This document shows, piece by piece, positions 1-64,000 of a DNA stretch of 64,000 bases; within the stretch, counting starts at the first letter, position 1, and every line of letters starts with the position of its first letter. The DNA comes from Alphaproteobacteria bacterium. GTDB lineage: Bacteria; Pseudomonadota; Alphaproteobacteria; UBA2966. Below the pieces are notes generated by a model, which saw only the letters and a list, made by a program, of their open reading frames with translations, did no database searches and was not told where the DNA came from. The stretch is taken from assembly GCA_030740435.1 (NCBI GenBank), contig JASLXG010000094.1, positions 1 through 64,000 of the forward strand. The letters are read 5' to 3'. The position numbers and the translations under genes are program-made.

Positions 1-1
1 G

Positions 2-343
2 CTGGGCGGCGACTATAACGTGGCACCCCGCGACGGCGATGTGTGCGAGCCGGCCAACTGGGCTGATGATGCCCTTTGCCGGCCGGACACCAGGGCGGCC
101 TGGCGCAAGATCAAATATCTCGGCCTGACCGACGCCCTGGAGGCGCTGCATCCTGAAGCCGGGCGCTATAGCTGGTGGGATTACCGGGGCGGCGGCTATG
201 CCAGGGACAAGGGACTGCGCATCGATCATTTGCTGCTCTCGCCGCAGGCCGCCGACCGATTGAGCGAGGCAGGCATCGACCGCAACCCAAGGGGCTGGGA
301 GAAGCCGTCCGATCACACGCCGGTCTGGTGCGAGTTGGATTAG
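2..343 (+). CDS. xthA: Exodeoxyribonuclease III, C-terminal part (5' end outside window)
   Basis: This is the C-terminal 113 residues of an exonuclease III / AP endonuclease, which cleaves DNA 5' to abasic sites in base-excision repair. Three catalytic blocks of the endonuclease/exonuclease/phosphatase fold are visible: GGDYNVAP right at the window edge (Asp and Asn of the GDxN block), RIDHLLLS (the Asp block), and SDHTPVW near the end (the Asp-His pair). The reading frame is open to base 2, so the start lies upstream. The TAG stop overlaps the TAA stop of the convergent HAD gene by three bases. The motif set matches XthA-type enzymes well; a paralogue of the same family cannot be excluded from the C-terminus alone. 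Confidence 0.9.
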   Translation: MGGDYNVAPRDGDVCEPANWADDALCRPDTRAAWRKIKYLGLTDALEALHPEAGRYSWWDYRGGGYARDKGLRIDHLLLSPQAADRLSEAGIDRNPRGWEKPSDHTPVWCELD

Positions 344-939
344 ATTAGGCCGTATTCCCGGAGCGCGCCCCGCGCCTCCTCCAGCCCTTCCACCTGATGG
401 GCATCGAACCCGGCGGCCCGGGCGCCCTCCACGTTCAGACGGTTGTCATCCAGGAAAAGAATATGCTCCGGCACCATGCCCAGGCTTGCAGCCACATGAT
501 CGAAGGCCTCCCGGTCAGGCTTCACCAGGCCCATTTCGAAAGACAGAAAACGGGTCTCGAACATTTCCTCCAAGCCCCAGTCCTGGGCCTGGCGGCGCCA
601 GTGCAGCTCGCAGGTATTGGAGAAACAGCCATAGGGAATGCGCTTTCCCACCTGGGCCAGAAGCTCCGCCGTCCCGGAAGAGAGCTTCTTGGTCCAGCTT
701 TCATAGGTCTTCAGAAATTCATCGGGGGAGACGGAAAGCTTGTGGCTCTCCACCATGCGCCGGCCAAAATCCGCAGTGGAACAAAAGCCCCGTTCGTAAT
801 CCCGGATCACCGGCGAGGCCAGCCATTCGGCCCAGATGGCGTCCATATCCGTGCGCCCGGCGAACAGGCCGACTTCCGCCGTGCCGCCCAGTTCGATCAG
901 CACCCCGCCAAGATCGAAGAGCAGAAATTGAGGGGCCAC
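340..939 (-). CDS. HAD-superfamily hydrolase (YihX-like phosphatase)
   Basis: A 199-residue HAD hydrolase. Nucleophile motif I is FDLGGVLIE (Asp9), followed by CFSNT (motif II), KPDREAF (motif III Lys) and LFLDDNRLNVEGA (motif IV acidic pair). The second Asp of the usual DxD is a Gly, as in the YihX / epoxide-hydrolase-N subgroup, which dephosphorylates small sugar phosphates; the substrate here is unknown. I chose the GTG at 939 because it overlaps the TAG stop of ilvD (TAGTG) and begins just before the family's conserved FDLGG. Longer versions starting inside ilvD have an unrelated N-terminus. Translation is probably coupled to ilvD. Confidence 0.85.
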   Translation of the reverse strand: MAPQFLLFDLGGVLIELGGTAEVGLFAGRTDMDAIWAEWLASPVIRDYERGFCSTADFGRRMVESHKLSVSPDEFLKTYESWTKKLSSGTAELLAQVGKRIPYGCFSNTCELHWRRQAQDWGLEEMFETRFLSFEMGLVKPDREAFDHVAASLGMVPEHILFLDDNRLNVEGARAAGFDAHQVEGLEEARGALREYGLI

Positions 940-2783
940 TAATCCTCCACCTGGCTCACATCGCGGACGGCACCCTTGGCCGCCGATGTAGTCAGGGCGG
1001 CATATGCCCGGAGCGCCGGGCTGACGGCGCGGGCGCGGGGCTGGGCCGGTTTCCAACCCTTGGCCTCCATGGCGGTCCGGCGTTTGTCCAGCTCGGCTTC
1101 GTCCACGGCCAGATTGATTTTTCGGTTGGGGATGTCGATTTCGATCATATCGCCCGCCTCGATCAAACCGATCATACCGCCCTCGGCGGCCTCCGGTGAC
1201 ACATGCCCGATGGACAGGCCCGATGTGCCGCCCGAAAAGCGACCGTCGGTGATCAGGGCGCAGGCCTTGCCCAGCCCCATGGATTTGAGATAGCTGGTGG
1301 GATAGAGCATTTCCTGCATGCCGGGGCCGCCCTTGGGTCCTTCATAGCGGATGATCAACACCTCGCCGGCCTTCACGTCACGCCCGAGAATCCCGGCGAC
1401 CGCATCGTCCTGGTTTTCGTATATGCGCGCCGGGCCGGAAAAGCTGAGCAGGTCTCCATCGACCCCGGCCGTTTTGACGATGCAGCCATCCAGGGCGATA
1501 TTGCCAAACAGAACCGCCAGCCCCCCATCCTTGGAATAGGCGTGACCCACATCCCGGATGCAGCCTTCCTCCCGGTCCAGATCCAGGCTTTCGTAATGGC
1601 GGGACTGGGTGAAAGCCTCGGTCGAGGGCGCGCCCCCCGGCCCGGCCCGGAACAATGTCTGAACATTATCGCCGACGCCCCGCCCCACATCCCAGGCACC
1701 AAGTGCTTCGCCCAAGGATGCACTGTGAACGGTGGAGACGCTTGTATCGATCAGCCCTGCCCGGTCCAATTCGCCCAGAATTGAAAAAATACCGCCGGCC
1801 CGGTGCACGTCTTCCAGGTGATAGATCGGGGTGGACGGCGCCACCTTGCAGATATTGGGCACCTTGCGCGACAGGCGGTCGATATCCTCCATGGTGAAAT
1901 CAACGTCCGCTTCCTGGGCGATGGCCAGGAGATGCAAGACGGTGTTGGTCGAGCCGCCCATGGCAATATCCACGGCCATGGCGTTCTCGAAGCCCTTGAA
2001 ATCTGCTATTGCCCGGGGCAGAACGCTTTCATCTCCATCCCGGTAATAGCGGTTGGCCAAGGTAACAGCACTGCGGCCAGCCTCCAGGAACAATTCACGC
2101 CGGGCGCCGTGGGTGGCGACCAGGGTGCCGTTGCCGGGCAATGCCAGACCAAGTGCTTCGGCCAGGCAATTCATTGAATTGGCCGTGAACATGCCGGCGC
2201 AGGAGCCGCAGGTGGGGCAGGCGCCGCGTTCCAACTCCAGCAATTCCTCGTCGCTGATGTCGGGGTTGCTGCCAGCCACCAGGGCATCGGCGGCGTCGAA
2301 GGTGGTACTTTCGCCGTCGACCACCCTGAGTCCGGCCTCCATGGGCCCGCCCGAAACCATCACCGCCGGGATGTCGAGCCTGAGCATGGCCATCAGCATG
2401 CCGGGCGTGATCTTGTCGCAATTCGTGATGCAAATGAGGCCATCCGCGCAGTGCGCGTTGGCCATGTATTCCACCGAATCGGCGATCAGGTCGCGCGACG
2501 GCAGGCTGTAGAGCATGCCCTCGTGACCCATGGCCAGGCCGTCGTCGATGGCGATGGTGTTGAATTCCTTGGCGATGCCGCCGGCAGCCTGGATGGCCCG
2601 GGCCACCAGCTTGCCGACCGCGTCGAGATTAACGTGGCCGGGCACAAACTGGGTGTAGGAATTGGCCACCGCGATGACCGGTTTGCCGAAGTCCTCCTCG
2701 GCCGTGCCGGTGGCGCGCCACAGCGCCCGCTGGGCGGCATTGCCGCGGCCCACTGTGTTGGTGTCGGAGCGATAGGCAGGCAT
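939..2783 (-). CDS. ilvD: Dihydroxy-acid dehydratase
   Basis: Converts 2,3-dihydroxy-isovalerate and 2,3-dihydroxy-3-methylvalerate to the 2-oxo acids, the third common step of valine and isoleucine synthesis, in the cytoplasm. The 614-residue length is almost that of the E. coli enzyme. Visible family blocks are [30 protein letters not shown] (Fe-S cysteine), [19 protein letters not shown] (second and third cluster cysteines), and [19 protein letters not shown] near the C-terminus. The gene reads away from the alpha/beta hydrolase 29 bp upstream and is coupled to the HAD gene downstream. No other ilv gene lies in the window. Confidence 0.97.
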
Positions 2784-2812
2784 GGCGTTCCTCGGGATTG
2801 GGTTGATGGGTT

Positions 2813-3706
2813 TCAGGCGGCGCTGTGGCAGTGCTCGACGATGGCCGCGACCAGCAGCGGTACCACGTCGGGGCTCTGGATCTCGTGGCTCCAGCCCTCG
2901 ATAAGGTGAAGTTTAGCACCCCGGATGCGGCGCACCAGATCTTCGGCGTGAGCCAGCGGCAGCACCGGATCGGCGGCGCCGTGCAGCACCAGCGTGGGCT
3001 GCTTGATATTGGCCAGGTCGTAGTGAAAGGGCGGCGCCGCGATCATCGCCACCATGTTGCGCAGGTAGCCCTCGATGCCGGGGCTGCGGTCGAAGGCCGC
3101 CTCAAGGCCCAGGCGCACGGCCTTGGCGTCGAACTTGAAGCCCGGGCTCTTGAGTGCCCTGGCGATCTTCATGCCGTTGGCCACGTAGCTTTTGCGGCTC
3201 GAGGGATCATCGGGCGGCGTCATCAGCGTCGCCATCACCTCGGCGTCACCGGGCGGCAGCTTGGTATCGCCGGACGTCGTCATCATGGCGCACAAGCTGG
3301 CCAGGCGGCCGGGCTGGCGCAGCGCCAGGCGCTGGGCGATGCGCCCGCCCATGGACATGCCCACGACGTGGGCCTTCTCGATCCCCAGCCCGGCTATCAG
3401 GCCGGCCACGTCGTCGGCCATGTCGTCTTCGTCGTAGGCGTAGTCGAAGGGCAGCCCGGCGGTGCGGGCGGCGAAAACCGAGGCCACGTCGGGCGGGCCG
3501 GCGTCGGGGAAACGCTGCGACAGCCCGGTGTCGCGGTTGTCGAAGCGGATGACGCGAAAGCCGGCCTCGACCAGGCCGTCGACCAGGGCCCGGGGCCAGG
3601 CGATGAGCTGCAGGCCAAAACCGATGATGAAGACGATGGCGGGGTCGCCGGCACGGCCGGCGGATTGGTATTCCAGTCGGATGCCGTTGGCGGTGATTTC
3701 TGTCAT
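2813..3706 (-). CDS. Alpha/beta hydrolase
   Basis: A 297-residue alpha/beta-hydrolase-fold enzyme. The sequence shows the oxyanion region IGFGLQL, the nucleophile elbow [10 protein letters not shown] (Ser), an acidic residue in [16 protein letters not shown] and the late histidine in [10 protein letters not shown], so the Ser-Asp-His triad is complete. It resembles the proline-iminopeptidase / 3-oxoadipate-lactonase-like group, but I cannot name the substrate. The ATG at 3706 overlaps the TGA of the upstream TPR gene as it now reads (ATGA). It is followed by ilvD 29 bp downstream, so it may be co-transcribed with amino-acid genes on both sides. Confidence 0.85.
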
Positions 3707-5181
3707 GCCCCAGTCATTGCCGAGGGGCGGGGCAAAATCAAGTCCGGCAAAAGCCTGCGAGTTCCCTGCCGACGCGCCCCACCAGTTCCGTCCAGTCGCC
3801 GGGCCGGCGCTGGCGGAAGAGCCTGAGTGTTGGGATACCAGGGTGAGGTCTCACCCTCGAGCCGCCAGCGCCAGTCCGGATCCTGGTGCAGCAACAGCCA
3901 GGTCGGCCGGCCCAAGGCGCCGGCCAGGTGGGCGACCACGGTGTCGGTGGTGATCACCAGATCGAGGCCGGCCAGCGCCGTGGCGCTCTGCTCGAAATCC
4001 TGCCACTCGGCCGCCAAGTCGACGAAGCGTCCGCTCTCGGCAAAAAGCGCCAGATCTTCGCCCGAAGCATCCTTTTTCAGGCCGTAGAACGTCGCACCGG
4101 TGCCTTGCAGCAGCGCGGCGAACAGCGCCGCCGGGCAGGAACGGGCCTGGTTGCGCGAAAACTCGGGATTGCCGGCCCAGCAAATGCCGATGGCCGGTTG
4201 CCCGGGCAGCGAGGCGGTTTCGCGGGGGTGCAAATAAGGCACCTCGGCCGGCAGTTTTTCCAACGTCGTGCCCAGCAGGCCGGGCAGGCTGAGCAGTGGC
4301 ACATGGCCATGGGCCGGGGGTAGCGGATCCTCGAAGCCCAGCACCTCGAGGGCCAGGGAGCGGCGAAACAAGCCCAGCAGCGAGCGCTGGCAGAGCAGCG
4401 TCACCCGCTCGGCCCGGGCCGCCAGCTGGGGCACGAAACGCACGAACTGGATGGCGTCGCCCAGGCCCTGCTCGGCGTGCACGAGAAGGTGCCTGGCGCC
4501 GGCCTCGCTGCCGTCCCAGGGCGTCTCGGCAAAGCGCCGAGCCGGGGCCTCGGGGTGCTGCCAGCGCGCTTCGTAGAGCGGCCAGCCGGCGGCCAGACGG
4601 CCCAGACGCAGGTAGTGGAATCCGAGGTTGAAGCGTGCCGAAGCGTTTTCCGGATCCACAGCCAGCAGACGTTCAAGCAGGCCGCAGGCCTCTTCGCTGC
4701 GGCCCATCTCGCCCCGCACGGTGGCCAATTGGAAAAGCGTGTCGGTTTGGTCGGGTTGGCGTCTCAGGGCTTCCACGAACGCCGTTTCCGCCGCTTCCAG
4801 GCGGCCCAGGCGGCGCAGGCATTCGCCCCAGCGGAAGGCGTTGACGGCGTCTTTCGGGTCAAGCGCCACGGCCTTCGCAAACAGGCCCTCGGCTTCCTCC
4901 AGGCGCTCTTGTCGAAGCCGCACCATACCCAGGCTGGAGTGGCCGGCGGCGCTGGCGGGATGGTCGGCGAGCACAACCTCGAGGCAGCCTTCGGCCACAT
5001 CCAAGGCGCCGCGGGCCCGGGCGCAGGCGGCTCGCGCCAGGTTGGCGGTCAGATGCCGGGGTGCCGCCGCCAGGGCTTCCCGGGCCAGGGCTTCGGCCTC
5101 GTCGAAGCGCTGCCGGCCGATCATCTCGACGGCCCGGGCGGCCAGATCGTCGGCTGACGGCGGCTCCGCGTTGCCGCTCAT
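3703..5181 (-). CDS. TPR protein with glycosyltransferase-9-like C-terminal domain; frameshifted near the 3' end
   Basis: As read, 492 residues. Roughly residues 1-200 are degenerate tetratricopeptide repeats (LDVAEGCLEVVLADHPASA, RLEEAEGLFAKAVALDPKD and similar helical pairs). Residues about 220-450 resemble the GT9/heptosyltransferase-like domain found behind TPRs in many proteobacteria (HAEQGLGDAIQFVRF, GICWAGNPEF, LVITTDTVVAHLAGALGRP). After SPWYP the frame turns into low-complexity residues, while the +1 frame from about 3830 continues the family's expected ending, PTLRLFRQRRPGDW, and stops at 3738-3740. One extra base at about 3830 explains this. The start ATG abuts the hisC TGA directly. 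The function is unknown, perhaps protein or envelope glycosylation. Confidence 0.8.
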   Translation of the reverse strand: MSGNAEPPSADDLAARAVEMIGRQRFDEAEALAREALAAAPRHLTANLARAACARARGALDVAEGCLEVVLADHPASAAGHSSLGMVRLRQERLEEAEGLFAKAVALDPKDAVNAFRWGECLRRLGRLEAAETAFVEALRRQPDQTDTLFQLATVRGEMGRSEEACGLLERLLAVDPENASARFNLGFHYLRLGRLAAGWPLYEARWQHPEAPARRFAETPWDGSEAGARHLLVHAEQGLGDAIQFVRFVPQLAARAERVTLLCQRSLLGLFRRSLALEVLGFEDPLPPAHGHVPLLSLPGLLGTTLEKLPAEVPYLHPRETASLPGQPAIGICWAGNPEFSRNQARSCPAALFAALLQGTGATFYGLKKDASGEDLALFAESGRFVDLAAEWQDFEQSATALAGLDLVITTDTVVAHLAGALGRPTWLLLHQDPDWRWRLEGETSPWYPNTQALPPAPARRLDGTGGARRQGTRRLLPDLILPRPSAMTGA

Positions 5182-6273
5182 TCAGTCCTGCATGAACTCG
5201 GCCAGTGCGGCCAGGGTGGCGCGCATCTCGTCTTCAGTGCCGATGCTGACGCGCAAGCAATCCGACAAGCCGACCGGGTCCTGGGTGCGCACGATAATGC
5301 CGCGACTGCGCAAAAAGGCATCGGCCTCGTGGGCCGTGCGGCCGGCTTCGTCGGCAAAGCGCAGCAGCACGAAATTGCCGACGCTGTCGGTCGTTTGCAG
5401 TCCCAGCTTGGTGGCCTCGGCGGTCAGCCAGTTGCGCCACTGGATGGTGTGGGCGCGGGTGCGATCCGCATGTTCGCGGTCGGCCAGCGCCGCCAGGCCG
5501 GCGGCCTGGGCCGGGCCGGCGACGTTGAAGGGCGCCCGGATGCGGTCGAGCACGTCGGCCACCGCGGTGGGGCAGTAAGCCCAGCCCAGCCGGATCTGGG
5601 CCAGGGCGTGGAGTTTCGAGAAGGTCCGCGTCATGACCGCGTTTTCCGCCGCCTCGACCAATTCGGCGCCGTCGGAATACCAGTCGTCTTCGATGTATTC
5701 GGCGTAGGCACCGTCCAGCACCAGCAGCACGTCCTCGGGCAGGCCCGCCTGCAGGCGTTCGATTTCCTGGTGCGGGAGCACCGTACCGGTGGGGTTGTTG
5801 GGGTTGGCCAGGAAAAGGATACGGCACTTGGGGCCGACGGCCGCCAGCAGGTTGTCGACGTTGGCCGTGAGCTCAACTTCGGGCGCCGCCACCGGTGTGG
5901 CGCCGGAGGCGCGCGTCGTCAGGGCGTACCACATGAAGCCGTGGGCGCTATGAACCACCTCGTCGCCGGGGCCGGCAAAGGCGCGGCAGAGCTGGCTCAA
6001 GAGCTCGTCCGAGCCGGCGCCGCAGACGATGCGCGCGACATCGAGGCCGTGGTGTTCGGCCAGGGCCTGGCGCATGGCCTTGGCGCCGCCGTCGGGATAG
6101 CGGTGCAACTCGGGCCCTATGGCCTCAAGCGCCGCCATGGCTTTGGGACTGGGGCCCAAGGCCCCTTCGTTGGAAGCCAGCCGAATGGGCTCCGCGAAGC
6201 CCTCCAGCGTGGCGTCGCCACCCTTGTAGGGACGCAATTCCATGATCCCCTGGCGGGGTTCAGGTGCCGTCAT
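5182..6273 (-). CDS. hisC: Histidinol-phosphate / aromatic aminotransferase (HisC family)
   Basis: A 363-residue class I/II PLP aminotransferase. Diagnostic blocks are LASNEGALGPSP near residue 30, CGAGSDELLSQLCRAF, LANPNNPTGTV, VLDGAYAEY and the PLP-lysine segment RTFSKLHALAQIRLGW. HisC makes histidinol phosphate in histidine synthesis. Enzymes of this family also transaminate aromatic amino acids, and the position 46 bp downstream of an indolepyruvate oxidoreductase makes an aromatic role plausible (inference). No other his gene is present. An internal ATG at residue 11 (MELRPYKGG) would also be a reasonable start. The stop TGA touches the ATG of the next gene with no gap. Confidence 0.9.
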   Translation of the reverse strand: MTAPEPRQGIMELRPYKGGDATLEGFAEPIRLASNEGALGPSPKAMAALEAIGPELHRYPDGGAKAMRQALAEHHGLDVARIVCGAGSDELLSQLCRAFAGPGDEVVHSAHGFMWYALTTRASGATPVAAPEVELTANVDNLLAAVGPKCRILFLANPNNPTGTVLPHQEIERLQAGLPEDVLLVLDGAYAEYIEDDWYSDGAELVEAAENAVMTRTFSKLHALAQIRLGWAYCPTAVADVLDRIRAPFNVAGPAQAAGLAALADREHADRTRAHTIQWRNWLTAEATKLGLQTTDSVGNFVLLRFADEAGRTAHEADAFLRSRGIIVRTQDPVGLSDCLRVSIGTEDEMRATLAALAEFMQD

Positions 6274-6319
6274 GACGATCCTCCCCGGCTACGCCGTCCG
6301 TTTAGCCATTATATACAGT

Positions 6320-9300
6320 CTATTCGGCGGCGGCAGCCTGGCCGCGCCGGCGGTAGAGGGCCATCAGGCTCTCGTGCTCGGCCTCGAAACGCGCTATGGC
6401 GCGCTGCTTGACCGGGCCGAAGCCGCGGATGGCCTGGGGCAGGCGGGCGATGTCGACGGCCTGGGCCAGGTTGGCGCCATCGAGTCCGGCCAGCAACTCC
6501 TCGATGGTGGCTTCGAACTCCGCCACCAACTGGCGCTCGCGGCGCCGTTCGGCCTGCCAGGCAAAAACGTCGAGGGGTCCCGCGCGCAGGCCGCGCAAAC
6601 GGGCCAGCAGGCCAAACAGCGTCAATACCCAGGGGCCGAAGCTAGTCTTCAGTCGGGCCCCGCTATGGCGGTCACGGGGCGCCAGCCAGGGCGGCGAGAG
6701 GTGGAAGCGCAGGCGGTAATTGCCGCTGAAGCGGGCCGCCAGTTGCTCCCGGAAGTCACCTTCGGCGTAAAGCCTGGCCACTTCCCATTCGTCCTTCACC
6801 GCCAGCAGCTTGAAGTAACTCTCGGCGGCGGCGGCGCCGAGGTGGCGTTCGCCGCCCAGCCCGGCTTCGGCCGCTTCGACGCGGGACACCAGGGCCCGGA
6901 AGCGCTCGGCCAGGGCGGCGTTCTGGTAATCCGCGAGGAACGCGGCACGCCGCGCCACCAGATCCGCCAGGCTCTCGCCGGCGCTGTCGCTTGCTTCGTC
7001 GGCCAGCCCCACCAGGGTCAGGGCGGCGGCCGGGTCGTGGGCCGCCAGGCGGCCCAGCGCCAGGCAGCGCTTGTTGTCCTCGACGGCGACGCCGTTGAGC
7101 TCGATGGCGCGCTCGAGGGCGGCCAACGATAGCGGCATCGCGCCCGACTGCAGGGCATGGCCCAGCAGCACCATGTTGGCGGCCACCGAGTTGCCCGCCA
7201 TACGTTCCGCGAGACGCGTCGCCGGCAGGGCGGCCAAATTGGCGCTGCCCACCACTTCCTCGATCTGGTGGCGCAGCAGGCTGTCGTCGATCTCGGCCCG
7301 AGGGTCGATGACCATGGCGGCGGTCATGGCCACGGTGCTGTCGACCACGGCCCGGCTGGCAGGGCCCAGGCGCGAGCGCACCTCGGGGCCGGTGCTCACC
7401 ACCAGGTCGCCGCCGAGCAGCAGGTCGGCGCCGCCCAACGGCACGCGGGCGCCAAGGATGTCGGCTGGCTGGGGCGCCAGCCGTACGTGGGTGACGACGC
7501 CGCCGCCGCGCTGGGCCAGGCCGGTGAAATCCATCACCGAGACACCGCGTTCGTCGATGTGGGCGGCCATGCCGATGATCTGGCCGGTGGTGATGACGCC
7601 GCTGCCGCCGATGCCGGTAACCAGAATGCCGTAGGGTTTCTCGACCAGCGCGGCCGGCGGTGCCGGCAGCTGGGCCGCGAAATCGGCGCCGGTCGAGGCG
7701 GCCAGCCGCCTGGGCTCGGCGCCCTCCAGGCTGACCAGGGCGGGGCAGAAACCCTGGAGGCAGGAAAGATCGCTGTTGCAGGTCGACTGGTCGATCTCGC
7801 GCTTGCGCCCCAGCGGCGTCTCGAGGGGCACCACCGAGATGCAGTTCGACTGCACCGAACAGTCGCCGCAGCCCTCGCAGACGGCACTGTTGATAAAGAC
7901 CCGCGTGGTGGCCGGGGCGGCCTCGCCGCGCTTGCGCCGGCGCCGGAGTTCGGTGGCGCAAACCTGGTCGTAGACGATCACCGAGACGCCCGCGAGCTCG
8001 CGCATCTCGTGCTGCAGGGCATCAAGCTCGTCGCGGCCATGGACGCTGGTGCCGGGCGCGAAGCCGACGTCGCCGGGGTACTTGTCGGCATCGTCGCTGA
8101 CCACGGCGATGCGGCGCACGCCCTCGTGATAGACCTGCTGGGTGATCTGCGGCACCGTCAGGCCGCCCTCGAAGGGCTGGCCGCCGGTCATGGCCACGGC
8201 GTCGTTGTAGAGGATCTTGTAGGTGATGTTGACGCCGGCGGCCAGGGCCTGGCGGATGGCCAGGCTGCCCGAATGGTTGTAGGTGCCGTCGCCCAGGTTC
8301 TGGAAGATGTGCGGCGCCGCCACGTAGGGGCTGTGACCGATCCAGTTGCAGCCCTCGGCGCCCATGTGCAAAAAGCTCGAGGTCTCGCGGTTCATCAGCG
8401 CCGCCATCAGATGGCAACCGGTGCCGGCCAGCGCCCGACTGCCCTCGGGCACCCGGGTCGAGGTGTTGTGCGGGCAGCCGGAGCAGAAAAAGGGCGTGCG
8501 AACCGTGTCGCTGGGGCTTTGGCTGAGGCCGCGTAGCTGCTGCTGGCCCTCCAGTTGGGCCGCGGCGCGGCGTTCGAGCTCGGCATCGCCCAGCCGCGCC
8601 ACCAGGGCCCGGGCCAAAAGGTCGGCATCCAACTCGCCGTTGCTGGGCAGCAGCGGCCGGCCCTCGGGGTCGGTCTTGCCACTGACCCTGGGGCGGCGCT
8701 CGGCGGCCAGATTGTAGAGCGCCTCCTTGAGCTGGGTTTCCACGAAGGGGCGTTTCTCCTCGATCACCAGGACTTCCTCGAAACCGGCGGCAAAGTCGGT
8801 CGCGCCGATGCTTTCGAGGGGGTAGGACATCACCACCTTGTAGACCCCCAGGCCCAGCGCGAAGGCCTGCTTGTCGTCGATGCCGAGAGCGAAAAGCGCC
8901 TGCATCAGATCGAGGTGCGACTTGCCGGTGCTGATTATCCCCAAGCGACCGCGTTCGGGCCCCAGGACGCGGCGGTCGAGCCGATTGGCCCGGGCGAAGG
9001 CGCGGGCCGCCGGTAAGCGGTGGTATTGCAGCCGCTCCTCCTGGGCCAGTTGGGGATCGGGCCAACGGATGTGCAGGCCGTCCGGCGGCATCTCGAAATC
9101 CTCGGGCAGGACGATCTCCGGCAACCCCGGCGTGACCTGTATCGAGGCTGCCGATTCCACCGTTTCCGAGACCGCCTTGAAGCCGACGTAGCAGCCCGAG
9201 AAGCGCGAGAGCGCAAAGCCATAGAGGCCGAGGTCGAGGTATTCCAGCAGGCTCGATGGATTGAAGACCGGCATCATCCACGACTGCATGAGCTGCTCGC

Positions 9301-9787
9301 ACTGATGTGCCATGCTCGACGAAACCGCGCCGTGATCGTCGCCCACCACCACCAGGGCGCCGCCGTGGCGCGAGGAGCCATAGGAGTTGCAGTGCTTGAG
9401 CGCATCGCCGGCGCGGTCGAGGCCGGGTCCCTTGCCGTACCAGATGGCGAAGACGCCGTCGTATTGGAAATCCGGGTAGACCGAGGCCTGCTGCGTGCCC
9501 AGCACCGCCGTCGCCGCCAGTTCCTCGTTGAGGCCGGGGTGGAAGCGGATGTCGTGCTCGTCGAGCAGGGTCTTGGCGCTCCACAGCGCCCGGTCGTAGC
9601 CGCCGAGCGGCGAGCCGCGGTAGCCCGAAATGAAGCCGCCGGTCTTGAGGCCGGCGGCCCGGTCGCGGCGGCGCTGCTCAATGGGCAGGCGTACCAGGGC
9701 CTGGACGCCGGTGAGATAGATGCGGCCGACGGTGGCGCTGTAGGCGTCGTCCAACGAGATGTCGCTGAGGATCTTGTTGCCAGTCAT
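6320..9787 (-). CDS. ior: Indolepyruvate ferredoxin oxidoreductase, fused alpha/beta form
   Basis: A 1155-residue single-chain oxidoreductase that oxidatively decarboxylates aryl-pyruvates (indolepyruvate, phenylpyruvate) to acyl-CoA in aromatic amino-acid catabolism. Domains in order: pyrimidine-binding domain with GFISGYRGSPLGGYD (about residue 50); TPP domain with FCSGCPHNTST (about 440) and GAEGCNWIGHSPYV; a cysteine-rich ferredoxin-like part around 635-665 with VCEGCGDCSVQSNC and CNSDLSCLQGFC; an IorB-like gamma domain with GIGGSGVITTGQIIGMAA (about 720); and a C-terminal alpha-helical extension. I chose the ATG at 9787 because AGGGAG lies seven bases upstream and the conserved N-terminus begins there. 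The divergent Lrp-type regulator is the likely controller. Confidence 0.94.
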   Translation of the reverse strand: MTGNKILSDISLDDAYSATVGRIYLTGVQALVRLPIEQRRRDRAAGLKTGGFISGYRGSPLGGYDRALWSAKTLLDEHDIRFHPGLNEELAATAVLGTQQASVYPDFQYDGVFAIWYGKGPGLDRAGDALKHCNSYGSSRHGGALVVVGDDHGAVSSSMAHQCEQLMQSWMMPVFNPSSLLEYLDLGLYGFALSRFSGCYVGFKAVSETVESAASIQVTPGLPEIVLPEDFEMPPDGLHIRWPDPQLAQEERLQYHRLPAARAFARANRLDRRVLGPERGRLGIISTGKSHLDLMQALFALGIDDKQAFALGLGVYKVVMSYPLESIGATDFAAGFEEVLVIEEKRPFVETQLKEALYNLAAERRPRVSGKTDPEGRPLLPSNGELDADLLARALVARLGDAELERRAAAQLEGQQQLRGLSQSPSDTVRTPFFCSGCPHNTSTRVPEGSRALAGTGCHLMAALMNRETSSFLHMGAEGCNWIGHSPYVAAPHIFQNLGDGTYNHSGSLAIRQALAAGVNITYKILYNDAVAMTGGQPFEGGLTVPQITQQVYHEGVRRIAVVSDDADKYPGDVGFAPGTSVHGRDELDALQHEMRELAGVSVIVYDQVCATELRRRRKRGEAAPATTRVFINSAVCEGCGDCSVQSNCISVVPLETPLGRKREIDQSTCNSDLSCLQGFCPALVSLEGAEPRRLAASTGADFAAQLPAPPAALVEKPYGILVTGIGGSGVITTGQIIGMAAHIDERGVSVMDFTGLAQRGGGVVTHVRLAPQPADILGARVPLGGADLLLGGDLVVSTGPEVRSRLGPASRAVVDSTVAMTAAMVIDPRAEIDDSLLRHQIEEVVGSANLAALPATRLAERMAGNSVAANMVLLGHALQSGAMPLSLAALERAIELNGVAVEDNKRCLALGRLAAHDPAAALTLVGLADEASDSAGESLADLVARRAAFLADYQNAALAERFRALVSRVEAAEAGLGGERHLGAAAAESYFKLLAVKDEWEVARLYAEGDFREQLAARFSGNYRLRFHLSPPWLAPRDRHSGARLKTSFGPWVLTLFGLLARLRGLRAGPLDVFAWQAERRRERQLVAEFEATIEELLAGLDGANLAQAVDIARLPQAIRGFGPVKQRAIARFEAEHESLMALYRRRGQAAAAE

Positions 9788-9937
9788 GCCGGATCTCCCT
9801 GGGCCGGTTTCCCGGATTTGGAGCGCGGTGCCCAAAACTCCCACCTCGCCAGGCGCGCTCCGGCTGGATTGGATGATACACCCAGAAAAATGAGAAGATC
9901 ATTGCCATTTGGCCGCGGTATTTGTAGAAACATAAAA

Positions 9938-9961
9938 AATTCATCTAAAATTTTGTGAATT
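9938..9961. promoter_or_regulatory. Candidate Lrp/AsnC operator between ior and the Lrp-family gene
   Basis: The 190 bp between the two divergent starts ends in an AT-rich block that contrasts with the GC-rich surroundings. It holds an inverted repeat, AATTCA then twelve bases then TGAATT, centred on AAAATTTT, ending 16 bp before the ATG at 9978. Lrp-family proteins typically bind imperfect AT-rich palindromes at divergent promoters that they regulate themselves. The repeat is seen directly; its binding to this protein is inferred. Confidence 0.45.
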
Positions 9962-9977
9962 CAGAGAAAGAAAGCCT

Positions 9978-10460
9978 ATGGAAAGTCTGGATACACAGGA
10001 TTGCCGCATCCTCGACGAGCTGCAGCGCGACGGCCGCTTGTCGATCGCCGAGTTGGCCGAGCGCATCGGCCTCTCGACGACGCCGTGTTGGCGCCGCGTG
10101 CGCCGCTTGCAAGAGGCGGGCGTCATCCGGCGCTACGTGGCGCAGCTCGATCCCCAGCAGCTCGGCATCGGCCTCGACGTCTTCGTCAACGTCACCATCG
10201 ACATGCACCGGGCTCAGGAATTCGAAAGCGAAATCCGCCGCCGCGACGAAGTGGTGGAGGGCTACGCCATCACCGGTGAACGCGACTACTTGCTGCACAT
10301 CATGGTGGCCGACATCCGGGCTTTCGAGGTTTTCGTGCAAAACGACCTGATTCGCATGCCGGGTGTCGACCGGGTCACCACCAGCCTGGTTCTCAAGACG
10401 GTCAAGGACGGCGCGGCGGTTCCGCTGCGCTATGCCCGAGAGCGGGCCGGGCAGGTTTGA
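9978..10460 (+). CDS. Lrp/AsnC family transcriptional regulator
   Basis: A 160-residue regulator. The N-terminal winged helix-turn-helix spans about residues 5-65 (LDTQDCRILDELQRDGRLS, then LAERIGLSTTPCWRRVRRL), a very typical AsnC-type domain. The C-terminal RAM ligand-binding domain follows (VFVNVTIDMH, then GERDYLLHIMVADI and FVQNDLIRMPGV). Such proteins sense amino acids and usually control a neighbouring catabolic gene. The divergent arrangement with the indolepyruvate oxidoreductase makes an aromatic amino acid the obvious candidate effector (inference). The GERDYLL segment matches the effector-pocket region of the family. Confidence 0.93.
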   Translation: MESLDTQDCRILDELQRDGRLSIAELAERIGLSTTPCWRRVRRLQEAGVIRRYVAQLDPQQLGIGLDVFVNVTIDMHRAQEFESEIRRRDEVVEGYAITGERDYLLHIMVADIRAFEVFVQNDLIRMPGVDRVTTSLVLKTVKDGAAVPLRYARERAGQV

Positions 10461-10777
10461 GGATGTCACGATAACAGAAAAAACAATCATTGTCAGTCAT
10501 TTAGCAATTATTTTTAATAAAATAGGTGGGGTTTGACGATTAATGACGAAGGCTGCTTGGAATGAGGTGGTTCCGCTTCGTTGGACAGCTCGGCGGCCTT
10601 GCCAGGGTGTATTCCTCGGCCCTGTCATGCGGGCTAGAAGCCAACTGGATTTGCTCGTTGTCGCCCCTGTACCGGGCCGATAAATCCGCTATCATGGGTA
10701 CCAAGACCGGGCTCGACCGGCGCTCGCCGCTGCAACTCGCTGTCGAGTGATAGGTGGGCAAAATCTGGGGGGTGACG
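10461..10777. other. 317-bp gene-free stretch upstream of the Crp/Fnr gene
   Basis: The first 80 bases are AT-rich and hold the promoter candidate listed separately. From about 10550 to 10777 the composition returns to the local average. A frame of 62 codons (10562-10750) is open there but shows no family resemblance, ribosome binding site or codon bias. I see no tRNA, riboswitch or terminator hairpin. If the promoter is right, the Crp/Fnr mRNA has an unusually long leader of about 250 bases. Confidence 0.5.
10490..10518 (+). promoter_or_regulatory. Candidate sigma-70 promoter for the Crp/Fnr regulator
   Basis: TTGTCA at 10490-10495 and TTTAAT at 10513-10518 are separated by exactly 17 bases and lie in an AT-rich island inside otherwise GC-rich DNA. 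Each box has one mismatch to its consensus. The distance to the ATG at 10778 is about 250 bases, so a closer promoter may exist as well. Confidence 0.4.
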
Positions 10778-11506
10778 ATGACGGCGGATTGGCAACCCGA
10801 TAACTTGCAGACGGAGATCCCGCCGGACCGGGAGAAGAGCCTCCGTGGCACGGCCTTGTTGCTGGAGATGCCGCCGGCGACGATAGCCGAGCTGGAAAAC
10901 CTCAGCACCTGGTACTGGTTTCCCGAGGGCGTGCAGATCTTCGATCGCAGCGACAATCACACCGACGTTTTTTTCATTGCCGAAGGCACGGTGCGGGTGG
11001 TCGACCATGCCGCCTCGGGCCAGGAGGTGGCGTTCTCCGACCTCGAGGCCGGAGCCGTGCTGGGCGAGTTATCGGCCATCGACGGCGAGGCCCGCTCGGC
11101 CACCGTCTTTGCCGCCGAAGATACCTTGCTGGCCAAGGTCGAAGCGGCCGCGTTCGTTGACTTTCTGGCCCGCCATCCCGACGTTGGCAGGCGCCTGATG
11201 CTTTATTTCGTCAGCACCATCCGGGGGCTCAATTCCCGCGTCGTCGGTCTTTCCTCGATGTCCAGTGTGCAGCGCGTCTACGGCGAGCTGTTGCAGATGT
11301 CGGAGCCCGATCCCGAGGGCGAGGGCCGCTGGAAGATCAATTCCATGCCGCAACACAAGGAGATCGCGGTGTGGGCCGGCACGACGCCCGAGACCGTGGC
11401 TCGGGCCATTGGCGAGCTGCTCAAGGCGGAAGTCGTCAAGCGCCGCCACAAGACGCTGCTCATCCTCGACCGTCAGCGCCTGCATGAGTTGGCGACGGCC
11501 AGCTAG
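10778..11506 (+). CDS. Crp/Fnr family transcriptional regulator
   Basis: A 242-residue regulator. A cyclic-nucleotide-binding-type beta barrel occupies about residues 25-140 (PEGVQIFDRSDNHTDVFFI, GAVLGELSAIDGEARSATV), and a Crp-type winged helix about 160-235 (HKEIAVWAGTTPETVARAIG). I see no N-terminal cysteine cluster of the FNR kind. The GELSAxDGxxRSATV segment is the phosphate-binding-cassette position, so a cyclic nucleotide ligand is possible. The ATG at 10778 is preceded by a G-rich ribosome binding site; a GTG eight codons earlier is less likely. Its target genes are not evident from the neighbourhood. Confidence 0.9.
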   Translation: MTADWQPDNLQTEIPPDREKSLRGTALLLEMPPATIAELENLSTWYWFPEGVQIFDRSDNHTDVFFIAEGTVRVVDHAASGQEVAFSDLEAGAVLGELSAIDGEARSATVFAAEDTLLAKVEAAAFVDFLARHPDVGRRLMLYFVSTIRGLNSRVVGLSSMSSVQRVYGELLQMSEPDPEGEGRWKINSMPQHKEIAVWAGTTPETVARAIGELLKAEVVKRRHKTLLILDRQRLHELATAS

Positions 11507-11701
11507 TAACCACTGGGGCAGCCTGGAATCGCTTGAAATTTTATGGTGTTTGTTGTAATATCAAGGCCTTAGCTCAGTCCCGCCGTTTACCGTTTGTTAG
11601 CGGCACGGGGCTAGGATTAGAGCCGGGTCCAGAAGGCCCGCTTCAAGCTCCCGACAGACGATAGAATTTCGCTCTCCGGGACGGCAGTCAGGGGTCACGA
11701 T

Positions 11702-12451
11702 GTGACGACCGTTGATACCGTCACCGCGGCAAATAGCTTTTTCGCCAGCGCCGGCAAGCCGTCCGCGCCGGCCTCCACTCAGGCTGCGGCCGTCGAAGGC
11801 GCGGTTACCCCCACTGCCATTACCCCGCCAGCCCGGGCCGCGCGGGGCGATTCCCACCCCAAACACGGCAATCCCGGTGCCCACCGCCAGGGCGCCTCGC
11901 TGATTGATTTCGCGACCTTGCGGGCGGCCCAAGAATCTGCCAGCGACGGCAAGACCGGCAAATCCGCCAGCAATCCCGGGGGCCTCAGCGAGGCCGAGCT
12001 GAAACTGGTGGCCGAGCTCAAAGCCCGCGATGCCGAGGTGAGGCGCCATGAACAAGCCCACGCCAACGCCGGCGGGCAATATTCCGGTCAACCCAGCTAT
12101 AGCTACCAGCGCGGCCCCGACGGCCGCAACTACGCCGTCGACGGCTCGACGCCCATCGATGTCAGTCCGGTAGCCGGCAATCCCGAAGCCACGGTGCGCA
12201 AGATGGAGGTCGTAAAGCGGGCCGCCATGGCACCGGCCGAACCTTCGGGCCAGGATCGCGCCGTGGCCTCGCGGGCCCAGGCCGAACAGTCGAAGGCCCG
12301 GGCCGAGGCCGCGGCCCAGCGGGGCGAGGAGGCCGCCGCCGCGGCCGAGGACTCCAGCCCCAGCCAGCCCGGCGACGCCGGCAACGCCGCCGCCACGGCC
12401 TATGGCCATGAATCCGCTGGCCAGCCGCCGACCTTGCTGGCCGTCGCCTGA
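11702..12451 (+). CDS. SprA-family putative metalloprotease (CJM1_0395-like)
   Basis: A 249-residue protein with a disordered, Ala/Pro-rich N-terminal third and a conserved core from about residue 95. The core begins ELKARDAEVRRHEQAHANAG, in which His116-Glu-Gln-Ala-His120 is an HExxH-type zinc site, and continues with YSYQRGPDGRNYAVDG and GNPEATVRKMEVVKRAAMAP. These are hallmarks of the SprA-related putative metalloprotease family. The C-terminal tail is Ala/Glu-rich, probably coiled coil. I see no signal peptide. The GTG start is preceded by CAGGGG. Its role is unknown; family members are rarely studied. Confidence 0.8.
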   Translation: MTTVDTVTAANSFFASAGKPSAPASTQAAAVEGAVTPTAITPPARAARGDSHPKHGNPGAHRQGASLIDFATLRAAQESASDGKTGKSASNPGGLSEAELKLVAELKARDAEVRRHEQAHANAGGQYSGQPSYSYQRGPDGRNYAVDGSTPIDVSPVAGNPEATVRKMEVVKRAAMAPAEPSGQDRAVASRAQAEQSKARAEAAAQRGEEAAAAAEDSSPSQPGDAGNAAATAYGHESAGQPPTLLAVA

Positions 12452-12557
12452 CATAGCAAACTCTTCTTGTGAGGGCCGGCCCGCGGTATTACCTTCGGGC
12501 ACCTCCGCGCTGGCGCCGCGAGCCGCCGCGGCACCACCACCGCCACTGCGATACGGC

Positions 12558-13355
12558 ATGGGCCACGATCCGATCGATAGCGCCGCCGCAGCGACCGACA
12601 AGCAGCACGATCTGCCGCTTTCGGTCGTTATCCCGGTGCACGACGAAGCGGCCAACATCGGGTCGCTGATCGACGAGGTGGCGGCGGCTCTCGATGGTCT
12701 GCTGGCTTTCGAGCTTGTCGTGGTCGACGATTGCAGCGCCGACGACACCGCCGCGGTACTGGCCGCCGCGGCCGCCTCACGACCCTGGCTCAGGCGCTTC
12801 CGGCACCAGAGCAACGCCGGTCAAAGCGCGGCCTTGCGCAGCGGTATCGAGGCGGCGCGCGGGCGCTGGATAGCCACCCTCGATGGCGATGGCCAAAACG
12901 ATCCCGCCGATCTGCCTAAGCTGCTGGCCCTGGTCGATCTCGAGGCCCCGGTGCCGGTTCGGGAGCTCATCACCGGCCATCGCCGCCGCCGCCACGACAG
13001 CTGGCTGAAAAGGTTTTCCTCGAAAGTGGCCAACGCCGTGCGCCGGCGCCTGCTGCGCGACGGTACCCCGGACACCGGCTGCGGCCTCAAGCTTTTCGAA
13101 CGCCGGCTTTTTCTCAGCCTGCCGCTTTTCGATCACTTCCATCGCTTCCTGCCGGCCCTGGTGCGCCTGCGTGGCGCCAAAGTGACCTCGGTCGAGGTCA
13201 ACCACCGGCCGCGCCGTGGGGGGCGCTCGCACTATGGCGTCGGCGATCGCTTGTGGGTCGGCATCGTCGATATCTGCGGCGTCATGTGGCTGGCCCGGCG
13301 CAGCCGCTTGCCGGTCGTCGAAGAACTGCATGACGGTCCACGAGATGGCGGCTAA
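12558..13355 (+). CDS. Glycosyltransferase family 2 (polyprenol-phosphate sugar synthase type)
   Basis: A 265-residue GT-A enzyme similar to dolichol-phosphate mannose synthase. It has LSVVIPVHDEAANI (nucleotide-binding strand), LVVVDDCSADDT, the metal-binding IATLDGDGQNDPADL and DTGCGLKLF. There is no C-terminal membrane anchor, so it is the soluble Dpm1-like form. It probably loads a sugar onto undecaprenyl phosphate. The next two genes, a membrane protein and an ArnT/PMT-type transferase, would use such a lipid-linked sugar, and all three overlap, so they likely form one pathway. The ATG at 12558 sits just before the conserved N-terminus; longer versions run into the previous gene. Confidence 0.88.
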   Translation: MGHDPIDSAAAATDKQHDLPLSVVIPVHDEAANIGSLIDEVAAALDGLLAFELVVVDDCSADDTAAVLAAAAASRPWLRRFRHQSNAGQSAALRSGIEAARGRWIATLDGDGQNDPADLPKLLALVDLEAPVPVRELITGHRRRRHDSWLKRFSSKVANAVRRRLLRDGTPDTGCGLKLFERRLFLSLPLFDHFHRFLPALVRLRGAKVTSVEVNHRPRRGGRSHYGVGDRLWVGIVDICGVMWLARRSRLPVVEELHDGPRDGG

Positions 13356-14049
13356 GAAGGATCTTCGGGGGCTCGCGCGCGGTGGTTTGCTGCTGCTGGC
13401 GCTGCTTGCCATCGGCTTTGCCGTCAAGGAAAGCGGCCTGGCGGCGGCTTTCAGCACCGACTGGATCGACAGTCAGGTGCGTGGTCAGGGCTTGCTTGGC
13501 GAGGCTATTTTCGTGGCCGCCGCGGCACTTTTTACCACCTTCGGGCTGCCCCGTCAGATCGTCGGCTTCCTCGCCGGCTATGCCTTCGGCGTCGTCGTGG
13601 GCACGGCGCTGGCGCTGTTGGCCACCGTCATCGGCTGCGTCGTGACTTTCTCGTATGCCCGGCTTGCGGGCCGGTCCGTGGTGCTGGCCCGGGCGCCGGC
13701 GCGGCTGCGTCGCATCGATGCTTTTCTGGCCCAGAACCCCTTCGCCATGGCCCTGGTGATCCGGCTGTTGCCGGTGGGCAGCAACCTGTTGACCAACCTG
13801 GCGGCCGGTGTCTCCACCATCGGCGGCTTGGCTTTCGTGCTGGGCTCGGCGCTCGGCTACCTGCCCCAGACCATCATCTTCGCCCTTGTTGGCTCGGGCG
13901 TCTCCATCGCTTCGGAGACTCAGATCGCCATCAGCGTCGGCCTTTTCGCGCTCTCGGCCGGGCTCGGCGTATGGCTCTTCCGGCGCTACGGCCGCTCCAG
14001 CGGTTTGGCTGGCGAGGAGGAGGGCGAGGAGGGGGGCAGCGGCTCATGA
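13330..14049 (+). CDS. TVP38/TMEM64 (VTT/DedA-like) membrane protein
   Basis: A 239-residue inner-membrane protein. An N-terminal helix (GLLLLALLAIGFAV) is followed by the VTT core: TFGLPRQIVGFLAGYAFG with the re-entrant glycine-rich segment, then a cytoplasmic loop rich in Arg, MALVIRLLPVGSNLLTNLAA and a last pair of helices. VTT/DedA proteins include lipid scramblases and undecaprenyl-phosphate flippases. That role fits its place between a polyprenol-phosphate glycosyltransferase and an ArnT-type enzyme (inference). The ATG overlaps the end of the preceding gene by 26 bases; an alternative ATG lies five codons later. Confidence 0.85.
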   Translation: MTVHEMAAKKDLRGLARGGLLLLALLAIGFAVKESGLAAAFSTDWIDSQVRGQGLLGEAIFVAAAALFTTFGLPRQIVGFLAGYAFGVVVGTALALLATVIGCVVTFSYARLAGRSVVLARAPARLRRIDAFLAQNPFAMALVIRLLPVGSNLLTNLAAGVSTIGGLAFVLGSALGYLPQTIIFALVGSGVSIASETQIAISVGLFALSAGLGVWLFRRYGRSSGLAGEEEGEEGGSGS

Positions 14050-15674
14050 GGCGCGCCATCGTCCCGGCTCTGCCTTGGCTGGCCGCCTGGTTGTTATTGG
14101 TCGGCCTGGCGCTCGGGGCCCGGCCGCTGACGCCGGTCGACGAGACGCGCTATCTGGCGGTGGCCTGGGAGATGTGGGTCAGTGGCGATGCCCTGGTGCC
14201 GCACCTCAACGGCGAGCCCTACAGCCACAAGCCGCCGCTGCTGTTTTGGCTGATCAATCTGGGCTGGGCGGTGGCTGGCGTCAGCGAGTGGTGGGCCCGG
14301 CTGGTGGCGCCGCTCTGTGGCCTGGGGGCGCTCTTTGCCGCCAGGGCGCTGGCCGCCAAGCTCTGGCCCGAGCGCCCGGAAATCTCCGAACTCGTGCCTT
14401 GGCTGCTGCTGGGCAGTCTGTTTTGGGCCGCTTTCGCCAGCCTCACCATGTTCGACATGCTGCTGACGCTGATCAGCACGGTCGGCCTCTTGGCCCTGGT
14501 CGTGGCCTGGCGCGGCCGGTTGGTGACGGGTTTCGCCGGCCTGGCCCTGGCGCTCGGGCTCGGCGTGCTGGCCAAGGGGCCGGTGATCGCGCTCTACCTC
14601 TTGCCGCCGGCCCTGCTGGCACCCTGGTGGGCCTCGGCCCAGCCACCGGCTCAGGCGGTTTCTTGGCGGCGCTGGTATGGCGGCCTGGCGTTGGCGGTGT
14701 TGGTTGCCGCGGCGGCGGCGCTGGCCTGGGCTCTGCCGGCGGCGCGGGCTGGCGGACCGACCTATGGCGACGCCATCCTGTGGGGCCAGACGGCGGGCCG
14801 CATGAGCCAGTCCTTTGCCCATGACCGGCCTTTCTGGTGGTACCTGCCGCTGCTGCCGTTGCTGCTCTTTCCCTGGTTTTTTTGGCCGCCGCTGTGGCGC
14901 GGTGCCTGGCGCAATCGGGCCGGGATGTGGGGCGAAACTGGCCCGCGCCTGGCCCTCGCCACCATGGTGCCGGCCTTTGTTGTGTTTTCGCTGATCAGCG
15001 GCAAGCAGCCCCACTACATGTTGCCGCTGTTCCCGCCGCTGATGCTGATCGCCGCCCGGGCCTTGCCGCAAATCCCGGAGGGGCGATGGTCGCTGCTGCC
15101 GCCGGCGCTGATAGTGCTGCTGGCCGGGCTGGCTCTGGTGCTGTTCGGCGGCCTGGGCCAGGGCCCGCCGGAAGGCCATCCGGGATCGTTGCCGAGCTGG
15201 CTGGGGGCGGCGGAGCCATTGGGTTTCGCCATGATCCTGCTGGGCGCCCTGGTGGCTGTCTGGCGGGGCCCTGGCCTGGCCGGCCGGGTGCGGACCTTGG
15301 CCTTACAGACGCTGGCCCTGGTGCTGCTGGTCCACGCCACGCTGGTGCCGGCGCTGAGGCCGGCCTTCGACCTACAGCGCGCTGCCGCCCACGTCGGCGA
15401 AATTCTGGCGCGCGGCCACGCCGTGGCGGTGGTCAACAAGTACCAGGGGCAACTGCAGTTCCCCGGCCGCCTGCGGCGCGCGCTGGAGGTGGTACCGGGC
15501 CGCCAACTGGAGAGCTGGCTGGCCGCCCACCCGGACGGCCATGTCGTCACGCTGCACCTGAAAAATCTACCCCAGAGCGCCGGCCTGCCGCTCTACGTGC
15601 AGCCCTATCGCGGCCGGCAGTTGGCCATCTGGACGCGGGACAACGTTCTCGCCGAGCCGTTGGCGTTTTATTAG
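14046..15674 (+). CDS. ArnT/PMT-type glycosyltransferase (GT39/GT83)
   Basis: A 542-residue polytopic membrane enzyme. The first periplasmic loop carries the family signature: TPVDETRYLAVAWEMW with the acidic catalytic pair, then HLNGEPYSHKPPLLFW with the conserved Lys-Pro-Pro-Leu. About a dozen hydrophobic segments follow, and the C-terminus is a periplasmic domain. Family members move a sugar from undecaprenyl phosphate to lipid A or protein. The ATG overlaps the previous TGA (ATGA), so it is coupled to the VTT gene. The three-gene set resembles an envelope-glycan decoration module; the sugar and the acceptor cannot be read from sequence. Confidence 0.9.
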   Translation: MRRAIVPALPWLAAWLLLVGLALGARPLTPVDETRYLAVAWEMWVSGDALVPHLNGEPYSHKPPLLFWLINLGWAVAGVSEWWARLVAPLCGLGALFAARALAAKLWPERPEISELVPWLLLGSLFWAAFASLTMFDMLLTLISTVGLLALVVAWRGRLVTGFAGLALALGLGVLAKGPVIALYLLPPALLAPWWASAQPPAQAVSWRRWYGGLALAVLVAAAAALAWALPAARAGGPTYGDAILWGQTAGRMSQSFAHDRPFWWYLPLLPLLLFPWFFWPPLWRGAWRNRAGMWGETGPRLALATMVPAFVVFSLISGKQPHYMLPLFPPLMLIAARALPQIPEGRWSLLPPALIVLLAGLALVLFGGLGQGPPEGHPGSLPSWLGAAEPLGFAMILLGALVAVWRGPGLAGRVRTLALQTLALVLLVHATLVPALRPAFDLQRAAAHVGEILARGHAVAVVNKYQGQLQFPGRLRRALEVVPGRQLESWLAAHPDGHVVTLHLKNLPQSAGLPLYVQPYRGRQLAIWTRDNVLAEPLAFY

Positions 15675-15713
15675 CCCCTCACCGGGCGGGCGCCTCCGCG
15701 CCCTTGGCCTCCG

Positions 15714-15899
15714 CCCCCCAAGGGGAGGCGGCTTAGCGCCGACACCAAGTGTGGTTTTTTCTGCTTGGTCTTGGTGCAACGGAAGCAACGCGACCCGCCG
15801 CTACTGCGGCGCGCCCGCGCAGGCTGCGGGCCGAAGGGCCGCCGCCGTGAGCGACAAGAACGTTAAGCTGCCCCCCCGGGGGGGGGCAGCTTAACGCCG
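15714..15899. repeat. Two copies of a G/C-rich motif around the 3' end of the Sel1 gene
   Basis: In the 216-bp gap between the ArnT-like and Sel1 genes a motif occurs twice in the same orientation: a run of C, a run of G, then GGCGGCTTAGCGCCG at about 15727-15741 and GGCAGCTTAACGCCG at 15885-15899. The second copy is part of a near-perfect hairpin (15861-15896, arms of 17 bases beginning CGTTAAGCTG, two extra G in one arm) that includes the TAA stop of the Sel1 gene. A weak ACAC-CAA-GTGT hairpin followed by GGTTTTTT at about 15742-15760 could end transcription of the ArnT-like operon. Confidence 0.5.
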
Positions 15900-16400
15900 C
15901 CAGCGTGTCAGTCCGGTCGGCGTCGGGCTCCAGTCGGCGGCTCGCCGCCGGGCGGTTTCGGTTTCCTGGGGCGTCATCAGCCGCGCCGCCTCGTCGCGCA
16001 GCAGCGTCGCCTGATGCACCAGGGTGGGAACGGCGCTGCGCAAGACCAGGCTGAGCCAAACATAGGCCGAGACCAGATCCTGGCGCACGCCGATGCCGCG
16101 GATGTGCATCGAGCCGAAGGCCAGCTGGGCCCCGGGATGGCCCTGGTTGGCGGCCTTGAAGAACCAGATGGCGGCCAGGCCGTCGTTGCGCGCCACGCCG
16201 CGGCCCCAGAAGTGCATGGCGCCGAGCATGAACTCGGCGCCGGCATGGCCGCTCTCGCTGAGCGGCCGGAATTCCCGCAACGCCACGTCGTAGCGGCCGT
16301 TGTTGTAGCTCAGAACAGCCGATTCGTAATCGGCGCGAGCTGCTGACGGCAGTGCCAGAAGCAGGCAGGGAAGCAGGGCGAGCAGCTTTTTGCGCATCAC
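15891..16400 (-). CDS. Secreted Sel1-repeat protein
   Basis: A 169-residue protein with an N-terminal signal peptide (MRKKLLALLPCLLLALPSAARA) and about three Sel1-like repeats: AVLSYNNGRYDVALREFRPL, GAEFMLGAMHFWGRGVARND and GAQLAFGSMHIRGIGVRQD. The C-terminal part is helical and rich in Arg. Sel1 proteins are periplasmic scaffolds, but the partner is unknown. A second ATG one codon in is an equally good start. The stop codon lies inside a large hairpin. The gene is monocistronic, facing away from the DUF502 gene, with about 170 bp between their starts that should hold both promoters. Confidence 0.82.
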   Translation of the reverse strand: MMRKKLLALLPCLLLALPSAARADYESAVLSYNNGRYDVALREFRPLSESGHAGAEFMLGAMHFWGRGVARNDGLAAIWFFKAANQGHPGAQLAFGSMHIRGIGVRQDLVSAYVWLSLVLRSAVPTLVHQATLLRDEAARLMTPQETETARRRAADWSPTPTGLTRWRR

Positions 16401-16573
16401 GACGTTCTGACCTTACTGCAATTGGCACCGCCCGGCCAAGTCCGCATCCAGCCCTTGGTGCGCATCGCGACCAGAGTACTTTTCCCTGTCTTAATAAGGG
16501 GTTAGGAAAGATCTGTCAGGATACGCCCAGGATATTCGTGGACCTTTCCGGAACAGCCAGGGAAAGAGATGGC

Positions 16574-17260
16574 ATGGCCCAGAGGCCGAGGTTGCTGCGC
16601 CGCCTGAGGTATTACTTTCTCGCCGGCTTCATCGTCAGCGCGCCCCTCGGCATCACGGTGCTGATCGCCTGGGAATTCATCGCCTTCGTCGACAACCAGA
16701 TCACGCCGCTGATCCCGCCCGCCTACAACCCGGAAAGCTACCTGCCTTTCAGCATTCCCGGGCTCGGCCTGGTGGTCATCTTTCTGGTCGTCACGCTGAT
16801 CGGTTTCCTGACCGCCAGCATCCTGGGCCGCACCATCGTCGGCCTGGGCGAGCAACTGGTCGAGCGCATGCCGGTGGTACGCACCGTCTACGGGGCGCTC
16901 AAGCAGATCTTCGAAACCGTGCTGGCCCAGTCGTCGAAATCCTTCCGCCAGGTGGTGCTGGTCGAGTATCCCCGCCGCGGCCTGTGGGCGGTGGCCTTCG
17001 TGACCAGCACAACCGAGGGCGAGATCGCCCATCTCAGCGCCGATGAACTGGTCAACATCTTCCTGCCGACGACGCCCAACCCGACCTCCGGGTTCCTGCT
17101 CTTCGTGCCGCGCCGCGACCTGGTGGGGCTGGAGATGACGGTGGAGGAGGGCTTCAAGCTGATCATCTCGGGCGGCATCGTGACGCCCCCCGACCCGCGC
17201 CCGGAAGCGCAGCAGGGGGTCAAGAAACTTTTTGTCGGCGCTCAACCAGATACCAGGTAA
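16574..17260 (+). CDS. DUF502 inner-membrane protein
   Basis: A 228-residue protein of the DUF502 family, widespread in proteobacteria and of unknown function. Two transmembrane helices are visible (YYFLAGFIVSAPLGITVLIA near residue 15 and LGLVVIFLVVTLIGFLTASI near 70), joined by the conserved short loop. The soluble part contains VERMPVVRTVYGALKQIFE and PTTPNPTSGFLLFVPRRD, both family hallmarks. The ATG at 16574 follows GGAAAGAG at a good distance; a longer reading starts inside the neighbouring regulatory region and is not convincing. The 3' end overlaps the convergent recG by 19 bases. Confidence 0.9.
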   Translation: MAQRPRLLRRLRYYFLAGFIVSAPLGITVLIAWEFIAFVDNQITPLIPPAYNPESYLPFSIPGLGLVVIFLVVTLIGFLTASILGRTIVGLGEQLVERMPVVRTVYGALKQIFETVLAQSSKSFRQVVLVEYPRRGLWAVAFVTSTTEGEIAHLSADELVNIFLPTTPNPTSGFLLFVPRRDLVGLEMTVEEGFKLIISGGIVTPPDPRPEAQQGVKKLFVGAQPDTR

Positions 17261-19326
17261 GCCACCGCGGCATCGCGTTCGAAAAGATAAAGCAGCACCC
17301 GAAGGGCCTGGCCCCGCGGGCTCGTAAGATCGCCGTCGCGCTCCAGGATCAGCCGCGCATCGTCGCGCGCCGTGGCCAGCAGCTCGCCATGCGCCCCCAG
17401 ATCGGCCAGGCGGAAGGCCGGCAGGCCGCTTTGGCGGGTGCCCAGAACCTCGCCGGCACCGCGCAGCTTGAGGTCTTCCTCGGCAATCAGGAAGCCGTCC
17501 TCGGTTTGGCGCATGATTTCGAGGCGCTGGCGGGCCACCGGGCCCAGCGGCGGGGCGTAGAGCATGAGGCAGCTCGAGGCGGCGGCGCCGCGCCCCACCC
17601 GGCCGCGCAACTGGTGCAACTGGGAGAGACCAAAGCGTTCGGCGTGCTCGATCACCATGACCGTCGCCTCGGGTACGTCGACGCCGACCTCGATCACCGT
17701 GGTGGCGACCAGAATATCCACCTCGCCGGCGGCGAAGCGGGCCATGACCTCGTCCTTCGGGCCGCTCTTCATGCGGCCGTGCACCAGCGCCACGCGCTGG
17801 CCGAAGCGCTGGGCGAGATGGGCCTGGCGCTGCTCGGCGGCGGCCAGGTCGCTGAGCTCCGATTCGGCCACCAACGGGCATACCCAATAGACCCGGGCGC
17901 CGCTGGCGACGTGGCGCTCGAGCGCCCCCACCACCTCGTCCAGGCGCTCCAGCGGCAGTGCCCGGGTTTCCACCGGCAACCGGCCCGGCGGCTTTTCGTC
18001 GAGCCGCGAGGTTTCCATGTCGCCAAACGCCGTCAACGCCAGCGTGCGCGGGATCGGCGTCGCCGTCATCACCAGAAGATCGCAGCGCCCGGCGCCCTTG
18101 GCGCTCAGCGCCAGGCGCTGGTGGACGCCGAAGCGGTGCTGCTCGTCGATCACGGCGAAAGCCAGGTCGGCGAATTCGACCTCTTGCTGGAAAATCGCGT
18201 GGGTGCCCACCAGGATATCGATCTCGCCCGCCGCCAGGGCCCTGAGCGTCGCCGCCCGGCCCTTCTGGCGGCCGCGGCCGAGCAGCAGCCCGAGTTCGAC
18301 CCCGGCGCTCCGGGCTAACGGCTCGAGGCTGGCGAAGTGCTGCCGGGCCAGGATCTCGGTCGGTGCCATCAGGGTGGCCTGGGCGCCGGCCTCGACGGCC
18401 GTCAGCATGGCCAGAAGCGCGACGATGGTCTTGCCGCTGCCGACGTCGCCCTGCAACAGCCGCAGCATGCGGTGCTGGGCCGCCAGGTCGGCGTCGATCT
18501 CGCCTAGCGTGCGTTCCTGGGCGGCGGTGAGCTGGTAGTCGAGCACAGCGATGACGCGCTGGCGCAAGCGACCCTCCGCCCGGGTGGCCCGGCCGGCCCG
18601 GCGGCGCAGGCTGCGGCGCATCAGGGCCAGAGCCAATTGATTGGCCAGCAGCTCGTCATAGGCCAGCCGCGCCCGGGCCGGAGCCAAGGGCTCCAGCTCC
18701 TCGGCCTCGGCCGGGGCGTGGACGGTTTGCACGGCGGCTCGCCAATGCGGCCAGGTTTGCGCCGTTTGCTGTGCCGGATCGAGCCAAACCGGCAGCTCGG
18801 GCAGCTCGGCCAGGGCATCGTTCATGGCGCGCTGCAAGGCTTTGGCGGTGAGCCCGGCGGTCAGCGGATAGACCGGCTCGATGGTCTGGATGCGCTCCAG
18901 CTCGGCCGACTCGCCGATGTGGTCGGGATGGCTCATCTGCAATTCGCCGCGAAAGCGCTCGAGCCGGCCCGAGACCACGCGGCTGGCCCCTTCGGGCAGC
19001 ACGCGCAGCAGGTAATCGGGGCGGGCGTGGAAGAACACCAGCGTGATCTCGCCGCTTTCGTTGTGGCACATCACACGGTAGGGCAGGCGCCGGTTGGCTG
19101 CCGGCAGGTGGGAACCTACCTCGATGGTGAGGGTGGCCACGACACCATCGGGGGCGCTGTCGAGCGGCGGTGAGAAACGCCGGTCCAGCAGGCCGCTGGG
19201 CAGGTGCCAAAGCAGATCGAGCGGTCGTTCCAGATCCAGGCGGGCGGCGGCCTTGGCAATGCGCGGCCCGACGCCGGCCAGGGCGGTCAGGGGACGGAAC
19301 AGCGGAAACAGGATCTCCGGTCGCAT
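17242..19326 (-). CDS. recG: ATP-dependent DNA helicase RecG
   Basis: A 694-residue RecG, which drives branch migration and fork reversal during recombination and repair of stalled replication forks. The N-terminal wedge (OB-fold) domain covers about residues 1-230. Helicase motifs follow: GDVGSGKTIVALLAM (Walker A, about 290), LMAPTEILARQHF (Ia), VIDEQHRFGVHQR (DExH type), MTATPIPRTLALTAFGDM (III), DILVATTVIEVGVDVPEA (V) and LSQLHQLRGRVGRG (VI). The C-terminal SGLPAFRLADL region is typical too. Placement beside sdhE and mfd is a common alphaproteobacterial arrangement. It is divergent from sdhE with 131 bp between. Confidence 0.97.
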   Translation of the reverse strand: MRPEILFPLFRPLTALAGVGPRIAKAAARLDLERPLDLLWHLPSGLLDRRFSPPLDSAPDGVVATLTIEVGSHLPAANRRLPYRVMCHNESGEITLVFFHARPDYLLRVLPEGASRVVSGRLERFRGELQMSHPDHIGESAELERIQTIEPVYPLTAGLTAKALQRAMNDALAELPELPVWLDPAQQTAQTWPHWRAAVQTVHAPAEAEELEPLAPARARLAYDELLANQLALALMRRSLRRRAGRATRAEGRLRQRVIAVLDYQLTAAQERTLGEIDADLAAQHRMLRLLQGDVGSGKTIVALLAMLTAVEAGAQATLMAPTEILARQHFASLEPLARSAGVELGLLLGRGRQKGRAATLRALAAGEIDILVGTHAIFQQEVEFADLAFAVIDEQHRFGVHQRLALSAKGAGRCDLLVMTATPIPRTLALTAFGDMETSRLDEKPPGRLPVETRALPLERLDEVVGALERHVASGARVYWVCPLVAESELSDLAAAEQRQAHLAQRFGQRVALVHGRMKSGPKDEVMARFAAGEVDILVATTVIEVGVDVPEATVMVIEHAERFGLSQLHQLRGRVGRGAAASSCLMLYAPPLGPVARQRLEIMRQTEDGFLIAEEDLKLRGAGEVLGTRQSGLPAFRLADLGAHGELLATARDDARLILERDGDLTSPRGQALRVLLYLFERDAAVAYLVSG

Positions 19327-19457
19327 GATCAGCCGGTCACGACGGGGCGTGGGCGAAAAACCATTTTATCCCATCGACAGGGCACCGCCAATGGCTATAC
19401 CGTCGCCTTCCTCCCGGTTCCCCCCCCTCCCACCGATTCAGCGCCCCCGATCCCGGC

Positions 19458-19745
19458 ATGAGCGACAGCGATCCCAGCCCCCATATCGAGACTCTGCGCA
19501 AGCGCTTGCGCTATCAGAGCTGGCACCGCGGCCGGCGCGAAACCGACCTCATGCTGGGCCGTTTCGCGGATCGCCACCTGGCCCATTTCGATGCCGCGCA
19601 GCTCCAGCGCTACGCCGCCCTGCTGGAACTCGACGACGCCGATCTATTCGACTGGGTGAGCCGCAAGAAGGAGCTGCCGGAGAATCTGAAAAGCGACGTC
19701 ATGATGTTGCTGTTGAACTTTAAATTTCACGAAATAACGCCTTGA
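19458..19745 (+). CDS. sdhE: FAD assembly factor SdhE
   Basis: A 95-residue protein of the SdhE/Sdh5 family, which helps attach FAD covalently to the flavoprotein subunit of succinate dehydrogenase. The characteristic segment RGRRETDLMLGRFADRHL contains the RGxxE motif, and the tail has LLELDDADLFDWV. It is encoded just before mfd, with its TGA overlapping the TTG start of mfd, so the two are translationally linked. Sdh structural genes are not in the window. Confidence 0.93.
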   Translation: MSDSDPSPHIETLRKRLRYQSWHRGRRETDLMLGRFADRHLAHFDAAQLQRYAALLELDDADLFDWVSRKKELPENLKSDVMMLLLNFKFHEITP

Positions 19746-22700
19746 TATTAAAAGAAATAAATATCTCTGAATCTGGTCGCTGCACGATCTCCGGCGCCCC
19801 CGACGGCCGGGACTGCCAGGTGCTGGCGGAACTGGTCCGGGAGGCTCGCCAGGCTTCCGGCCAGGGTCTGCTCCACATTGCCCGCGATGAGGCCCGCATG
19901 GCGGCCTTGGCCGAATCCCTGGCCTTTTTCGCGCCCGAGCTCGAGCTCGTTTCGCTGCCGGCCTGGGACTGCCTGCCCTACGACCGCGTATCGCCCAACG
20001 CCGAGGTGGCAAGCCGGCGCATGGACACGCTTTGCCGTCTGGCCGAGGGCGCGGCGCCGGACCTGGTGCTGACCACGGTCAATGCCGCCGGTCAGCGCCT
20101 GCCGACCGGCGACACGGTGCGCGCCGCCACCTTCAGTGCCGGTGTCGGCGACGACATCGACAGCCAGGCGCTGCTGGCCTACCTGGCGCGGAACGGCTAC
20201 GGCCGCACCGGCACGGTGCGCGAGCCGGGCGAGTTTGCCGTGCGCGGCGGCATCATCGATATCTTTCCGCCGGGCCGGGCCGAGCCGCTCAGGCTCGATC
20301 TTTTCGGTGACACCCTTGACGGCGTGCGGCTGTTTGATCCCTTGAGCCAGTTGACCAGTGACCGCATCCAGGAGTTTCGTCTGGAGCCGGTCTCCGAGGT
20401 GCAGCTCGATACCGCCTCCATCGCCCGCTACCGGGCCGGCTACGGCGCCCGCTTCGGGGCCGCGGTGGGCGAGAATGATCCCCTCTACCAGGCCGTCACG
20501 GCGGGCCGGCGCCAGCTCGGCATGGAGCACTGGCTGCCACTCTTTCATGAGCACCTGGAGACGCTCTTCGACTATCTGCCGGGGGCGCCGGTCAGCCTCG
20601 ACCATTTGGCCGACGAGGCGCGCCTGAGCCGCCTCGAGACCATCGCTGATTACTACCAGGCGCGCCAGGCGGCCCGGGCCGGGGGCGAGGAGGGCGTCGT
20701 CTACCGGCCGCTGGAGCCCGAAGCGCTCTATTTGGGTGAGGCCGAGTGGCAGACCCTGCTGGCCGGGCGCCCGGTGTTGACGCTGGCGCCTTTCGACGAG
20801 CCCGACGGGCTCCGGGTGTTTACCGCCGGCGGCCGTCGCGGCCGCGATTTCGCCCCCGAGCGCCAGCGCCAGGAGGCCAATCTTTTCGATGCCTTGGCGG
20901 CCCATATCGCGGCCCAGCAGGCGGCCGGCCGGCGCGTCATGATGGCCTGCTTCAGCGATGGCTCGCGCCAGCGCCTGGCCGGCCTCTTGGCCGACCACGG
21001 CATCGCCGGCGGCCAGGCGGTCGACGACTGGGCCGGCTGCCTGGCCCTGCCGGCTGACGTGCTGGGCCTGGCGGTGCTGGGGCTGGAACACGGTTTCGAG
21101 AGTGCCGAGCTTTGCATCATCGGCGAGCAGGACGTGCTCGGCGACCGCCTGGCCAGGCCGCCCAAGCGCAGCCGGCGGGCCGAGAACTTCATCACCGAGG
21201 CGGCCAGCCTGACGCCCGGCGACTTTGTCGTCCACGTCGACCACGGCATCGGCCGCTTCGAGGGTCTGAGCGCCGTCGAGGTTTCCGGCGCGCCCCACGA
21301 TTGCCTGCTGTTGATCTACGAGGGCGGCGACCGCCTGTTCATCCCGGTGGTCAATATCGAGGTTATCTCGCGCTACGGCTCCGAAAGTGCCGAGGTGGCG
21401 CTCGATCGCCTGGGCGGCAGCGCCTGGCAGGCGCGAAAAGCACGCGCCAAGAAGCGCATTCGCGACATCGCCGATCAGTTGATCGCCATCGCCGCTGCCC
21501 GGCAGCTCCGCCAGGTCGAGGCTATCGAGCCGCCGGCCGGGCTCTACGAGGAATTTTGCGCCCGCTTCCCCTACCACGAGACCGAGGACCAGCGAACCTC
21601 TATCGCCGACGTGCTGGCCGATCTCGCCTCGGGCCGGCCGATGGACCGGCTGGTCTGCGGCGACGTCGGCTTCGGCAAGACCGAGGTGGCCCTGAGGGCC
21701 GCCTTCATCAGCGTCATGAACGGCCGCCAGGTCGCCATCGTGGCGCCCACCACGCTGCTGGTGCGTCAGCACTACCAGACCATCCGCGAGCGTTTCAAAG
21801 GCTGGCCCGTCGAGGTTGGCCGGCTGTCGCGCATGGTCAAGGGAAAGGAAGCTTCGGCAACCCGGGAGGGCCTCGAGGCGGGCCGTATCGAGATCGTCGT
21901 CGGAACTCACGCCCTTTTAGGGAAAAACATCAAATTCAAAGACTTGGGCCTGGTCGTGGTGGATGAGGAGCAGCATTTCGGGGTCACCCACAAGGAGCGC
22001 CTGAAGGAGCTTCGCTCGAACGTCCACGTGCTGACGCTGAGCGCCACGCCGATCCCGCGGACGCTGCATCTGGCGCTTTCCGGGGTGCGTGAGCTCAGCC
22101 TCATCGCCTCGCCCCCGGTCGACCGCCTGGCCATCCGCACCTTCACGCTGCCCTTCGACGCCGTGGTGGTGCGCGAGGCCATCATGCGCGAGCACTACCG
22201 CGGCGGCCAGACCTTCTACATCTGCCCGCGCATCTCCGACATCGACGAGGTTCTGGGCTTTCTCAAGCGCCAGATCCCCGAGGTCAGCGTCGCCGTGGCC
22301 CATGGCCGCCAGAAGGCCAGCGACCTCGACCGCGTCATGAATGGCTTTTACGAAGGCGCTTTCGATGTCCTGGTGGCCACCAACATCGTCGAATCGGGCC
22401 TCGATATCCCCACCGCCAACACCATGATCGTGCATCGCGCTGACATGTTCGGCTTGTCCCAGCTCTACCAGCTGCGCGGCCGCATCGGGCGCTCGAAACT
22501 CAGGGCCTATGCCTATCTGACGCTGCCGGCGCGCCGTCTGCCGACGCCGGCGGCGGAGAAACGGCTGGCCGTCATGCAGGCGCTGGACGGTTTGGGTGCC
22601 GGCTTCAGCCTGGCCAGCCACGACCTCGACATTCGCGGTGCCGGCAACGTTTTGGGCCAGGAGCAGTCGGGCCACATCCGTGAGGTCGGCTTCGAGCTCT

Positions 22701-23224
22701 ACCAGGAGATGCTGGAAGAGGCGGTGGCGGCGGCGCGCCATGACGGCGGTGACGGCGAGGGCGAAGAGGAGCGCTGGTCGCCGCAGATCAACATCGGCAC
22801 TTCCGAGCTCATACCCGAGGCTTACGTGGCCGATCTCGATGTCCGGCTGGGGCTTTACCGGCGCCTCTCACGGCTCGAGGAAAGGGCCGAGATCGACGCC
22901 TTCGCGGCCGAGTTGATCGACCGTTTCGGCAACCTGCCAGAGGAGGTCGAGCACCTCTTGCGCATCGTTGCCATCAAGCAGCTCTGCCGCGCCGCCGGTG
23001 TCGAGAAGCTGGAGGCCGGCCCCCGCGGCGCCACGCTCAACTTCCGCGCCAACGAGTTTGCCAATCCGGCCGGCCTGGTGGCCTTCATCGAAGACCAGGT
23101 CGGCACGGTCAAACTGCGGCCCGACCACAAGCTGGTCTACATGCGCTCCTGGCCCGCCGCCGACGAGCGCTTGACCGGGGCCCAGCGCCTGCTGGTGCAA
23201 CTGGCCGAGATCGCCCAGGAATAG
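19742..23224 (+). CDS. mfd: Transcription-repair coupling factor Mfd
   Basis: A 1160-residue protein that removes RNA polymerase stalled at lesions and recruits UvrA. Domains: UvrB-like region (about 1-400, with LPAWDCLPYDRVSPN and REPGEFAVRGGIIDIFPPG), RNA-polymerase-interaction domain (PGDFVVHVDHGIGRFEGL, about 490), SF2 motor (CGDVGFGKTEVALRAAF about 640, VVDEEQHFGV, LSATPIPRTLHLALSG, NIVESGLDIPTANTMIV), the translocation motif HDLDIRGAGNVLGQEQSG (about 960), and a C-terminal TRCF domain. The start is TTG, overlapping the sdhE stop, without a strong ribosome binding site of its own. Its length matches E. coli Mfd. Confidence 0.96.
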   Translation: MILKEINISESGRCTISGAPDGRDCQVLAELVREARQASGQGLLHIARDEARMAALAESLAFFAPELELVSLPAWDCLPYDRVSPNAEVASRRMDTLCRLAEGAAPDLVLTTVNAAGQRLPTGDTVRAATFSAGVGDDIDSQALLAYLARNGYGRTGTVREPGEFAVRGGIIDIFPPGRAEPLRLDLFGDTLDGVRLFDPLSQLTSDRIQEFRLEPVSEVQLDTASIARYRAGYGARFGAAVGENDPLYQAVTAGRRQLGMEHWLPLFHEHLETLFDYLPGAPVSLDHLADEARLSRLETIADYYQARQAARAGGEEGVVYRPLEPEALYLGEAEWQTLLAGRPVLTLAPFDEPDGLRVFTAGGRRGRDFAPERQRQEANLFDALAAHIAAQQAAGRRVMMACFSDGSRQRLAGLLADHGIAGGQAVDDWAGCLALPADVLGLAVLGLEHGFESAELCIIGEQDVLGDRLARPPKRSRRAENFITEAASLTPGDFVVHVDHGIGRFEGLSAVEVSGAPHDCLLLIYEGGDRLFIPVVNIEVISRYGSESAEVALDRLGGSAWQARKARAKKRIRDIADQLIAIAAARQLRQVEAIEPPAGLYEEFCARFPYHETEDQRTSIADVLADLASGRPMDRLVCGDVGFGKTEVALRAAFISVMNGRQVAIVAPTTLLVRQHYQTIRERFKGWPVEVGRLSRMVKGKEASATREGLEAGRIEIVVGTHALLGKNIKFKDLGLVVVDEEQHFGVTHKERLKELRSNVHVLTLSATPIPRTLHLALSGVRELSLIASPPVDRLAIRTFTLPFDAVVVREAIMREHYRGGQTFYICPRISDIDEVLGFLKRQIPEVSVAVAHGRQKASDLDRVMNGFYEGAFDVLVATNIVESGLDIPTANTMIVHRADMFGLSQLYQLRGRIGRSKLRAYAYLTLPARRLPTPAAEKRLAVMQALDGLGAGFSLASHDLDIRGAGNVLGQEQSGHIREVGFELYQEMLEEAVAAARHDGGDGEGEEERWSPQINIGTSELIPEAYVADLDVRLGLYRRLSRLEERAEIDAFAAELIDRFGNLPEEVEHLLRIVAIKQLCRAAGVEKLEAGPRGATLNFRANEFANPAGLVAFIEDQVGTVKLRPDHKLVYMRSWPAADERLTGAQRLLVQLAEIAQE

Positions 23225-23254
23225 AGCGGGGATCTGCCGGGGAGGGGGCTTTGT

Positions 23255-23932
23255 CTAGACGGTGGCCGGTTCGCTCGCCGCCGCCTCGGCGTTCTCGCGG
23301 GCCATCAGGTCGAAAAGTTGCAGGAAAGTTTCCGGCTCCTGGGCGCCGAACACCACGTAGCGCTGGGCCACGATGAAGCAGGGCACGGCGTTGACCCCCA
23401 TCTCTCGGGCCGTGGCGTCCTCGCGGGCCACCAGGTCGCGATCGTCACCGCGCTCGAGCAACTCGGCCACCAGCTTGGCATCCATGCCAGCGCTCTCGGC
23501 GATGTCGGTGAGCACGGCGTGATCGCCGATGTCGGCGCCGGCCAGGAAGTAGCGGGCGAACAGATCCTCGACCACGGCATCCTGACAGCCGGCCGAACCG
23601 GCCCAGCGGATCAGGCGGTGACTGTCGGTGGTGTTGGGGGTGCGCTGGATGGCATCGAAGGCGAAGTCGAGGCCCTCGCCCAGGCCGGCCTGGCGGATGT
23701 TTTCGAATACCGCCTGGGCCTGCTCGGGGCCGCCGAATTTGCCTTCCACGTAGTCCTTGCGATCGAGACCGCCCGGGGGCATGTCGGGGTTGAGCTGAAA
23801 GGGCCGCCAATTGAGCACGGCCTTGACGTCGAGCCCTGGGGGCAGGCCCGCCAGGGCGCGTTCGAAGCGCCGCTTGCCGATCAGGCACCAGGGACAGACG
23901 GTATCGGAGACGACATCGATCTGCAGTTCCAT
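23255..23932 (-). CDS. DsbA-family oxidoreductase (FrnE-like)
   Basis: A 225-residue cytoplasmic thioredoxin-fold protein of the FrnE / polyketide-oxidoreductase branch of the DsbA family. The active site is near the N-terminus, SDTVCPWCLIGKRRFE (Cys13 and Cys16). A helical insertion follows, with the conserved NTTDSHRLIRWA. The cis-Pro region is GVNAVPCFIVAQRYVVFGAQ. It has no signal peptide, unlike the second DsbA-like protein at 59068. The partner substrate is unknown; disulfide isomerisation or glutathione-linked reduction has been reported for relatives. It is 21 bp downstream of the PleD-like gene and probably co-transcribed with it. Confidence 0.87.
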   Translation of the reverse strand: MELQIDVVSDTVCPWCLIGKRRFERALAGLPPGLDVKAVLNWRPFQLNPDMPPGGLDRKDYVEGKFGGPEQAQAVFENIRQAGLGEGLDFAFDAIQRTPNTTDSHRLIRWAGSAGCQDAVVEDLFARYFLAGADIGDHAVLTDIAESAGMDAKLVAELLERGDDRDLVAREDATAREMGVNAVPCFIVAQRYVVFGAQEPETFLQLFDLMARENAEAAASEPATV

Positions 23933-23953
23933 GGTGGGTTCCTGTTGGCTGCT

Positions 23954-25288
23954 CTAGCGCATGCCTTCGCGGGCGCGGGCGATCAGGCTTTCGGCATCGT
24001 CGCCGGCCTCGAAGGCGGTGACACCCAGCGACAGCGCGACAGTGATCGGTTCTTCGGCTGCGGCGATGGCCAATTCGGTAAAGCGCACCACCGCGGCGAT
24101 GCGCTGGAGCGCAATCTCGGCCACCTGCAAGGGGGTTTCCGGCAGCACCACCACGAAGGAGCCGCCGGCGTACCGCGCCGACAGGTCCTCGGCCCGCAAC
24201 AGGCCCGAGATCATCGTGCCGATCTGGCGCAGCAGCAAATCGCCGGCCACGTAGCCGAATTCGGCGTTGATGTCGGCAAACAGGTCGATGTCGAAGAAAC
24301 CCACGGCTAGGTGCTTTTGCCATTCCTCGGCGTCGGCGATCTGGCTGGCCAGGTGCTCGTGCAGGAAACCGTGGCTGTAGAGGCCGGTCAGGCCGTCGCT
24401 GGTGACCGGGCGCAGGGACTGCATGAAGACCTTGCGCACGGCGAAGCGGTAGCGCTGCTGGATGATCAGCAATTCCAGCCGGGTCTTGAGATCGTCGGCC
24501 AGGATGGGCCGCTGGATTGGTTCGGTGGCGCCGCGCGCCAATTGCATCTCGTCGGCCTCGAAGACGCCCTCGTCGACGATCACCAGAATGGGCAGGTTAA
24601 AGAGACGGGAATTGTGGCGCACATCGGAGCAGAAGCCGAAAAAATCCTGGTCCTCGCCCTGGGATGCCACGATCAGGCCGTCGACGCCCTTCTCGGTCAG
24701 GGCCGCCATGGTGGCGAAGGGGTCGTCGAGGCGGGCTACCACGCGCTGGCTGCCCAGCGCCTCCTGCAGTTCGTCGAGTTCGGCCGCGTCGCGGCCCAGC
24801 AGTACCACGCGGGCGTCCTCGACCTCGACTTCGGGCGATACCGCCTCGATGTCCTTGATGCCGTATTTTTCCACCGTGAAGATGCGCCTGAGCAGTTCCT
24901 CGTGCATGGTGTTGATGCGCAACAGGGCCTGGAGACGGGCGAAGAGCTGCTGATCGTGGAAATTGGCCGGCAAATAGTCGGCTACTTTGCTGCGGAAGCT
25001 TGCCACCTTTTTTTCGATACCGGCGCTCTCGCCGATCAAGATCACCGGCGCCTGGCGGTTGCGCCAGGTCGTGTGGACAGCATCGGAAAGCGCGCTCCAG
25101 GAACTCTCGGCGGGCAGCGTGTTGACGATGACGACGTCGGGGTGGGCCTTGACGACGGCCTCGACGGCATCGGCTTCGTTCTCCACCTGAATGCAGAAAT
25201 AGTCGTGCTGTTCGAGTTTTGCGGGAAGATCGAAGGGGTGTTCCAGATCGGCATCGTAGACCAGGACCCGGGCCGAATAGCTGGGCAT
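23954..25288 (-). CDS. PleD-like REC-REC-GGDEF protein with degenerate key residues
   Basis: A 444-residue protein with PleD architecture: REC-like domain about 1-125, second REC-like domain about 152-290, GGDEF domain about 295-444. The GGDEF domain keeps DGLTGLY (299-304), GFFDIDLF (metal Asp) and the inhibitory RxxD site (Arg365-Ala-Glu-Asp368), but its signature is AGGSF at 374-378 instead of GGDEF. The phosphoacceptor Asp is Asn56 in the first receiver and Ala208 in the second. It is therefore unlikely to be a phosphorylation-activated diguanylate cyclase and may instead bind c-di-GMP. The ATG at 25288 precedes the first receiver strand; upstream frame extension is low-complexity. Confidence 0.85.
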   Translation of the reverse strand: MPSYSARVLVYDADLEHPFDLPAKLEQHDYFCIQVENEADAVEAVVKAHPDVVIVNTLPAESSWSALSDAVHTTWRNRQAPVILIGESAGIEKKVASFRSKVADYLPANFHDQQLFARLQALLRINTMHEELLRRIFTVEKYGIKDIEAVSPEVEVEDARVVLLGRDAAELDELQEALGSQRVVARLDDPFATMAALTEKGVDGLIVASQGEDQDFFGFCSDVRHNSRLFNLPILVIVDEGVFEADEMQLARGATEPIQRPILADDLKTRLELLIIQQRYRFAVRKVFMQSLRPVTSDGLTGLYSHGFLHEHLASQIADAEEWQKHLAVGFFDIDLFADINAEFGYVAGDLLLRQIGTMISGLLRAEDLSARYAGGSFVVVLPETPLQVAEIALQRIAAVVRFTELAIAAAEEPITVALSLGVTAFEAGDDAESLIARAREGMR

Positions 25289-25458
25289 GAAATCACCGTT
25301 TCTTGAGCTCGACACGCCTGGTGCCGGCCACCGGCGCTTAGCGATAGTCGGGCGGCTGCCGCCCTGCCTGTCAACCGGCATCTCGGCTTCTCTCGGCCGA
25401 TTTCCTTGCCGCCTGTTTTGTTCTAAGGTCGGGGCGCCAACAGCAACGGAGATTTGCG

Positions 25459-26223
25459 GTGACGGAACCTTTTGCCCTCGAGGGCGTAACCGCCCTGGTG
25501 ACCGGGGCATCCAGCGGCCTGGGCCGGCATTTCGCCCTGACGCTGGCACGCAGCGGCGCCCGCGTGGCGGTGTGCGCGCGGCGCACCGATCGGCTGGCCG
25601 CCCTGGTCGAGGAAATCGAGGACTTCGACGGCCGCGCCATGGCCTTTGCCCTCGACGTCACCGATTCAGCCAGCGTTCACGCCACCGTCGATGCCGCTGA
25701 GACCGAATTGGGGGCGCTGGGCGTGGTGGTCAACAACGCCGGCGTCGAGGTTACCAAGCCGATCATCGAGATGACCGAGGAGGATTACGACCGGGTGCTC
25801 GATACCAACACCAAGGGCGTCTTCATGATGGCCCAGGAGAGCGCCAAGCGCATGATCCAGCACGGCCACGGCGGCTCCATCATCAACGTCGCTTCGGTGG
25901 CTTCGTTCCGGCCCATCAAGCAACTTTCGACCTATTGCATCTCGAAAGCCGCGGTGGCCCAGATGACCAAGGTCATGGCCCTCGAGTGGGCCCGCCACGG
26001 CATTCGCGTCAACGCCATCGCGCCGGGCTACGTCGAGACAGAGATGAACAGAGAGTTTTTCGCCAGCGAACCCGGCCAGAAGATGATCGCAAGCTTTCCC
26101 CGCCGCCGCCTGGGCCGGCCCCAGGACATGGACGGCATGTTGCTGCTGATGGCCTCGGCGGCCGGCGATTTCATGACCGGCAGCGTGGTCCTGGTCGACG
26201 ACGCCATGAGCCTGGCTCTCTAA
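25459..26223 (+). CDS. SDR-family NAD(P)-dependent oxidoreductase
   Basis: A 254-residue classical short-chain dehydrogenase. The cofactor motif is TGASSGLGRHFA near residue 16, followed by VVVNNAGVEV (NNAG, about 92), the catalytic Ser in INVASVASF, and YxxxK in STYCISKAAVAQ. VNAIAPGYVETEMN is the PG motif. ARRTDRL after strand 2 suggests NADP preference (basic residues), which is inference. The GTG start follows GGAG. It is divergent from the PleD-like gene across a 170-bp gap that must carry both promoters. The substrate is not predictable. Confidence 0.9.
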   Translation: MTEPFALEGVTALVTGASSGLGRHFALTLARSGARVAVCARRTDRLAALVEEIEDFDGRAMAFALDVTDSASVHATVDAAETELGALGVVVNNAGVEVTKPIIEMTEEDYDRVLDTNTKGVFMMAQESAKRMIQHGHGGSIINVASVASFRPIKQLSTYCISKAAVAQMTKVMALEWARHGIRVNAIAPGYVETEMNREFFASEPGQKMIASFPRRRLGRPQDMDGMLLLMASAAGDFMTGSVVLVDDAMSLAL

Positions 26224-26251
26224 CCTCGGATTGAAGGCGCAAGGAATCCTC

Positions 26252-27404
26252 TTACCAGCCGCCGGTGCGCTCCCAGACGGCGACGACCTGGCGGTCGCCC
26301 TCGACCACGTGATAGCGCTGGTACATGGCCGCCGTCAGGCAGGCGTGGATGGGCCTTAGGCGCACCCGGGCGCCGATCTCCAGGTCAGGCAGCCGCGGGC
26401 CGCGGGCCAGGCCGTGCTCCTGGTGGGTGTCGCTGACGGAAAGGCCTTGGAAGAGCCGGTTATCGAGGTCGAAAACCCAACCAAACCCGGCTTCGGGGTT
26501 GAATTCGTCGGCGCCCCGGTCCTTCGAAAGCGCCAGGGCGCCGGCGTCGAGCAGCAGCTGTTCGCTTCCCAGCGGGCCGCCCTGGCCGCGGCGGCCGATC
26601 ACGCTGGCCAGCACCGTGACGGCGATGTCGGCGCCGCCGCAGCTGCCGATCTCTTGTTGCATGACGTCGCCGAACATATAGACGCCGGGGCGCATCTCGC
26701 TGACGCCATCGAGATGCTTGGCAAATACCGCGGTCGGGGTCGAGCCGCCGCTGACCACCGGGCAGGGGAAGCCGGCCGCGGCCAGGCACTCGGCGGCCCA
26801 AACCAGGCCGGCGCGTTCCTGCTCGGCCACGCTTTCGATCTCGGCCCGGCCTCGGCAGTGGTAGCTGTGGCCGGCATGGGTCAAGCACCCCGCGCAGGGT
26901 CAGGCCCGCGTCCTGCAGGCCGCCGGCCACGGCCAGCAGGCGCTCGGCCTCGCCGACCGGCACGCCGGCCCGGTCGCCGCCGCAGTCGAGCTCGATCAAG
27001 ACCTCGAAGTGGCTGCCCAGCGACTGGGCCCGGGCGGCCGCGGCCCGGGCCACCCCGGGATCGTCGAGAATCACCGAAATTCGTGCGTTGTCGCCGCTTT
27101 TGCCCTGTAATTCGGCGACAAAGTCGAGTTTTGCCGGGACGATGCCGACGCCATAGACGATGTCGGTGATGCCATGGCGGGCAAAATAGCGGGCCTCTTC
27201 GAGGGTTGAGACGGTGATGCCGCCGAAATTGCCGGCCACCGCGAGGTGCGCCACCTCGATCGATTTGGCGGTTTTCATGTGCGGCCTGAGCGCCACGCCG
27301 TGAGCTTTCAGGCGCGCCGTCATGGCTTCGGTGTTGTGCCGCAGGCAGCCGCGGTCGAGAATCAGCGAGGGTGTCGGGAGATCGTCGAGGGTCATGGGAT
27401 CCAC
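26252..27404 (-). pseudogene. D-threonine-aldolase-like / DSD1-family PLP enzyme, split by a frameshift
   Basis: Two overlapping frames together give one full-length enzyme of about 380 residues. The first part (27404 to about 26882) has LPTPSLILDRGCL and the PLP-lysine segment LRPHMKTAKS, then ends after GLTLRGVL. The second (from about 26882 to 26252) continues THAGHSYHCRG, CPVVSGGSTPTA and RPGVYMFGD, and the zinc-binding region near the C-terminus. Removing one G on the coding strand at about 26882 joins them as RGVLTHAGHSY. Intact relatives are alanine-racemase-fold enzymes acting on D-threonine, D-serine or 3-hydroxyaspartate. Either a true pseudogene or a sequencing error. Confidence 0.82.
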
Positions 27405-27410
27405 TTTTTT

Positions 27411-27446
27411 CTACAGAATCTACAGAATCTACAGAATCTAAGGAAT
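27411..27446. repeat. Four tandem 9-bp units (CTACAGAAT)
   Basis: Three exact copies of CTACAGAAT and a fourth with one change (CTAAGGAAT) sit between the end of the amidase gene and the start of the frameshifted gene. The fourth copy supplies the TAG stop of the amidase on the other strand. The composition is AT-rich relative to the neighbourhood. Confidence 0.9.
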
Positions 27447-28865
27447 CGCGTTTCCGGGGCGATGATGGCTCCAGGGGCGGGCGGTTTCGATCATCGCGGC
27501 CAGTTCCAAGACCTGGCGGTCGGCTTGCCAGGGGCCGACGATCTGCAAGCCCACGGGCAGGCCGGTGGCGGTGAAACCGCAGGGAATGCTGATGGCCGGA
27601 TGGCCGCTGAGGTTGAAGGGGAAGGTATAAGGATACCAGCCGGCGCGGATGCTGCCCGGCGCCACGGCCTGGCCGGCGATGCTCAGGCCGCCCAGCGGAT
27701 CCTGGTCCACAGCCAGGGCGGGGGCGCTGAGGGTGGGCGACAAAATAAAGTCGAAATCCGTGAACCGTTCCTGGATATGACGGAAAAATTCGCTACGCCG
27801 GTTCTGGGCGGCGACCAGGTCGCTGGCGCTCAGGGCCTGGCCCTGGCGGATGAGATTGACCAACGAGCGGTCCAGGCGGCTCTCCGTTTGTTCGTCTTCT
27901 GGCAGGTGGTGGCCCAGGCGGCCGGCAAAGCTGCCCCGCATGAGGGTCAGGTAATCGGCCTCCAGGGCGGCGAAATCCTCTTCGATCTCGCTCACTTGGG
28001 CACCCATGGCGGCCAGCATGTCGATGCTTTCGCGGCCGAGCCCGGCGACCTCGGGGTCGAGGGCCGGGCCGGCCTGGGCCAGCCAGGCCAGGCGCAGGCC
28101 GGAGGCGCTTTCCAGCCGTGGAATTTCGGGGGCCACGTTAAGGGCGTAGGGATCGCGTCGGTCAGGGCCGCTGATGATATCGAAAGCCAGGCAGGTGTCG
28201 GCTACGGAGCGGCACATGGGGCCGATATATGAATTGTTGCCGAAGGCATCGGGGGCGTGGATGTGGGGCACGCGGCCCAGTGTCGGCTTGAGCCCGACGA
28301 TGCCGCAACAGGCCGCCGGAATACGCACCGAACCGCCGCCGTCGGTGCCCAGCGCCAGTGGCGCGATGCCGGCCGCCACGGCGGCCGCCGAGCCGCCGCT
28401 GGAGCCGCCCGAGGTGCGGCTCAAGTCCCAGGGGTTGGCGGTGCGGCCGAACAGCGGCGCATCGGTCAGGGCCTTGTGGCCAAACTCGGGCGTCGTCGTC
28501 TTGCCGATGAGGATGGCTCCGGCGGCTTTGAGCCGCGCCACCGGCACGGCGTCCTCGCTGGGTATGAAGTCATCGAACAGGTAGGAGCCCATGGTCGTGC
28601 GCACGCCCTCGGTATAGGTGAGGTCCTTGACGGCGAAGGGCAGGCCGTGCAGCGGCCCCAGTTGGGCCCCCTCCATCAGCGCCTGTTCGGCCCGGGCGGC
28701 GGCGGCCTGGGCGGTCTCGGCGGTTACCGTGATGAAGGCGTTGAGGCTGGATTGACTTTCCTCGAGGCGCTCCAGTACCGCCGCCATCAGTTCCACGGGC
28801 GAGAGTTGCTTGGCGCGGATGGCGGCACAAAGCTCGGTTGCGGAGCGATAATGCAGGTCGTTCAT
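27438..28865 (-). CDS. Amidase-signature family hydrolase
   Basis: A 475-residue amidase. The catalytic Ser-cisSer-Lys triad is visible: Lys in GLPFAVKDLTYTEGV (about residue 78), and the serines in SRTSGGSSGGSAAAVAAG (about 150-167). GTDGGGSVRIPAACCGIVGL is the oxyanion segment. Family members hydrolyse amides ranging from glutamine on tRNA to urea derivatives. The lack of gatB/gatC neighbours argues against GatA. The ATG overlaps the stop of a 35-codon SDR relic (ATGA), and the polysaccharide deacetylase lies just upstream, so these form one transcription unit, possibly for an N-containing nutrient (inference). Confidence 0.9.
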   Translation of the reverse strand: MNDLHYRSATELCAAIRAKQLSPVELMAAVLERLEESQSSLNAFITVTAETAQAAAARAEQALMEGAQLGPLHGLPFAVKDLTYTEGVRTTMGSYLFDDFIPSEDAVPVARLKAAGAILIGKTTTPEFGHKALTDAPLFGRTANPWDLSRTSGGSSGGSAAAVAAGIAPLALGTDGGGSVRIPAACCGIVGLKPTLGRVPHIHAPDAFGNNSYIGPMCRSVADTCLAFDIISGPDRRDPYALNVAPEIPRLESASGLRLAWLAQAGPALDPEVAGLGRESIDMLAAMGAQVSEIEEDFAALEADYLTLMRGSFAGRLGHHLPEDEQTESRLDRSLVNLIRQGQALSASDLVAAQNRRSEFFRHIQERFTDFDFILSPTLSAPALAVDQDPLGGLSIAGQAVAPGSIRAGWYPYTFPFNLSGHPAISIPCGFTATGLPVGLQIVGPWQADRQVLELAAMIETARPWSHHRPGNAIP

Positions 28866-28969
28866 GGCGTTTCCTGAAGTTCCCGGTGGAAGGTGCGTCC
28901 GCCGTCGCTGGCCAAGGCGATGCCCAAGGCGGCACCGGTTATCAAGATGCGACGGCCGGCCAATTTCAT
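28862..28969 (-). pseudogene. 35-codon relic of a short-chain dehydrogenase
   Basis: An open frame of 35 codons coupled at both ends: its ATG overlaps the deacetylase TGA, and its TGA overlaps the amidase ATG. The first part reads MKLAGRRILITGAALGIALA, the SDR N-terminus with TGxxxGI, while the second part, SDGGRTFHRELQETP, looks like an SDR C-terminus (the DGG...F ending). The roughly 200 residues that belong between are missing with the frame preserved. The simplest reading is an in-frame internal deletion of an SDR gene that sat in this operon; an assembly collapse is the alternative. Confidence 0.6.
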
Positions 28970-29784
28970 GTTTCGTTCCGCAATAGGGGCCGCACCGCCT
29001 CGGCCACCTCGTCGCAGCGCGCGAACCACACGTTAGGCTGAGCGGAAATGTGTTCGATCAAGGCTTCGAGAACCTTGAGCCGTGAAGGCCGGCCGATGAT
29101 CTGCGGGTGCATGGCCAGGCTAAAAGCGCCGTTTTCGGCGTAAATCATGTCAAATTCCGCCTTCCAGGCCTGAAAAACGGCCTCGGGTGCCTGCATGGTG
29201 CGGCCGGGCAGCGAGATGGCGTACTGAAAGAAAGGCGCGTCGTCGAGCACCCAGGCGAAGGGGAACTCGACCAGATCGGTCTCAATGCCGTTGACGACGT
29301 GCAGATAGGGTCGGTCGCAGTCGAAATAATTCGACGAATAGGAAAATCCGAATTCCTGCAGGAGGCCCATGGTAAGGGGACTGAATTCGGCGGCCGGCGA
29401 GCGGTAGCCGGCCGGCGGCCGGCCCGTCAGGCGCTCGATGATGTCGCAGCCCTTGGCCATCTCCTCACGTTCCTCGGCCTCAGACAGGTTGACGATCCAG
29501 CGGTGCGACCAACTGTGGTGGGCGATCTCGTGGCCGCGTTCGAGGATCTCCTCGGCCAGTGCCTGGCGCTCCTGGATGACCAGGCCGGGGACGAAAAAGG
29601 TCGATTTGATGGCATAGCGATCCAAGAGGTCGAGCACCCGGGGGGTGCCCGTTTTCCAGCCATAAGCGCCCTGCGACATGACGATGGGCCGTTCGGCGTT
29701 TTGGGCGTCGCGGGCCGTCCACATGGTTTCGGCGTCGAGATCGAAACTGAGCATGACCGGGAAGCCCCGCGGCGGCAGCGGCAT
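28966..29784 (-). CDS. Polysaccharide deacetylase family protein (PuuE-like)
   Basis: A 272-residue NodB-homology protein. Motif 1 is MLSFDLDAETMW (metal-binding Asp), motif 2 is HEIAHHSWSHRWIVN (His pair), motif 3 is GYRSPAAEFSP, and a late histidine is in FSLAMHPQIIGRPSRL. The FDLDAE and GYRSPAAEFSP segments resemble the branch that includes allantoinase PuuE and peptidoglycan deacetylases. Next to an amidase, a C-N hydrolase on a small molecule is attractive (inference). The ATG at 29784 has AAGGAG eight bases upstream; a longer start lacks this. Confidence 0.87.
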   Translation of the reverse strand: MPLPPRGFPVMLSFDLDAETMWTARDAQNAERPIVMSQGAYGWKTGTPRVLDLLDRYAIKSTFFVPGLVIQERQALAEEILERGHEIAHHSWSHRWIVNLSEAEEREEMAKGCDIIERLTGRPPAGYRSPAAEFSPLTMGLLQEFGFSYSSNYFDCDRPYLHVVNGIETDLVEFPFAWVLDDAPFFQYAISLPGRTMQAPEAVFQAWKAEFDMIYAENGAFSLAMHPQIIGRPSRLKVLEALIEHISAQPNVWFARCDEVAEAVRPLLRNET

Positions 29785-29927
29785 GGTTTTCTCCTTTTTG
29801 ACGCCAGCGAGCATAACGCCGCCGCCGGGGCTGCTGCCAGCCATATCGCCGGGCGCCGTGCCGGGCGATTTGCCTGGCCCGCGAATTGCGCCGATATGGG
29901 GGTGGCAATCTCGGTGGAGGAGACAGC

Positions 29928-30155
29928 GTGAAGATCTACGTCGGCGACAACGACGAGCTCATCATCGGCCTGATGACGGAGCTGTTGCGCGCCACCGGGC
30001 ACCCAGTGTCCTCGAACACGGTCGGCGAGCTGGCGCCGTCATACGAAATCCAAATCAAGCATTCAATTGAATCATTCAGCGAGCCGCTCCCCTTGCCAAC
30101 GGATACCGTTGATGAGTGGTTGGGAAGGGCAGCGGATGGCCTGGTTCTATATTGA
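29928..30155 (+). CDS. Small protein, possibly a truncated receiver-like domain
   Basis: A 75-residue reading frame with a strong ribosome binding site (GGTGGAGGAGAC) six bases before a GTG. The first 27 residues, VKIYVGDNDELIIGLMTELL and what follows, look like the start of a response-regulator receiver domain (beta strand, acidic pair, helix 1). The rest resembles nothing I know, and its DNA is clearly less GC-rich than the surroundings. Probably a receiver or other gene cut off by a rearrangement, although a genuine small protein is possible. The stop lies eight bases before the convergent repair gene's end. Confidence 0.45.
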   Translation: MKIYVGDNDELIIGLMTELLRATGHPVSSNTVGELAPSYEIQIKHSIESFSEPLPLPTDTVDEWLGRAADGLVLY

Positions 30156-30162
30156 TGTGCTT

Positions 30163-31005
30163 CTAGGCCGCCTGGCGCTGCTCGCTGCGAACCGCTTCCC
30201 AGGCCAGCAGCGCGCGCTTGCGCTCATCGCCCCAGCGATAGCCTTCGATGGCACCGTTTTGCTTGAGTACGCGATGGCAAGGCACCAGCAGGGCCAAGGG
30301 ATTGTGGGCCACCGCCTGGCCCACGGCCCGGGCCGCCCCGGGGGCGCCGATGGCGCCGGCCAGGCCGCCATAGCTCACGGCCTGCCCGGGCTCGTGGTGC
30401 AACAGAGCGCTCCAGACCTTGGTCTGAAAGCGGCTGCCGCGCAGCAGCAGCGCCGGCCCCGCCGCATCGGGCGTGAACAACCGGGCGACCAGGGCAGCCG
30501 TCTCGTCTTGATCGGCGACGAAGCCGCCGAGCGGCCATTCCGCCCGGGCCGCGGCCAGGGCCTGGTCGGCGCTGCCGTCGACGAATTCGAAGCCGCAGAC
30601 GCCGCGCTCGGTGAGCACCACCAGGGCATCGCCAAAGGGCGTCGGCTGCAGGCCGTGGCGGATCGTCAGGTCGGCGCCTTGGCGCTTGTAGTCGCCGGGT
30701 GTCATGGCCTCGCTGCCGAGGAAAAGATCATGCAGCCGGCCGGGGCCCGAGAGGCCGGCATCGAGGGCGGCGTGCAGCACGCTCTCGCCCTGGCGCAAAA
30801 GCTCCTTGGCGTGGCCCACCGTGAGGTGGGCCAGGAACTGCTTGGGACTGACGCCGGCCCAGCGCACGAAAAGGCGCTGGAAATGATATTTGCTCAGGCC
30901 CACGGCGGCCGCCACGCTGGCCAAGTCGGGTTGCTCGAGGCGGTTCTCGGCGATGAAGCGGATGGCGGCGGCGATGCGCCGGTAATCCTCGCTGGGGTTT
31001 TCCAT
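30163..31005 (-). CDS. AraC-type HTH fused to O6-alkylguanine-DNA alkyltransferase (Ada-like)
   Basis: A 280-residue fusion. Residues about 5-105 are an AraC helix-turn-helix (LASVAAAVGLSKYHFQRLF, then SPKQFLAHLTVGHAKELL). Residues about 120-275 are an Ogt/MGMT suicide methyltransferase with the acceptor Cys243 in VPCHRVLKQNGAIEGYRWG. The N-terminal zinc-cysteine domain of E. coli Ada is absent, so methylphosphotriester sensing is missing. It repairs O6-methylguanine and may regulate its own gene. It is divergent from a MarR-EmrAB efflux operon with 137 bp between the starts. Confidence 0.9.
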   Translation of the reverse strand: MENPSEDYRRIAAAIRFIAENRLEQPDLASVAAAVGLSKYHFQRLFVRWAGVSPKQFLAHLTVGHAKELLRQGESVLHAALDAGLSGPGRLHDLFLGSEAMTPGDYKRQGADLTIRHGLQPTPFGDALVVLTERGVCGFEFVDGSADQALAAARAEWPLGGFVADQDETAALVARLFTPDAAGPALLLRGSRFQTKVWSALLHHEPGQAVSYGGLAGAIGAPGAARAVGQAVAHNPLALLVPCHRVLKQNGAIEGYRWGDERKRALLAWEAVRSEQRQAA

Positions 31006-31105
31006 GATCGTTCTCCTGGCTCGACCGTGTCCATGGTTTAGCAGCCCCGGCGGCCAGCCGGCGACCCGATTGTTGCGACTTCAATTCCTTCGCGATAAAT
31101 TAATA

Positions 31106-31128
31106 AGCTTGCTTATATTATACAAGCT
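31106..31128. promoter_or_regulatory. Candidate MarR operator / promoter
   Basis: In an AT-rich strip 15 bp before the MarR start an inverted repeat, AGCTTG then eleven bases then CAAGCT, surrounds TTATATTATA, which could serve as a -10 region. MarR proteins usually bind such 20-25 bp palindromes over their own promoter. The palindrome is seen; binding is inferred. The same 137-bp gap must also serve the divergent Ada-like gene. Confidence 0.5.
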
Positions 31129-31142
31129 CATAAAATAACCTC

Positions 31143-31601
31143 ATGGAGCCTGAGGATTTCGAACGCAGCTTCGGCTTTCTCGTTGGCGACGTCGGCCGCC
31201 TGTTGCGCAAGCGCTTCGATCGCAAGGCTCGCCATCTGGGGCTGACGCGGGCCCAGTGGCGGGTGCTGGCGCAGCTTTTGCGCCGCGACGGGCTGAGCCA
31301 AAGCGCGCTGGCCGAATTGCTCGACGTCGAGCCCATAACCCTGACGCGTCATGTCGAGCGACTGGAGCAGGAGGGCTGGATCGAGCGCCGCGGCGATCCC
31401 CGCGACCGCCGCTTGAAAAGGGTATATCTGGCGGCCCGCACCGCCCCCGTGGTCGAGGAGATGCTGGCCATCGGCCTGGCCACGCGGGAGGAGGCGCTGG
31501 CCGGGCTGGACGAGGCCCAGCGCGAGGCCCTGGTCGATTCGCTGACCGCCATCAAGGCCAACCTGGCGGCCAACGGCAACCGCAGGGCAGAGCATGACTG
31601 A
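31143..31601 (+). CDS. MarR family transcriptional regulator
   Basis: A 152-residue winged-helix regulator. The DNA-binding core is LTRAQWRVLAQLLRRDGLSQ, LAELLDVEPITLTRHVERLE and the wing IERRGDPRDRRLKRVYL, all strongly MarR-like. The terminal helices provide dimerisation. Its TGA overlaps the start of an EmrA-like gene by eight bases, the standard MarR-EmrA-EmrB layout in which the repressor is released by the exported drug or phenolic compound. It probably represses the operon through the palindrome just upstream. Confidence 0.92.
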   Translation: MEPEDFERSFGFLVGDVGRLLRKRFDRKARHLGLTRAQWRVLAQLLRRDGLSQSALAELLDVEPITLTRHVERLEQEGWIERRGDPRDRRLKRVYLAARTAPVVEEMLAIGLATREEALAGLDEAQREALVDSLTAIKANLAANGNRRAEHD

Positions 31602-32702
31602 AGCGGGCAATCCCTCGCCACTTCCGGTCCGGCGGGGCGCGCCGCTGCGGGCCTTGTTCAAGTTCGTGCTGCTGCTGTTGGGGCCCCTGGCCATCGCCCT
31701 CTGGTGGGCGGCTACTTCTACGCCACCTCCGGCCGTTACGTGACCACCGAGAACGCCTACGTCAAGACCGCCGTGATCTTGGTCAGCGCCGAGGTCTCAG
31801 GCCGCGTGGCCGCCGTGGCGGTGCGCGAGAACCAACGGATCGAAGCCGGTGCCATGTTGTTCCGCCTGGACGACGAGCCCTTCCGCCTGGCACTCAAGCG
31901 GGCCGAGGCGCGGCTGGCCGGCGTTGGCCAGGAGATCGAGGCCTACCGCGCCACCTGGCGGCGCCAGCGGGCCGAATTGCGCCTGGCCCAGGACGACGTG
32001 GCCTATCTCGAACGCGAAACCGAGCGCCAACGCCGGCTGCGCGACAAGCGCGTACTCTCGGAAGCCAAGTTCGACGAGGTACGTCACCGCCTGGGCACGG
32101 CCCGGCGGCGTATCGCCGCCATCCGCGAAACCATCGCCCTGGCGCTGACCAAGCTGGGCGGTGATCCCCAGCTGCCGGCCAGCCGCCATCCCCACTACCG
32201 CCAGGTGCTGGTCGAACGGGACCAGGCCCGCATGGCGCTCGATGACGCCGAGGTGCGGGCGCCGATTGCCGGCATCGTCAGCAATCTTGAGCTGCAGGCC
32301 GGCGAATACGTCAAGGCTGGTGCGGCGCTCTTTGGCCTGGTGGCGCCGGCGCCGCTGTGGATCGAGGTCAACCTCAAGGAAACCGAGCTCACCCATGTGC
32401 GCCCAGGGCAGCCGGCCCGGGTGCGCTTCGACGCCTACCCGGAGCGGGAATGGCCGGCCCGAGTGGCCAGCCTGGGCGCCGCCACGGGCGCCGAGTTCGC
32501 CCTGCTGCCACCGCAGAACGCCACCGGCAACTGGGTCAAGGTGGTGCAGCGCTTGCCGCTGCGTCTGAGCCTGGAAGCCCAGCCCCGCGAGACGCCCTTG
32601 CGGGCCGGCATGAGCGTGGAGGTCAGCATCGACACCGGCTTCGAGAGGCCGCTTCCCGATATCGTCAAGTCGGCCCTGGCCTGGGTGCACGGGCGCAAAT
32701 GA
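31594..32702 (+). pseudogene. EmrA-type membrane-fusion protein, frameshifted near the N-terminus
   Basis: Reading from the ATG at 31594, which overlaps the MarR stop, gives a cytoplasmic tail and one transmembrane helix (FKFVLLLLGPLAIAL). The frame is then lost at about 31700 and resumes in the next frame as LVGGYFYATSGRYVTTENAY, the normal EmrA continuation. One base is missing between GCCCT and CTGGTG. The rest is a typical HlyD/EmrA adaptor: barrel-sandwich halves around residues 50-90 and 190-230, a coiled-coil hairpin between, and VEVSIDT near the end. As written, the coding frame downstream lacks a membrane anchor. A sequencing error or a recent mutation. Confidence 0.85.
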
Positions 32703-34216
32703 GCTTCAGCGGCGCCGCCGTCACGCCAGTCTCGGCGCCGCGCCGCGCCATGATCACCCTGACCTTGATGCTGGCGACCATCATCTACGCGCTCGACATG
32801 ACCATCGCCAACGTCGCGCTGCCGCATATGCAGGGCAGCTTCTCGACCACCCAGGATCAGATCTCCTGGGTCATCACCTCATACATCGTGGCCACCGCCA
32901 TCACCACGTTGGTGGTCGGGCGGCTGGCCGAGCTGATGGGCCGGCGGCGTTTGCAATTGCTGGCGGTGGCCGGCTTTGCCCTCACCTCGGTGCTCTGCGG
33001 TCTCACCGAAACCTTGCCCCAGATGGTGGCGGCGCGCATCCTGCAGGGCGTCTTCGGCGCGCCCCTGATCCCGCTCTCGCAAGCTATCCTGCTCGACATC
33101 AACCCGCGCCACAAACACGGCTCCGCGATGGCCATCTGGGGCATGGGGGTGATGCTGGGCCCCATTCTCGGCCCCACCCTGGGCGGCTACCTCACCGATC
33201 TCTATCATTGGCGCCTGATCTTTCTCATCAACGTGCCGGTCTGTGCCGTGGCGCTGCTCGGGGCCTACGCCTTCGTGCCCGAGGCCGAGGCCACGAGCAA
33301 ACGCCATTTCGACTGGCTCGGCTTTGCCAGCCTGGCGCTGGTCATCGGCACGCTGCAAACCATGCTCGATCGAGGCGAGCGGCTGGACTGGCTCGAATCC
33401 CCCGAGGTGCTGATCGAGCTGGCCATAATTGCCGCCGCGCTCTGGGTCTTTTTCGTGCACAGCGCCAGCACCCGCCACCCCTACATCAGCCCGCTGATCT
33501 GGCGTGACAAGAATTTCGCGCTGGGCATCTGCTTCGCCCTGATCATCGGCGTCGTGCTGGTGGCGACGATGATCCTGTTGCCCCCCTTCATGCAGCAGCT
33601 CAGGGGCTTTCCCGTGCTCACCGCCGGCCTGGTGCTGTCGCCGCGCGGCCTGGGCACCATGCTGGCCATGGTCGTGGTGGGCCGCCTGGTCGATCGCTTC
33701 GATCCGCGGCTTTTGATCGCCAGCGGCTTTCTCATGATCGCCTATTCGGGCTGGGACATGGCGGGCTTCAACCTCGAGGTGGCGGTGGCCGACCTGGTGC
33801 GCACCGGCTTTGTCCAGGGCGTCGGGTTGGGCTTCGTCTTCGTGCCGCTCAGTACCATCACCTTCGCCACCCTGGAGCCCCGTTTCCGTACCGAGGCGGC
33901 GGGCTTTTTCAGCCTTTGCCGCAACCTCGGGAGTTCCATTGGCGTCTCCATCGTGATCACCGTGCTGACCCGTTCGCTACGCATCAACCAAGCCGAGCTG
34001 GCCGAACACCTGACGCCCTTCGCCGCGGCGGCCAGGCTGCCGGGCAGCCCGGCCGCCCTCGAGGGTTTGCCGGCGCTGGCGCTTTGGCAGCACGAAGTGG
34101 GGCGCCAAGCCGCCATGATCGCCTACAATAACGACTTCCTGCTGCTGGCCTTCGGGGCGTTGGGTGTGGTGCCGCTATGCTTTCTGTTGCGCCGCCCCCA
34201 CCCGCTTCCGGCCTGA
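32699..34216 (+). CDS. DHA2-family MFS drug exporter (EmrB-like)
   Basis: A 505-residue major-facilitator protein with about 14 hydrophobic helices, as in EmrB/QacA. The first helix has the family signature IIYALDMTIANVALPHMQGS. The loop 2-3 motif is GRLAELMGRRRLQ, and motif C is GVMLGPILGPTLGGYL in helix 5. It is coupled to the adaptor gene by an ATGA overlap. Together with an outer-membrane channel encoded elsewhere, it would export hydrophobic drugs or uncouplers; if the EmrA frameshift is real, the tripartite pump is broken here. Confidence 0.92.
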   Translation: MSFSGAAVTPVSAPRRAMITLTLMLATIIYALDMTIANVALPHMQGSFSTTQDQISWVITSYIVATAITTLVVGRLAELMGRRRLQLLAVAGFALTSVLCGLTETLPQMVAARILQGVFGAPLIPLSQAILLDINPRHKHGSAMAIWGMGVMLGPILGPTLGGYLTDLYHWRLIFLINVPVCAVALLGAYAFVPEAEATSKRHFDWLGFASLALVIGTLQTMLDRGERLDWLESPEVLIELAIIAAALWVFFVHSASTRHPYISPLIWRDKNFALGICFALIIGVVLVATMILLPPFMQQLRGFPVLTAGLVLSPRGLGTMLAMVVVGRLVDRFDPRLLIASGFLMIAYSGWDMAGFNLEVAVADLVRTGFVQGVGLGFVFVPLSTITFATLEPRFRTEAAGFFSLCRNLGSSIGVSIVITVLTRSLRINQAELAEHLTPFAAAARLPGSPAALEGLPALALWQHEVGRQAAMIAYNNDFLLLAFGALGVVPLCFLLRRPHPLPA

Positions 34217-34244
34217 GGCCGCCAACGATAACGAGAGGTCCATC

Positions 34245-35276
34245 ATGAGCGCCTACCCCAAAGGCCAAATCCAGACCGTCAGCGGCCCCATCGCGCCCCA
34301 GGCTTTGGGCCCCACCCTGATGCACGAGCACATCTTTCTCGACATCGTGCCGCCGGAGCTGGCCGCCGAAGAGCGCGACTGGCCGGAACTGACGCTCGAT
34401 AACCTCTGGGAGATCGCCCACTCGAGCCTCGACTACGCCCCCAAATTCCGCCTCGATGAGCCCGATGTGGCGCGGGCCGAAGTGGCGCGGGTGGGGGCGG
34501 TCGGCGGCGCCATGGTCGAGCTCACCAACACCGGCATCAAACCCCAGCCCGAGGCCGTGCGCCTAGTTTCGGAGCAAACCGGGGTGCCCATCGTGATGGG
34601 TTCGGGCAACTACGTCGAGGCCTACCAGGACGCAAGCTTCGCCAGCGCCACGGTCGACCAACTGGCGGCCGAGATCATGACCCAGCTTGCTGAGGGCGCC
34701 TGGGGCTCGGACGTGCGTTCCGGCATCATCGGCGAGATCGGCTGCCAGTCGCCCTGGACCGAGAACGAACAGCGCGCCATGTGCGCCGCCGTGGTGGCGC
34801 AGCGCGAAAGCGGCGCCGCCATCACCGTTCATCCCGGCCGCCACGCCGACCAGCCCATGGAGGTGATGGACCTGATCCGACGCGAGGGCGGCGACGCGGA
34901 GCGCACCATCATCTGCCACATCGACCGCACCATCTTCGATAGCGAGCGCCTCTACGCCCTGGCCGATACCGGCTGCGTGCTGGAATTCGACCTCTTCGGC
35001 ATGGAGCAGACGCATTATCCCCTGGCCGACATCGACCTGCCCAACGATGGCGCCCGGCTGGGCCTGATCCGTGGTCTATTCGACCGCGGCCACCGTGACC
35101 AGGTGGTGATCTCGCACGATATCTGTTTTCGCACCCGGCTCAGGCGCTACGGCGGGCACGGCTACGACCACATTTTTCTCAGCGTGCTGCCGCTCATGCT
35201 GCGGCGTGGTTTTTCGCAGGCCGACGTCGACACCATCATGATCGAGACGCCGCGCCGCTTGCTGACCTTTCAGTAG
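34245..35276 (+). CDS. Phosphotriesterase-family metal-dependent hydrolase
   Basis: A 343-residue amidohydrolase-fold protein of the phosphotriesterase homology group. The HxH metal pair is in GPTLMHEHIFLDI near residue 28. Later metal ligands are likely the His in AITVHPGRH and in IICHIDRTIFD, and the Asp in VVISHDICFRTRL. Relatives act as lactonases or esterases, while true organophosphate hydrolysis is rare. The start is preceded by GAGAGG. It lies 28 bp behind the EmrB-like gene, so it may be the last gene of that operon. The LysR gene on its right is convergent. Confidence 0.85.
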   Translation: MSAYPKGQIQTVSGPIAPQALGPTLMHEHIFLDIVPPELAAEERDWPELTLDNLWEIAHSSLDYAPKFRLDEPDVARAEVARVGAVGGAMVELTNTGIKPQPEAVRLVSEQTGVPIVMGSGNYVEAYQDASFASATVDQLAAEIMTQLAEGAWGSDVRSGIIGEIGCQSPWTENEQRAMCAAVVAQRESGAAITVHPGRHADQPMEVMDLIRREGGDAERTIICHIDRTIFDSERLYALADTGCVLEFDLFGMEQTHYPLADIDLPNDGARLGLIRGLFDRGHRDQVVISHDICFRTRLRRYGGHGYDHIFLSVLPLMLRRGFSQADVDTIMIETPRRLLTFQ

Positions 35277-35286
35277 GGGCTCTCGC

Positions 35287-36138
35287 TCAAGATCCTCCGC
35301 TCTCCTCGGCCGCCGCCTGGCGCAGGCCGCCGAGCGCGCGGTTCAAAAGCGCGGCATCGCTGCGTCGGTACATAACGTAGGCGGGGCGCGAAAAGGCTGG
35401 CGCCGAGAGGCGGTGGAGCCGACCGGCATCGAGTTCGGGGCGCACCAGACGCAGGGGAAAATACCCGGCCCCGCCGCGATCCAGCAGATACTCCAGCGCC
35501 ACGTTGCCCAGGCCGAAGGAGAGGCCCGGCGGGGCGGCGTCGGGAAAGGCCAGGCCGTGTTGGCCGGCGAATTCCTCGCCCCAGTCGACGAAGACGTAGT
35601 CGGCCTCGGCGACGCCGCCGTGCTCGGGCCGGTCGGCCACCAGCACCAGGCTCTCGTCGACCAGCTTTTCCACCACCAATCCCGGTCGGCCCTGCGGGGC
35701 ATAAAGGATTGCCAGGTCGAGCATGCCGTCGACGAGCTGGTGGATGAGCCAGTCGGAGGGGCCGATCTCGGCCTGCAGCGCCACCTCGGGGGCGCTTTCG
35801 CGCATCCAGTCGATCCAGCGCAACAAGAGCCGCTGCCATAGGCTGTATTGCCCGCCCACCGTCAGGATGGTGTGGTACTGGGGCGGCAGCGCAACCTCCT
35901 GCCGGGCGCGCCGCCAGACCCGCACCAGCGTGGTGGCGAAGCGGCGGAACTTTTCGCCCGCCGCGGTCAGGGTAATGCCGCCGCGGCCACGCAGGAAAAG
36001 CGGCCGCCCCAATTCCCCCTCCAGCGCCTTGATGCGCATGCTGACCGTCGACTGGGTGACGTTGAGGCGCTGAGCGGCGGCGCTGAAGGTGCCGGATTCG
36101 CTGATTTCCAGGAAAGTTCGGGCTAGTTCGATATCCAT
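35287..36138 (-). CDS. LysR family transcriptional regulator
   Basis: A 283-residue LysR-type regulator. The N-terminal HTH is ARTFLEISESGTFSAAAQRL then VTQSTVSMRIKALEGELGRP, a standard LTTR domain (residues 1-60). A linker helix follows, and the two-lobed effector-binding domain starts near residue 90 (TVGGQYSLWQRLL). The ligand is unknown. A 30-bp palindrome lies just upstream of its start and is a probable autoregulatory site. The divergent neighbour is a small secreted protein; the convergent neighbour is a phosphotriesterase-like hydrolase. Either could be the target. Confidence 0.92.
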   Translation of the reverse strand: MDIELARTFLEISESGTFSAAAQRLNVTQSTVSMRIKALEGELGRPLFLRGRGGITLTAAGEKFRRFATTLVRVWRRARQEVALPPQYHTILTVGGQYSLWQRLLLRWIDWMRESAPEVALQAEIGPSDWLIHQLVDGMLDLAILYAPQGRPGLVVEKLVDESLVLVADRPEHGGVAEADYVFVDWGEEFAGQHGLAFPDAAPPGLSFGLGNVALEYLLDRGGAGYFPLRLVRPELDAGRLHRLSAPAFSRPAYVMYRRSDAALLNRALGGLRQAAAEESGGS

Positions 36139-36156
36139 GTTGGGCCTGCGATTCAG

Positions 36157-36186
36157 TAGTTATATCAAAAATTTTGATAATAACTA
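36157..36186. promoter_or_regulatory. 30-bp palindrome upstream of the LysR gene
   Basis: The left arm TAGTTATATCAAAA and the right arm TTTTGATAATAACTA flank a single A; they are complementary except for one extra base in the right arm. The core is ATCAAAA-A-TTTTGAT, and it contains a T-N11-A LysR box. It lies 18 bp from the LysR ATG and 96 bp from the divergent gene's ATG, in a strongly AT-rich island. A binding site for the adjacent LysR protein is the natural inference. Confidence 0.65.
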
Positions 36187-36282
36187 TATATGATATTTGT
36201 TTGAATGATCAATGGCTAGAACCCATATCCACTTCAGGCACTCCTGCCACAAAGACGAAGATCAGTTGAAAAGGGGAACGTC

Positions 36283-36591
36283 ATGTTCAACTGGGTCGGA
36301 GCAATGATGCTGGTCCTGGCGCTGGTGGCGCCGGCCGCTGCTCAGACCCTGTGCACCCACGAACGCACGGCGGTTATCGAGCAGCTCAAGTCGCGCTACC
36401 AGGAGGCCCCGGTGGCCATGGGCTTGGTGGGTAACGGCAGCGTTCTCGAAGTCCTGGCTTCCAAAACGGGTTCGTGGACCATCTTGGTGACGCAACCCAG
36501 CGGCCTGCTCTGCGTGGTCGCTTCGGGCGAAGCCTGGGAGAATTTCCCCGAGACCGCCGCCGACAAGCTGGTCAAGGGCCCCGGCCTCTAG
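36283..36591 (+). CDS. Small secreted protein of unknown function
   Basis: A 102-residue protein with a clear signal peptide (FNWVGAMMLVLALVAPAAA, cleavage before QTLC). The mature part is about 82 residues with two cysteines (TLCTHERTA and GLLCVVASGEAW), which could form one disulfide. The middle, GNGSVLEVLASKTGSWTILV, suggests beta strands. I do not recognise a named family, though similar short periplasmic proteins are common in alphaproteobacteria. AAAAGGGGAACG precedes the ATG. It is divergent from the LysR gene and followed by the icd terminator region. Confidence 0.75.
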   Translation: MFNWVGAMMLVLALVAPAAAQTLCTHERTAVIEQLKSRYQEAPVAMGLVGNGSVLEVLASKTGSWTILVTQPSGLLCVVASGEAWENFPETAADKLVKGPGL

Positions 36592-36630
36592 GGTGCAAGC
36601 GGCGTAGCCGCCGCCAGATCGACAAAGGGG

Positions 36631-36669
36631 GAGAAAGAAAACCCCGGGCGAGGGGATCGCCCGGGGTTT
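36631..36669 (-). terminator. Rho-independent terminator of icd
   Basis: A perfect 13-bp stem (AAACCCCGGGCGA with TCGCCCGGGGTTT, 36639-36669) has a five-base loop. Read on the minus strand it is followed by TTTTCTTTCTC. It lies 21 bp after the icd stop. On the plus strand the hairpin would also sit behind the small secreted protein, but there is no T run on that side. Confidence 0.85.
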
Positions 36670-36689
36670 GCCGTGTCGTTAAGTGATCC

Positions 36690-37904
36690 TCAGCCCATTT
36701 TGGCCTGCAGGCCGGCATCCAGGGTGTCGAGGAACTGGTTGGTGGTCTGCCAGCCCTGGTCGCCGCCTACCAGGAGCGCCAGGTCCTTGGTCATGGAGCC
36801 GCCTTCGATGGCTTCGACGCAGACGCTTTCCAGGGTTTCGGCGAAGCGCCCGAGTTCGGCGTTCTGATCGAGCTTGGCGCGGTGCTTGAGGCCGCGGGTC
36901 CAGGCGAAGATCGAGGCCACGGGATTGGTCGAGGTCTCGTTGCCCTTCTGGTGTTCGCGAAAGTGGCGCGTCACCGTACCGTGGGCCGCCTCGGCCTCGA
37001 CGGTCTTGCCGTCTGGCGTCATCAGCACCGAGCTCATCATGCCCAGCGAGCCGAAACCTTGGGCCACGATATCGCTCTGTACGTCGCCGTCGTAATTCTT
37101 GCAGGCCCAGACGATGGCGCCCTGCCACTTCAGCACCTGGGCCACCATGTCGTCGATCAGGCGGTGCTCGTAGCTGATCTTTTGGGCCTTGAACTGGTCC
37201 TCGAACTCGGCCTCGAAGACTTCCTGGAAGAGGTCCTTGAAGCGGCCGTCATAGGCCTTGAGGATGGTATTCTTGGTCGAGAGATAGACCGGCCAGCCGC
37301 GCTCAAGGCCATAGTTCATGCAGGCCCGGGCGAAGCCGCGGATGGATTCGTCGTGGTTGTACATGCCCATGGCGACGCCGCCCTCGGGAAAGTCGTGGAC
37401 CACGCGCTCCTCGGCCGGGCCGCCGTCGGCCGGGGTGAAGGTCATGGTCAGCTTGCCCGGCCCCTTGACCACGAAATCGGTGGCCCGGTACTGGTCGCCG
37501 AAGGCGTGGCGGCCGATGACGATGGGCTTGGTCCAGCCCGGCACCAGGCGCGGGATGTTCTGGCAGATGATGGGCTCGCGGAAGACCGTGCCGCCTAAGA
37601 TGTTGCGGATGGTGCCGTTGGGCGAGCGCCACATCTGCTTGAGATCGAACTCCGCGACGCGATCCTCGTCGGGCGTGATGGTGGCGCACTTGACGCCGAC
37701 GCCGTGCTCCTGGATGGCGTGGGTGGCGTCGATGGTGATCTGGTCGTCGCTGGCATCGCGGGCCTCGACGCTGAGGTCGAAGTATTTCAGCTCGATGTCC
37801 AGGTAGGGCAGGATCAGCTTGTTCTTGATGAAATCCCAGATGATACGGGTCATCTCGTCGCCGTCGAGTTCGACGACGGGGTGGTCGACTTTTATCTTGG
37901 CCAT
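36690..37904 (-). CDS. icd: NADP-dependent isocitrate dehydrogenase
   Basis: A 404-residue homodimeric type II isocitrate dehydrogenase (the IDH1-like eukaryote/alphaproteobacterial form), producing 2-oxoglutarate and NADPH in the citric acid cycle. Key segments are [17 protein letters not shown] near residue 10, [29 protein letters not shown] (substrate Ser/Asn/Arg), [20 protein letters not shown] (metal Asp), [17 protein letters not shown] (NADP binding) and [10 protein letters not shown] chose the ATG at 37904, which has AAGGA upstream and starts with the family's MAKIKV; an extension of seven codons is unlikely. Confidence 0.96.
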
Positions 37905-37962
37905 GATTTTCCTTCTCGGGAACACGCCGGGAGCGCTTGCTCCGACCCCCGCGGGGCACTGG

Positions 37963-38544
37963 TTACAGGAGGTGCGCGTCGGCTGTCAAGCGCGGCTCGG
38001 GGGCCGCTTCCAGGGCCGGCCAAAGCCTCGCCACGCCGGCCACCACGAGGTAGAGATCGGCCACCGCCGGGCGGGCGAAACCCTCCGCCACGACATGGTT
38101 CATGAGGCTCTGGAAGGGCTCCCAATAGCCCTCGATGTCGAGCAATACCAGCGGCTTGTCGTGCAGCCGTAGCTGCTTCCAGGTGATGATCTCGATGCTC
38201 TCATCGAGGGTGCCGGCGCCGCCCGGCAGCGCCACGAAGGCGTCGGCCAACTCGAACATGCGCTGTTTGCGGGCATGCATGCTGGGCACCACCTCCAGGC
38301 GCACGCCGCCGTGGCCCACCTCGAGCTCTTCCAGATGTCCGGGGATGATGCCCGTGACCCGGCCGCCGGCCGCCAGCGCGGCGTCGGCCACCAGGCCCAT
38401 GAGGCCGATGCCGCCGCCGCCGTAGACCAGCTCGATGCCGCGTTCACCTAATTGTGTTCCCAGCTCGCGGGCCGCTTGCTGGTAAGCTGGCCGGGCCCCC
38501 GGGCTGGAGCCGCAATAGACGCAGAGGGAAGTGATGCGCGCCAT
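37963..38544 (-). CDS. LOG-family protein (TIGR00730, nucleotide 5'-monophosphate phosphoribohydrolase type)
   Basis: A 193-residue Rossmann-fold protein. It has [16 protein letters not shown] at the N-terminus, [19 protein letters not shown], and the catalytic signature [23 protein letters not shown] proteins release the base from cytokinin riboside monophosphate or AMP; in most bacteria the physiological substrate is unclear. Its ATG at 38544 lies inside the first codons of the divergent gene, so the two starts overlap by 11-14 bases. It is not coupled to icd (58 bp away) but has the same direction. Confidence 0.92.
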
Positions 38545-38920
38545 ATGGAAGCCCTTCGTGTTGCTGGCGGTGACAGCCGCGGTACTCGCCGTCGACCGGC
38601 CCGCGGCGGCTGGCGAAGTCGACGTGGTCGGCGTCAATGTGGTGAAAAGCCAAGCCGGCGTCTACCGTTTTGAGGTCACGCTCAGCCACGCCGACGAAGG
38701 CTGGTCCCATTATGCCGATCGCTGGCAGGTGGTTGACGACCAGGGCCGCGCGCTGGGTACCCGGGTGCTGCTCCATCCCCACGTCAACGAGCAGCCCTTT
38801 ACCCGCGGCAAACGGATAACGCTGCCCGACGGTGCCGCTCCAGCCACGGTCACGGTGCGTGCGCACGACAAAGTTCATGGCTGGGGTGGGCGGGAGCTGG
38901 TGGTGGAACTGCCTGAGTGA
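38531..38920 (+). CDS. Secreted protein of unknown function
   Basis: A 129-residue protein with a signal peptide ([20 protein letters not shown], cleavage near AAAGEVD). The mature part looks like a small beta sandwich: [40 protein letters not shown] and [20 protein letters not shown]. It resembles uncharacterised alphaproteobacterial periplasmic proteins; I cannot name it. The start could be GTG at 38531 or the ATG one codon later. It begins inside the coding sequence of the divergent LOG-family gene, so its promoter must lie within that gene. Confidence 0.8.
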
Positions 38921-39009
38921 CATCTACTTTCGGCGGCGCCAGGGCAGGCATTGCACGGCGCCGGGCCGCGTATTAGGGTAACTACCCCGATAGCCGACGG
39001 GGACGGCGA

Positions 39010-40107
39010 GTGCGCACGATCATTCTCATCAGTGCCGTGGTCGCGGTGGTGGCGGCAGCCGTCATCGCCAGGACGGTCTTTTTCAGCGACCACGAAACGG
39101 CGGCGCGGCGCCCGGCGTCCGCGCCGGCAGAGCAAGCGGCAACTGCGCCCGCCAGCCCCGCCACGCCAGCGCCGCCGGGCCGCGAAAAAGTGCCGGCGCT
39201 CAAGGCGCCGAGCTTCGATGTGGTACGCGTCAACCGGCACGGCAATGCCGTCATCGCCGGCCGCGGCACGCCGGGCTCCGAGGTCACGGTGCGGGCCCAG
39301 GACGAGGTGGTGGGCACGGCCAGCGTCGACGACCGCGGCGAATGGGTACTGGTGCCGGAAAAACCGCTCAAGCCGGGCTCGCGCCAGCTCAGCCTCGAGG
39401 CGCGCTCCAAGTCGGGTGAAGTCAAGCAATCCGAGAATGTCGTCGTGCTGGCGGTTCCCGAGCCCGAAAAAGCCGTGGCGGCGGGGTCGGAGCCGAAAGC
39501 CAAGCCAGGCGCCGAAGCCGGCGCCGACGACGCCAAACCGAGCCAGGTCATCGCCGTGCTGACGCCGCGCCAAGGCGGCGGCCCCAGCCGTGTCCTGCAG
39601 GGTGGCGGGCAGGGGGCGGGCGACAAACCGGCGGCCGTGAAGGACTCCCCCGATCCCACGGTCGACACCGTCGATTATGACAAGCAGGGCAAGTTGGTGC
39701 TTTCGGGCAAGGGCAAGCCCGGGGCCAAGTTACAGGCCTATATCGACGACAAGCCGGCGGGCCAGGTCGAGGCCGACAAGAGTGGTACCTGGACGCTCAA
39801 GCCCGAAGCCCGTGTGGCCGCCGGGCGTCACCGCCTGCGCGTCGAGCGCGTCGGGCCCGGCGGCATCGTGCTGGGCCGCGTGGTGGTGCCCTTCCGCCGC
39901 AGCGCACCGGGCGAGTTGCGCCTGGCGGCCGGCGAAGTCCGCGTCACGGTGCAGCCCGGCAACAGTCTCTGGCGCATCGCCCGAGCCACCTATGGCGACG
40001 GCGTTCTCTACACTCTGATTTTCAATGCCAACGTGCGCCAGATCGGCGATCCCCACCTGATCTTTCCGGGCCAGGTCTTGACGGTGCCGCGGCCGACGAC
40101 GAACTAA
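39010..40107 (+). CDS. LysM-domain protein with Ig-like repeats
   Basis: A 365-residue protein with an N-terminal hydrophobic anchor (IILISAVVAVVAAAVIA), a low-complexity Ala/Pro stretch, two bacterial Ig-like modules (around 75-145 with GNAVIAGRGTPGSEVTVRAQ, and 220-290 with LVLSGKGKPGAKLQAYIDD) and a C-terminal LysM domain (VTVQPGNSLWRIARATYGDG to about residue 362). LysM binds peptidoglycan, so it probably bridges the inner membrane and the cell wall. The start is a GTG. The architecture is common in alphaproteobacteria, often annotated only as LysM protein. It is separated from the next gene by 149 bp. Confidence 0.88.
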   Translation: MRTIILISAVVAVVAAAVIARTVFFSDHETAARRPASAPAEQAATAPASPATPAPPGREKVPALKAPSFDVVRVNRHGNAVIAGRGTPGSEVTVRAQDEVVGTASVDDRGEWVLVPEKPLKPGSRQLSLEARSKSGEVKQSENVVVLAVPEPEKAVAAGSEPKAKPGAEAGADDAKPSQVIAVLTPRQGGGPSRVLQGGGQGAGDKPAAVKDSPDPTVDTVDYDKQGKLVLSGKGKPGAKLQAYIDDKPAGQVEADKSGTWTLKPEARVAAGRHRLRVERVGPGGIVLGRVVVPFRRSAPGELRLAAGEVRVTVQPGNSLWRIARATYGDGVLYTLIFNANVRQIGDPHLIFPGQVLTVPRPTTN

Positions 40108-40116
40108 CCCGGAATT

Positions 40117-40143
40117 CCTGTCATCCCTGTCGTCCCTGTCGCC
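40117..40143. repeat. Three tandem 9-bp units (CCTGTCATC type)
   Basis: CCTGTCATC, CCTGTCGTC and CCTGTCGCC follow one another directly after the LysM gene stop. The period is the same, nine bases, as in the repeat at 27411, but the sequence is unrelated. It sits in the 149-bp gap before the ABC transporter. No function is evident. Confidence 0.7.
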
Positions 40144-40256
40144 GCCTCCTGGACAAGGAAATGGGCCGCAGGTTCGAACATGTTGGGATTTGGCGACCAT
40201 CGCACCTATCTAAAGGAATCACGTTGGGCGCTATCTATCCTTAGCTGATTTGCACC

Positions 40257-42113
40257 ATGACAACTCTCAGCAGTAATGCCCAGGCGCCCCAGGCGCAGTC
40301 AGAGGCCAGCCGGCCCGAGCGGCGCGGCCACTTTGGGACGCTGCGGTCGCTGCTGCCCTATCTCTGGCCCGCCGGCCGCCCGGGGCTCAGGCTGCGGGTG
40401 GTGGTGGCGCTTTGCCTGCTGGCGGCGGCCAAATTCGCCAACGTCTACGTGCCGTTCCTCTATAAGGCGGCGGTCGATGCCTTGTCGCTGGAGAACCTTG
40501 CCCTGATCGTTGTGCCGGTGGGCGCCATCGTCGCTTACGGCTTGGCCCGGGTATTGGCCCAGGCCTTTGGCGAGTTGCGCGACGCCGTGTTCATCAAGGT
40601 GGGGCAGCACGCCATCCGCTCGGTGGCGCTGCGGACTTTCGAGCAATTGCACAGGCTGGCGCTGCGCTTTCACCTGGAGCGCCAGACCGGCGGCCTCAGC
40701 CGCGCCATCGAACGTGGCACCAAGGGCATCCAGTTTCTGCTCACCTTTTCGCTCTTCAACATCTTGCCGACGCTATTTGAGATCCTGCTGGTGGTGGGCA
40801 TCCTGCTTTACAACTACACACCCTGGTTCGGCCTGCTGACGCTTGGCACCATCTCGGGCTACATCGCCTTCACGCTGGCCATCACCGAATGGCGCACCAA
40901 GTTCCGGCGCCAGATGAACGACATGGACAGCGAGGCCAACACCAAGGCCATCGACAGTCTGCTCAACTACGAGACCGTCAAGTACTTCGGCAACGAGAGC
41001 CACGAGGCGCGGCGTTACGATGCCTCGCTGGCGCGCTACGAACAGGCCGCCATCCGCAGCCAGACCACGCTTTCCTATCTCAATATCGGCCAGGGAATGA
41101 TCGTCTCGGCCGGCCTCATCGCGGTGATGCTGCTGGCCGCGGAGCAGGTCAAGGAAGGCATCATGACGCTGGGCGACTTCGTGCTGATCAACACTTTCCT
41201 GATCCAGCTTTATCTGCCGCTCAACTTCCTCGGCTTCGTCTACCGCGAGATCAAGCAGTCCCTGGTCGACATGGAGGAGATGTTCAAGCTCAACCGGGTC
41301 AACGCCGAGATCAACGACCGGCCCGGCGCCAAGGCCCTGAAGGCGGGCGGCGGCGAGGTCGAGTTCGAGAACGTCGACTTTTCCTACGAGGCCCAGCGCG
41401 GCATCCTGCGGGACGTTTCGTTCCGCGTGCCGGCCGGCCAGACGGTGGCCATCGTCGGACCCTCGGGCGCCGGCAAGTCGACCATCTCGCGCATTCTCTT
41501 TCGCTTCTACGACGTAAGCTCCGGCAGCGTGCGCATCGACGGCCAGGACATCCGCGAGGTGACGCAGGCCAGCCTGCGTGATGCCATCGGTATCGTGCCG
41601 CAGGACACCGTGCTCTTTAACGACAGCATCGAATACAACATCCGCTACGGCAATCCCGGGGCCAGCGACGCAGAAGTCGTCGAGGCCGCCCGCCTGGCCG
41701 CCATCCACGACTTCATCGAGGGCCTGCCCGAGGGTTACCGCACCCCGGTCGGCGAGCGCGGCCTCAAGCTTTCGGGCGGCGAAAAGCAGCGCGTGGCGAT
41801 CGCCCGCACCATCCTCAAGGGGCCCCGGATATTGCTTTTCGACGAGGCCACCTCGGCGCTGGATTCGCACACCGAGCGTGAGATCCAGGCGGCGCTGCGA
41901 GAGGTTTCGGCCGACCGCACCACACTGGTCATCGCCCATCGTTTGTCGACCGTCGTCGAGGCGCACGAGATCCTGGTGCTCGACCAGGGCCGCATCGTCG
42001 AACGTGGCCGCCATAGCGATTTGCTGGCGCTGGAAGGTCATTACGCCGCCATGTGGGCGCGCCAACAGGAGGCCGCGGTCTACCAGGAACGTCTGGCGGC
42101 GGCCTTGGGATAG
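40257..42113 (+). CDS. Atm1/HMT1-type ABC exporter (fused membrane and ATPase domains)
   Basis: A 618-residue half-transporter. Six transmembrane helices span about residues 35-330, and the nucleotide-binding domain about 360-600. Walker A is [13 protein letters not shown] (about 400), the signature [18 protein letters not shown] (about 507), Walker [16 protein letters not shown] (about 530), and the H-loop is in [11 protein letters not shown]. The [20 protein letters not shown] segment before the ATPase domain is typical of the Atm1/HMT1 branch, which exports glutathione-linked sulfur or metal conjugates. Homodimeric, inner membrane. It lies 79 bp before psd, probably a separate unit. Confidence 0.92.
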
Positions 42114-42192
42114 GCTTGATTCTCGCCCTTACCTTGCTCGCAGGGGGGCGCTAAACTTCGCGCCGACCAACTATTGCCGCCAGGAGCGCCCC

Positions 42193-42885
42193 TTGTCCGT
42201 TTTCGATTCGATCCTGATTCCCATCCACCGCGAGGGCCATCGCTTCGTCGCGCTCTTTGCCCTGGCCAGCGCGCTCTTGTTCCTGCTGGCCGAGCCGCTG
42301 GGTTGGATCGGCGCGGTGCTGACGCTGGGCTGTGCCTATTTCTTCCGCGACCCGGCCCGCGTGACGCCGCAGCGCGAAGGCCTGATCATCAGCCCGGCCG
42401 ACGGCCTGGTGCAGTCCATCGAACGGGCGCTGCCGCCGCCGGGCCTGGGCATGGGGGATGATCCGCGTCTGCGCATCAGCATTTTCATGAACGTCTTCGA
42501 CGTGCACGTGAACCGGGCGCCGGCAGCGGGCAAGGTGACGGCGCTGGTTTACACCTCAGGTGCCTTCTTCAATGCCTCGCTGGACAAGGCCAGCGAACAA
42601 AACGAGCGCCAAGCGGTACGCCTGACCACCAGCGGCGGCAAGGATATCGCCTTCGTGCAGATCGCCGGTCTGGTGGCGCGGCGCATTGTTTGCGAACTGG
42701 CCGAGGGGCAGACGCTGAAGGCCGGCGAGCGCTTCGGCATGATCCGCTTTGGCAGCCGCCTCGACGTCTACCTCGACGAGGGCATGAACTCGCTGGTGCT
42801 GGCCGGGCAGCGCGCCGTGGCCGGCGAGACGGTGCTGGCCGATCAGCGTTCCAAGGAGGCGCCGCGCAAAGGGGAGGTGCAGTAG
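42193..42885 (+). CDS. psd: Phosphatidylserine decarboxylase proenzyme
   Basis: A 230-residue short-type decarboxylase, converting phosphatidylserine to phosphatidylethanolamine at the inner membrane. The N-terminus carries two hydrophobic segments ([20 protein letters not shown] and the next), then [11 protein letters not shown] and ISPADGLV, and [20 protein letters not shown]. The self-cleavage site is [10 protein letters not shown], where Ser188 would become the pyruvoyl group. I chose the TTG start because AGGAG stands at the right distance; no ATG fits the family N-terminus. It is paired with pssA two bases downstream. Confidence 0.94.
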
Positions 42886-42887
42886 CC

Positions 42888-43706
42888 ATGGTGCTGCGCT
42901 CTAGGACCCAAAGGCTGCGCTCGCTGCCGGTCAACAGCCTGATTCCCAACATCCTGACCATCCTGGCGCTGTGCGCCGGGCTGACGGCGATGCGCTTCGC
43001 GCTGGCCGAGAAATGGGAACTGGCGGTGGTCGCCATCATCGTCGCCGGCATTCTCGACGGCCTCGACGGGCGCCTGGCGCGGCTCTTGAAGGGCACCTCG
43101 AAGTTCGGTGCAGAGCTCGATTCGCTTTCGGACTTCGTCTCCTTCGGAGTGGCGCCGGGCTTCGTGCTCTACCGCTGGAACCTGGCCGAGCTGGGCGGTG
43201 TGGGCTGGATCGTGGTGCTGGCCTTCGCGGTTTGCATGGCGCTCAGGCTGGCGCGTTTCAACACGGCGCTCGACGATCCCAACAAGCCCCCGTGGGCGGC
43301 CAACTTTTTCACCGGCATACCGGCCCCGGCGGCCGGCGGACTGGCGCTGTTGCCGCTGGCGCTGAGCTTCCAGTACGGCGGCGTCTTCTTCCGCATGCCG
43401 GTGGTGGCCGCCGTCTTCACCATTTTTCTCTCGTTCATGATGGTCAGCCAGATTCCCACCTATTCCTTCAAGAAGCTCAGGGTGCGGCGCGAATACGTGC
43501 TGCCGGTGCTGCTGGTGGTGGGCCTGGCGGCAGCGGTGCTGGTCAGCTATCCCTGGCTGACGCTAACGGTGCTGGCGCTGGTCTATCTCGCCTCCATTCC
43601 CTTGAGCGTGCGTAGCTTCCGCCGCCAGGTGGCGGCGGCCGAGGGCGGCGAGGGGGAGGCAGCCGACAAAGCCGACAAGGCGGAAAAGGCCGACAAGAAA
43701 ACCTAA
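42888..43706 (+). CDS. pssA: CDP-diacylglycerol-serine O-phosphatidyltransferase
   Basis: A 272-residue integral membrane enzyme making phosphatidylserine, the substrate of the preceding psd product. The CDP-alcohol phosphotransferase motif is complete: GLDGRLARLLKG followed by KFGAELDSLSDFVSFG, fitting D-x2-DG-x2-AR-x8-G-x3-D-x3-D. Helices surround it, and GLAAAVLVSYPWLTLTVLAL is a late transmembrane segment. The C-terminus is an unusual charged tail with several Lys-Ala-Asp-Lys repeats. The ribosome binding site GGGGAGG lies within the end of psd. It overlaps the stop of the convergent RND gene. Confidence 0.95.
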   Translation: MVLRSRTQRLRSLPVNSLIPNILTILALCAGLTAMRFALAEKWELAVVAIIVAGILDGLDGRLARLLKGTSKFGAELDSLSDFVSFGVAPGFVLYRWNLAELGGVGWIVVLAFAVCMALRLARFNTALDDPNKPPWAANFFTGIPAPAAGGLALLPLALSFQYGGVFFRMPVVAAVFTIFLSFMMVSQIPTYSFKKLRVRREYVLPVLLVVGLAAAVLVSYPWLTLTVLALVYLASIPLSVRSFRRQVAAAEGGEGEAADKADKAEKADKKT

Positions 43707-46700
43707 CCCGCCGCTTGCGCCCCCGCGATGGCCCGAGCGGCGCGCCGTGCGCGGCGGTCCTCGAGCCGTTTCGAGGTGTTGGCGCCGATCACCAACAGAC
43801 ATGGCGTCACCACCAGCGTCAGCACGGTGGCGAAGGAGAGGCCGGCGACCACGGCGGTGGCCAATTGCACCCACCACTGGGTCGACGGCGCGCCCATCGA
43901 GATCTCGCGCGAAAACATGTCGATATTGACTTGCAGCACCATGGGCATCAGGCCGAGCACCGTGGTAACGGCCGTCAGCATCACCGGCCTGAGGCGCTGG
44001 GCGCCGGTTCGCACCACCGCTTCGAGGGCCGGCATGCCCGATTTCTTGAGCCGGTCGTAGGTGTCGATCAGCACGATGTTGTTGTTGACCACGATGCCGG
44101 CCAGGGTGATGACGCCGACGCCGGTCATGACGATGCCGAAGGGCTGGCCGGTGACGATCAGGCCGAGCATGACGCCGATGGTCGACATGATCACGGCGGT
44201 GAGAATGAGGAAGGCGTGGTAGAAGCTGTTGAACTGGGTGACCAGGATGATGGCCATGACGAAAAGGGCCACGCCGAAGGCCTTCTTGAGGAAGGCTTCG
44301 GCCTTTTTCTGCTCCTCGTCCTCGCCCTTGAAGGCGATCTCGACGCGGGGATCGAGCTCTTGGCCGGCCAGCCAGGCGCGCACCTCGCGCATCTTGTTGT
44401 CGGGCAGCACGCCCTCGGCGACGCCGGCCTTGATGGTCATGATGCGGCGCCCGTCGGTGCGCTTGACGGTGCCGGTCTTGGCCTTGGGCGAGCGCGTGAC
44501 GAAATTGGAGATCGGCACCAGGCCGTCGGGGGTGCGGATGCGCAACTGGTCGAGCTGGTTGATGTTGCGCTCGTCCAGGGGGTAGCGCACCCGGATTTCG
44601 ACCTCTTCGTCGGAATCGTCGGGCCGGTATTCGTCGACCTTGATGCCGTTGGTCACCAGCTTGACCATGTTGCCCACCGTGGCGATGTCGGCCGAGAAGC
44701 GGCCGGCCTGGGCGCGGTCGACCTCGAGTTGCCACTCGACGCCGGGCACGGCGCGGCTGTCCTCGATGTCGATCAGGCCCTCGATCCGGCGCACGCCGGC
44801 CAGCACCTCGACCAGCACCGGCTCGATGGCCTCGGGGTAGCGCGAGCTCAGATGAAGCTGGATCGGCTTGCCGGTGGGCGGCCCCACCACGGGTTTGCGG
44901 ACCTCGACGCCGATGCCGGCCAGGCCCTTGGTGCGCCGGCGAATCTCGTCCATGATCTGGGCCGCCGGCTGGCGGGTGTCCCAGTCCTCGAGCTCGAGCT
45001 GGATGGTGCCGATGACGTCCTCGGCCATGTTCGATCCCTGGCTCGACGTGCCGACCCGGGCGTAGGCGGTTTCGATACCCGGCACCTGAAGCACCTCGGC
45101 CTCGACCTCGCGCACCAGGGCGTCGCGTTCATCGATCGACATGTTGCCCCGGGCGTGGATCATGATGACGGCTTGATTGGGCTCGACGTCGGGGAAGAAC
45201 TCGATGCCGTTGCCCCGGTTGGCATAGTAGGCCTGCGTTCCGACCAGTAGCGCCACGGCCAGCGCCACCACCTTCAGGGGATGGCGCAGCAGCACCTGCA
45301 GCGTGCGCACGTAGGTTCCCGTCAACCCCGGCACCTGGTCCAGCGAGCCGCTCTCCGAGCCCGCCAGCGCCGCCCTGATCTCGGGGTTGGCGCTGCCCGG
45401 CTTGCCCACGTAGGCGCCCAGCGTCGGCACGAAGACCAGCGCCATGAGCAGCGAGCCCGAGAGCGTGGCCATCAGGGTGATGGGCAGAAAAAGCATGAAC
45501 TCGCCGACCACGCCGGGCCAAAAGAGGAGCGGCATGAAGGCCGCCAGCGTGGTCGCCGTCGAGGCCGTGATGGGCCAGGCCATACGCTTGGCGGCGAGCG
45601 CGTAGGCGTCGCGCCTGTGCACCCCTTCGGCCATCTTGCGGTCGGCGAATTCGGTCACCACGATGGCGCCGTCGACCAGCATGCCGACGGCCAGGATGAG
45701 GCTGAAGAGCACCACCATGTTCATGGTCAGGCCCAGCATCGACAACACCAAAATGCCGAACAGGAACGAGGACGGAATGGCCAGGCCGACCAGGCCGGCG
45801 CTCCTCAGCCCCAGCGCGCCCACCACCACCACCATGACCAGGATGATGGCGCTGATGACGTTGTTCTGCAGCTCGTTCAGCATCATGCGGATCTCGTCCG
45901 CCTTGTCCTGGCTGAAAGCGACCTCCACGCCTGGCGGCCAATTGGCGCTTTCCTGGGCCACGATGCGGCGCACGTCGTCGATGGTGACGATGACGTTCTC
46001 GCCCAAGCGCTTTTTGATCTCCAGCACCACGGCCGGCTTGCCGTTGAGACGGGCGTAGGTGGTGGCGTCCTTGAAGGTGCGGCGCACCGAGGTGATGTCG
46101 GCCAGCGTCACGACGCCGTCGCCATTGACCTTGATGGGCACCTCGAGCACGTCCTTGGCGGTCTGGAAAAGGCCCGGCACCTTGACCGAAAAGCGGCCTT
46201 GGCCGGTGTCCAGGGCGCCGGCCGCGACCAGGCGGTTGTTCATGGTCATGGCCCGCACCAGCTCGCCGTGGCTGATGTTGTAGCTCTCCATGCGCAGGGG
46301 ATCGACGATGACCTCGAGCACCTCGTCGCGGTCGCCGGCGATCTCGGCCTCGAGCACGCCCGGCAGGCCTTCCAGCTCGTCGCGCAGGTCGCGGGCCAGC
46401 TTGAACATGGTGCGTTCCGGCACCTCGCCCGAAAGCGTCACGATGAGCACCGGAAAGAGCCCGACGTTGACCTCGTTGACGGTCGGCTCCTCGGTATCGC
46501 CAGGCAGCTCGTTCTTGGCGATGTCGACCTTTTCGCTGACGTCGTTGAAGGCCTGGTCGGCGTCGAAACCGGCCTCGAATTCGAGCAGCACCGAAGCGTG
46601 TCCCTCGGCCGCCGTCGAGCGCATCTCCTTGACGCCCTCGATGGCGCGCAGCTCTTTCTCCATGGGCCGTACCAGCAGGCGCTCGGCGTCCTCGGGCGAT

Positions 46701-46864
46701 ATGCCTTCGTGGCTCATGGAGACGTAGATGATGGGAATGTCGATATCGGGATCGGATTCCTTGGGAATGTTGACGTAGGCGACGACGCCGCTGACCAGGA
46801 TCAGCACCAGCGTCAGCAGCACCGTGCGCGAGCGGTCGAGGGCGGCGTTGATGATGGTGTTCAT
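43703..46864 (-). CDS. RND efflux permease (AcrB/HAE1 type)
   Basis: A 1053-residue inner-membrane resistance-nodulation-division pump with the usual two sets of six helices and two large periplasmic loops. The N-terminal helix is followed by NIPKESDPDIDIPIIYVSM. The proton-relay helix reads AVGMLVDGAIVVTEFADRKM, with one Asp where AcrB has two. The second half has GIVVNNNIVLIDTYDRLKKS. It is coupled by ATGA to the adaptor gene and, with the PadR regulator, forms a three-gene operon. Hydrophobic compounds or metabolites are the likely cargo; an outer-membrane factor is not encoded nearby. Confidence 0.94.
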   Translation of the reverse strand: MNTIINAALDRSRTVLLTLVLILVSGVVAYVNIPKESDPDIDIPIIYVSMSHEGISPEDAERLLVRPMEKELRAIEGVKEMRSTAAEGHASVLLEFEAGFDADQAFNDVSEKVDIAKNELPGDTEEPTVNEVNVGLFPVLIVTLSGEVPERTMFKLARDLRDELEGLPGVLEAEIAGDRDEVLEVIVDPLRMESYNISHGELVRAMTMNNRLVAAGALDTGQGRFSVKVPGLFQTAKDVLEVPIKVNGDGVVTLADITSVRRTFKDATTYARLNGKPAVVLEIKKRLGENVIVTIDDVRRIVAQESANWPPGVEVAFSQDKADEIRMMLNELQNNVISAIILVMVVVVGALGLRSAGLVGLAIPSSFLFGILVLSMLGLTMNMVVLFSLILAVGMLVDGAIVVTEFADRKMAEGVHRRDAYALAAKRMAWPITASTATTLAAFMPLLFWPGVVGEFMLFLPITLMATLSGSLLMALVFVPTLGAYVGKPGSANPEIRAALAGSESGSLDQVPGLTGTYVRTLQVLLRHPLKVVALAVALLVGTQAYYANRGNGIEFFPDVEPNQAVIMIHARGNMSIDERDALVREVEAEVLQVPGIETAYARVGTSSQGSNMAEDVIGTIQLELEDWDTRQPAAQIMDEIRRRTKGLAGIGVEVRKPVVGPPTGKPIQLHLSSRYPEAIEPVLVEVLAGVRRIEGLIDIEDSRAVPGVEWQLEVDRAQAGRFSADIATVGNMVKLVTNGIKVDEYRPDDSDEEVEIRVRYPLDERNINQLDQLRIRTPDGLVPISNFVTRSPKAKTGTVKRTDGRRIMTIKAGVAEGVLPDNKMREVRAWLAGQELDPRVEIAFKGEDEEQKKAEAFLKKAFGVALFVMAIILVTQFNSFYHAFLILTAVIMSTIGVMLGLIVTGQPFGIVMTGVGVITLAGIVVNNNIVLIDTYDRLKKSGMPALEAVVRTGAQRLRPVMLTAVTTVLGLMPMVLQVNIDMFSREISMGAPSTQWWVQLATAVVAGLSFATVLTLVVTPCLLVIGANTSKRLEDRRARRAARAIAGAQAAG

Positions 46865-47961
46865 GAGTTCGAGCCGGCCTCGTCCACCGCTGTCACGCGC
46901 TCGCCCGGGCGCACGAATTCCTGACCCACGGTGATGGCCCGGACGCTCTCGGGCAGGCCGGCCAGCCAGACGCCCATGGCGCCGGCGCTGAAGATGCGCA
47001 CCGGGTGAAACTCGACGACGCCCTCGGAATTGACCGTCTTGAGACCGATGACGCCGCCATCATCGAGCGTCAAAAGGGCCGGCGAGACGAAATGGGCGGA
47101 CAGGGTTTCGACGGCGATGCGCAACTCGGCTGTGAGGCCGTCGCGCAACAGGCGCTTGGCGTTGGGCACACGCAACTCGACGCGGAAGGTGCGGGTCAGG
47201 GGATCGGCCTTGGTGGCGATGAAACGCAGCTTGCCGCTCATCTCCTGGCCGCCCGGCAGCCGCGCCGTGCCCGGCATACCGCGGCGCAGGTAGCTGACCT
47301 CGCGCTCCGATACCTGGCCCACCACCAGGTAGGGATCCTGGTCGACGATGGTGGCGACCACCGAGCCCACCTTTAGGAAGTCACCAAGTTCCACCGGGCG
47401 GCGCTCGACGATGCCGGCGAAGGGCGCGCGGATCTCGGTGTGGTCGATATTGACCTCGATGCGGGCAACGTAAGCCGAGGCCGCCTCCAGATTGGCCGTC
47501 GCCGCCGCCAGTTGGGTTTCGGCGCGGAAGCCTTTTTTCCTGAGTTTGGCCGCCGCGTCGTATTCCATCTGGCGCTGGCTGACCAGGGCCTTGGCCTCGA
47601 TCAGCTTTTCCTGGCGATCCTCCATGGCCAGGTGAACGATGGTGTCGCCGCGCCGCACCTTTTGGCCCTTGACGGCGATGATCTTGCTGATGCGGCCGGG
47701 GATCTCGGCCTTCAGGTCGACGCTGCGGATGGCCTCGGTGCGGCCGCGCAGCACGATGTCACGGCTGCGTTGCTCGGCCCTCAGCGTGCGCACCCGCACG
47801 TGCGTCGGCTCGGCCGCCGCGGTCTGCGTCTCCGTCGCCCCCGCCGTCGTCGGCGCGGTGGCCGGAGCCGGCCCCTCCTTGGCGCCATTCATCTGTCCCG
47901 AAATCACCCAGCCGGCGGCAACCAGAGCGATGGCCAGGGCCAGCAGATAGGAGCGGTTCAT
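46861..47961 (-). CDS. RND periplasmic adaptor (membrane-fusion protein)
   Basis: A 366-residue HlyD-like adaptor. An N-terminal anchor helix (YLLALAIALVAAGWVISG) is followed by a disordered Ala/Thr stretch, the lipoyl-like barrel halves (VDLKAEIPGRISKIIAVKGQ near 95, and IRAPFAGIVERRPVELGDF near 190), a short coiled-coil hairpin between them and a beta barrel plus proximal domain to the end. The ATG at 47961 has AGGAG nine bases upstream; a longer reading starts inside the PadR gene. It links the permease to an outer-membrane channel. Confidence 0.92.
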   Translation of the reverse strand: MNRSYLLALAIALVAAGWVISGQMNGAKEGPAPATAPTTAGATETQTAAAEPTHVRVRTLRAEQRSRDIVLRGRTEAIRSVDLKAEIPGRISKIIAVKGQKVRRGDTIVHLAMEDRQEKLIEAKALVSQRQMEYDAAAKLRKKGFRAETQLAAATANLEAASAYVARIEVNIDHTEIRAPFAGIVERRPVELGDFLKVGSVVATIVDQDPYLVVGQVSEREVSYLRRGMPGTARLPGGQEMSGKLRFIATKADPLTRTFRVELRVPNAKRLLRDGLTAELRIAVETLSAHFVSPALLTLDDGGVIGLKTVNSEGVVEFHPVRIFSAGAMGVWLAGLPESVRAITVGQEFVRPGERVTAVDEAGSNS

Positions 47962-47995
47962 GCTCGGTTTCTCCTGCGAAGGAAGCGGCGCGGGG

Positions 47996-48532
47996 TCATT
48001 CGGCGACCTCGGCCTGGGCGCGCAACGATTCACCGACGATGCGGTGGCGGTTTTCCTCGAGATAACGCAGCGCCGCAGCGTAGACGGCGCAGCCGAAGCC
48101 GCGCACGAAGTCGGCGCTGGCGGAATCGTTTTCGCGGCTGCAGCAAAGCTCGTCGAGCGAGCTGCGATAGTCCTCGATGCGGTGGCCGACAAGTTCGTCG
48201 ACGTGGGCCGCCGGCAGCAGTTCGGCAAACAGCATGGTGACCAGGAAATCCGAGCGGATGCGATCCCGGCTAGGCGGCTCGTGCAACTGCTGCACCAGTT
48301 CGAGCCGGCCGCCAGGCGTGATGTGGTAGACCTTCTTGTCGGGCCTGCCCCGTTGCGTCAGTTCGGTGCACTCGACCAGGCTCTCTTCGGTCAATTTGCC
48401 CAGCGCCGGGTAGATCGAGCCGAAGCTGGCGTCATAGAAATGGCGGAACGGTCCCTCGAGCTGCTTCTTGATCTCGTAGCCCGAGGCGTCGCCGAAGGAG
48501 AGGATTCCGAGGCAAAGCGTCTTGATGTTCAT
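47996..48532 (-). CDS. PadR family transcriptional regulator
   Basis: A 178-residue regulator with the PadR winged helix at the N-terminus (LCLGILSFGDASGYEIKKQL, FGSIYPALGKLTEESLVECT, GRPDKKVYHITPGGRLELVQ) and the helical C-terminal domain of the PadR-s2/Vir type, which forms the dimer. It is first in the operon with the RND adaptor and permease, 34 bp upstream of the adaptor, so it most likely represses the pump until an aromatic or antibiotic ligand binds. The ATG at 48532 begins at the conserved helix; an upstream start nine codons earlier is possible. Confidence 0.93.
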   Translation of the reverse strand: MNIKTLCLGILSFGDASGYEIKKQLEGPFRHFYDASFGSIYPALGKLTEESLVECTELTQRGRPDKKVYHITPGGRLELVQQLHEPPSRDRIRSDFLVTMLFAELLPAAHVDELVGHRIEDYRSSLDELCCSRENDSASADFVRGFGCAVYAAALRYLEENRHRIVGESLRAQAEVAE

Positions 48533-48561
48533 GGCACCCGGTAATTTCCCTAAGTACAAAA

Positions 48562-48573
48562 CGACATATATCG
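48562..48573. promoter_or_regulatory. Candidate PadR operator
   Basis: In the AT-rich 90 bp between the PadR start and the methyltransferase stop, the imperfect palindrome CGACATATATCG lies 29 bp upstream of the PadR ATG, next to a second TA-rich site, CTATATAG. One of the two may be the -10 element. PadR repressors normally bind a TA-rich palindrome over their own promoter. The assignment is tentative. Confidence 0.3.
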
Positions 48574-48622
48574 AATTGCTATATAGGGGTTGCCGGCGTC
48601 AGTGCAAGGTTAAATTCGTTGC

Positions 48623-49438
48623 CTAAAGCGGCGCCAGGGCGCAGGCCAGGCGGATGTGGACCTGGAGGTGGTAGGCGCCTTCCTTGAGATAGGGCGCGAA
48701 AGCGGCCACCACGGCTGTCTCGATGGCCTGGCGTTCGTCCGCCGACAGGCTCTCGAGCTTGGCGCCGAAGGCCATTTCCAGGTTGGGCCGCCAGAAGGGC
48801 TTGGAGGGATCGAGGCGGGGCGAGAAGCGCAGCTCGCGCTCCTCGATCCGGTCGAGGCCGGCGGCCGCCATCAGCGGCGCCACGCTGCCCTCGTCGGCGA
48901 AGCGGAATTGGGCGCTGTCGGGGCCGCTGTCGTCCTCGCCCAAAAGCTCCGGCACCACCGTTTTCATGACGTCGTGGAGGGTGTTTTCGTGTCGCTGCCC
49001 CCAGACCATGAAGGCCAGCCGGCTGCCCGGGCGCAATACCCGCCGGGCCTCGCTTAGCGCCTTGATAGGCTCGTCGATGAACATCAGGCCGAAGCGGCAG
49101 GTCAAGGCGTCGAAGGTGTTGTCCGGGAAGGGCAGGGCCTGCATGTCGGCGACTTCGAAGGAAATATTCGCAAGCCCTGCCTTTTGTGCCCGACGGGCGG
49201 CGCCGGCGAACATCTCGGATGAGAGGTCGGTGGCCGTGACGTGGCCCTCGGGGCCGACCAAGGTGGCGGCGCTGAGCGCCGGCTCGCCGACACCGCAGGC
49301 TAGGTCGAGAACCTGCCGACCGGGGCCGACGCCGGCCGCTTCGAGCAGCGGCTGGTTGAAACGATGTGACTGGCGGGCCAGCGTCTCGGCCCACTTTTCC
49401 CAATATTCGGCCTTGTCGTCGTAGGCGGCTGCGGTCAT
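48623..49438 (-). CDS. Class I SAM-dependent methyltransferase (UbiE/COQ5-like)
   Basis: A 271-residue methyltransferase. Motif I is QVLDLACGVGEPALSAATLV near residue 43, then VTATDLSSEMF (acidic end of strand 2), FEVADMQALPFPDNTFDALT (motif II/III) and SEARRVLRPGSRLAFMVWGQ. This pattern matches the UbiE-like small-molecule C-methyltransferases, yet a ubiquinone role is not proven because no ubi gene is nearby. The ATG overlaps the stop of the BNR-repeat gene (ATGA), so it is translated from the same leftward transcript. Confidence 0.88.
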   Translation of the reverse strand: MTAAAYDDKAEYWEKWAETLARQSHRFNQPLLEAAGVGPGRQVLDLACGVGEPALSAATLVGPEGHVTATDLSSEMFAGAARRAQKAGLANISFEVADMQALPFPDNTFDALTCRFGLMFIDEPIKALSEARRVLRPGSRLAFMVWGQRHENTLHDVMKTVVPELLGEDDSGPDSAQFRFADEGSVAPLMAAAGLDRIEERELRFSPRLDPSKPFWRPNLEMAFGAKLESLSADERQAIETAVVAAFAPYLKEGAYHLQVHIRLACALAPL

Positions 49439-50313
49439 AGCCCGTATCGGCTCCAGGTTTTGCCGCCGTCACGGCTCTCGAAGATCTTCATGTACTGGCT
49501 GACGACGAAAAGGTGCTTGGCATTCCGGGGATCGACGACCAGGCGCATGAGCATGCCGTCGAAGGCCTTGGCCGCCACCAGCCGGCGCCAGGCACCGGCG
49601 CCCTGGCGCACCACCAGGCCCTGCTTGCGGATATAGCTGAAAACCCGACCCTCGAGCGTGGTGGTAATCAGGGTGGCGACGATTTTTTTCTTGCTGTCTC
49701 CGCCATAGGCCGGCGTCCAGGCTTTGCCGCCGTCGCTACTGCCCAGCAAACCTCGCGGCGAAGCTATGTAAAGCACGGCTTCGTCGCCGGCTGCCAGAGC
49801 CATACCCAGCACGCTCTTGGGCGCCGGGCCGACCACGGCCCAGGTCGCACCGCCATCACGGCTGACCTGCAGGTTCAGGCTCAGGCCATAGAGCAGGCGC
49901 GGGTCGCTGGGGCTGACGGCCATGCGGCGAAAGGCCACCGGGCCAGCCGCGCCGTCGGCGATTTTGCGCCAACTCGCACCGGCGTCGTCGGAACGCTGGA
50001 TGCCGAGCTTTTCTTTGCCGCGGTAAACCTTGCCGCTGGCGAACAGGCGCCGGTTGCCGGTCGCCGCGGCAAAGCCCGTGAATTCGCGCCCGCCGGCCGA
50101 CAGCAGTGTCGCCAGGCCGTCCGGCGCCAGCCGGTAAAACCCCCTTTGGGTGGCCAGCAAAAGATGATCGGCCGCCGCCGGGTCGACGGCCAGGCCGTGG
50201 ATATGGGTAATCCGGGTGAGGCGCTTGCTGTCGGCGGCGCCCTCCGCGGTCGCAGTCGCCACCAGCGCCACCGCCAGCAGCGCCAGGAGGAAGGGTCGTA
50301 TCCTCGTGTTCAT
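49435..50313 (-). CDS. Secreted BNR/sialidase-like beta-propeller protein (F510_1955 type)
   Basis: A 292-residue protein with a signal peptide (IRPFLLALLAVALVATATAE) and repeated propeller blades with Asp-box-like turns: RSDDAGASWRKIADG, VSRDGGATWAVVG, SSDGGKAWTPAYGG and ESRDGGKTWSRYGL at the C-terminus. The opening ITHIHGLAVDPAAADHLLLA is typical of the group. The fold resembles sialidases and the Ycf48 photosystem assembly factor, but catalytic residues are not evident. The ATG at 50313 has GGAG upstream. It is two bases beyond the ggt stop, so both share a transcript. Confidence 0.85.
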   Translation of the reverse strand: MNTRIRPFLLALLAVALVATATAEGAADSKRLTRITHIHGLAVDPAAADHLLLATQRGFYRLAPDGLATLLSAGGREFTGFAAATGNRRLFASGKVYRGKEKLGIQRSDDAGASWRKIADGAAGPVAFRRMAVSPSDPRLLYGLSLNLQVSRDGGATWAVVGPAPKSVLGMALAAGDEAVLYIASPRGLLGSSDGGKAWTPAYGGDSKKKIVATLITTTLEGRVFSYIRKQGLVVRQGAGAWRRLVAAKAFDGMLMRLVVDPRNAKHLFVVSQYMKIFESRDGGKTWSRYGL

Positions 50314-50315
50314 GG

Positions 50316-51998
50316 TCAATCTCCTGCCACCAGGCCCTCGCGGCGCGGATCGGCGGCACCGGCCAGGCCGTTGGGTGAAAGCGAAATGGCGTGCAGGCCG
50401 CTGTTCAGACCGCGCAGGCGAACCTTGTGGCCCAGTTTCTCGAGCCCGGCCACCAGGCCGACCAGGGCCGTGCTTTGCTCGAGATCGGTGCCGCCGTTGC
50501 GGTTGACGTGGTGGGGCAGGCTGACGGCGGTCTGCACGTCGAGGCCCCAGTCGAGCACGGCGATCAGGGTTTTCGCCACGTAGCCGATGATGCGGCTGCC
50601 GCCCGGCGAGCCCAGCGCCAGGACCAATCGCCGCCCCTCGAAGACCAGGGTCGGCGACATCGAGGAGCGCGGCCGCTTGCCGGGCTCGACCCGGTTGGCC
50701 ACCGGCCGGCCGTCGCGCTGGGGACGGAAGGAAAAATCAGTAAGCTGATTGTTGAGCAGGAAACCTCGCACCAGCAGCCGCGAGCCGAAGGCGTTCTCGA
50801 TGCTCGAGGTCATGGCCACGGCGTTGCCCCGCTCGTCGACGATGCTGAAGTGGCTGGTCGAGGGCTGGCTTGGCGATGGCGCGGGGGCGAAATTTCGGCC
50901 CTGGCGGCCTGGCGGCTCACCCGCCGTGGCCTGGCCCAGGCTGCTTCCTGGGTCGATCAATGCCGCCCGCCCGGCCAGATAGTCGGGCCTGAGCAGCCCG
51001 GCCGTCGGCACGGCCACGAAATCGGCATCGGCCAGGTAGCGCGCCCGGTCGGCGTAGGCCAGTCGGCTGGCTTCCGAGATCAGGTGCACGGCTTGCAGCG
51101 AGCCAGGCGCCAGCTCGGCGAGGTCGAACGACCTCAGGATTCCCAGAATCTGCAGCGTCGTGATGCCGCCCGAGGTCGGCGGCGGCATGCCGCAGACGCG
51201 AAATTTCCGGTAGGGCGCGCAGACCGGCTGGCGGACGATGGCGCGATAGCCGGACAGGTCGGCCAGCGTGAGCCCGCCCGGGTTGGCCGCGCCCGCCACC
51301 GCCGCCACCATGTCGCGGGCGATGGCGCCCTGGTAGAAGGCCTCGGCGCCGCCTTCGGCGATGGCCTCGAGGGTCTCGGCCAAGGCCGGGTTCTTGAGCC
51401 GATGGCCGACCGGCCAGGCCTGGCCTTGGGCGTCGTAGAAGAATCCGCCGGCCGCCGCCTGGCGGGCCAGGAACTTGTCGCGGGCCAGCAGCATGTGCAG
51501 GCGCGGCGATAGCGCGAAGCCCTCGCGGGCCAATTGGATGGCCGGCTGGAAGAGCTGGCGCCAGGGCAGGCGGCCATGCCGCCGGTGCGCTGTCTCGAGC
51601 AGGCGCAGCACCCCGGGCGCGCCCACCGAACGGCCGCCGACCACGGCTTCGAAGAACTTCATGGGGCTGGCATCGGGGCGCAGGAAGAGGCTTTCCGTGG
51701 CGGCGGCGGGTGCCGTTTCGCGGCCGTCGTAGGCCTCGACCCGGTCCCCATCGGCCTGGTAATGCAGCATGAAGGCGCCGCCGCCGATGCCCGAGGATTG
51801 CGGTTCGACCACGTTCAGCACCAGTTGCACGGCGACGGCGGCATCGGCGGCACTGCCGCCTTTTCGCAGGATCTCGAGGCCGGCCCGGGCGGCGTGGCTG
51901 TTGGCGGCGGCGACCATGCGCTTTTGCGACCGGGCCGCCGAGGGCAGGGCCAGCGCCAGGCAAAGGCCGGCCAAGACAACGGCGCGCCAGGCCGACAT
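50316..51998 (-). CDS. ggt: Gamma-glutamyltransferase
   Basis: A 560-residue periplasmic Ntn-hydrolase proenzyme that removes the gamma-glutamyl group from glutathione and related compounds. A signal peptide (AVVLAGLCLALALPSAARS) is followed by ANSHAARAGLEILRKGGSAA and SGIGGGAFMLHY. Autocleavage would take place before Thr381 in SQPSTSHFSIVDERGNAVA, giving the small subunit; GSPGGSRIIGYV is the late oxyanion segment. I chose the ATG at 51998 rather than one twelve codons earlier because the signal peptide starts there. A small lipoprotein gene lies 10 bp upstream. A second family member begins at 62920. Confidence 0.94.
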   Translation of the reverse strand: MSAWRAVVLAGLCLALALPSAARSQKRMVAAANSHAARAGLEILRKGGSAADAAVAVQLVLNVVEPQSSGIGGGAFMLHYQADGDRVEAYDGRETAPAAATESLFLRPDASPMKFFEAVVGGRSVGAPGVLRLLETAHRRHGRLPWRQLFQPAIQLAREGFALSPRLHMLLARDKFLARQAAAGGFFYDAQGQAWPVGHRLKNPALAETLEAIAEGGAEAFYQGAIARDMVAAVAGAANPGGLTLADLSGYRAIVRQPVCAPYRKFRVCGMPPPTSGGITTLQILGILRSFDLAELAPGSLQAVHLISEASRLAYADRARYLADADFVAVPTAGLLRPDYLAGRAALIDPGSSLGQATAGEPPGRQGRNFAPAPSPSQPSTSHFSIVDERGNAVAMTSSIENAFGSRLLVRGFLLNNQLTDFSFRPQRDGRPVANRVEPGKRPRSSMSPTLVFEGRRLVLALGSPGGSRIIGYVAKTLIAVLDWGLDVQTAVSLPHHVNRNGGTDLEQSTALVGLVAGLEKLGHKVRLRGLNSGLHAISLSPNGLAGAADPRREGLVAGD

Positions 51999-52008
51999 GG
52001 CCGTCACC

Positions 52009-52152
52009 CTAGTTGCCGGCTTTCTTGAGCACACCGATGGGTATCAGCGACTGGTTGATGTCGCGGAACATCTCGGTCCACTGATTCATGTTCTCGCAGC
52101 CCCCCAGCAGGAGGGCAAAACCCATGAGCACGGCTGCCAGACGGATTTTCAT
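52009..52152 (-). CDS. Small lipoprotein
   Basis: A 47-residue reading frame just upstream of ggt in the same direction. The first half is a lipoprotein signal peptide, MKIRLAAVLMGFALLLGGC, with the lipobox LGGC at residues 16-19, so the mature peptide is only 29 residues (CENMNQWTEMFRDINQSLI onward). It is too short for most gene finders. The 10-bp spacing to the ggt start suggests a shared transcript. The function is unknown; perhaps an envelope tether or entericidin-like peptide. Confidence 0.7.
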   Translation of the reverse strand: MKIRLAAVLMGFALLLGGCENMNQWTEMFRDINQSLIPIGVLKKAGN

Positions 52153-52288
52153 GCCACGACCCTATCAAATCGCGACGCCGCCGCACAACGCAGGCAGTGA
52201 CCAGGTGGGAAATGCAGGCTAGAATCGGCCCGGGGGTATTGCCGGCCGAATCAAACGATGGCGCGGCCCATTCGAGGACGAAAAGACC

Positions 52289-53422
52289 ATGACGATGAGC
52301 CGCAGGGAACGCGTACTCGCCGCCCTCAACCGCCAACAACCCGACCGGGTGCCGCTCGATCTTGGCGGCACCTATGCCTCCACGGTCTATTGGACGGCCT
52401 ACGAAAAGCTCAAGCGCCACATGAAGCTGGACCACGAGACCGAGCTCGGCATGCGCCGGGCCCGCGTCGCCATTCCCGATGCCTCGATGCTCGACTATTT
52501 CGACGTCGATACCCGGCTGCTCTCGCTCAGCCCCTATGAAGGCGGCTACCAGCGCGACATCGACGAGGACAACTTCGTCGATGAATGGGGCGCCGTCTGG
52601 GGCAAGTCCGGCGACGGCCCCTACCTCAACGTCGGCGGCCCCTTCCAAAAGCCCGACGTCACGCTGGCGGACGTGGAAAACCACAACTGGCCCGATGCCG
52701 ACAACCCCGGCCTCTACCGCGGTTTCCGCGAACGCGCCCAGGCGCTGCGCCAGGCCGGCGACCACGCCATCATCCTGAACATCAGATTGGGCGTGGTGCA
52801 TGAGGCGCAGTTCGTGCGCGGCTATTCGGAATGGCTGGTCGATCTATACCGCCGTCCAGAGATCGCCAGCCGATTGATGGAGCTGGGCAGCGAATACTGT
52901 GCTCGCGTCGCCGAAAACGCCCTGGCCGAGGCCGGCGAGTTCATCGATATCGTGTTTTTCGGCGACGACATGTCGACCCAGCAATCGACCGTCTTCAGCC
53001 CCGACATCTATCGCCGGATGATCAAGCCTCACCAGGCCATGGTCATCGGCCGGGTGAAAAAGGCCGCCCCCGTGAAAGTCGTGTTCCACTGCTGCGGCGC
53101 CATCGCCGATTTGATCGACGACCTGGCCGAGATCGGCGTCGACGCCATCAACCCGGTGCAGGTGGCGGCCAAGGGCATGGACCCTGAACGCCTGAAGCGC
53201 GATTTCGGCGACAAGATGGCGTTCTGGGGCGGCGTCGACACCCAGCGCATCATGCCCCAGGGCGACGAAGACGAGGTGCGCGCCGCCACCCGCCACATCA
53301 TCGATACCCTGGGCACCGGCGGCGGCCTGGTGCTGACGGCCGTCCACAACATCCAGCCCGACGTGCCGCCGGCCAACGTGCTGGCCATGTACGACGAGGC
53401 CCGGCGCTACGGCGGAGCGTAG
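52289..53422 (+). CDS. Uroporphyrinogen-decarboxylase-family protein (methyltransferase branch)
   Basis: A 377-residue member of the UroD superfamily, in the branch with MtaA/CmuA-like methylcobamide:CoM methyltransferases rather than true HemE. It begins MSRRERVLAALNRQQPDRVP and has VDWG-like segments (FVDEWGAVWGKSG), the central EFIDIVFFGDDMSTQQSTVF, VVFHCCGAIADLIDDLAEIG with a His-Cys-Cys that could bind zinc, and AFWGGVDTQRIMPQG. No corrinoid protein is encoded near it. The methyl or decarboxylation substrate is unknown. ATG at 52289 or the one two codons later are both possible. Confidence 0.85.
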   Translation: MTMSRRERVLAALNRQQPDRVPLDLGGTYASTVYWTAYEKLKRHMKLDHETELGMRRARVAIPDASMLDYFDVDTRLLSLSPYEGGYQRDIDEDNFVDEWGAVWGKSGDGPYLNVGGPFQKPDVTLADVENHNWPDADNPGLYRGFRERAQALRQAGDHAIILNIRLGVVHEAQFVRGYSEWLVDLYRRPEIASRLMELGSEYCARVAENALAEAGEFIDIVFFGDDMSTQQSTVFSPDIYRRMIKPHQAMVIGRVKKAAPVKVVFHCCGAIADLIDDLAEIGVDAINPVQVAAKGMDPERLKRDFGDKMAFWGGVDTQRIMPQGDEDEVRAATRHIIDTLGTGGGLVLTAVHNIQPDVPPANVLAMYDEARRYGGA

Positions 53423-53434
53423 TCAAAGGCGGAT

Positions 53435-54094
53435 TCAAACGCCAAGAAAAGCGCGGACAGCCGCCGCCAGCTCGCCCGGCCCATGGCACAGCGCCGCCGG
53501 CCGGGCGGCGGCGAGTTCGTCGCTCTCGGCGAAGCCCCAGCTCGCGGCGATGCAGGGCAGCCCCACATCACGGGCGCCTTCGATGTCGTATTTGCGGTCA
53601 CCGACCATGACGGAGCGTGAAAGGTCGGGGTCCTGCTCGGCGATGAGCTTGGCCAGGATGTCTTGTTTATGGCTGAGCGTGCCATCAAGGCTGGCCCCAT
53701 AGAGCTCCACGAAATAGGGCCCGAGACCCTGCTCATTGATGATCGGCCGGGCGTAATCGAGCAGCTTGGAGGTGGCGACGAACATGCGGACGCCTGCTTT
53801 TTGTAGCTCCGCCAGGGCCTCCGGGATGCCGTCATAGACCCGGTTTTCGCGATAGCCCACACCGGCGTAACGCTGGCGATAGATAGCAACGCCAGCCTGG
53901 ATCAGATCTTCGTCGTCGCTTTGCAGCAACTCGCCGAGCACCAGGTGGAGGGGCGGGCCGATGCAGTGATCGAGGGCGGCCTCGTCGGGCAGCGGCCGCT
54001 CCAGCTCGGCCAGCGCATGGCGCAGCGAGCGCACGATGCCCTCGCGCGAATCGGTCAGCGTGCCGTCGAGGTCGAAGATGGCGCAGGCGGTCAT
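53435..54094 (-). CDS. HAD-family phosphatase (phosphoglycolate phosphatase-like)
   Basis: A 219-residue subfamily IA HAD hydrolase. Motif I is [16 protein letters not shown] (nucleophile and acid Asp), motif [11 protein letters not shown] (Thr/Ser), motif III around [11 protein letters not shown] (Lys), motif [19 protein letters not shown]. The cap domain is helical ([16 protein letters not shown]). Family enzymes include phosphoglycolate phosphatase Gph and the pyrophosphatase PpaX; which one applies here is not decidable. The ATG overlaps the TGA of aat in the upstream direction (ATGA), giving a coupled aat-gph end to the acc operon. Confidence 0.88.
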
Positions 54095-54756
54095 GCTTGA
54101 TCCGCCAGCGCCAGGCGCAGCACCACGTCGGGCGGCGTATCCTCGGGCAGCGCAAAAAAGTCGCCGCTGACCGCGACGGCCTCGGCCAGCAGCGCGTGGT
54201 ACTTGGCACGGGCGATTTCGATGGCCCCGAAGGTGCTCAGGTGTTCGGTCACGAACTGGGTGTCGAGCAGCCGGTAGCCGCCGTGTTTGAGGCGCGCCAC
54301 CAGGTGGACCAGGGCGATCTTGCTGGCGTCGGCCCCGAGGCTGAACATGCTCTCGCCGAAAAAAGCGGCGCCCACGGCCAGGCCGTAGAGGCCGCCGATC
54401 AGCTCTTGGCCCTGCCAGACCTCGAGGCTGTGGGCGAAGCCGCGCCGGTGCAGGCTAGCGTAGAGCCGGATGATTTCGTCGTTGATCCAGGTGGTGCGCC
54501 GGCCCGGGGCGGGCTTGGCGCAGTTCTCGATGACAGCGGCGAAATCCCGATCGGCGGTGACCTGCAGACCGTCCTGGCGCAGCTTCCTCCCCAACCGCTT
54601 GGGCACGTGAAAGCTGGCCAGCGGGATGATGCCGCGCAGCTCGGGATCGACCCAAAAAAGCGTCGGGTCACGGCGCCCCTCGGCCATGGGAAAGATGCCC
54701 CGGGCGTAGGCTTGCAGCAGGATCTCCGGCGTCAGGTGGCTCATCAGGCTGCTCAT
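54091..54756 (-). CDS. aat: Leucyl/phenylalanyl-tRNA-protein transferase
   Basis: A 221-residue Aat, which adds Leu or Phe from aminoacyl-tRNA to proteins with N-terminal Arg or Lys so that ClpS/ClpAP degrades them. Signature segments are [98 protein letters not shown] and [15 protein letters not shown]. The ATG at 54756 overlaps the accC TGA (ATGA); a second ATG four codons later is possible. Placement after accC is common in alphaproteobacteria. Confidence 0.95.
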
Positions 54757-56099
54757 CGCCGGGGTGGGTCGATGAAGGACTCCAACCAATGGATGTCGTA
54801 GCTGCCGTTGACGAAGTCGCCGTTCGTCACCAGCGCCTGGTGCAGCGGGATGGTGGTTTCCAGGCCGCCGATGACGTATTCCTCCAGCGCCCGCCTGAGC
54901 CGCATCAGGCATTCGTTGCGCGTCGAGCCGTGGACGATCAGCTTGGAGATCAGCGAATCATAGTGCGGCGGCACGGCGTAGCCTGAGTAAAGCCCCGAAT
55001 CGACCCGCACGCCCAGGCCGCCGGGCGGGTGATAGTCGCTGATGCGGCCGGGCGCCGGCACGAAGGTCTGCGGGTTTTCGGCGTTGATGCGGCATTCGAT
55101 GGCATGGCCGGAAAAGCTCACGTCGGACTGGGCGAAGTCGAGCGGCGAGCCGTGGGCGATGCGCAACTGGGCCCGCACGATGTCGATGCCGGTGATCATC
55201 TCGGTGATGGGATGCTCGACCTGCAGGCGCGTATTCATCTCGATGAAATAAAAGGCGCCGTCCTCGTAGAGGAATTCGATGGTGCCGGCGTTGAGGTAGC
55301 CGAGCTCGCCGACGGCGGCACAGACGGTGGCGCCCAGGCGGTCGCGGGCGTCGGCGTTGAGGGCCGGCGAGGGCGCCTCTTCGAGCACCTTCTGGTGGCG
55401 CCGCTGCAACGAGCAGTCGCGCTCGCCCAGATGAACGACGTTGCCGGCGGCGTCGGCCAGCACCTGCATCTCGATGTGGCGCGGGCGCTGCAACAGCTTT
55501 TCCAGGTAAAGCGCATCGTCGCCGAAGGAGGCCTTGGCTTCGGCCCGGGCCGTGGCCATGGCCTCGATGAGATCGCCCTCCGCCAAGGCCACCTTCATGC
55601 CCCGGCCGCCGCCCCCGGCCGAGGCCTTGACCAGCACCGGATAGCCGATCTCGCGGGCCAGGCGCTGGCCCTCGGCGTCGCTGCCCAGTGCGCCCTCCGA
55701 GCCCGGCACCACCGGCACGCCGTGATCGCGCATGGCTTTCTTGGCCGCGATCTTGTCGCCCATCAGGCGAATGTGGTCGGCCGTCGGGCCGATGAAGGTG
55801 ATGCCATGGGCCGTTACGATCTCGGCGAAATGGGCGTTTTCCGAAAGAAACCCATAGCCCGGGTGGATGGCGTCGGCGTCGGTGATCTCGGCCGCCGAGA
55901 TGACGGCCGGGATGTTGAGGTAGCTTTGGCTGGCCGCCGGCGGGCCGATGCAGACGGCCTCGTCGGCCAGGCGCACGTGCATGGCGTCGGCGTCGGCGGT
56001 GGAATGCACGGCCGCGGTCTTGATGCCCATCTCGCGGCAGGCCCGGTGGATGCGAAGCGCGACCTCTCCGCGGCAGGCGATCAGGACTTTCTCGAACAT
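54753..56099 (-). CDS. accC: Acetyl-CoA carboxylase, biotin carboxylase subunit
   Basis: A 448-residue ATP-grasp enzyme that carboxylates biotin on AccB in the first step of fatty-acid synthesis. Blocks: [20 protein letters not shown] at the N-terminus, [14 protein letters not shown], the glycine-rich [19 protein letters not shown] lid (about 155-170), [60 protein letters not shown] (catalytic Glu/Asn/Arg) and the carboxylase C-domain ([15 protein letters not shown]). It lies three bases downstream of accB, clearly one operon with aroQ, accB and aat. Confidence 0.97.
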
Positions 56100-56102
56100 G
56101 AT

Positions 56103-56540
56103 CTATTCGATGATCAACAGGATCTCGCCGTATTCCACCGGCGCGCCGTCGGAAAACAGGATTTGGCGAACCGTGCCGCCGCGCGGCGCCGGAATCGGGT
56201 TCATGGTCTTCATGGCCTCGATGATCAGTAGCGTCTGGCCTTCGCTGACGCTGTCGCCGATCTGGACGAAGGGATCGGCACCAGGTTCAGGCGCCACATA
56301 AGCGGTGCCAACGACGGGCGAGGTGACGGCTCCGGGATGGCTGGGCGGCTCGGCCGCCGCCGAGTCGTGGCCGAGCGCCATGCTGGGGGTTGGGGCGAAA
56401 GCGGCGACGGGGGCCGGTGAACGCCCCACGCGAACCCGAGTCTGGCCCTCGGCCCATTCGATCTCGGTCAGTCCAGTTTCTTCAAGTAAATCGGAAAGTT
56501 TCCGTATTAACTCTTTGTTCGGGCTTAATTTTTCAGGCAT
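56103..56540 (-). CDS. accB: Acetyl-CoA carboxylase, biotin carboxyl carrier protein
   Basis: A 145-residue BCCP. An N-terminal helical segment (ELIRKLSDLLEETGLTEIEW) precedes an Ala/Pro-rich flexible linker and the biotinyl domain, where the modified lysine is in LIIEAMKTMNPIPAP about residue 110. The thumb-like insertion VGTAYVAPEPGADPFVQIGD is present, as in E. coli AccB. AAGGA precedes the ATG. Biotin is attached by BirA, encoded elsewhere. It is 11 bp downstream of aroQ, and a promoter for the run probably lies upstream of aroQ. Confidence 0.96.
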   Translation of the reverse strand: MPEKLSPNKELIRKLSDLLEETGLTEIEWAEGQTRVRVGRSPAPVAAFAPTPSMALGHDSAAAEPPSHPGAVTSPVVGTAYVAPEPGADPFVQIGDSVSEGQTLLIIEAMKTMNPIPAPRGGTVRQILFSDGAPVEYGEILLIIE

Positions 56541-56551
56541 TGTTTTCCTTC

Positions 56552-56998
56552 TCAGCCGGCCTCTTCAAGGACCGTGGCCAGGGCCTCGAGAGCCAGGCCA
56601 TAGCCCGCAATACCGAAACCGGCGATGACCCCGATGGCCGCCGGGCTGACGCGCGAGTGATGGCGGAAGGCCTCGCGGCTGTAGATGTTGGAGACGTGGA
56701 TCTCGATCACCGGCAGCGCCACGCCTTGCAGCGCATCGGGGATGGCCACCGAGGTGTGGCTGAGGCCGCCGGCGTTGATGACGATGCCGGCGTGGCTCGA
56801 ACGCGCCTCCTGGATCCAGTCGACGATTTCGCCCTCGTGATTGCTCTGACGGCAGTCTGCTTCCAGCCCCAGGCCGGCGGCCCGCTCAGCCGACAGCTTT
56901 TCGACATCGGCGAGCGTCGCCTGGCCGTAGATCTCCGGCTGGCGCGTGCCCAACAGATTAAGGTTGGGTCCGTTGATGACCATAACCTTGGTCGTCAT
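56552..56998 (-). CDS. aroQ: 3-Dehydroquinate dehydratase, type II
   Basis: A 148-residue dodecameric type II dehydroquinase of the shikimate pathway. It carries [19 protein letters not shown] (with the active-site Tyr and Arg region), [33 protein letters not shown] and [19 protein letters not shown]. The ATG at 56998 directly precedes the conserved first strand; a longer frame reaches into the divergent promoter region and is not supported. It heads the aroQ-accB-accC-aat-phosphatase run, an order often seen in alphaproteobacteria. Confidence 0.96.
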
Positions 56999-57140
56999 CG
57001 CTTCCTGCCCGGCCTCGCCAATTCCCCTGCCGTTTATAGCATGGCCGCTGGATCTTGAAAGCAAGCCTTTGCCTACCAATTGTTCAGGCATAGACTAGGA
57101 ACTCTCGGGACCTTTTGGGCAAGACAAAACGGGGGTTGGC

Positions 57141-58127
57141 GTGGCCATCAGCCTTTCCATCAACGGTGAACAGCGGCAATTTGCCGCCGTGCTTTCGATC
57201 CAGCAGCTGCTCGACGAATTGGGCCTCGATGCTCGCAAGGTGGCGCTCGAGCGCAATCTCGAGATCGTGCCCAAGTCGGCCTATCAGGGCACCCGGCTGG
57301 CCGAGGGCGACCGCATCGAGATCGTCCATTTCATTGGCGGGGGCGCCGCCGGCGGGGCCAGCGACAGCTTCACGGTGGCCGGCCGGAGCTTTTCCTCGCG
57401 GCTGCTGGTGGGCACCGGCAAGTACAAGGATTTCGAGGAAACGGCGGCGGCCATCAAGGCCTCGGGAGCCGAGATCGTCACCGTTGCCGTGCGCCGGGTC
57501 AACATCACCGACCCGAGCCAGCCCCTGCTGGTCGATTTCGTCGATCCCAAGAAGTACACCTATCTGCCCAACACCGCCGGCTGCTACAGCGCCGAGGAAG
57601 CGTTGCGCACGCTGCGCCTGGCCCGCGAGGCCGGTGGCTGGTCGCTGGTCAAGCTCGAGGTGCTGGGCGACCAGAAAACCCTCTATCCCGACATGGTCGA
57701 GACCCTGCAGGCCGCCGAGACGTTGATTGCCGAGGGTTTCCAGGTCATGGTCTACTGCACCGACGATCCCCTCATGGCCAAGCGCCTGGAAGACATCGGC
57801 TGCGCCGCCATCATGCCGTTGGCGGCGCCCATCGGCTCGGGCTTGGGCATCCAGAACCCCATCAACATCCGCCTCATCGTCGAGCAGTCCAGCGTGCCGG
57901 TGCTGGTCGATGCCGGCGTCGGCACGGCCTCGGACGCCACGGTGGCCATGGAACTGGGTTGCGACGGCGTGCTCATGAACACCGCCATCGCCGAGGCCCG
58001 GGACCCCATTGTCATGGCCCGGGCCATGAAACTGGCCATCGAAGCGGGAAGGCTCGCTTATCAGGCCGGACGCATGCCGAAAAAGAGCTACGCCGATCCC
58101 TCGTCGCCGCTGGCCGGGCTGATCTGA
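57141..58127 (+). CDS. thiSG: Fused sulfur carrier ThiS and thiazole synthase ThiG
   Basis: A 328-residue bifunctional protein for the thiazole half of thiamine. Residues 1-68 are ThiS, from [20 protein letters not shown] to [12 protein letters not shown] short Gly/Ala linker follows, and about 77-328 is Thi[31 protein letters not shown] (with the Schiff-base lysine normally in LKLEVLGD, here [15 protein letters not shown]), and [17 protein letters not shown]. ThiS must end in a free Gly-Gly to carry sulfur, and in this fusion the Gly-Gly is internal, as in other alphaproteobacterial fusions. The start is GTG. I saw no TPP riboswitch upstream. Confidence 0.93.
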
Positions 58128-58134
58128 GGCCGGT

Positions 58135-58917
58135 GTGAGGTTTCGGGGTCGCTGGCTTGGCCGCCGCATCCCGCCCTGGCGACGCCGGGCCTATGTGCTG
58201 GCGACGCTGCTGGTGGTCTTGCCCTTGCTGGCCAGTGCCGCCCAGATGATGGCCAGCGGCCGGCCGCATTGGTCCAATGCCAGCCACGCCACGTCAGGCC
58301 AGGCGCCCGCTGCCGCGACCACGCCGGAAGCCGTGCTGCAGGTCTATGCCGCCCGCACCTGGGGCCTGCGCGGCGCGCTGGCCAGCCATTCCTGGATCAC
58401 CAGCAAGCGCCGCGGCGCGGCTCACTACCGGCGCTATGAGGTCATCGGCTGGCGCGCCTTTCGCGGCCGGCCGCCGCTCAGGGTAAAGCGCGGCATCCCC
58501 GACGGCGAGTGGTTCTCCAACGTGCCGTTGAAGCTGGTCGACCTGCGCGGGCCCGGTGTCGAGGAACTCATCGACAAGGTCGAGACGGCGGTGCGCGACT
58601 ATCCCCACGCCGCGGATTACAGCACCTGGCCCGGCCCCAACAGCAACACCTTCACCGCCTACATCGGCCGCCAAGTGCCCGAGCTCGGCCTCGACCTGCC
58701 GCCCACCGCCATCGGCAAGGACTACCTGCCCCATGGCGCGGTCTTCGGGCGGCCGCCCAGCGGGCGCGGTTTCCAGGTCTCGCTGTTTGGCGTTGCCGGC
58801 ATCCTGGTGGGCCTGGAGGAGGGCATCGAAGTCAACCTCTTCGGCCTGGTCGTCGGCCTCGATTTCAATCCCCCGGCGCTTAAGCTTCCGGGCCTCGGGC
58901 GGCTGGGCTGGGACTGA
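58135..58917 (+). CDS. DUF3750 membrane-anchored protein
   Basis: A 260-residue protein. An N-terminal Arg-rich stretch and one transmembrane helix (YVLATLLVVLPLLASAAQMM) anchor it. The conserved region starts VLQVYAARTWGLRGALASHS and contains WITSKRRGAAHYRRYEVIGW and YSTWPGPNSNTFTAYIGRQV, the family's most conserved segment, with further His and Asp residues that could form an active site. The fold has been compared with NlpC/P60-like peptidases, but this is uncertain. GTG start, 7 bp after thiSG, so co-transcribed; a link to thiamine is not evident. Confidence 0.85.
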   Translation: MRFRGRWLGRRIPPWRRRAYVLATLLVVLPLLASAAQMMASGRPHWSNASHATSGQAPAAATTPEAVLQVYAARTWGLRGALASHSWITSKRRGAAHYRRYEVIGWRAFRGRPPLRVKRGIPDGEWFSNVPLKLVDLRGPGVEELIDKVETAVRDYPHAADYSTWPGPNSNTFTAYIGRQVPELGLDLPPTAIGKDYLPHGAVFGRPPSGRGFQVSLFGVAGILVGLEEGIEVNLFGLVVGLDFNPPALKLPGLGRLGWD

Positions 58918-58983
58918 TTTGGCAATTCAAGTTCGATGCCATCCACCGCACCTCCCCCCCACCCTGGCCCGACCGGGTAGATG

Positions 58984-59019
58984 GGTAACAGTTTAGACCG
59001 CTGACATAGGTAACACTTT
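58984..59019. repeat. Direct repeat GGTAACA(G/C)TTT, possible insertion-sequence end
   Basis: Two 11-base copies (58984-58994 and 59009-59019) begin 25 bases apart. They lie inside a larger inverted repeat, CCCCACCCTG at 58957-58966 and CAGGGTGGGG at 59045-59054. Paired GGTAACA-type direct repeats remind me of ends of IS481-like elements, but there is no transposase here. It may be a remnant or a small intergenic repeat. Confidence 0.4.
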
Positions 59020-59022
59020 TCA

Positions 59023-59062
59023 CCTCCCCCTTGATGGGGGAGGGCAGGGTGGGGTTTTTTTT
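59023..59062 (+). terminator. Candidate terminator of the thiSG transcript
   Basis: CCTCCCCC and GGGGGAGG form an 8-bp stem with a five-base loop (59023-59043). Eight T residues follow, but only after eleven intervening bases, so the fit to a standard terminator is incomplete. On the minus strand no T run follows. The same CTCCCCC-loop-GGGGGAG motif with a GGGTGGGG tail is a frequent intergenic repeat in related genomes, from my general recollection. Confidence 0.5.
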
Positions 59063-59067
59063 GTGTC

Positions 59068-59823
59068 CTATGAATTGCCCTCGCGGGCCAGCTCGATCAA
59101 ATCCCGCATCTGTTCGAACTTGATGAAGCCCGGCAGCACCTGGTCGCCGACGACGAAGCCGGGCGTGCCGTTGATGCCCAGTTCGCGGGCCAGGACATGG
59201 TTGCGCCGGATCAATGCCTCGACATCGGGCGAGGCCATGTCGCGGCGCAGCCGGCTGGTGTCGAAGCCGAGTTCGGCAGCGGTCTCCATGACGCGGCCTT
59301 CGTTGAGCGTGCCGCGCACGTTCATCAGGGCGTCGTGGAAGGCCTGGTAGCGTTCCGGTGCCTGGCGTCGCGAGGCGATGGCGGCGCGTGAGGCCAGCAC
59401 CGATTCCGGACCCAGGATGGGGAACTCCTTGAACACCACGCGCAGCTTGGGATCGGCCTCGATCAGCTTGGCCAGCACCGGATGGAAGCGCTTGCAATAG
59501 CCGCAGCGGTAGTCGAAGAACTCGACCAGGGTGACGTCGCCCTCGGGGTTGCCGCCCACTGGGGCCTCGGGATCGCGGAAGATGGCTTCGGCGTTGGCCG
59601 CAATCTTGCCCTTGTTGCGTTGGCTTTCGGCGTCGCGCTCGCGGGCCTCGAGGCGTTTGACGGAATCCAAAATGACCTCGGGATGGGCCATCAAATAGTC
59701 GTGCACCAATTTTTCGATGGCCGCCTTCTGGGCCTTGTCGAAAATCTCCGCCGCCGGTGCCGCTGGTGCCGTCAACACCAGCGCCGCCGCCAGGGCCAAG
59801 CCACCTGCCGAGGTTCTCAACAT
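59068..59823 (-). CDS. Periplasmic DsbA-family thiol oxidoreductase (Com1-like)
   Basis: A 251-residue secreted protein with a signal peptide (TSAGGLALAAALVLTAPAAP), a helical N-terminal extension (KAAIEKLVHDYLMAHPEVIL) and a thioredoxin-like domain whose active site is FFDYRCGYCKRFHPVLAK (CGYC). The cis-Pro loop is GINGTPGFVVGDQVLPGF. This layout matches the Com1/ScsC-like group rather than classical DsbA. The ATG at 59823 has AAGGAG; a longer reading adds an unlikely N-terminus. It follows glpK at 66 bp in the same direction. It probably forms or isomerises disulfides in envelope proteins. Confidence 0.88.
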   Translation of the reverse strand: MLRTSAGGLALAAALVLTAPAAPAAEIFDKAQKAAIEKLVHDYLMAHPEVILDSVKRLEARERDAESQRNKGKIAANAEAIFRDPEAPVGGNPEGDVTLVEFFDYRCGYCKRFHPVLAKLIEADPKLRVVFKEFPILGPESVLASRAAIASRRQAPERYQAFHDALMNVRGTLNEGRVMETAAELGFDTSRLRRDMASPDVEALIRRNHVLARELGINGTPGFVVGDQVLPGFIKFEQMRDLIELAREGNS

Positions 59824-59889
59824 CAACGCTTCTCCTTTGCCGCCCCTTAGCATACCAGCCTCACGGCGTTCCAAACCTTCACATTAATA

Positions 59890-61371
<1,482 letters not shown>

Positions 61372-61394
61372 GTCGGGCGCTGTCTCCGCTGTTG

Positions 61395-62828
61395 CTAGCG
61401 TTTTCGCTTGCCGCCCCGGCGGCTCTCTCGGGCCACCTTGATGGCGCTGATGATGTCTTGTGCTCTGAGCCAGCCGGGCGAGTTTTGCGGCAGTTTCTTG
61501 GCCGCCCGTTCGGCCTGGAGCAAAGCCTCGACGGCGCGGCCCAGGCGAAAGGCGAATTCGGCGCTGGCCAGGGCCGAGAGGCCGAAGCGGCCCTCGCGGC
61601 CATAGGCCACGGCGAGCTGGCGCCAGATGCCGATCAGGTTGCTGTCCTGGCGTGCCGCCGTTTCGAGGTGGCCGATGGCGGCGGCCAGCAGGCTGGCATC
61701 CTGGCTGGCTATCTGGGACTGAGCCAGGCCCACCCGCAGCAGCGCCAGTTCGGGCCTGAGCCGCACGGCGGCTTGGTAGGGCACCAGCGATTCCTTGACG
61801 CGGCCGTGTTCGTAGAGGATCTGCCCTTTGAGTTCCTGGAAAAAGGCGTCGTCGGGGCGCTCGGCGAGTAGATGTTCGATCTCGACCAAGGCCTTTTGCA
61901 GCTGGCTGTCGTTATGATGGGCCGCCGCCCGGGCATAACGCGCGGCTACCGAGCGGTCGCTCGCGGGATAGCGCTTGAAGACCCGGGCCGGGCTCTCGAT
62001 GAACCCTCTGAGCTTGGCCTGCAGGCGCTGGAAGGCCTCGATTTCCGCCGCCGAGGGCTTGGCATCGCGGTATTTCGAGGTTTCCGCCCGGCGCCGCAGC
62101 AGCTCGATGCGCTGGCGGTTGAGGGGGTGGCTCTGGGCGTAGGGGTCCTGACTTTGGCGTGATAGCAGCTCCTGCTCGCCCAGAATATCGAGAAAATCCA
62201 GCAGACCCTGCGGCGAGCGGCCGCTTTCGGCCAGCAGCGCCACGGCCGCCTGGTCGGCCGCCGATTCCTGGGTCCGGCTGTACTTCAGGAAGGTGCGACC
62301 GGCCATATGCTGGCCGCCGAGCAGAATGGCCGGGGCCGCCTGGGCACCACCCGGGGCGCCGCTGACCATCGCCGCCGCCCCCAACACCATGCCGATGATG
62401 GCCGGCACGCTGGCATTCTTCAGCGCCTCCTGGGTGCGGGCCAGGTGGCCGCCGGAAATGTGGCCGGTCTCATGGGCCAGTACGCCGATGAGCTGCTGCG
62501 GGCTGCCTGCCGCCAGCAACAGTCCGGTGTTGACGAAGATCTTCTGGCCGCCGGCCACGAAGGCATTGAGACCGCGGTCCTTGACGATGAGGACACGTAC
62601 CGCGCTGGCGTCGAGACCGGCGGCGGTGAACAGTGGCGCGGCATATGTGCCGATGGTATGTTCCACCTCCGCATCTCGGATCAAGGCAATCCGCCGCGCC
62701 TGGGCCGTCGTGGCGGTAACGGCAAGGGCGCAGACCAGGACCCAGATTAACCACAGGTTTCGGGCCTGGCCTTGGCCCAGGAGCCGTATCACCGACGTTA
62801 CGAGAATTACAGGAATGCGTTCGAGCAA
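61395..62828 (-). CDS. BepA-like M48 metalloprotease with TPR domain
   Basis: A 477-residue periplasmic zinc protease. After an N-terminal hydrophobic segment ([20 protein letters not shown]) comes the M48 domain with [19 protein letters not shown] (HExxH, Glu in the next helix region around residue 215), then helical tetratricopeptide repeats from about 290 to 470 ([38 protein letters not shown]). BepA in E. coli checks assembly of the outer-membrane protein LptD, so a similar role in envelope quality control is likely. The first in-frame start is TTG at 62828; a GTG at 62792 would also keep the signal peptide. Confidence 0.9.
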
Positions 62829-62919
62829 GTCACGGCCTCCGATCGACCCGTGTCAACCTAAGGGCGGTGCCAGGCGCGGTCAACGCGGGGCTCTCAGGAG
62901 GTGCCCGTCGTCGGCCCTG

Positions 62920-64000
62920 GTGCCGACGCTGGTTGCGAGCTTGGGCCTGATGCTGGCGGCCTGCGTCAGCGAGCCGGAAAAACCGACCTCCGTGGAAGTC
63001 GGCGAGGTGGTGCAGGGCTTTGCCGGCGGTGTCGCCGCGGACGAGCCGCGCGCCGCCCTGGTGGCCCAGGAAGTGCTGGCCCGCCAAGGCACCGCGGCCG
63101 ATGCCGCGGTGGCGCTCGGCTTTGCGCTCTCGGTAACTTATCCGGTGGCGGCCGGCCTGGGCGGTGGCGGCATGTGCGTGGTTCATGACGCCGCCACCGA
63201 CAGCGTCGAAACCTTGGAGTTCCTGCCCCGCATGCCGATTGCCGGCGGCCTCGTGGCGGTGCCCGGTTTGGTACGCGGCTTGGCGGCGCTGCATTCCAGC
63301 TTTGGACGTATCGAATGGGGGCGGTTGGTGTCGCCGGCCGAGGCCCTGGCTCGGCGCGGTCATCCGGCGTCCCGGGCCCTGACCCGCCGGCTGGCCGCGG
63401 TGCGAGCCAAGATCGATAGCCATCCCGGCCTGGCCTCGCGCTTCGTCGACGCCGGCGGCCAGGCCTTGGAGGAAGGCCGCGACTTCGTGCAGGTCGAGCT
63501 TTCGGCGCTGCTGGCCCAGATTCGGGTGCGGGGGCCGGGCGAATTCTACGTCGGCCAGGCCGCCATCACCCTGGTCAACGGTGCTCGCGAAGCCGGCGGT
63601 ACCTTGACGCTGGCCGATCTCAGGGCCTATCGGCCGTCGTGGCGCAAGAGCGTTAGCGGCCGGCTCGGGGAATTCTACCTCCACGCCACGCCGGCGCCCA
63701 TGACCGGCGGCATAATTGCCGGCCAGATACTGACCATGGTGTCCGACGACGGCCGCTATGCCAAGACACCTGACGAGCTGCGCCCGCATCTCTTGGCCGA
63801 GGCCTCGCAACGCGCCTACATCGACCGCGACGGTGCCGCGGCCCGGCCGCTTTCGGCATTCCGGGCCAATGCCCTGATGTCGAGCTACCGCGCCGACCGT
63901 CACACCACGGCCAGCATGCCGGGCCTGTTGCCGGCGTCGCTGGATGCCGGACCCGACGGCACCACCAGCTTCGCCGTGGTCGATCGCGAGGGCTCGGCCG
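62920..64000 (+). CDS. Gamma-glutamyltransferase family lipoprotein (3' end outside window)
   Basis: At least 360 residues of a second Ntn-type gamma-glutamyltransferase. The N-terminus carries a lipobox, VASLGLMLAACVSEPEKP, so the protein is probably an outer-membrane or periplasmic lipoprotein, unlike the soluble ggt at 50316. Family signs are AALVAQEVLARQGTAADAAV, AAGLGGGGMCVV and, at the window end, PDGTTSFAVVD, where the first Thr is the likely autocleavage nucleophile and the usual His of TTH is Ser. The start is uncertain: GTG at 62920 gives the shortest signal peptide, while an ATG at 62815 in frame would overlap the divergent protease start. AGGAGG lies between. Confidence 0.8.
   Translation, partial: MPTLVASLGLMLAACVSEPEKPTSVEVGEVVQGFAGGVAADEPRAALVAQEVLARQGTAADAAVALGFALSVTYPVAAGLGGGGMCVVHDAATDSVETLEFLPRMPIAGGLVAVPGLVRGLAALHSSFGRIEWGRLVSPAEALARRGHPASRALTRRLAAVRAKIDSHPGLASRFVDAGGQALEEGRDFVQVELSALLAQIRVRGPGEFYVGQAAITLVNGAREAGGTLTLADLRAYRPSWRKSVSGRLGEFYLHATPAPMTGGIIAGQILTMVSDDGRYAKTPDELRPHLLAEASQRAYIDRDGAAARPLSAFRANALMSSYRADRHTTASMPGLLPASLDAGPDGTTSFAVVDREGSA

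Follow-up and report, generated by a model that had tools for sequence, protein, structure and literature searches.

A PopA-type REC-REC-GGDEF protein retaining the c-di-GMP I-site and lacking catalytic residues in an alphaproteobacterium of the lineage UBA2966

Introduction

In Caulobacter, the c-di-GMP effector PopA binds RcdA as well as CtrA and delivers the latter to ClpXP primed by CpdR (PMC8973945). The ligand is bound at the RxxD motif with a Kd of ~2 uM, and the A-site is degenerate (PMC12564702). PopA was previously described as confined to Caulobacter and its relatives (PMC8973945); "PopA-like" receptors appear in one published tree (PMC10333796), and a homologue with 25% identity was reported in Hyphomonas (PMC7200025).

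The same domain order, REC-REC-GGDEF, is found in PleD (PDB 1w25, 2v0n, 2wb4, and 9g85), for which the roles of individual residues in the I-site and in the binding of GTP phosphates have been described (PMC7288161). Two recent PleD structures, 9g85 and 9g86, contain ppGpp/pppGpp together with c-di-GMP. Besides PopA, the literature offers PelD and SgmT as proteins in which the RxxD of an inactive GGDEF domain reads c-di-GMP, similar to what is proposed below; however, they differ from the protein described here in domain architecture and ancestry.

In the present study, we analyzed a gene in a stretch of 64,000 nucleotides (hereafter, the window) from contig JASLXG010000094.1 of the alphaproteobacterial assembly GCA_030740435.1 (genome G000).

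Results

The gene occupies positions 23954..25288 on the minus strand and encodes a protein of 444 aa in an intact open reading frame, the ATG start of which is shared by the orthologue L005. A phmmer alignment of the protein with C. crescentus PleD spanned the full length (E ~1e-37), all three folds, REC, REC, and GGDEF, were complete in its AF2 model (pLDDT 85, pTM 0.85), and the top Foldseek match of the model was PleD 9g85 (E 1e-30). These comparisons bear out the full-length architecture given in a preliminary description of this DNA. REC1 (residues 5-140, 24869..25276, minus strand) matched Pfam Response_reg below its cut-off only, while REC2, the adaptor domain (residues 158-296, 24401..24817, minus strand), has no phosphoacceptor, as is also the case in canonical PleD. 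The degenerate GGDEF domain (residues 297-444, 23957..24400, minus strand) was detected with PF00990 (8e-29) and stops before the YxAKxxGRN helix. The score of the protein against the PleD model NF007135 was 217.8 bits, which is below the curated cut-off of 474.

A residue-by-residue comparison with PleD confirmed N56, A208, D333, R365, D368, and the loop AGGSF at 374-378. N56 (25121..25123, minus strand) is equivalent to the phosphoacceptor D53 of PleD, and the preliminary description correctly noted that Asp is replaced both here and at A208. The second replacement is not a special event because canonical PleDs have no Asp at the A208 position either (VN or VS is found there), and we rejected its interpretation as a distinctive loss. 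The list of lost residues was correct as far as it went, and needs to be extended: the acidic pair of REC1 reads D12/A13, with D10, T83, and K105 of PleD changed to A, G, and A, respectively; in the GGDEF domain, K332 is replaced by A; and the C-terminal YxAKxxGRN segment, which contains K442 and R446 of PleD, is gone. The loop AGGSF (24155..24169, minus strand), which takes the place of GG(D/E)EF, contains G instead of the acidic metal ligand E370. Three residues of this region, D333, N341, and D350 (D327, N335, and D344 of PleD), are retained. The loop, the metal-binding D333, and the RxxD motif R365-D368 are all as previously noted. In summary, the protein resembles PleD in fold, domain order, and the equivalents of R359, D362, and R390, but differs in the absence of the phosphoacceptor, K105, GGEEF, K332, and K442/R446, as well as in its position outside the divK-pleD locus.

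A search of contigs returned one close relative only. The family set was assembled from a search of related genomes and a profile search of 385 alphaproteobacterial genomes, which together split off a second REC-REC-GGDEF group distinct from canonical PleD. Among 37 non-redundant members, four of the 148 columns of the GGDEF domain were invariant, namely, R365, E367, D368, and R396, and three of these are the counterparts of R359, D362, and R390 in the I-site of PleD. The primary I-site RAED (R365..D368, 24185..24196, minus strand) has its R, E, and D in 37/37 rows, as does R396 (24101..24103, minus strand), the equivalent of R390. By a naive count, the probability that three named columns fall among four invariant columns of 148 is ~8e-6, and this coincidence is not due to chance. 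Catalytic positions vary: the equivalent of K332 is substituted almost throughout the family, that of D327 is Asp in only 10/37 members, that of N335 is not constant, and the active-site loop reads AGGSF, GNDEF, SGNEF, GPEVF, or other sequences.

R313, which contributes a second-subunit contact to the I-site of PleD, is not conserved (ADA is found there), and the geometry or affinity of binding may therefore differ from that in PleD. The arginines R148 and R178 of the PleD D2 domain are not conserved either, so that the I-site of PleD is incomplete in this family, and R359, D362, and R390 are conserved in active PleD as well. These points would be in line with a catalytically dead scaffold that no longer binds c-di-GMP either, and in which RxxD persists as a structural remnant. 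We regard this as unlikely since it leaves unexplained why RxxD and R396, along with E367, alone stayed invariant after catalysis was lost, and PopA with an identical motif binds c-di-GMP (PMC12564702).

The YxAKxxGRN segment was absent in 40/40 family rows and present in 23/25 PleD rows. Relatives in genomes G002 and G004 read a literal GGDEF, yet they also have no C-terminal phosphate-binding residues. Since the C-terminal loss is common to all family rows, those with a surviving GGDEF among them, it appears to be early: the K442/R446 segment was probably lost first and the loop eroded later, several times. Together with the retention of D333, N341, and D350 in the window copy, the two GGDEF-bearing relatives are what speaks for continued diguanylate cyclase activity in spite of the unusual loop. 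This is very improbable in view of the change of E370 to G and the missing K332 and K442/R446 segment, and even D327 is gone in relatives. The preliminary description would have taken orthologues with an intact GGDEF as a sign of sequence errors in the window. Such orthologues do exist in G002 and G004, but they do not refute the reading of the protein as a former enzyme because the phosphate-binding residues are missing there too and AGGSF is seen again in G001, a second, independent MAG from the same genus (L005/L001, 89% identical). The identical loop in this MAG rules out a sequencing error as the origin of AGGSF. Four family members (L006, L007, L064, and L068) still spell GGDEF or GGEEF; L006 and L007 have no C-terminal GTP-phosphate ligands, and L064 ends short of that region.

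The loss of several functional residues, in a genome seemingly devoid of canonical pleD, might also be expected of a decaying pleD duplicate. The dN/dS ratio was 0.13 between G000 and G001, with the GGDEF domain showing the lowest value of the three domains (0.087), and was 0.03 between G002 and G004. The frame is open, and an orthologue at a single locus has been kept across ~19 GTDB families. The probability of decay is accordingly negligible, and the dN/dS values rule out a pseudogene, in agreement with the previous view that the gene is not decaying.

The gene belongs to a conserved block, SDR / popA / frnE / mfd / sdhE / recG, which was found, with local losses, in the window, in its relatives, and in Caulobacteraceae. 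The SDR oxidoreductase gene (25459..26223, plus strand) is divergent from the popA-family gene, and a frnE-like gene of the DsbA family (23255..23932, minus strand; PF01323, 1.4e-41) follows downstream after a gap of 21 bp. The block continues with mfd (19742..23224, plus strand), a small-protein gene that we take to be sdhE-like (19458..19745, plus strand), and recG (17242..19326, minus strand). In addition, a frameshift near 26,885 interrupts a gene at 26252-27404 (minus strand) that presumably encodes a PLP-dependent protein similar to alanine racemase or D-threonine aldolase; the counterpart in the sister genome reads through without interruption (378 aa; L034 3515-4651). The frameshift reflects either recent damage to the gene or a mistake in the assembly.

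frnE was directly downstream in 27/32 family loci, some of which have no mfd beside it, versus 0/21 PleD loci, and on these figures a c-di-GMP-responsive regulator dedicated to the adjoining FrnE-like oxidoreductase, forming a redox module, initially looked strong. However, in genomes chosen as having no strong popA match, frnE still adjoins SDR and/or mfd with nothing popA-like between; SDR, frnE, and mfd are all present without an intervening popA in L158, L162, L164, L165, and L168. Some popA loci, conversely, have no frnE. Such a module is thus improbable; the adjacency reflects an old conserved gene order, and FrnE, previously named as the partner, is better described as a neighbor.

Caulobacteraceae genomes, which we recognized by a PleD 65-68% identical to that of C. 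crescentus, each contain exactly two REC-REC-GGDEF proteins: PleD and a second, PopA-like protein. The latter has RAED or RTED, a wrecked loop, and a C-terminal truncation as in the window family, and its gene lies within the SDR/popA/frnE/mfd/sdhE/recG block in most of the loci examined. In L105 and L108, both from Caulobacteraceae, the I-site Arg is residue 357, which we take to be the position of the I-site mutant of PopA. In a maximum likelihood tree, in which the root on PleD is an assumption, PleD formed one side of a branch with 100/100 support, and the Caulobacteraceae PopA was nested among the rows of the window family on a long branch (1.51), its exact attachment there being weakly supported (80/36). 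Judged on these paralogues, C. crescentus PopA (CC1842 / CCNA_01918) is similar to the window protein in its REC-REC-GGDEF order, its lost active site, and its RxED I-site. The absence of YxAKxxGRN, the gene block, and membership in one clade apart from PleD are also shared with the Caulobacteraceae protein, which differs in that it retains Asp at the phosphorylation site of REC1, where the window protein has N56. The label PopA rests on the agreement of the Caulobacteraceae paralogue with the published description of PopA rather than on the C. crescentus popA record. From the tree, the shared locus, and this agreement, the window gene, which comes from a Rhodospirillaceae-like alphaproteobacterium, is identified by sequence as a PopA orthologue. 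The earlier designation as PleD-like holds for alignment and fold, but the protein is not a stray PleD.

Regarding the partners of PopA, CtrA is present in the window genome (415 bits), and its C-terminal end, DAKGAA, carries a ClpXP-type Ala-Ala. RcdA (PF07323) gave no match at E<=10 in profile searches of G000, G001, G002, G004, and G015, but was matched in Caulobacteraceae and in many other PopA genomes; it was absent in 10/30 of the genomes with the clearest PopA matches from the 385-genome search. CpdR gave no match at 1e-25 in G000, G001, G002, G004, G005, and G006 with a profile of four sequences, which also misses G367 of Caulobacteraceae and may therefore be of limited sensitivity. 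These absences come from profile searches of draft genomes, which make up most of the set. The window genome and its kin accordingly have PopA and CtrA, with RcdA and CpdR not detectable. G015 (L039/L138) combines PopA, CtrA, and good matches to CpdR with a lack of RcdA, and its CtrA ends in ATGD without Ala-Ala. The parts of the CtrA degradation pathway thus dissociate in differing combinations across the class. A canonical full-length PleD appears to be missing from the window genome, whereas its sister G001 has one beside a DivK-like receiver gene (L154). A further REC-GGDEF-like gene of G000 (L155 4597-5427, G000:C144) is broken across two frames with its middle missing.

Discussion

The best explanation for these results is that the protein is a c-di-GMP effector and PopA orthologue with an output through its REC domains, and we consider this reading likely. 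An enzyme turned phosphorylation-independent effector was already suggested in the preliminary description, and family-wide conservation together with PopA orthology now strongly supports that suggestion. Judging from its residues, the protein would not synthesize c-di-GMP; the GGDEF domain would instead be the input domain, predicted to bind c-di-GMP through the I-site formed by RxxD and R396, and binding would alter dimerization or domain packing. The receiver domains, which are no longer phosphorylatable on the usual Asp, may serve as a protein-binding output, a role already proposed for those of PopA in Caulobacter.

There, PopA acts by handing CtrA over to ClpXP with the help of RcdA and CpdR. 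Neither of these partners was found in the window genome or its closest relatives in the searches described above, and the output in this lineage would therefore have to use another client or direct contact with the protease or CtrA. The I-site input is common to Caulobacter PopA and the window lineage, whereas only part of the known output chain was found in the latter. Binding of c-di-GMP, a REC-domain output, and the nature of the target are inferences; the data best fit an adaptor or scaffold that is gated by c-di-GMP and acts through its receiver domains, and for which CtrA is the first client candidate.

The PopA family now extends to ~19 GTDB families and is wide in Alphaproteobacteria, including genomes in which RcdA and CpdR are not detectable, and its members are recognizable by locus position even at 25-30% identity. 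Relatives that still read GGDEF are liable to be wrongly annotated; a motif-based annotation would call L006 and L007 active cyclases. The family also represents a natural experiment in which the I-site is fixed while the catalytic site drifts. Tentatively, and with rather less confidence than we place in the effector reading itself, PopA may be an old class-wide c-di-GMP receptor, the original job of which was independent of RcdA and CpdR; in the window lineage, it may couple c-di-GMP to CtrA or another client without those adaptors, the use of RcdA being confined to some family members, for example that of Caulobacter.
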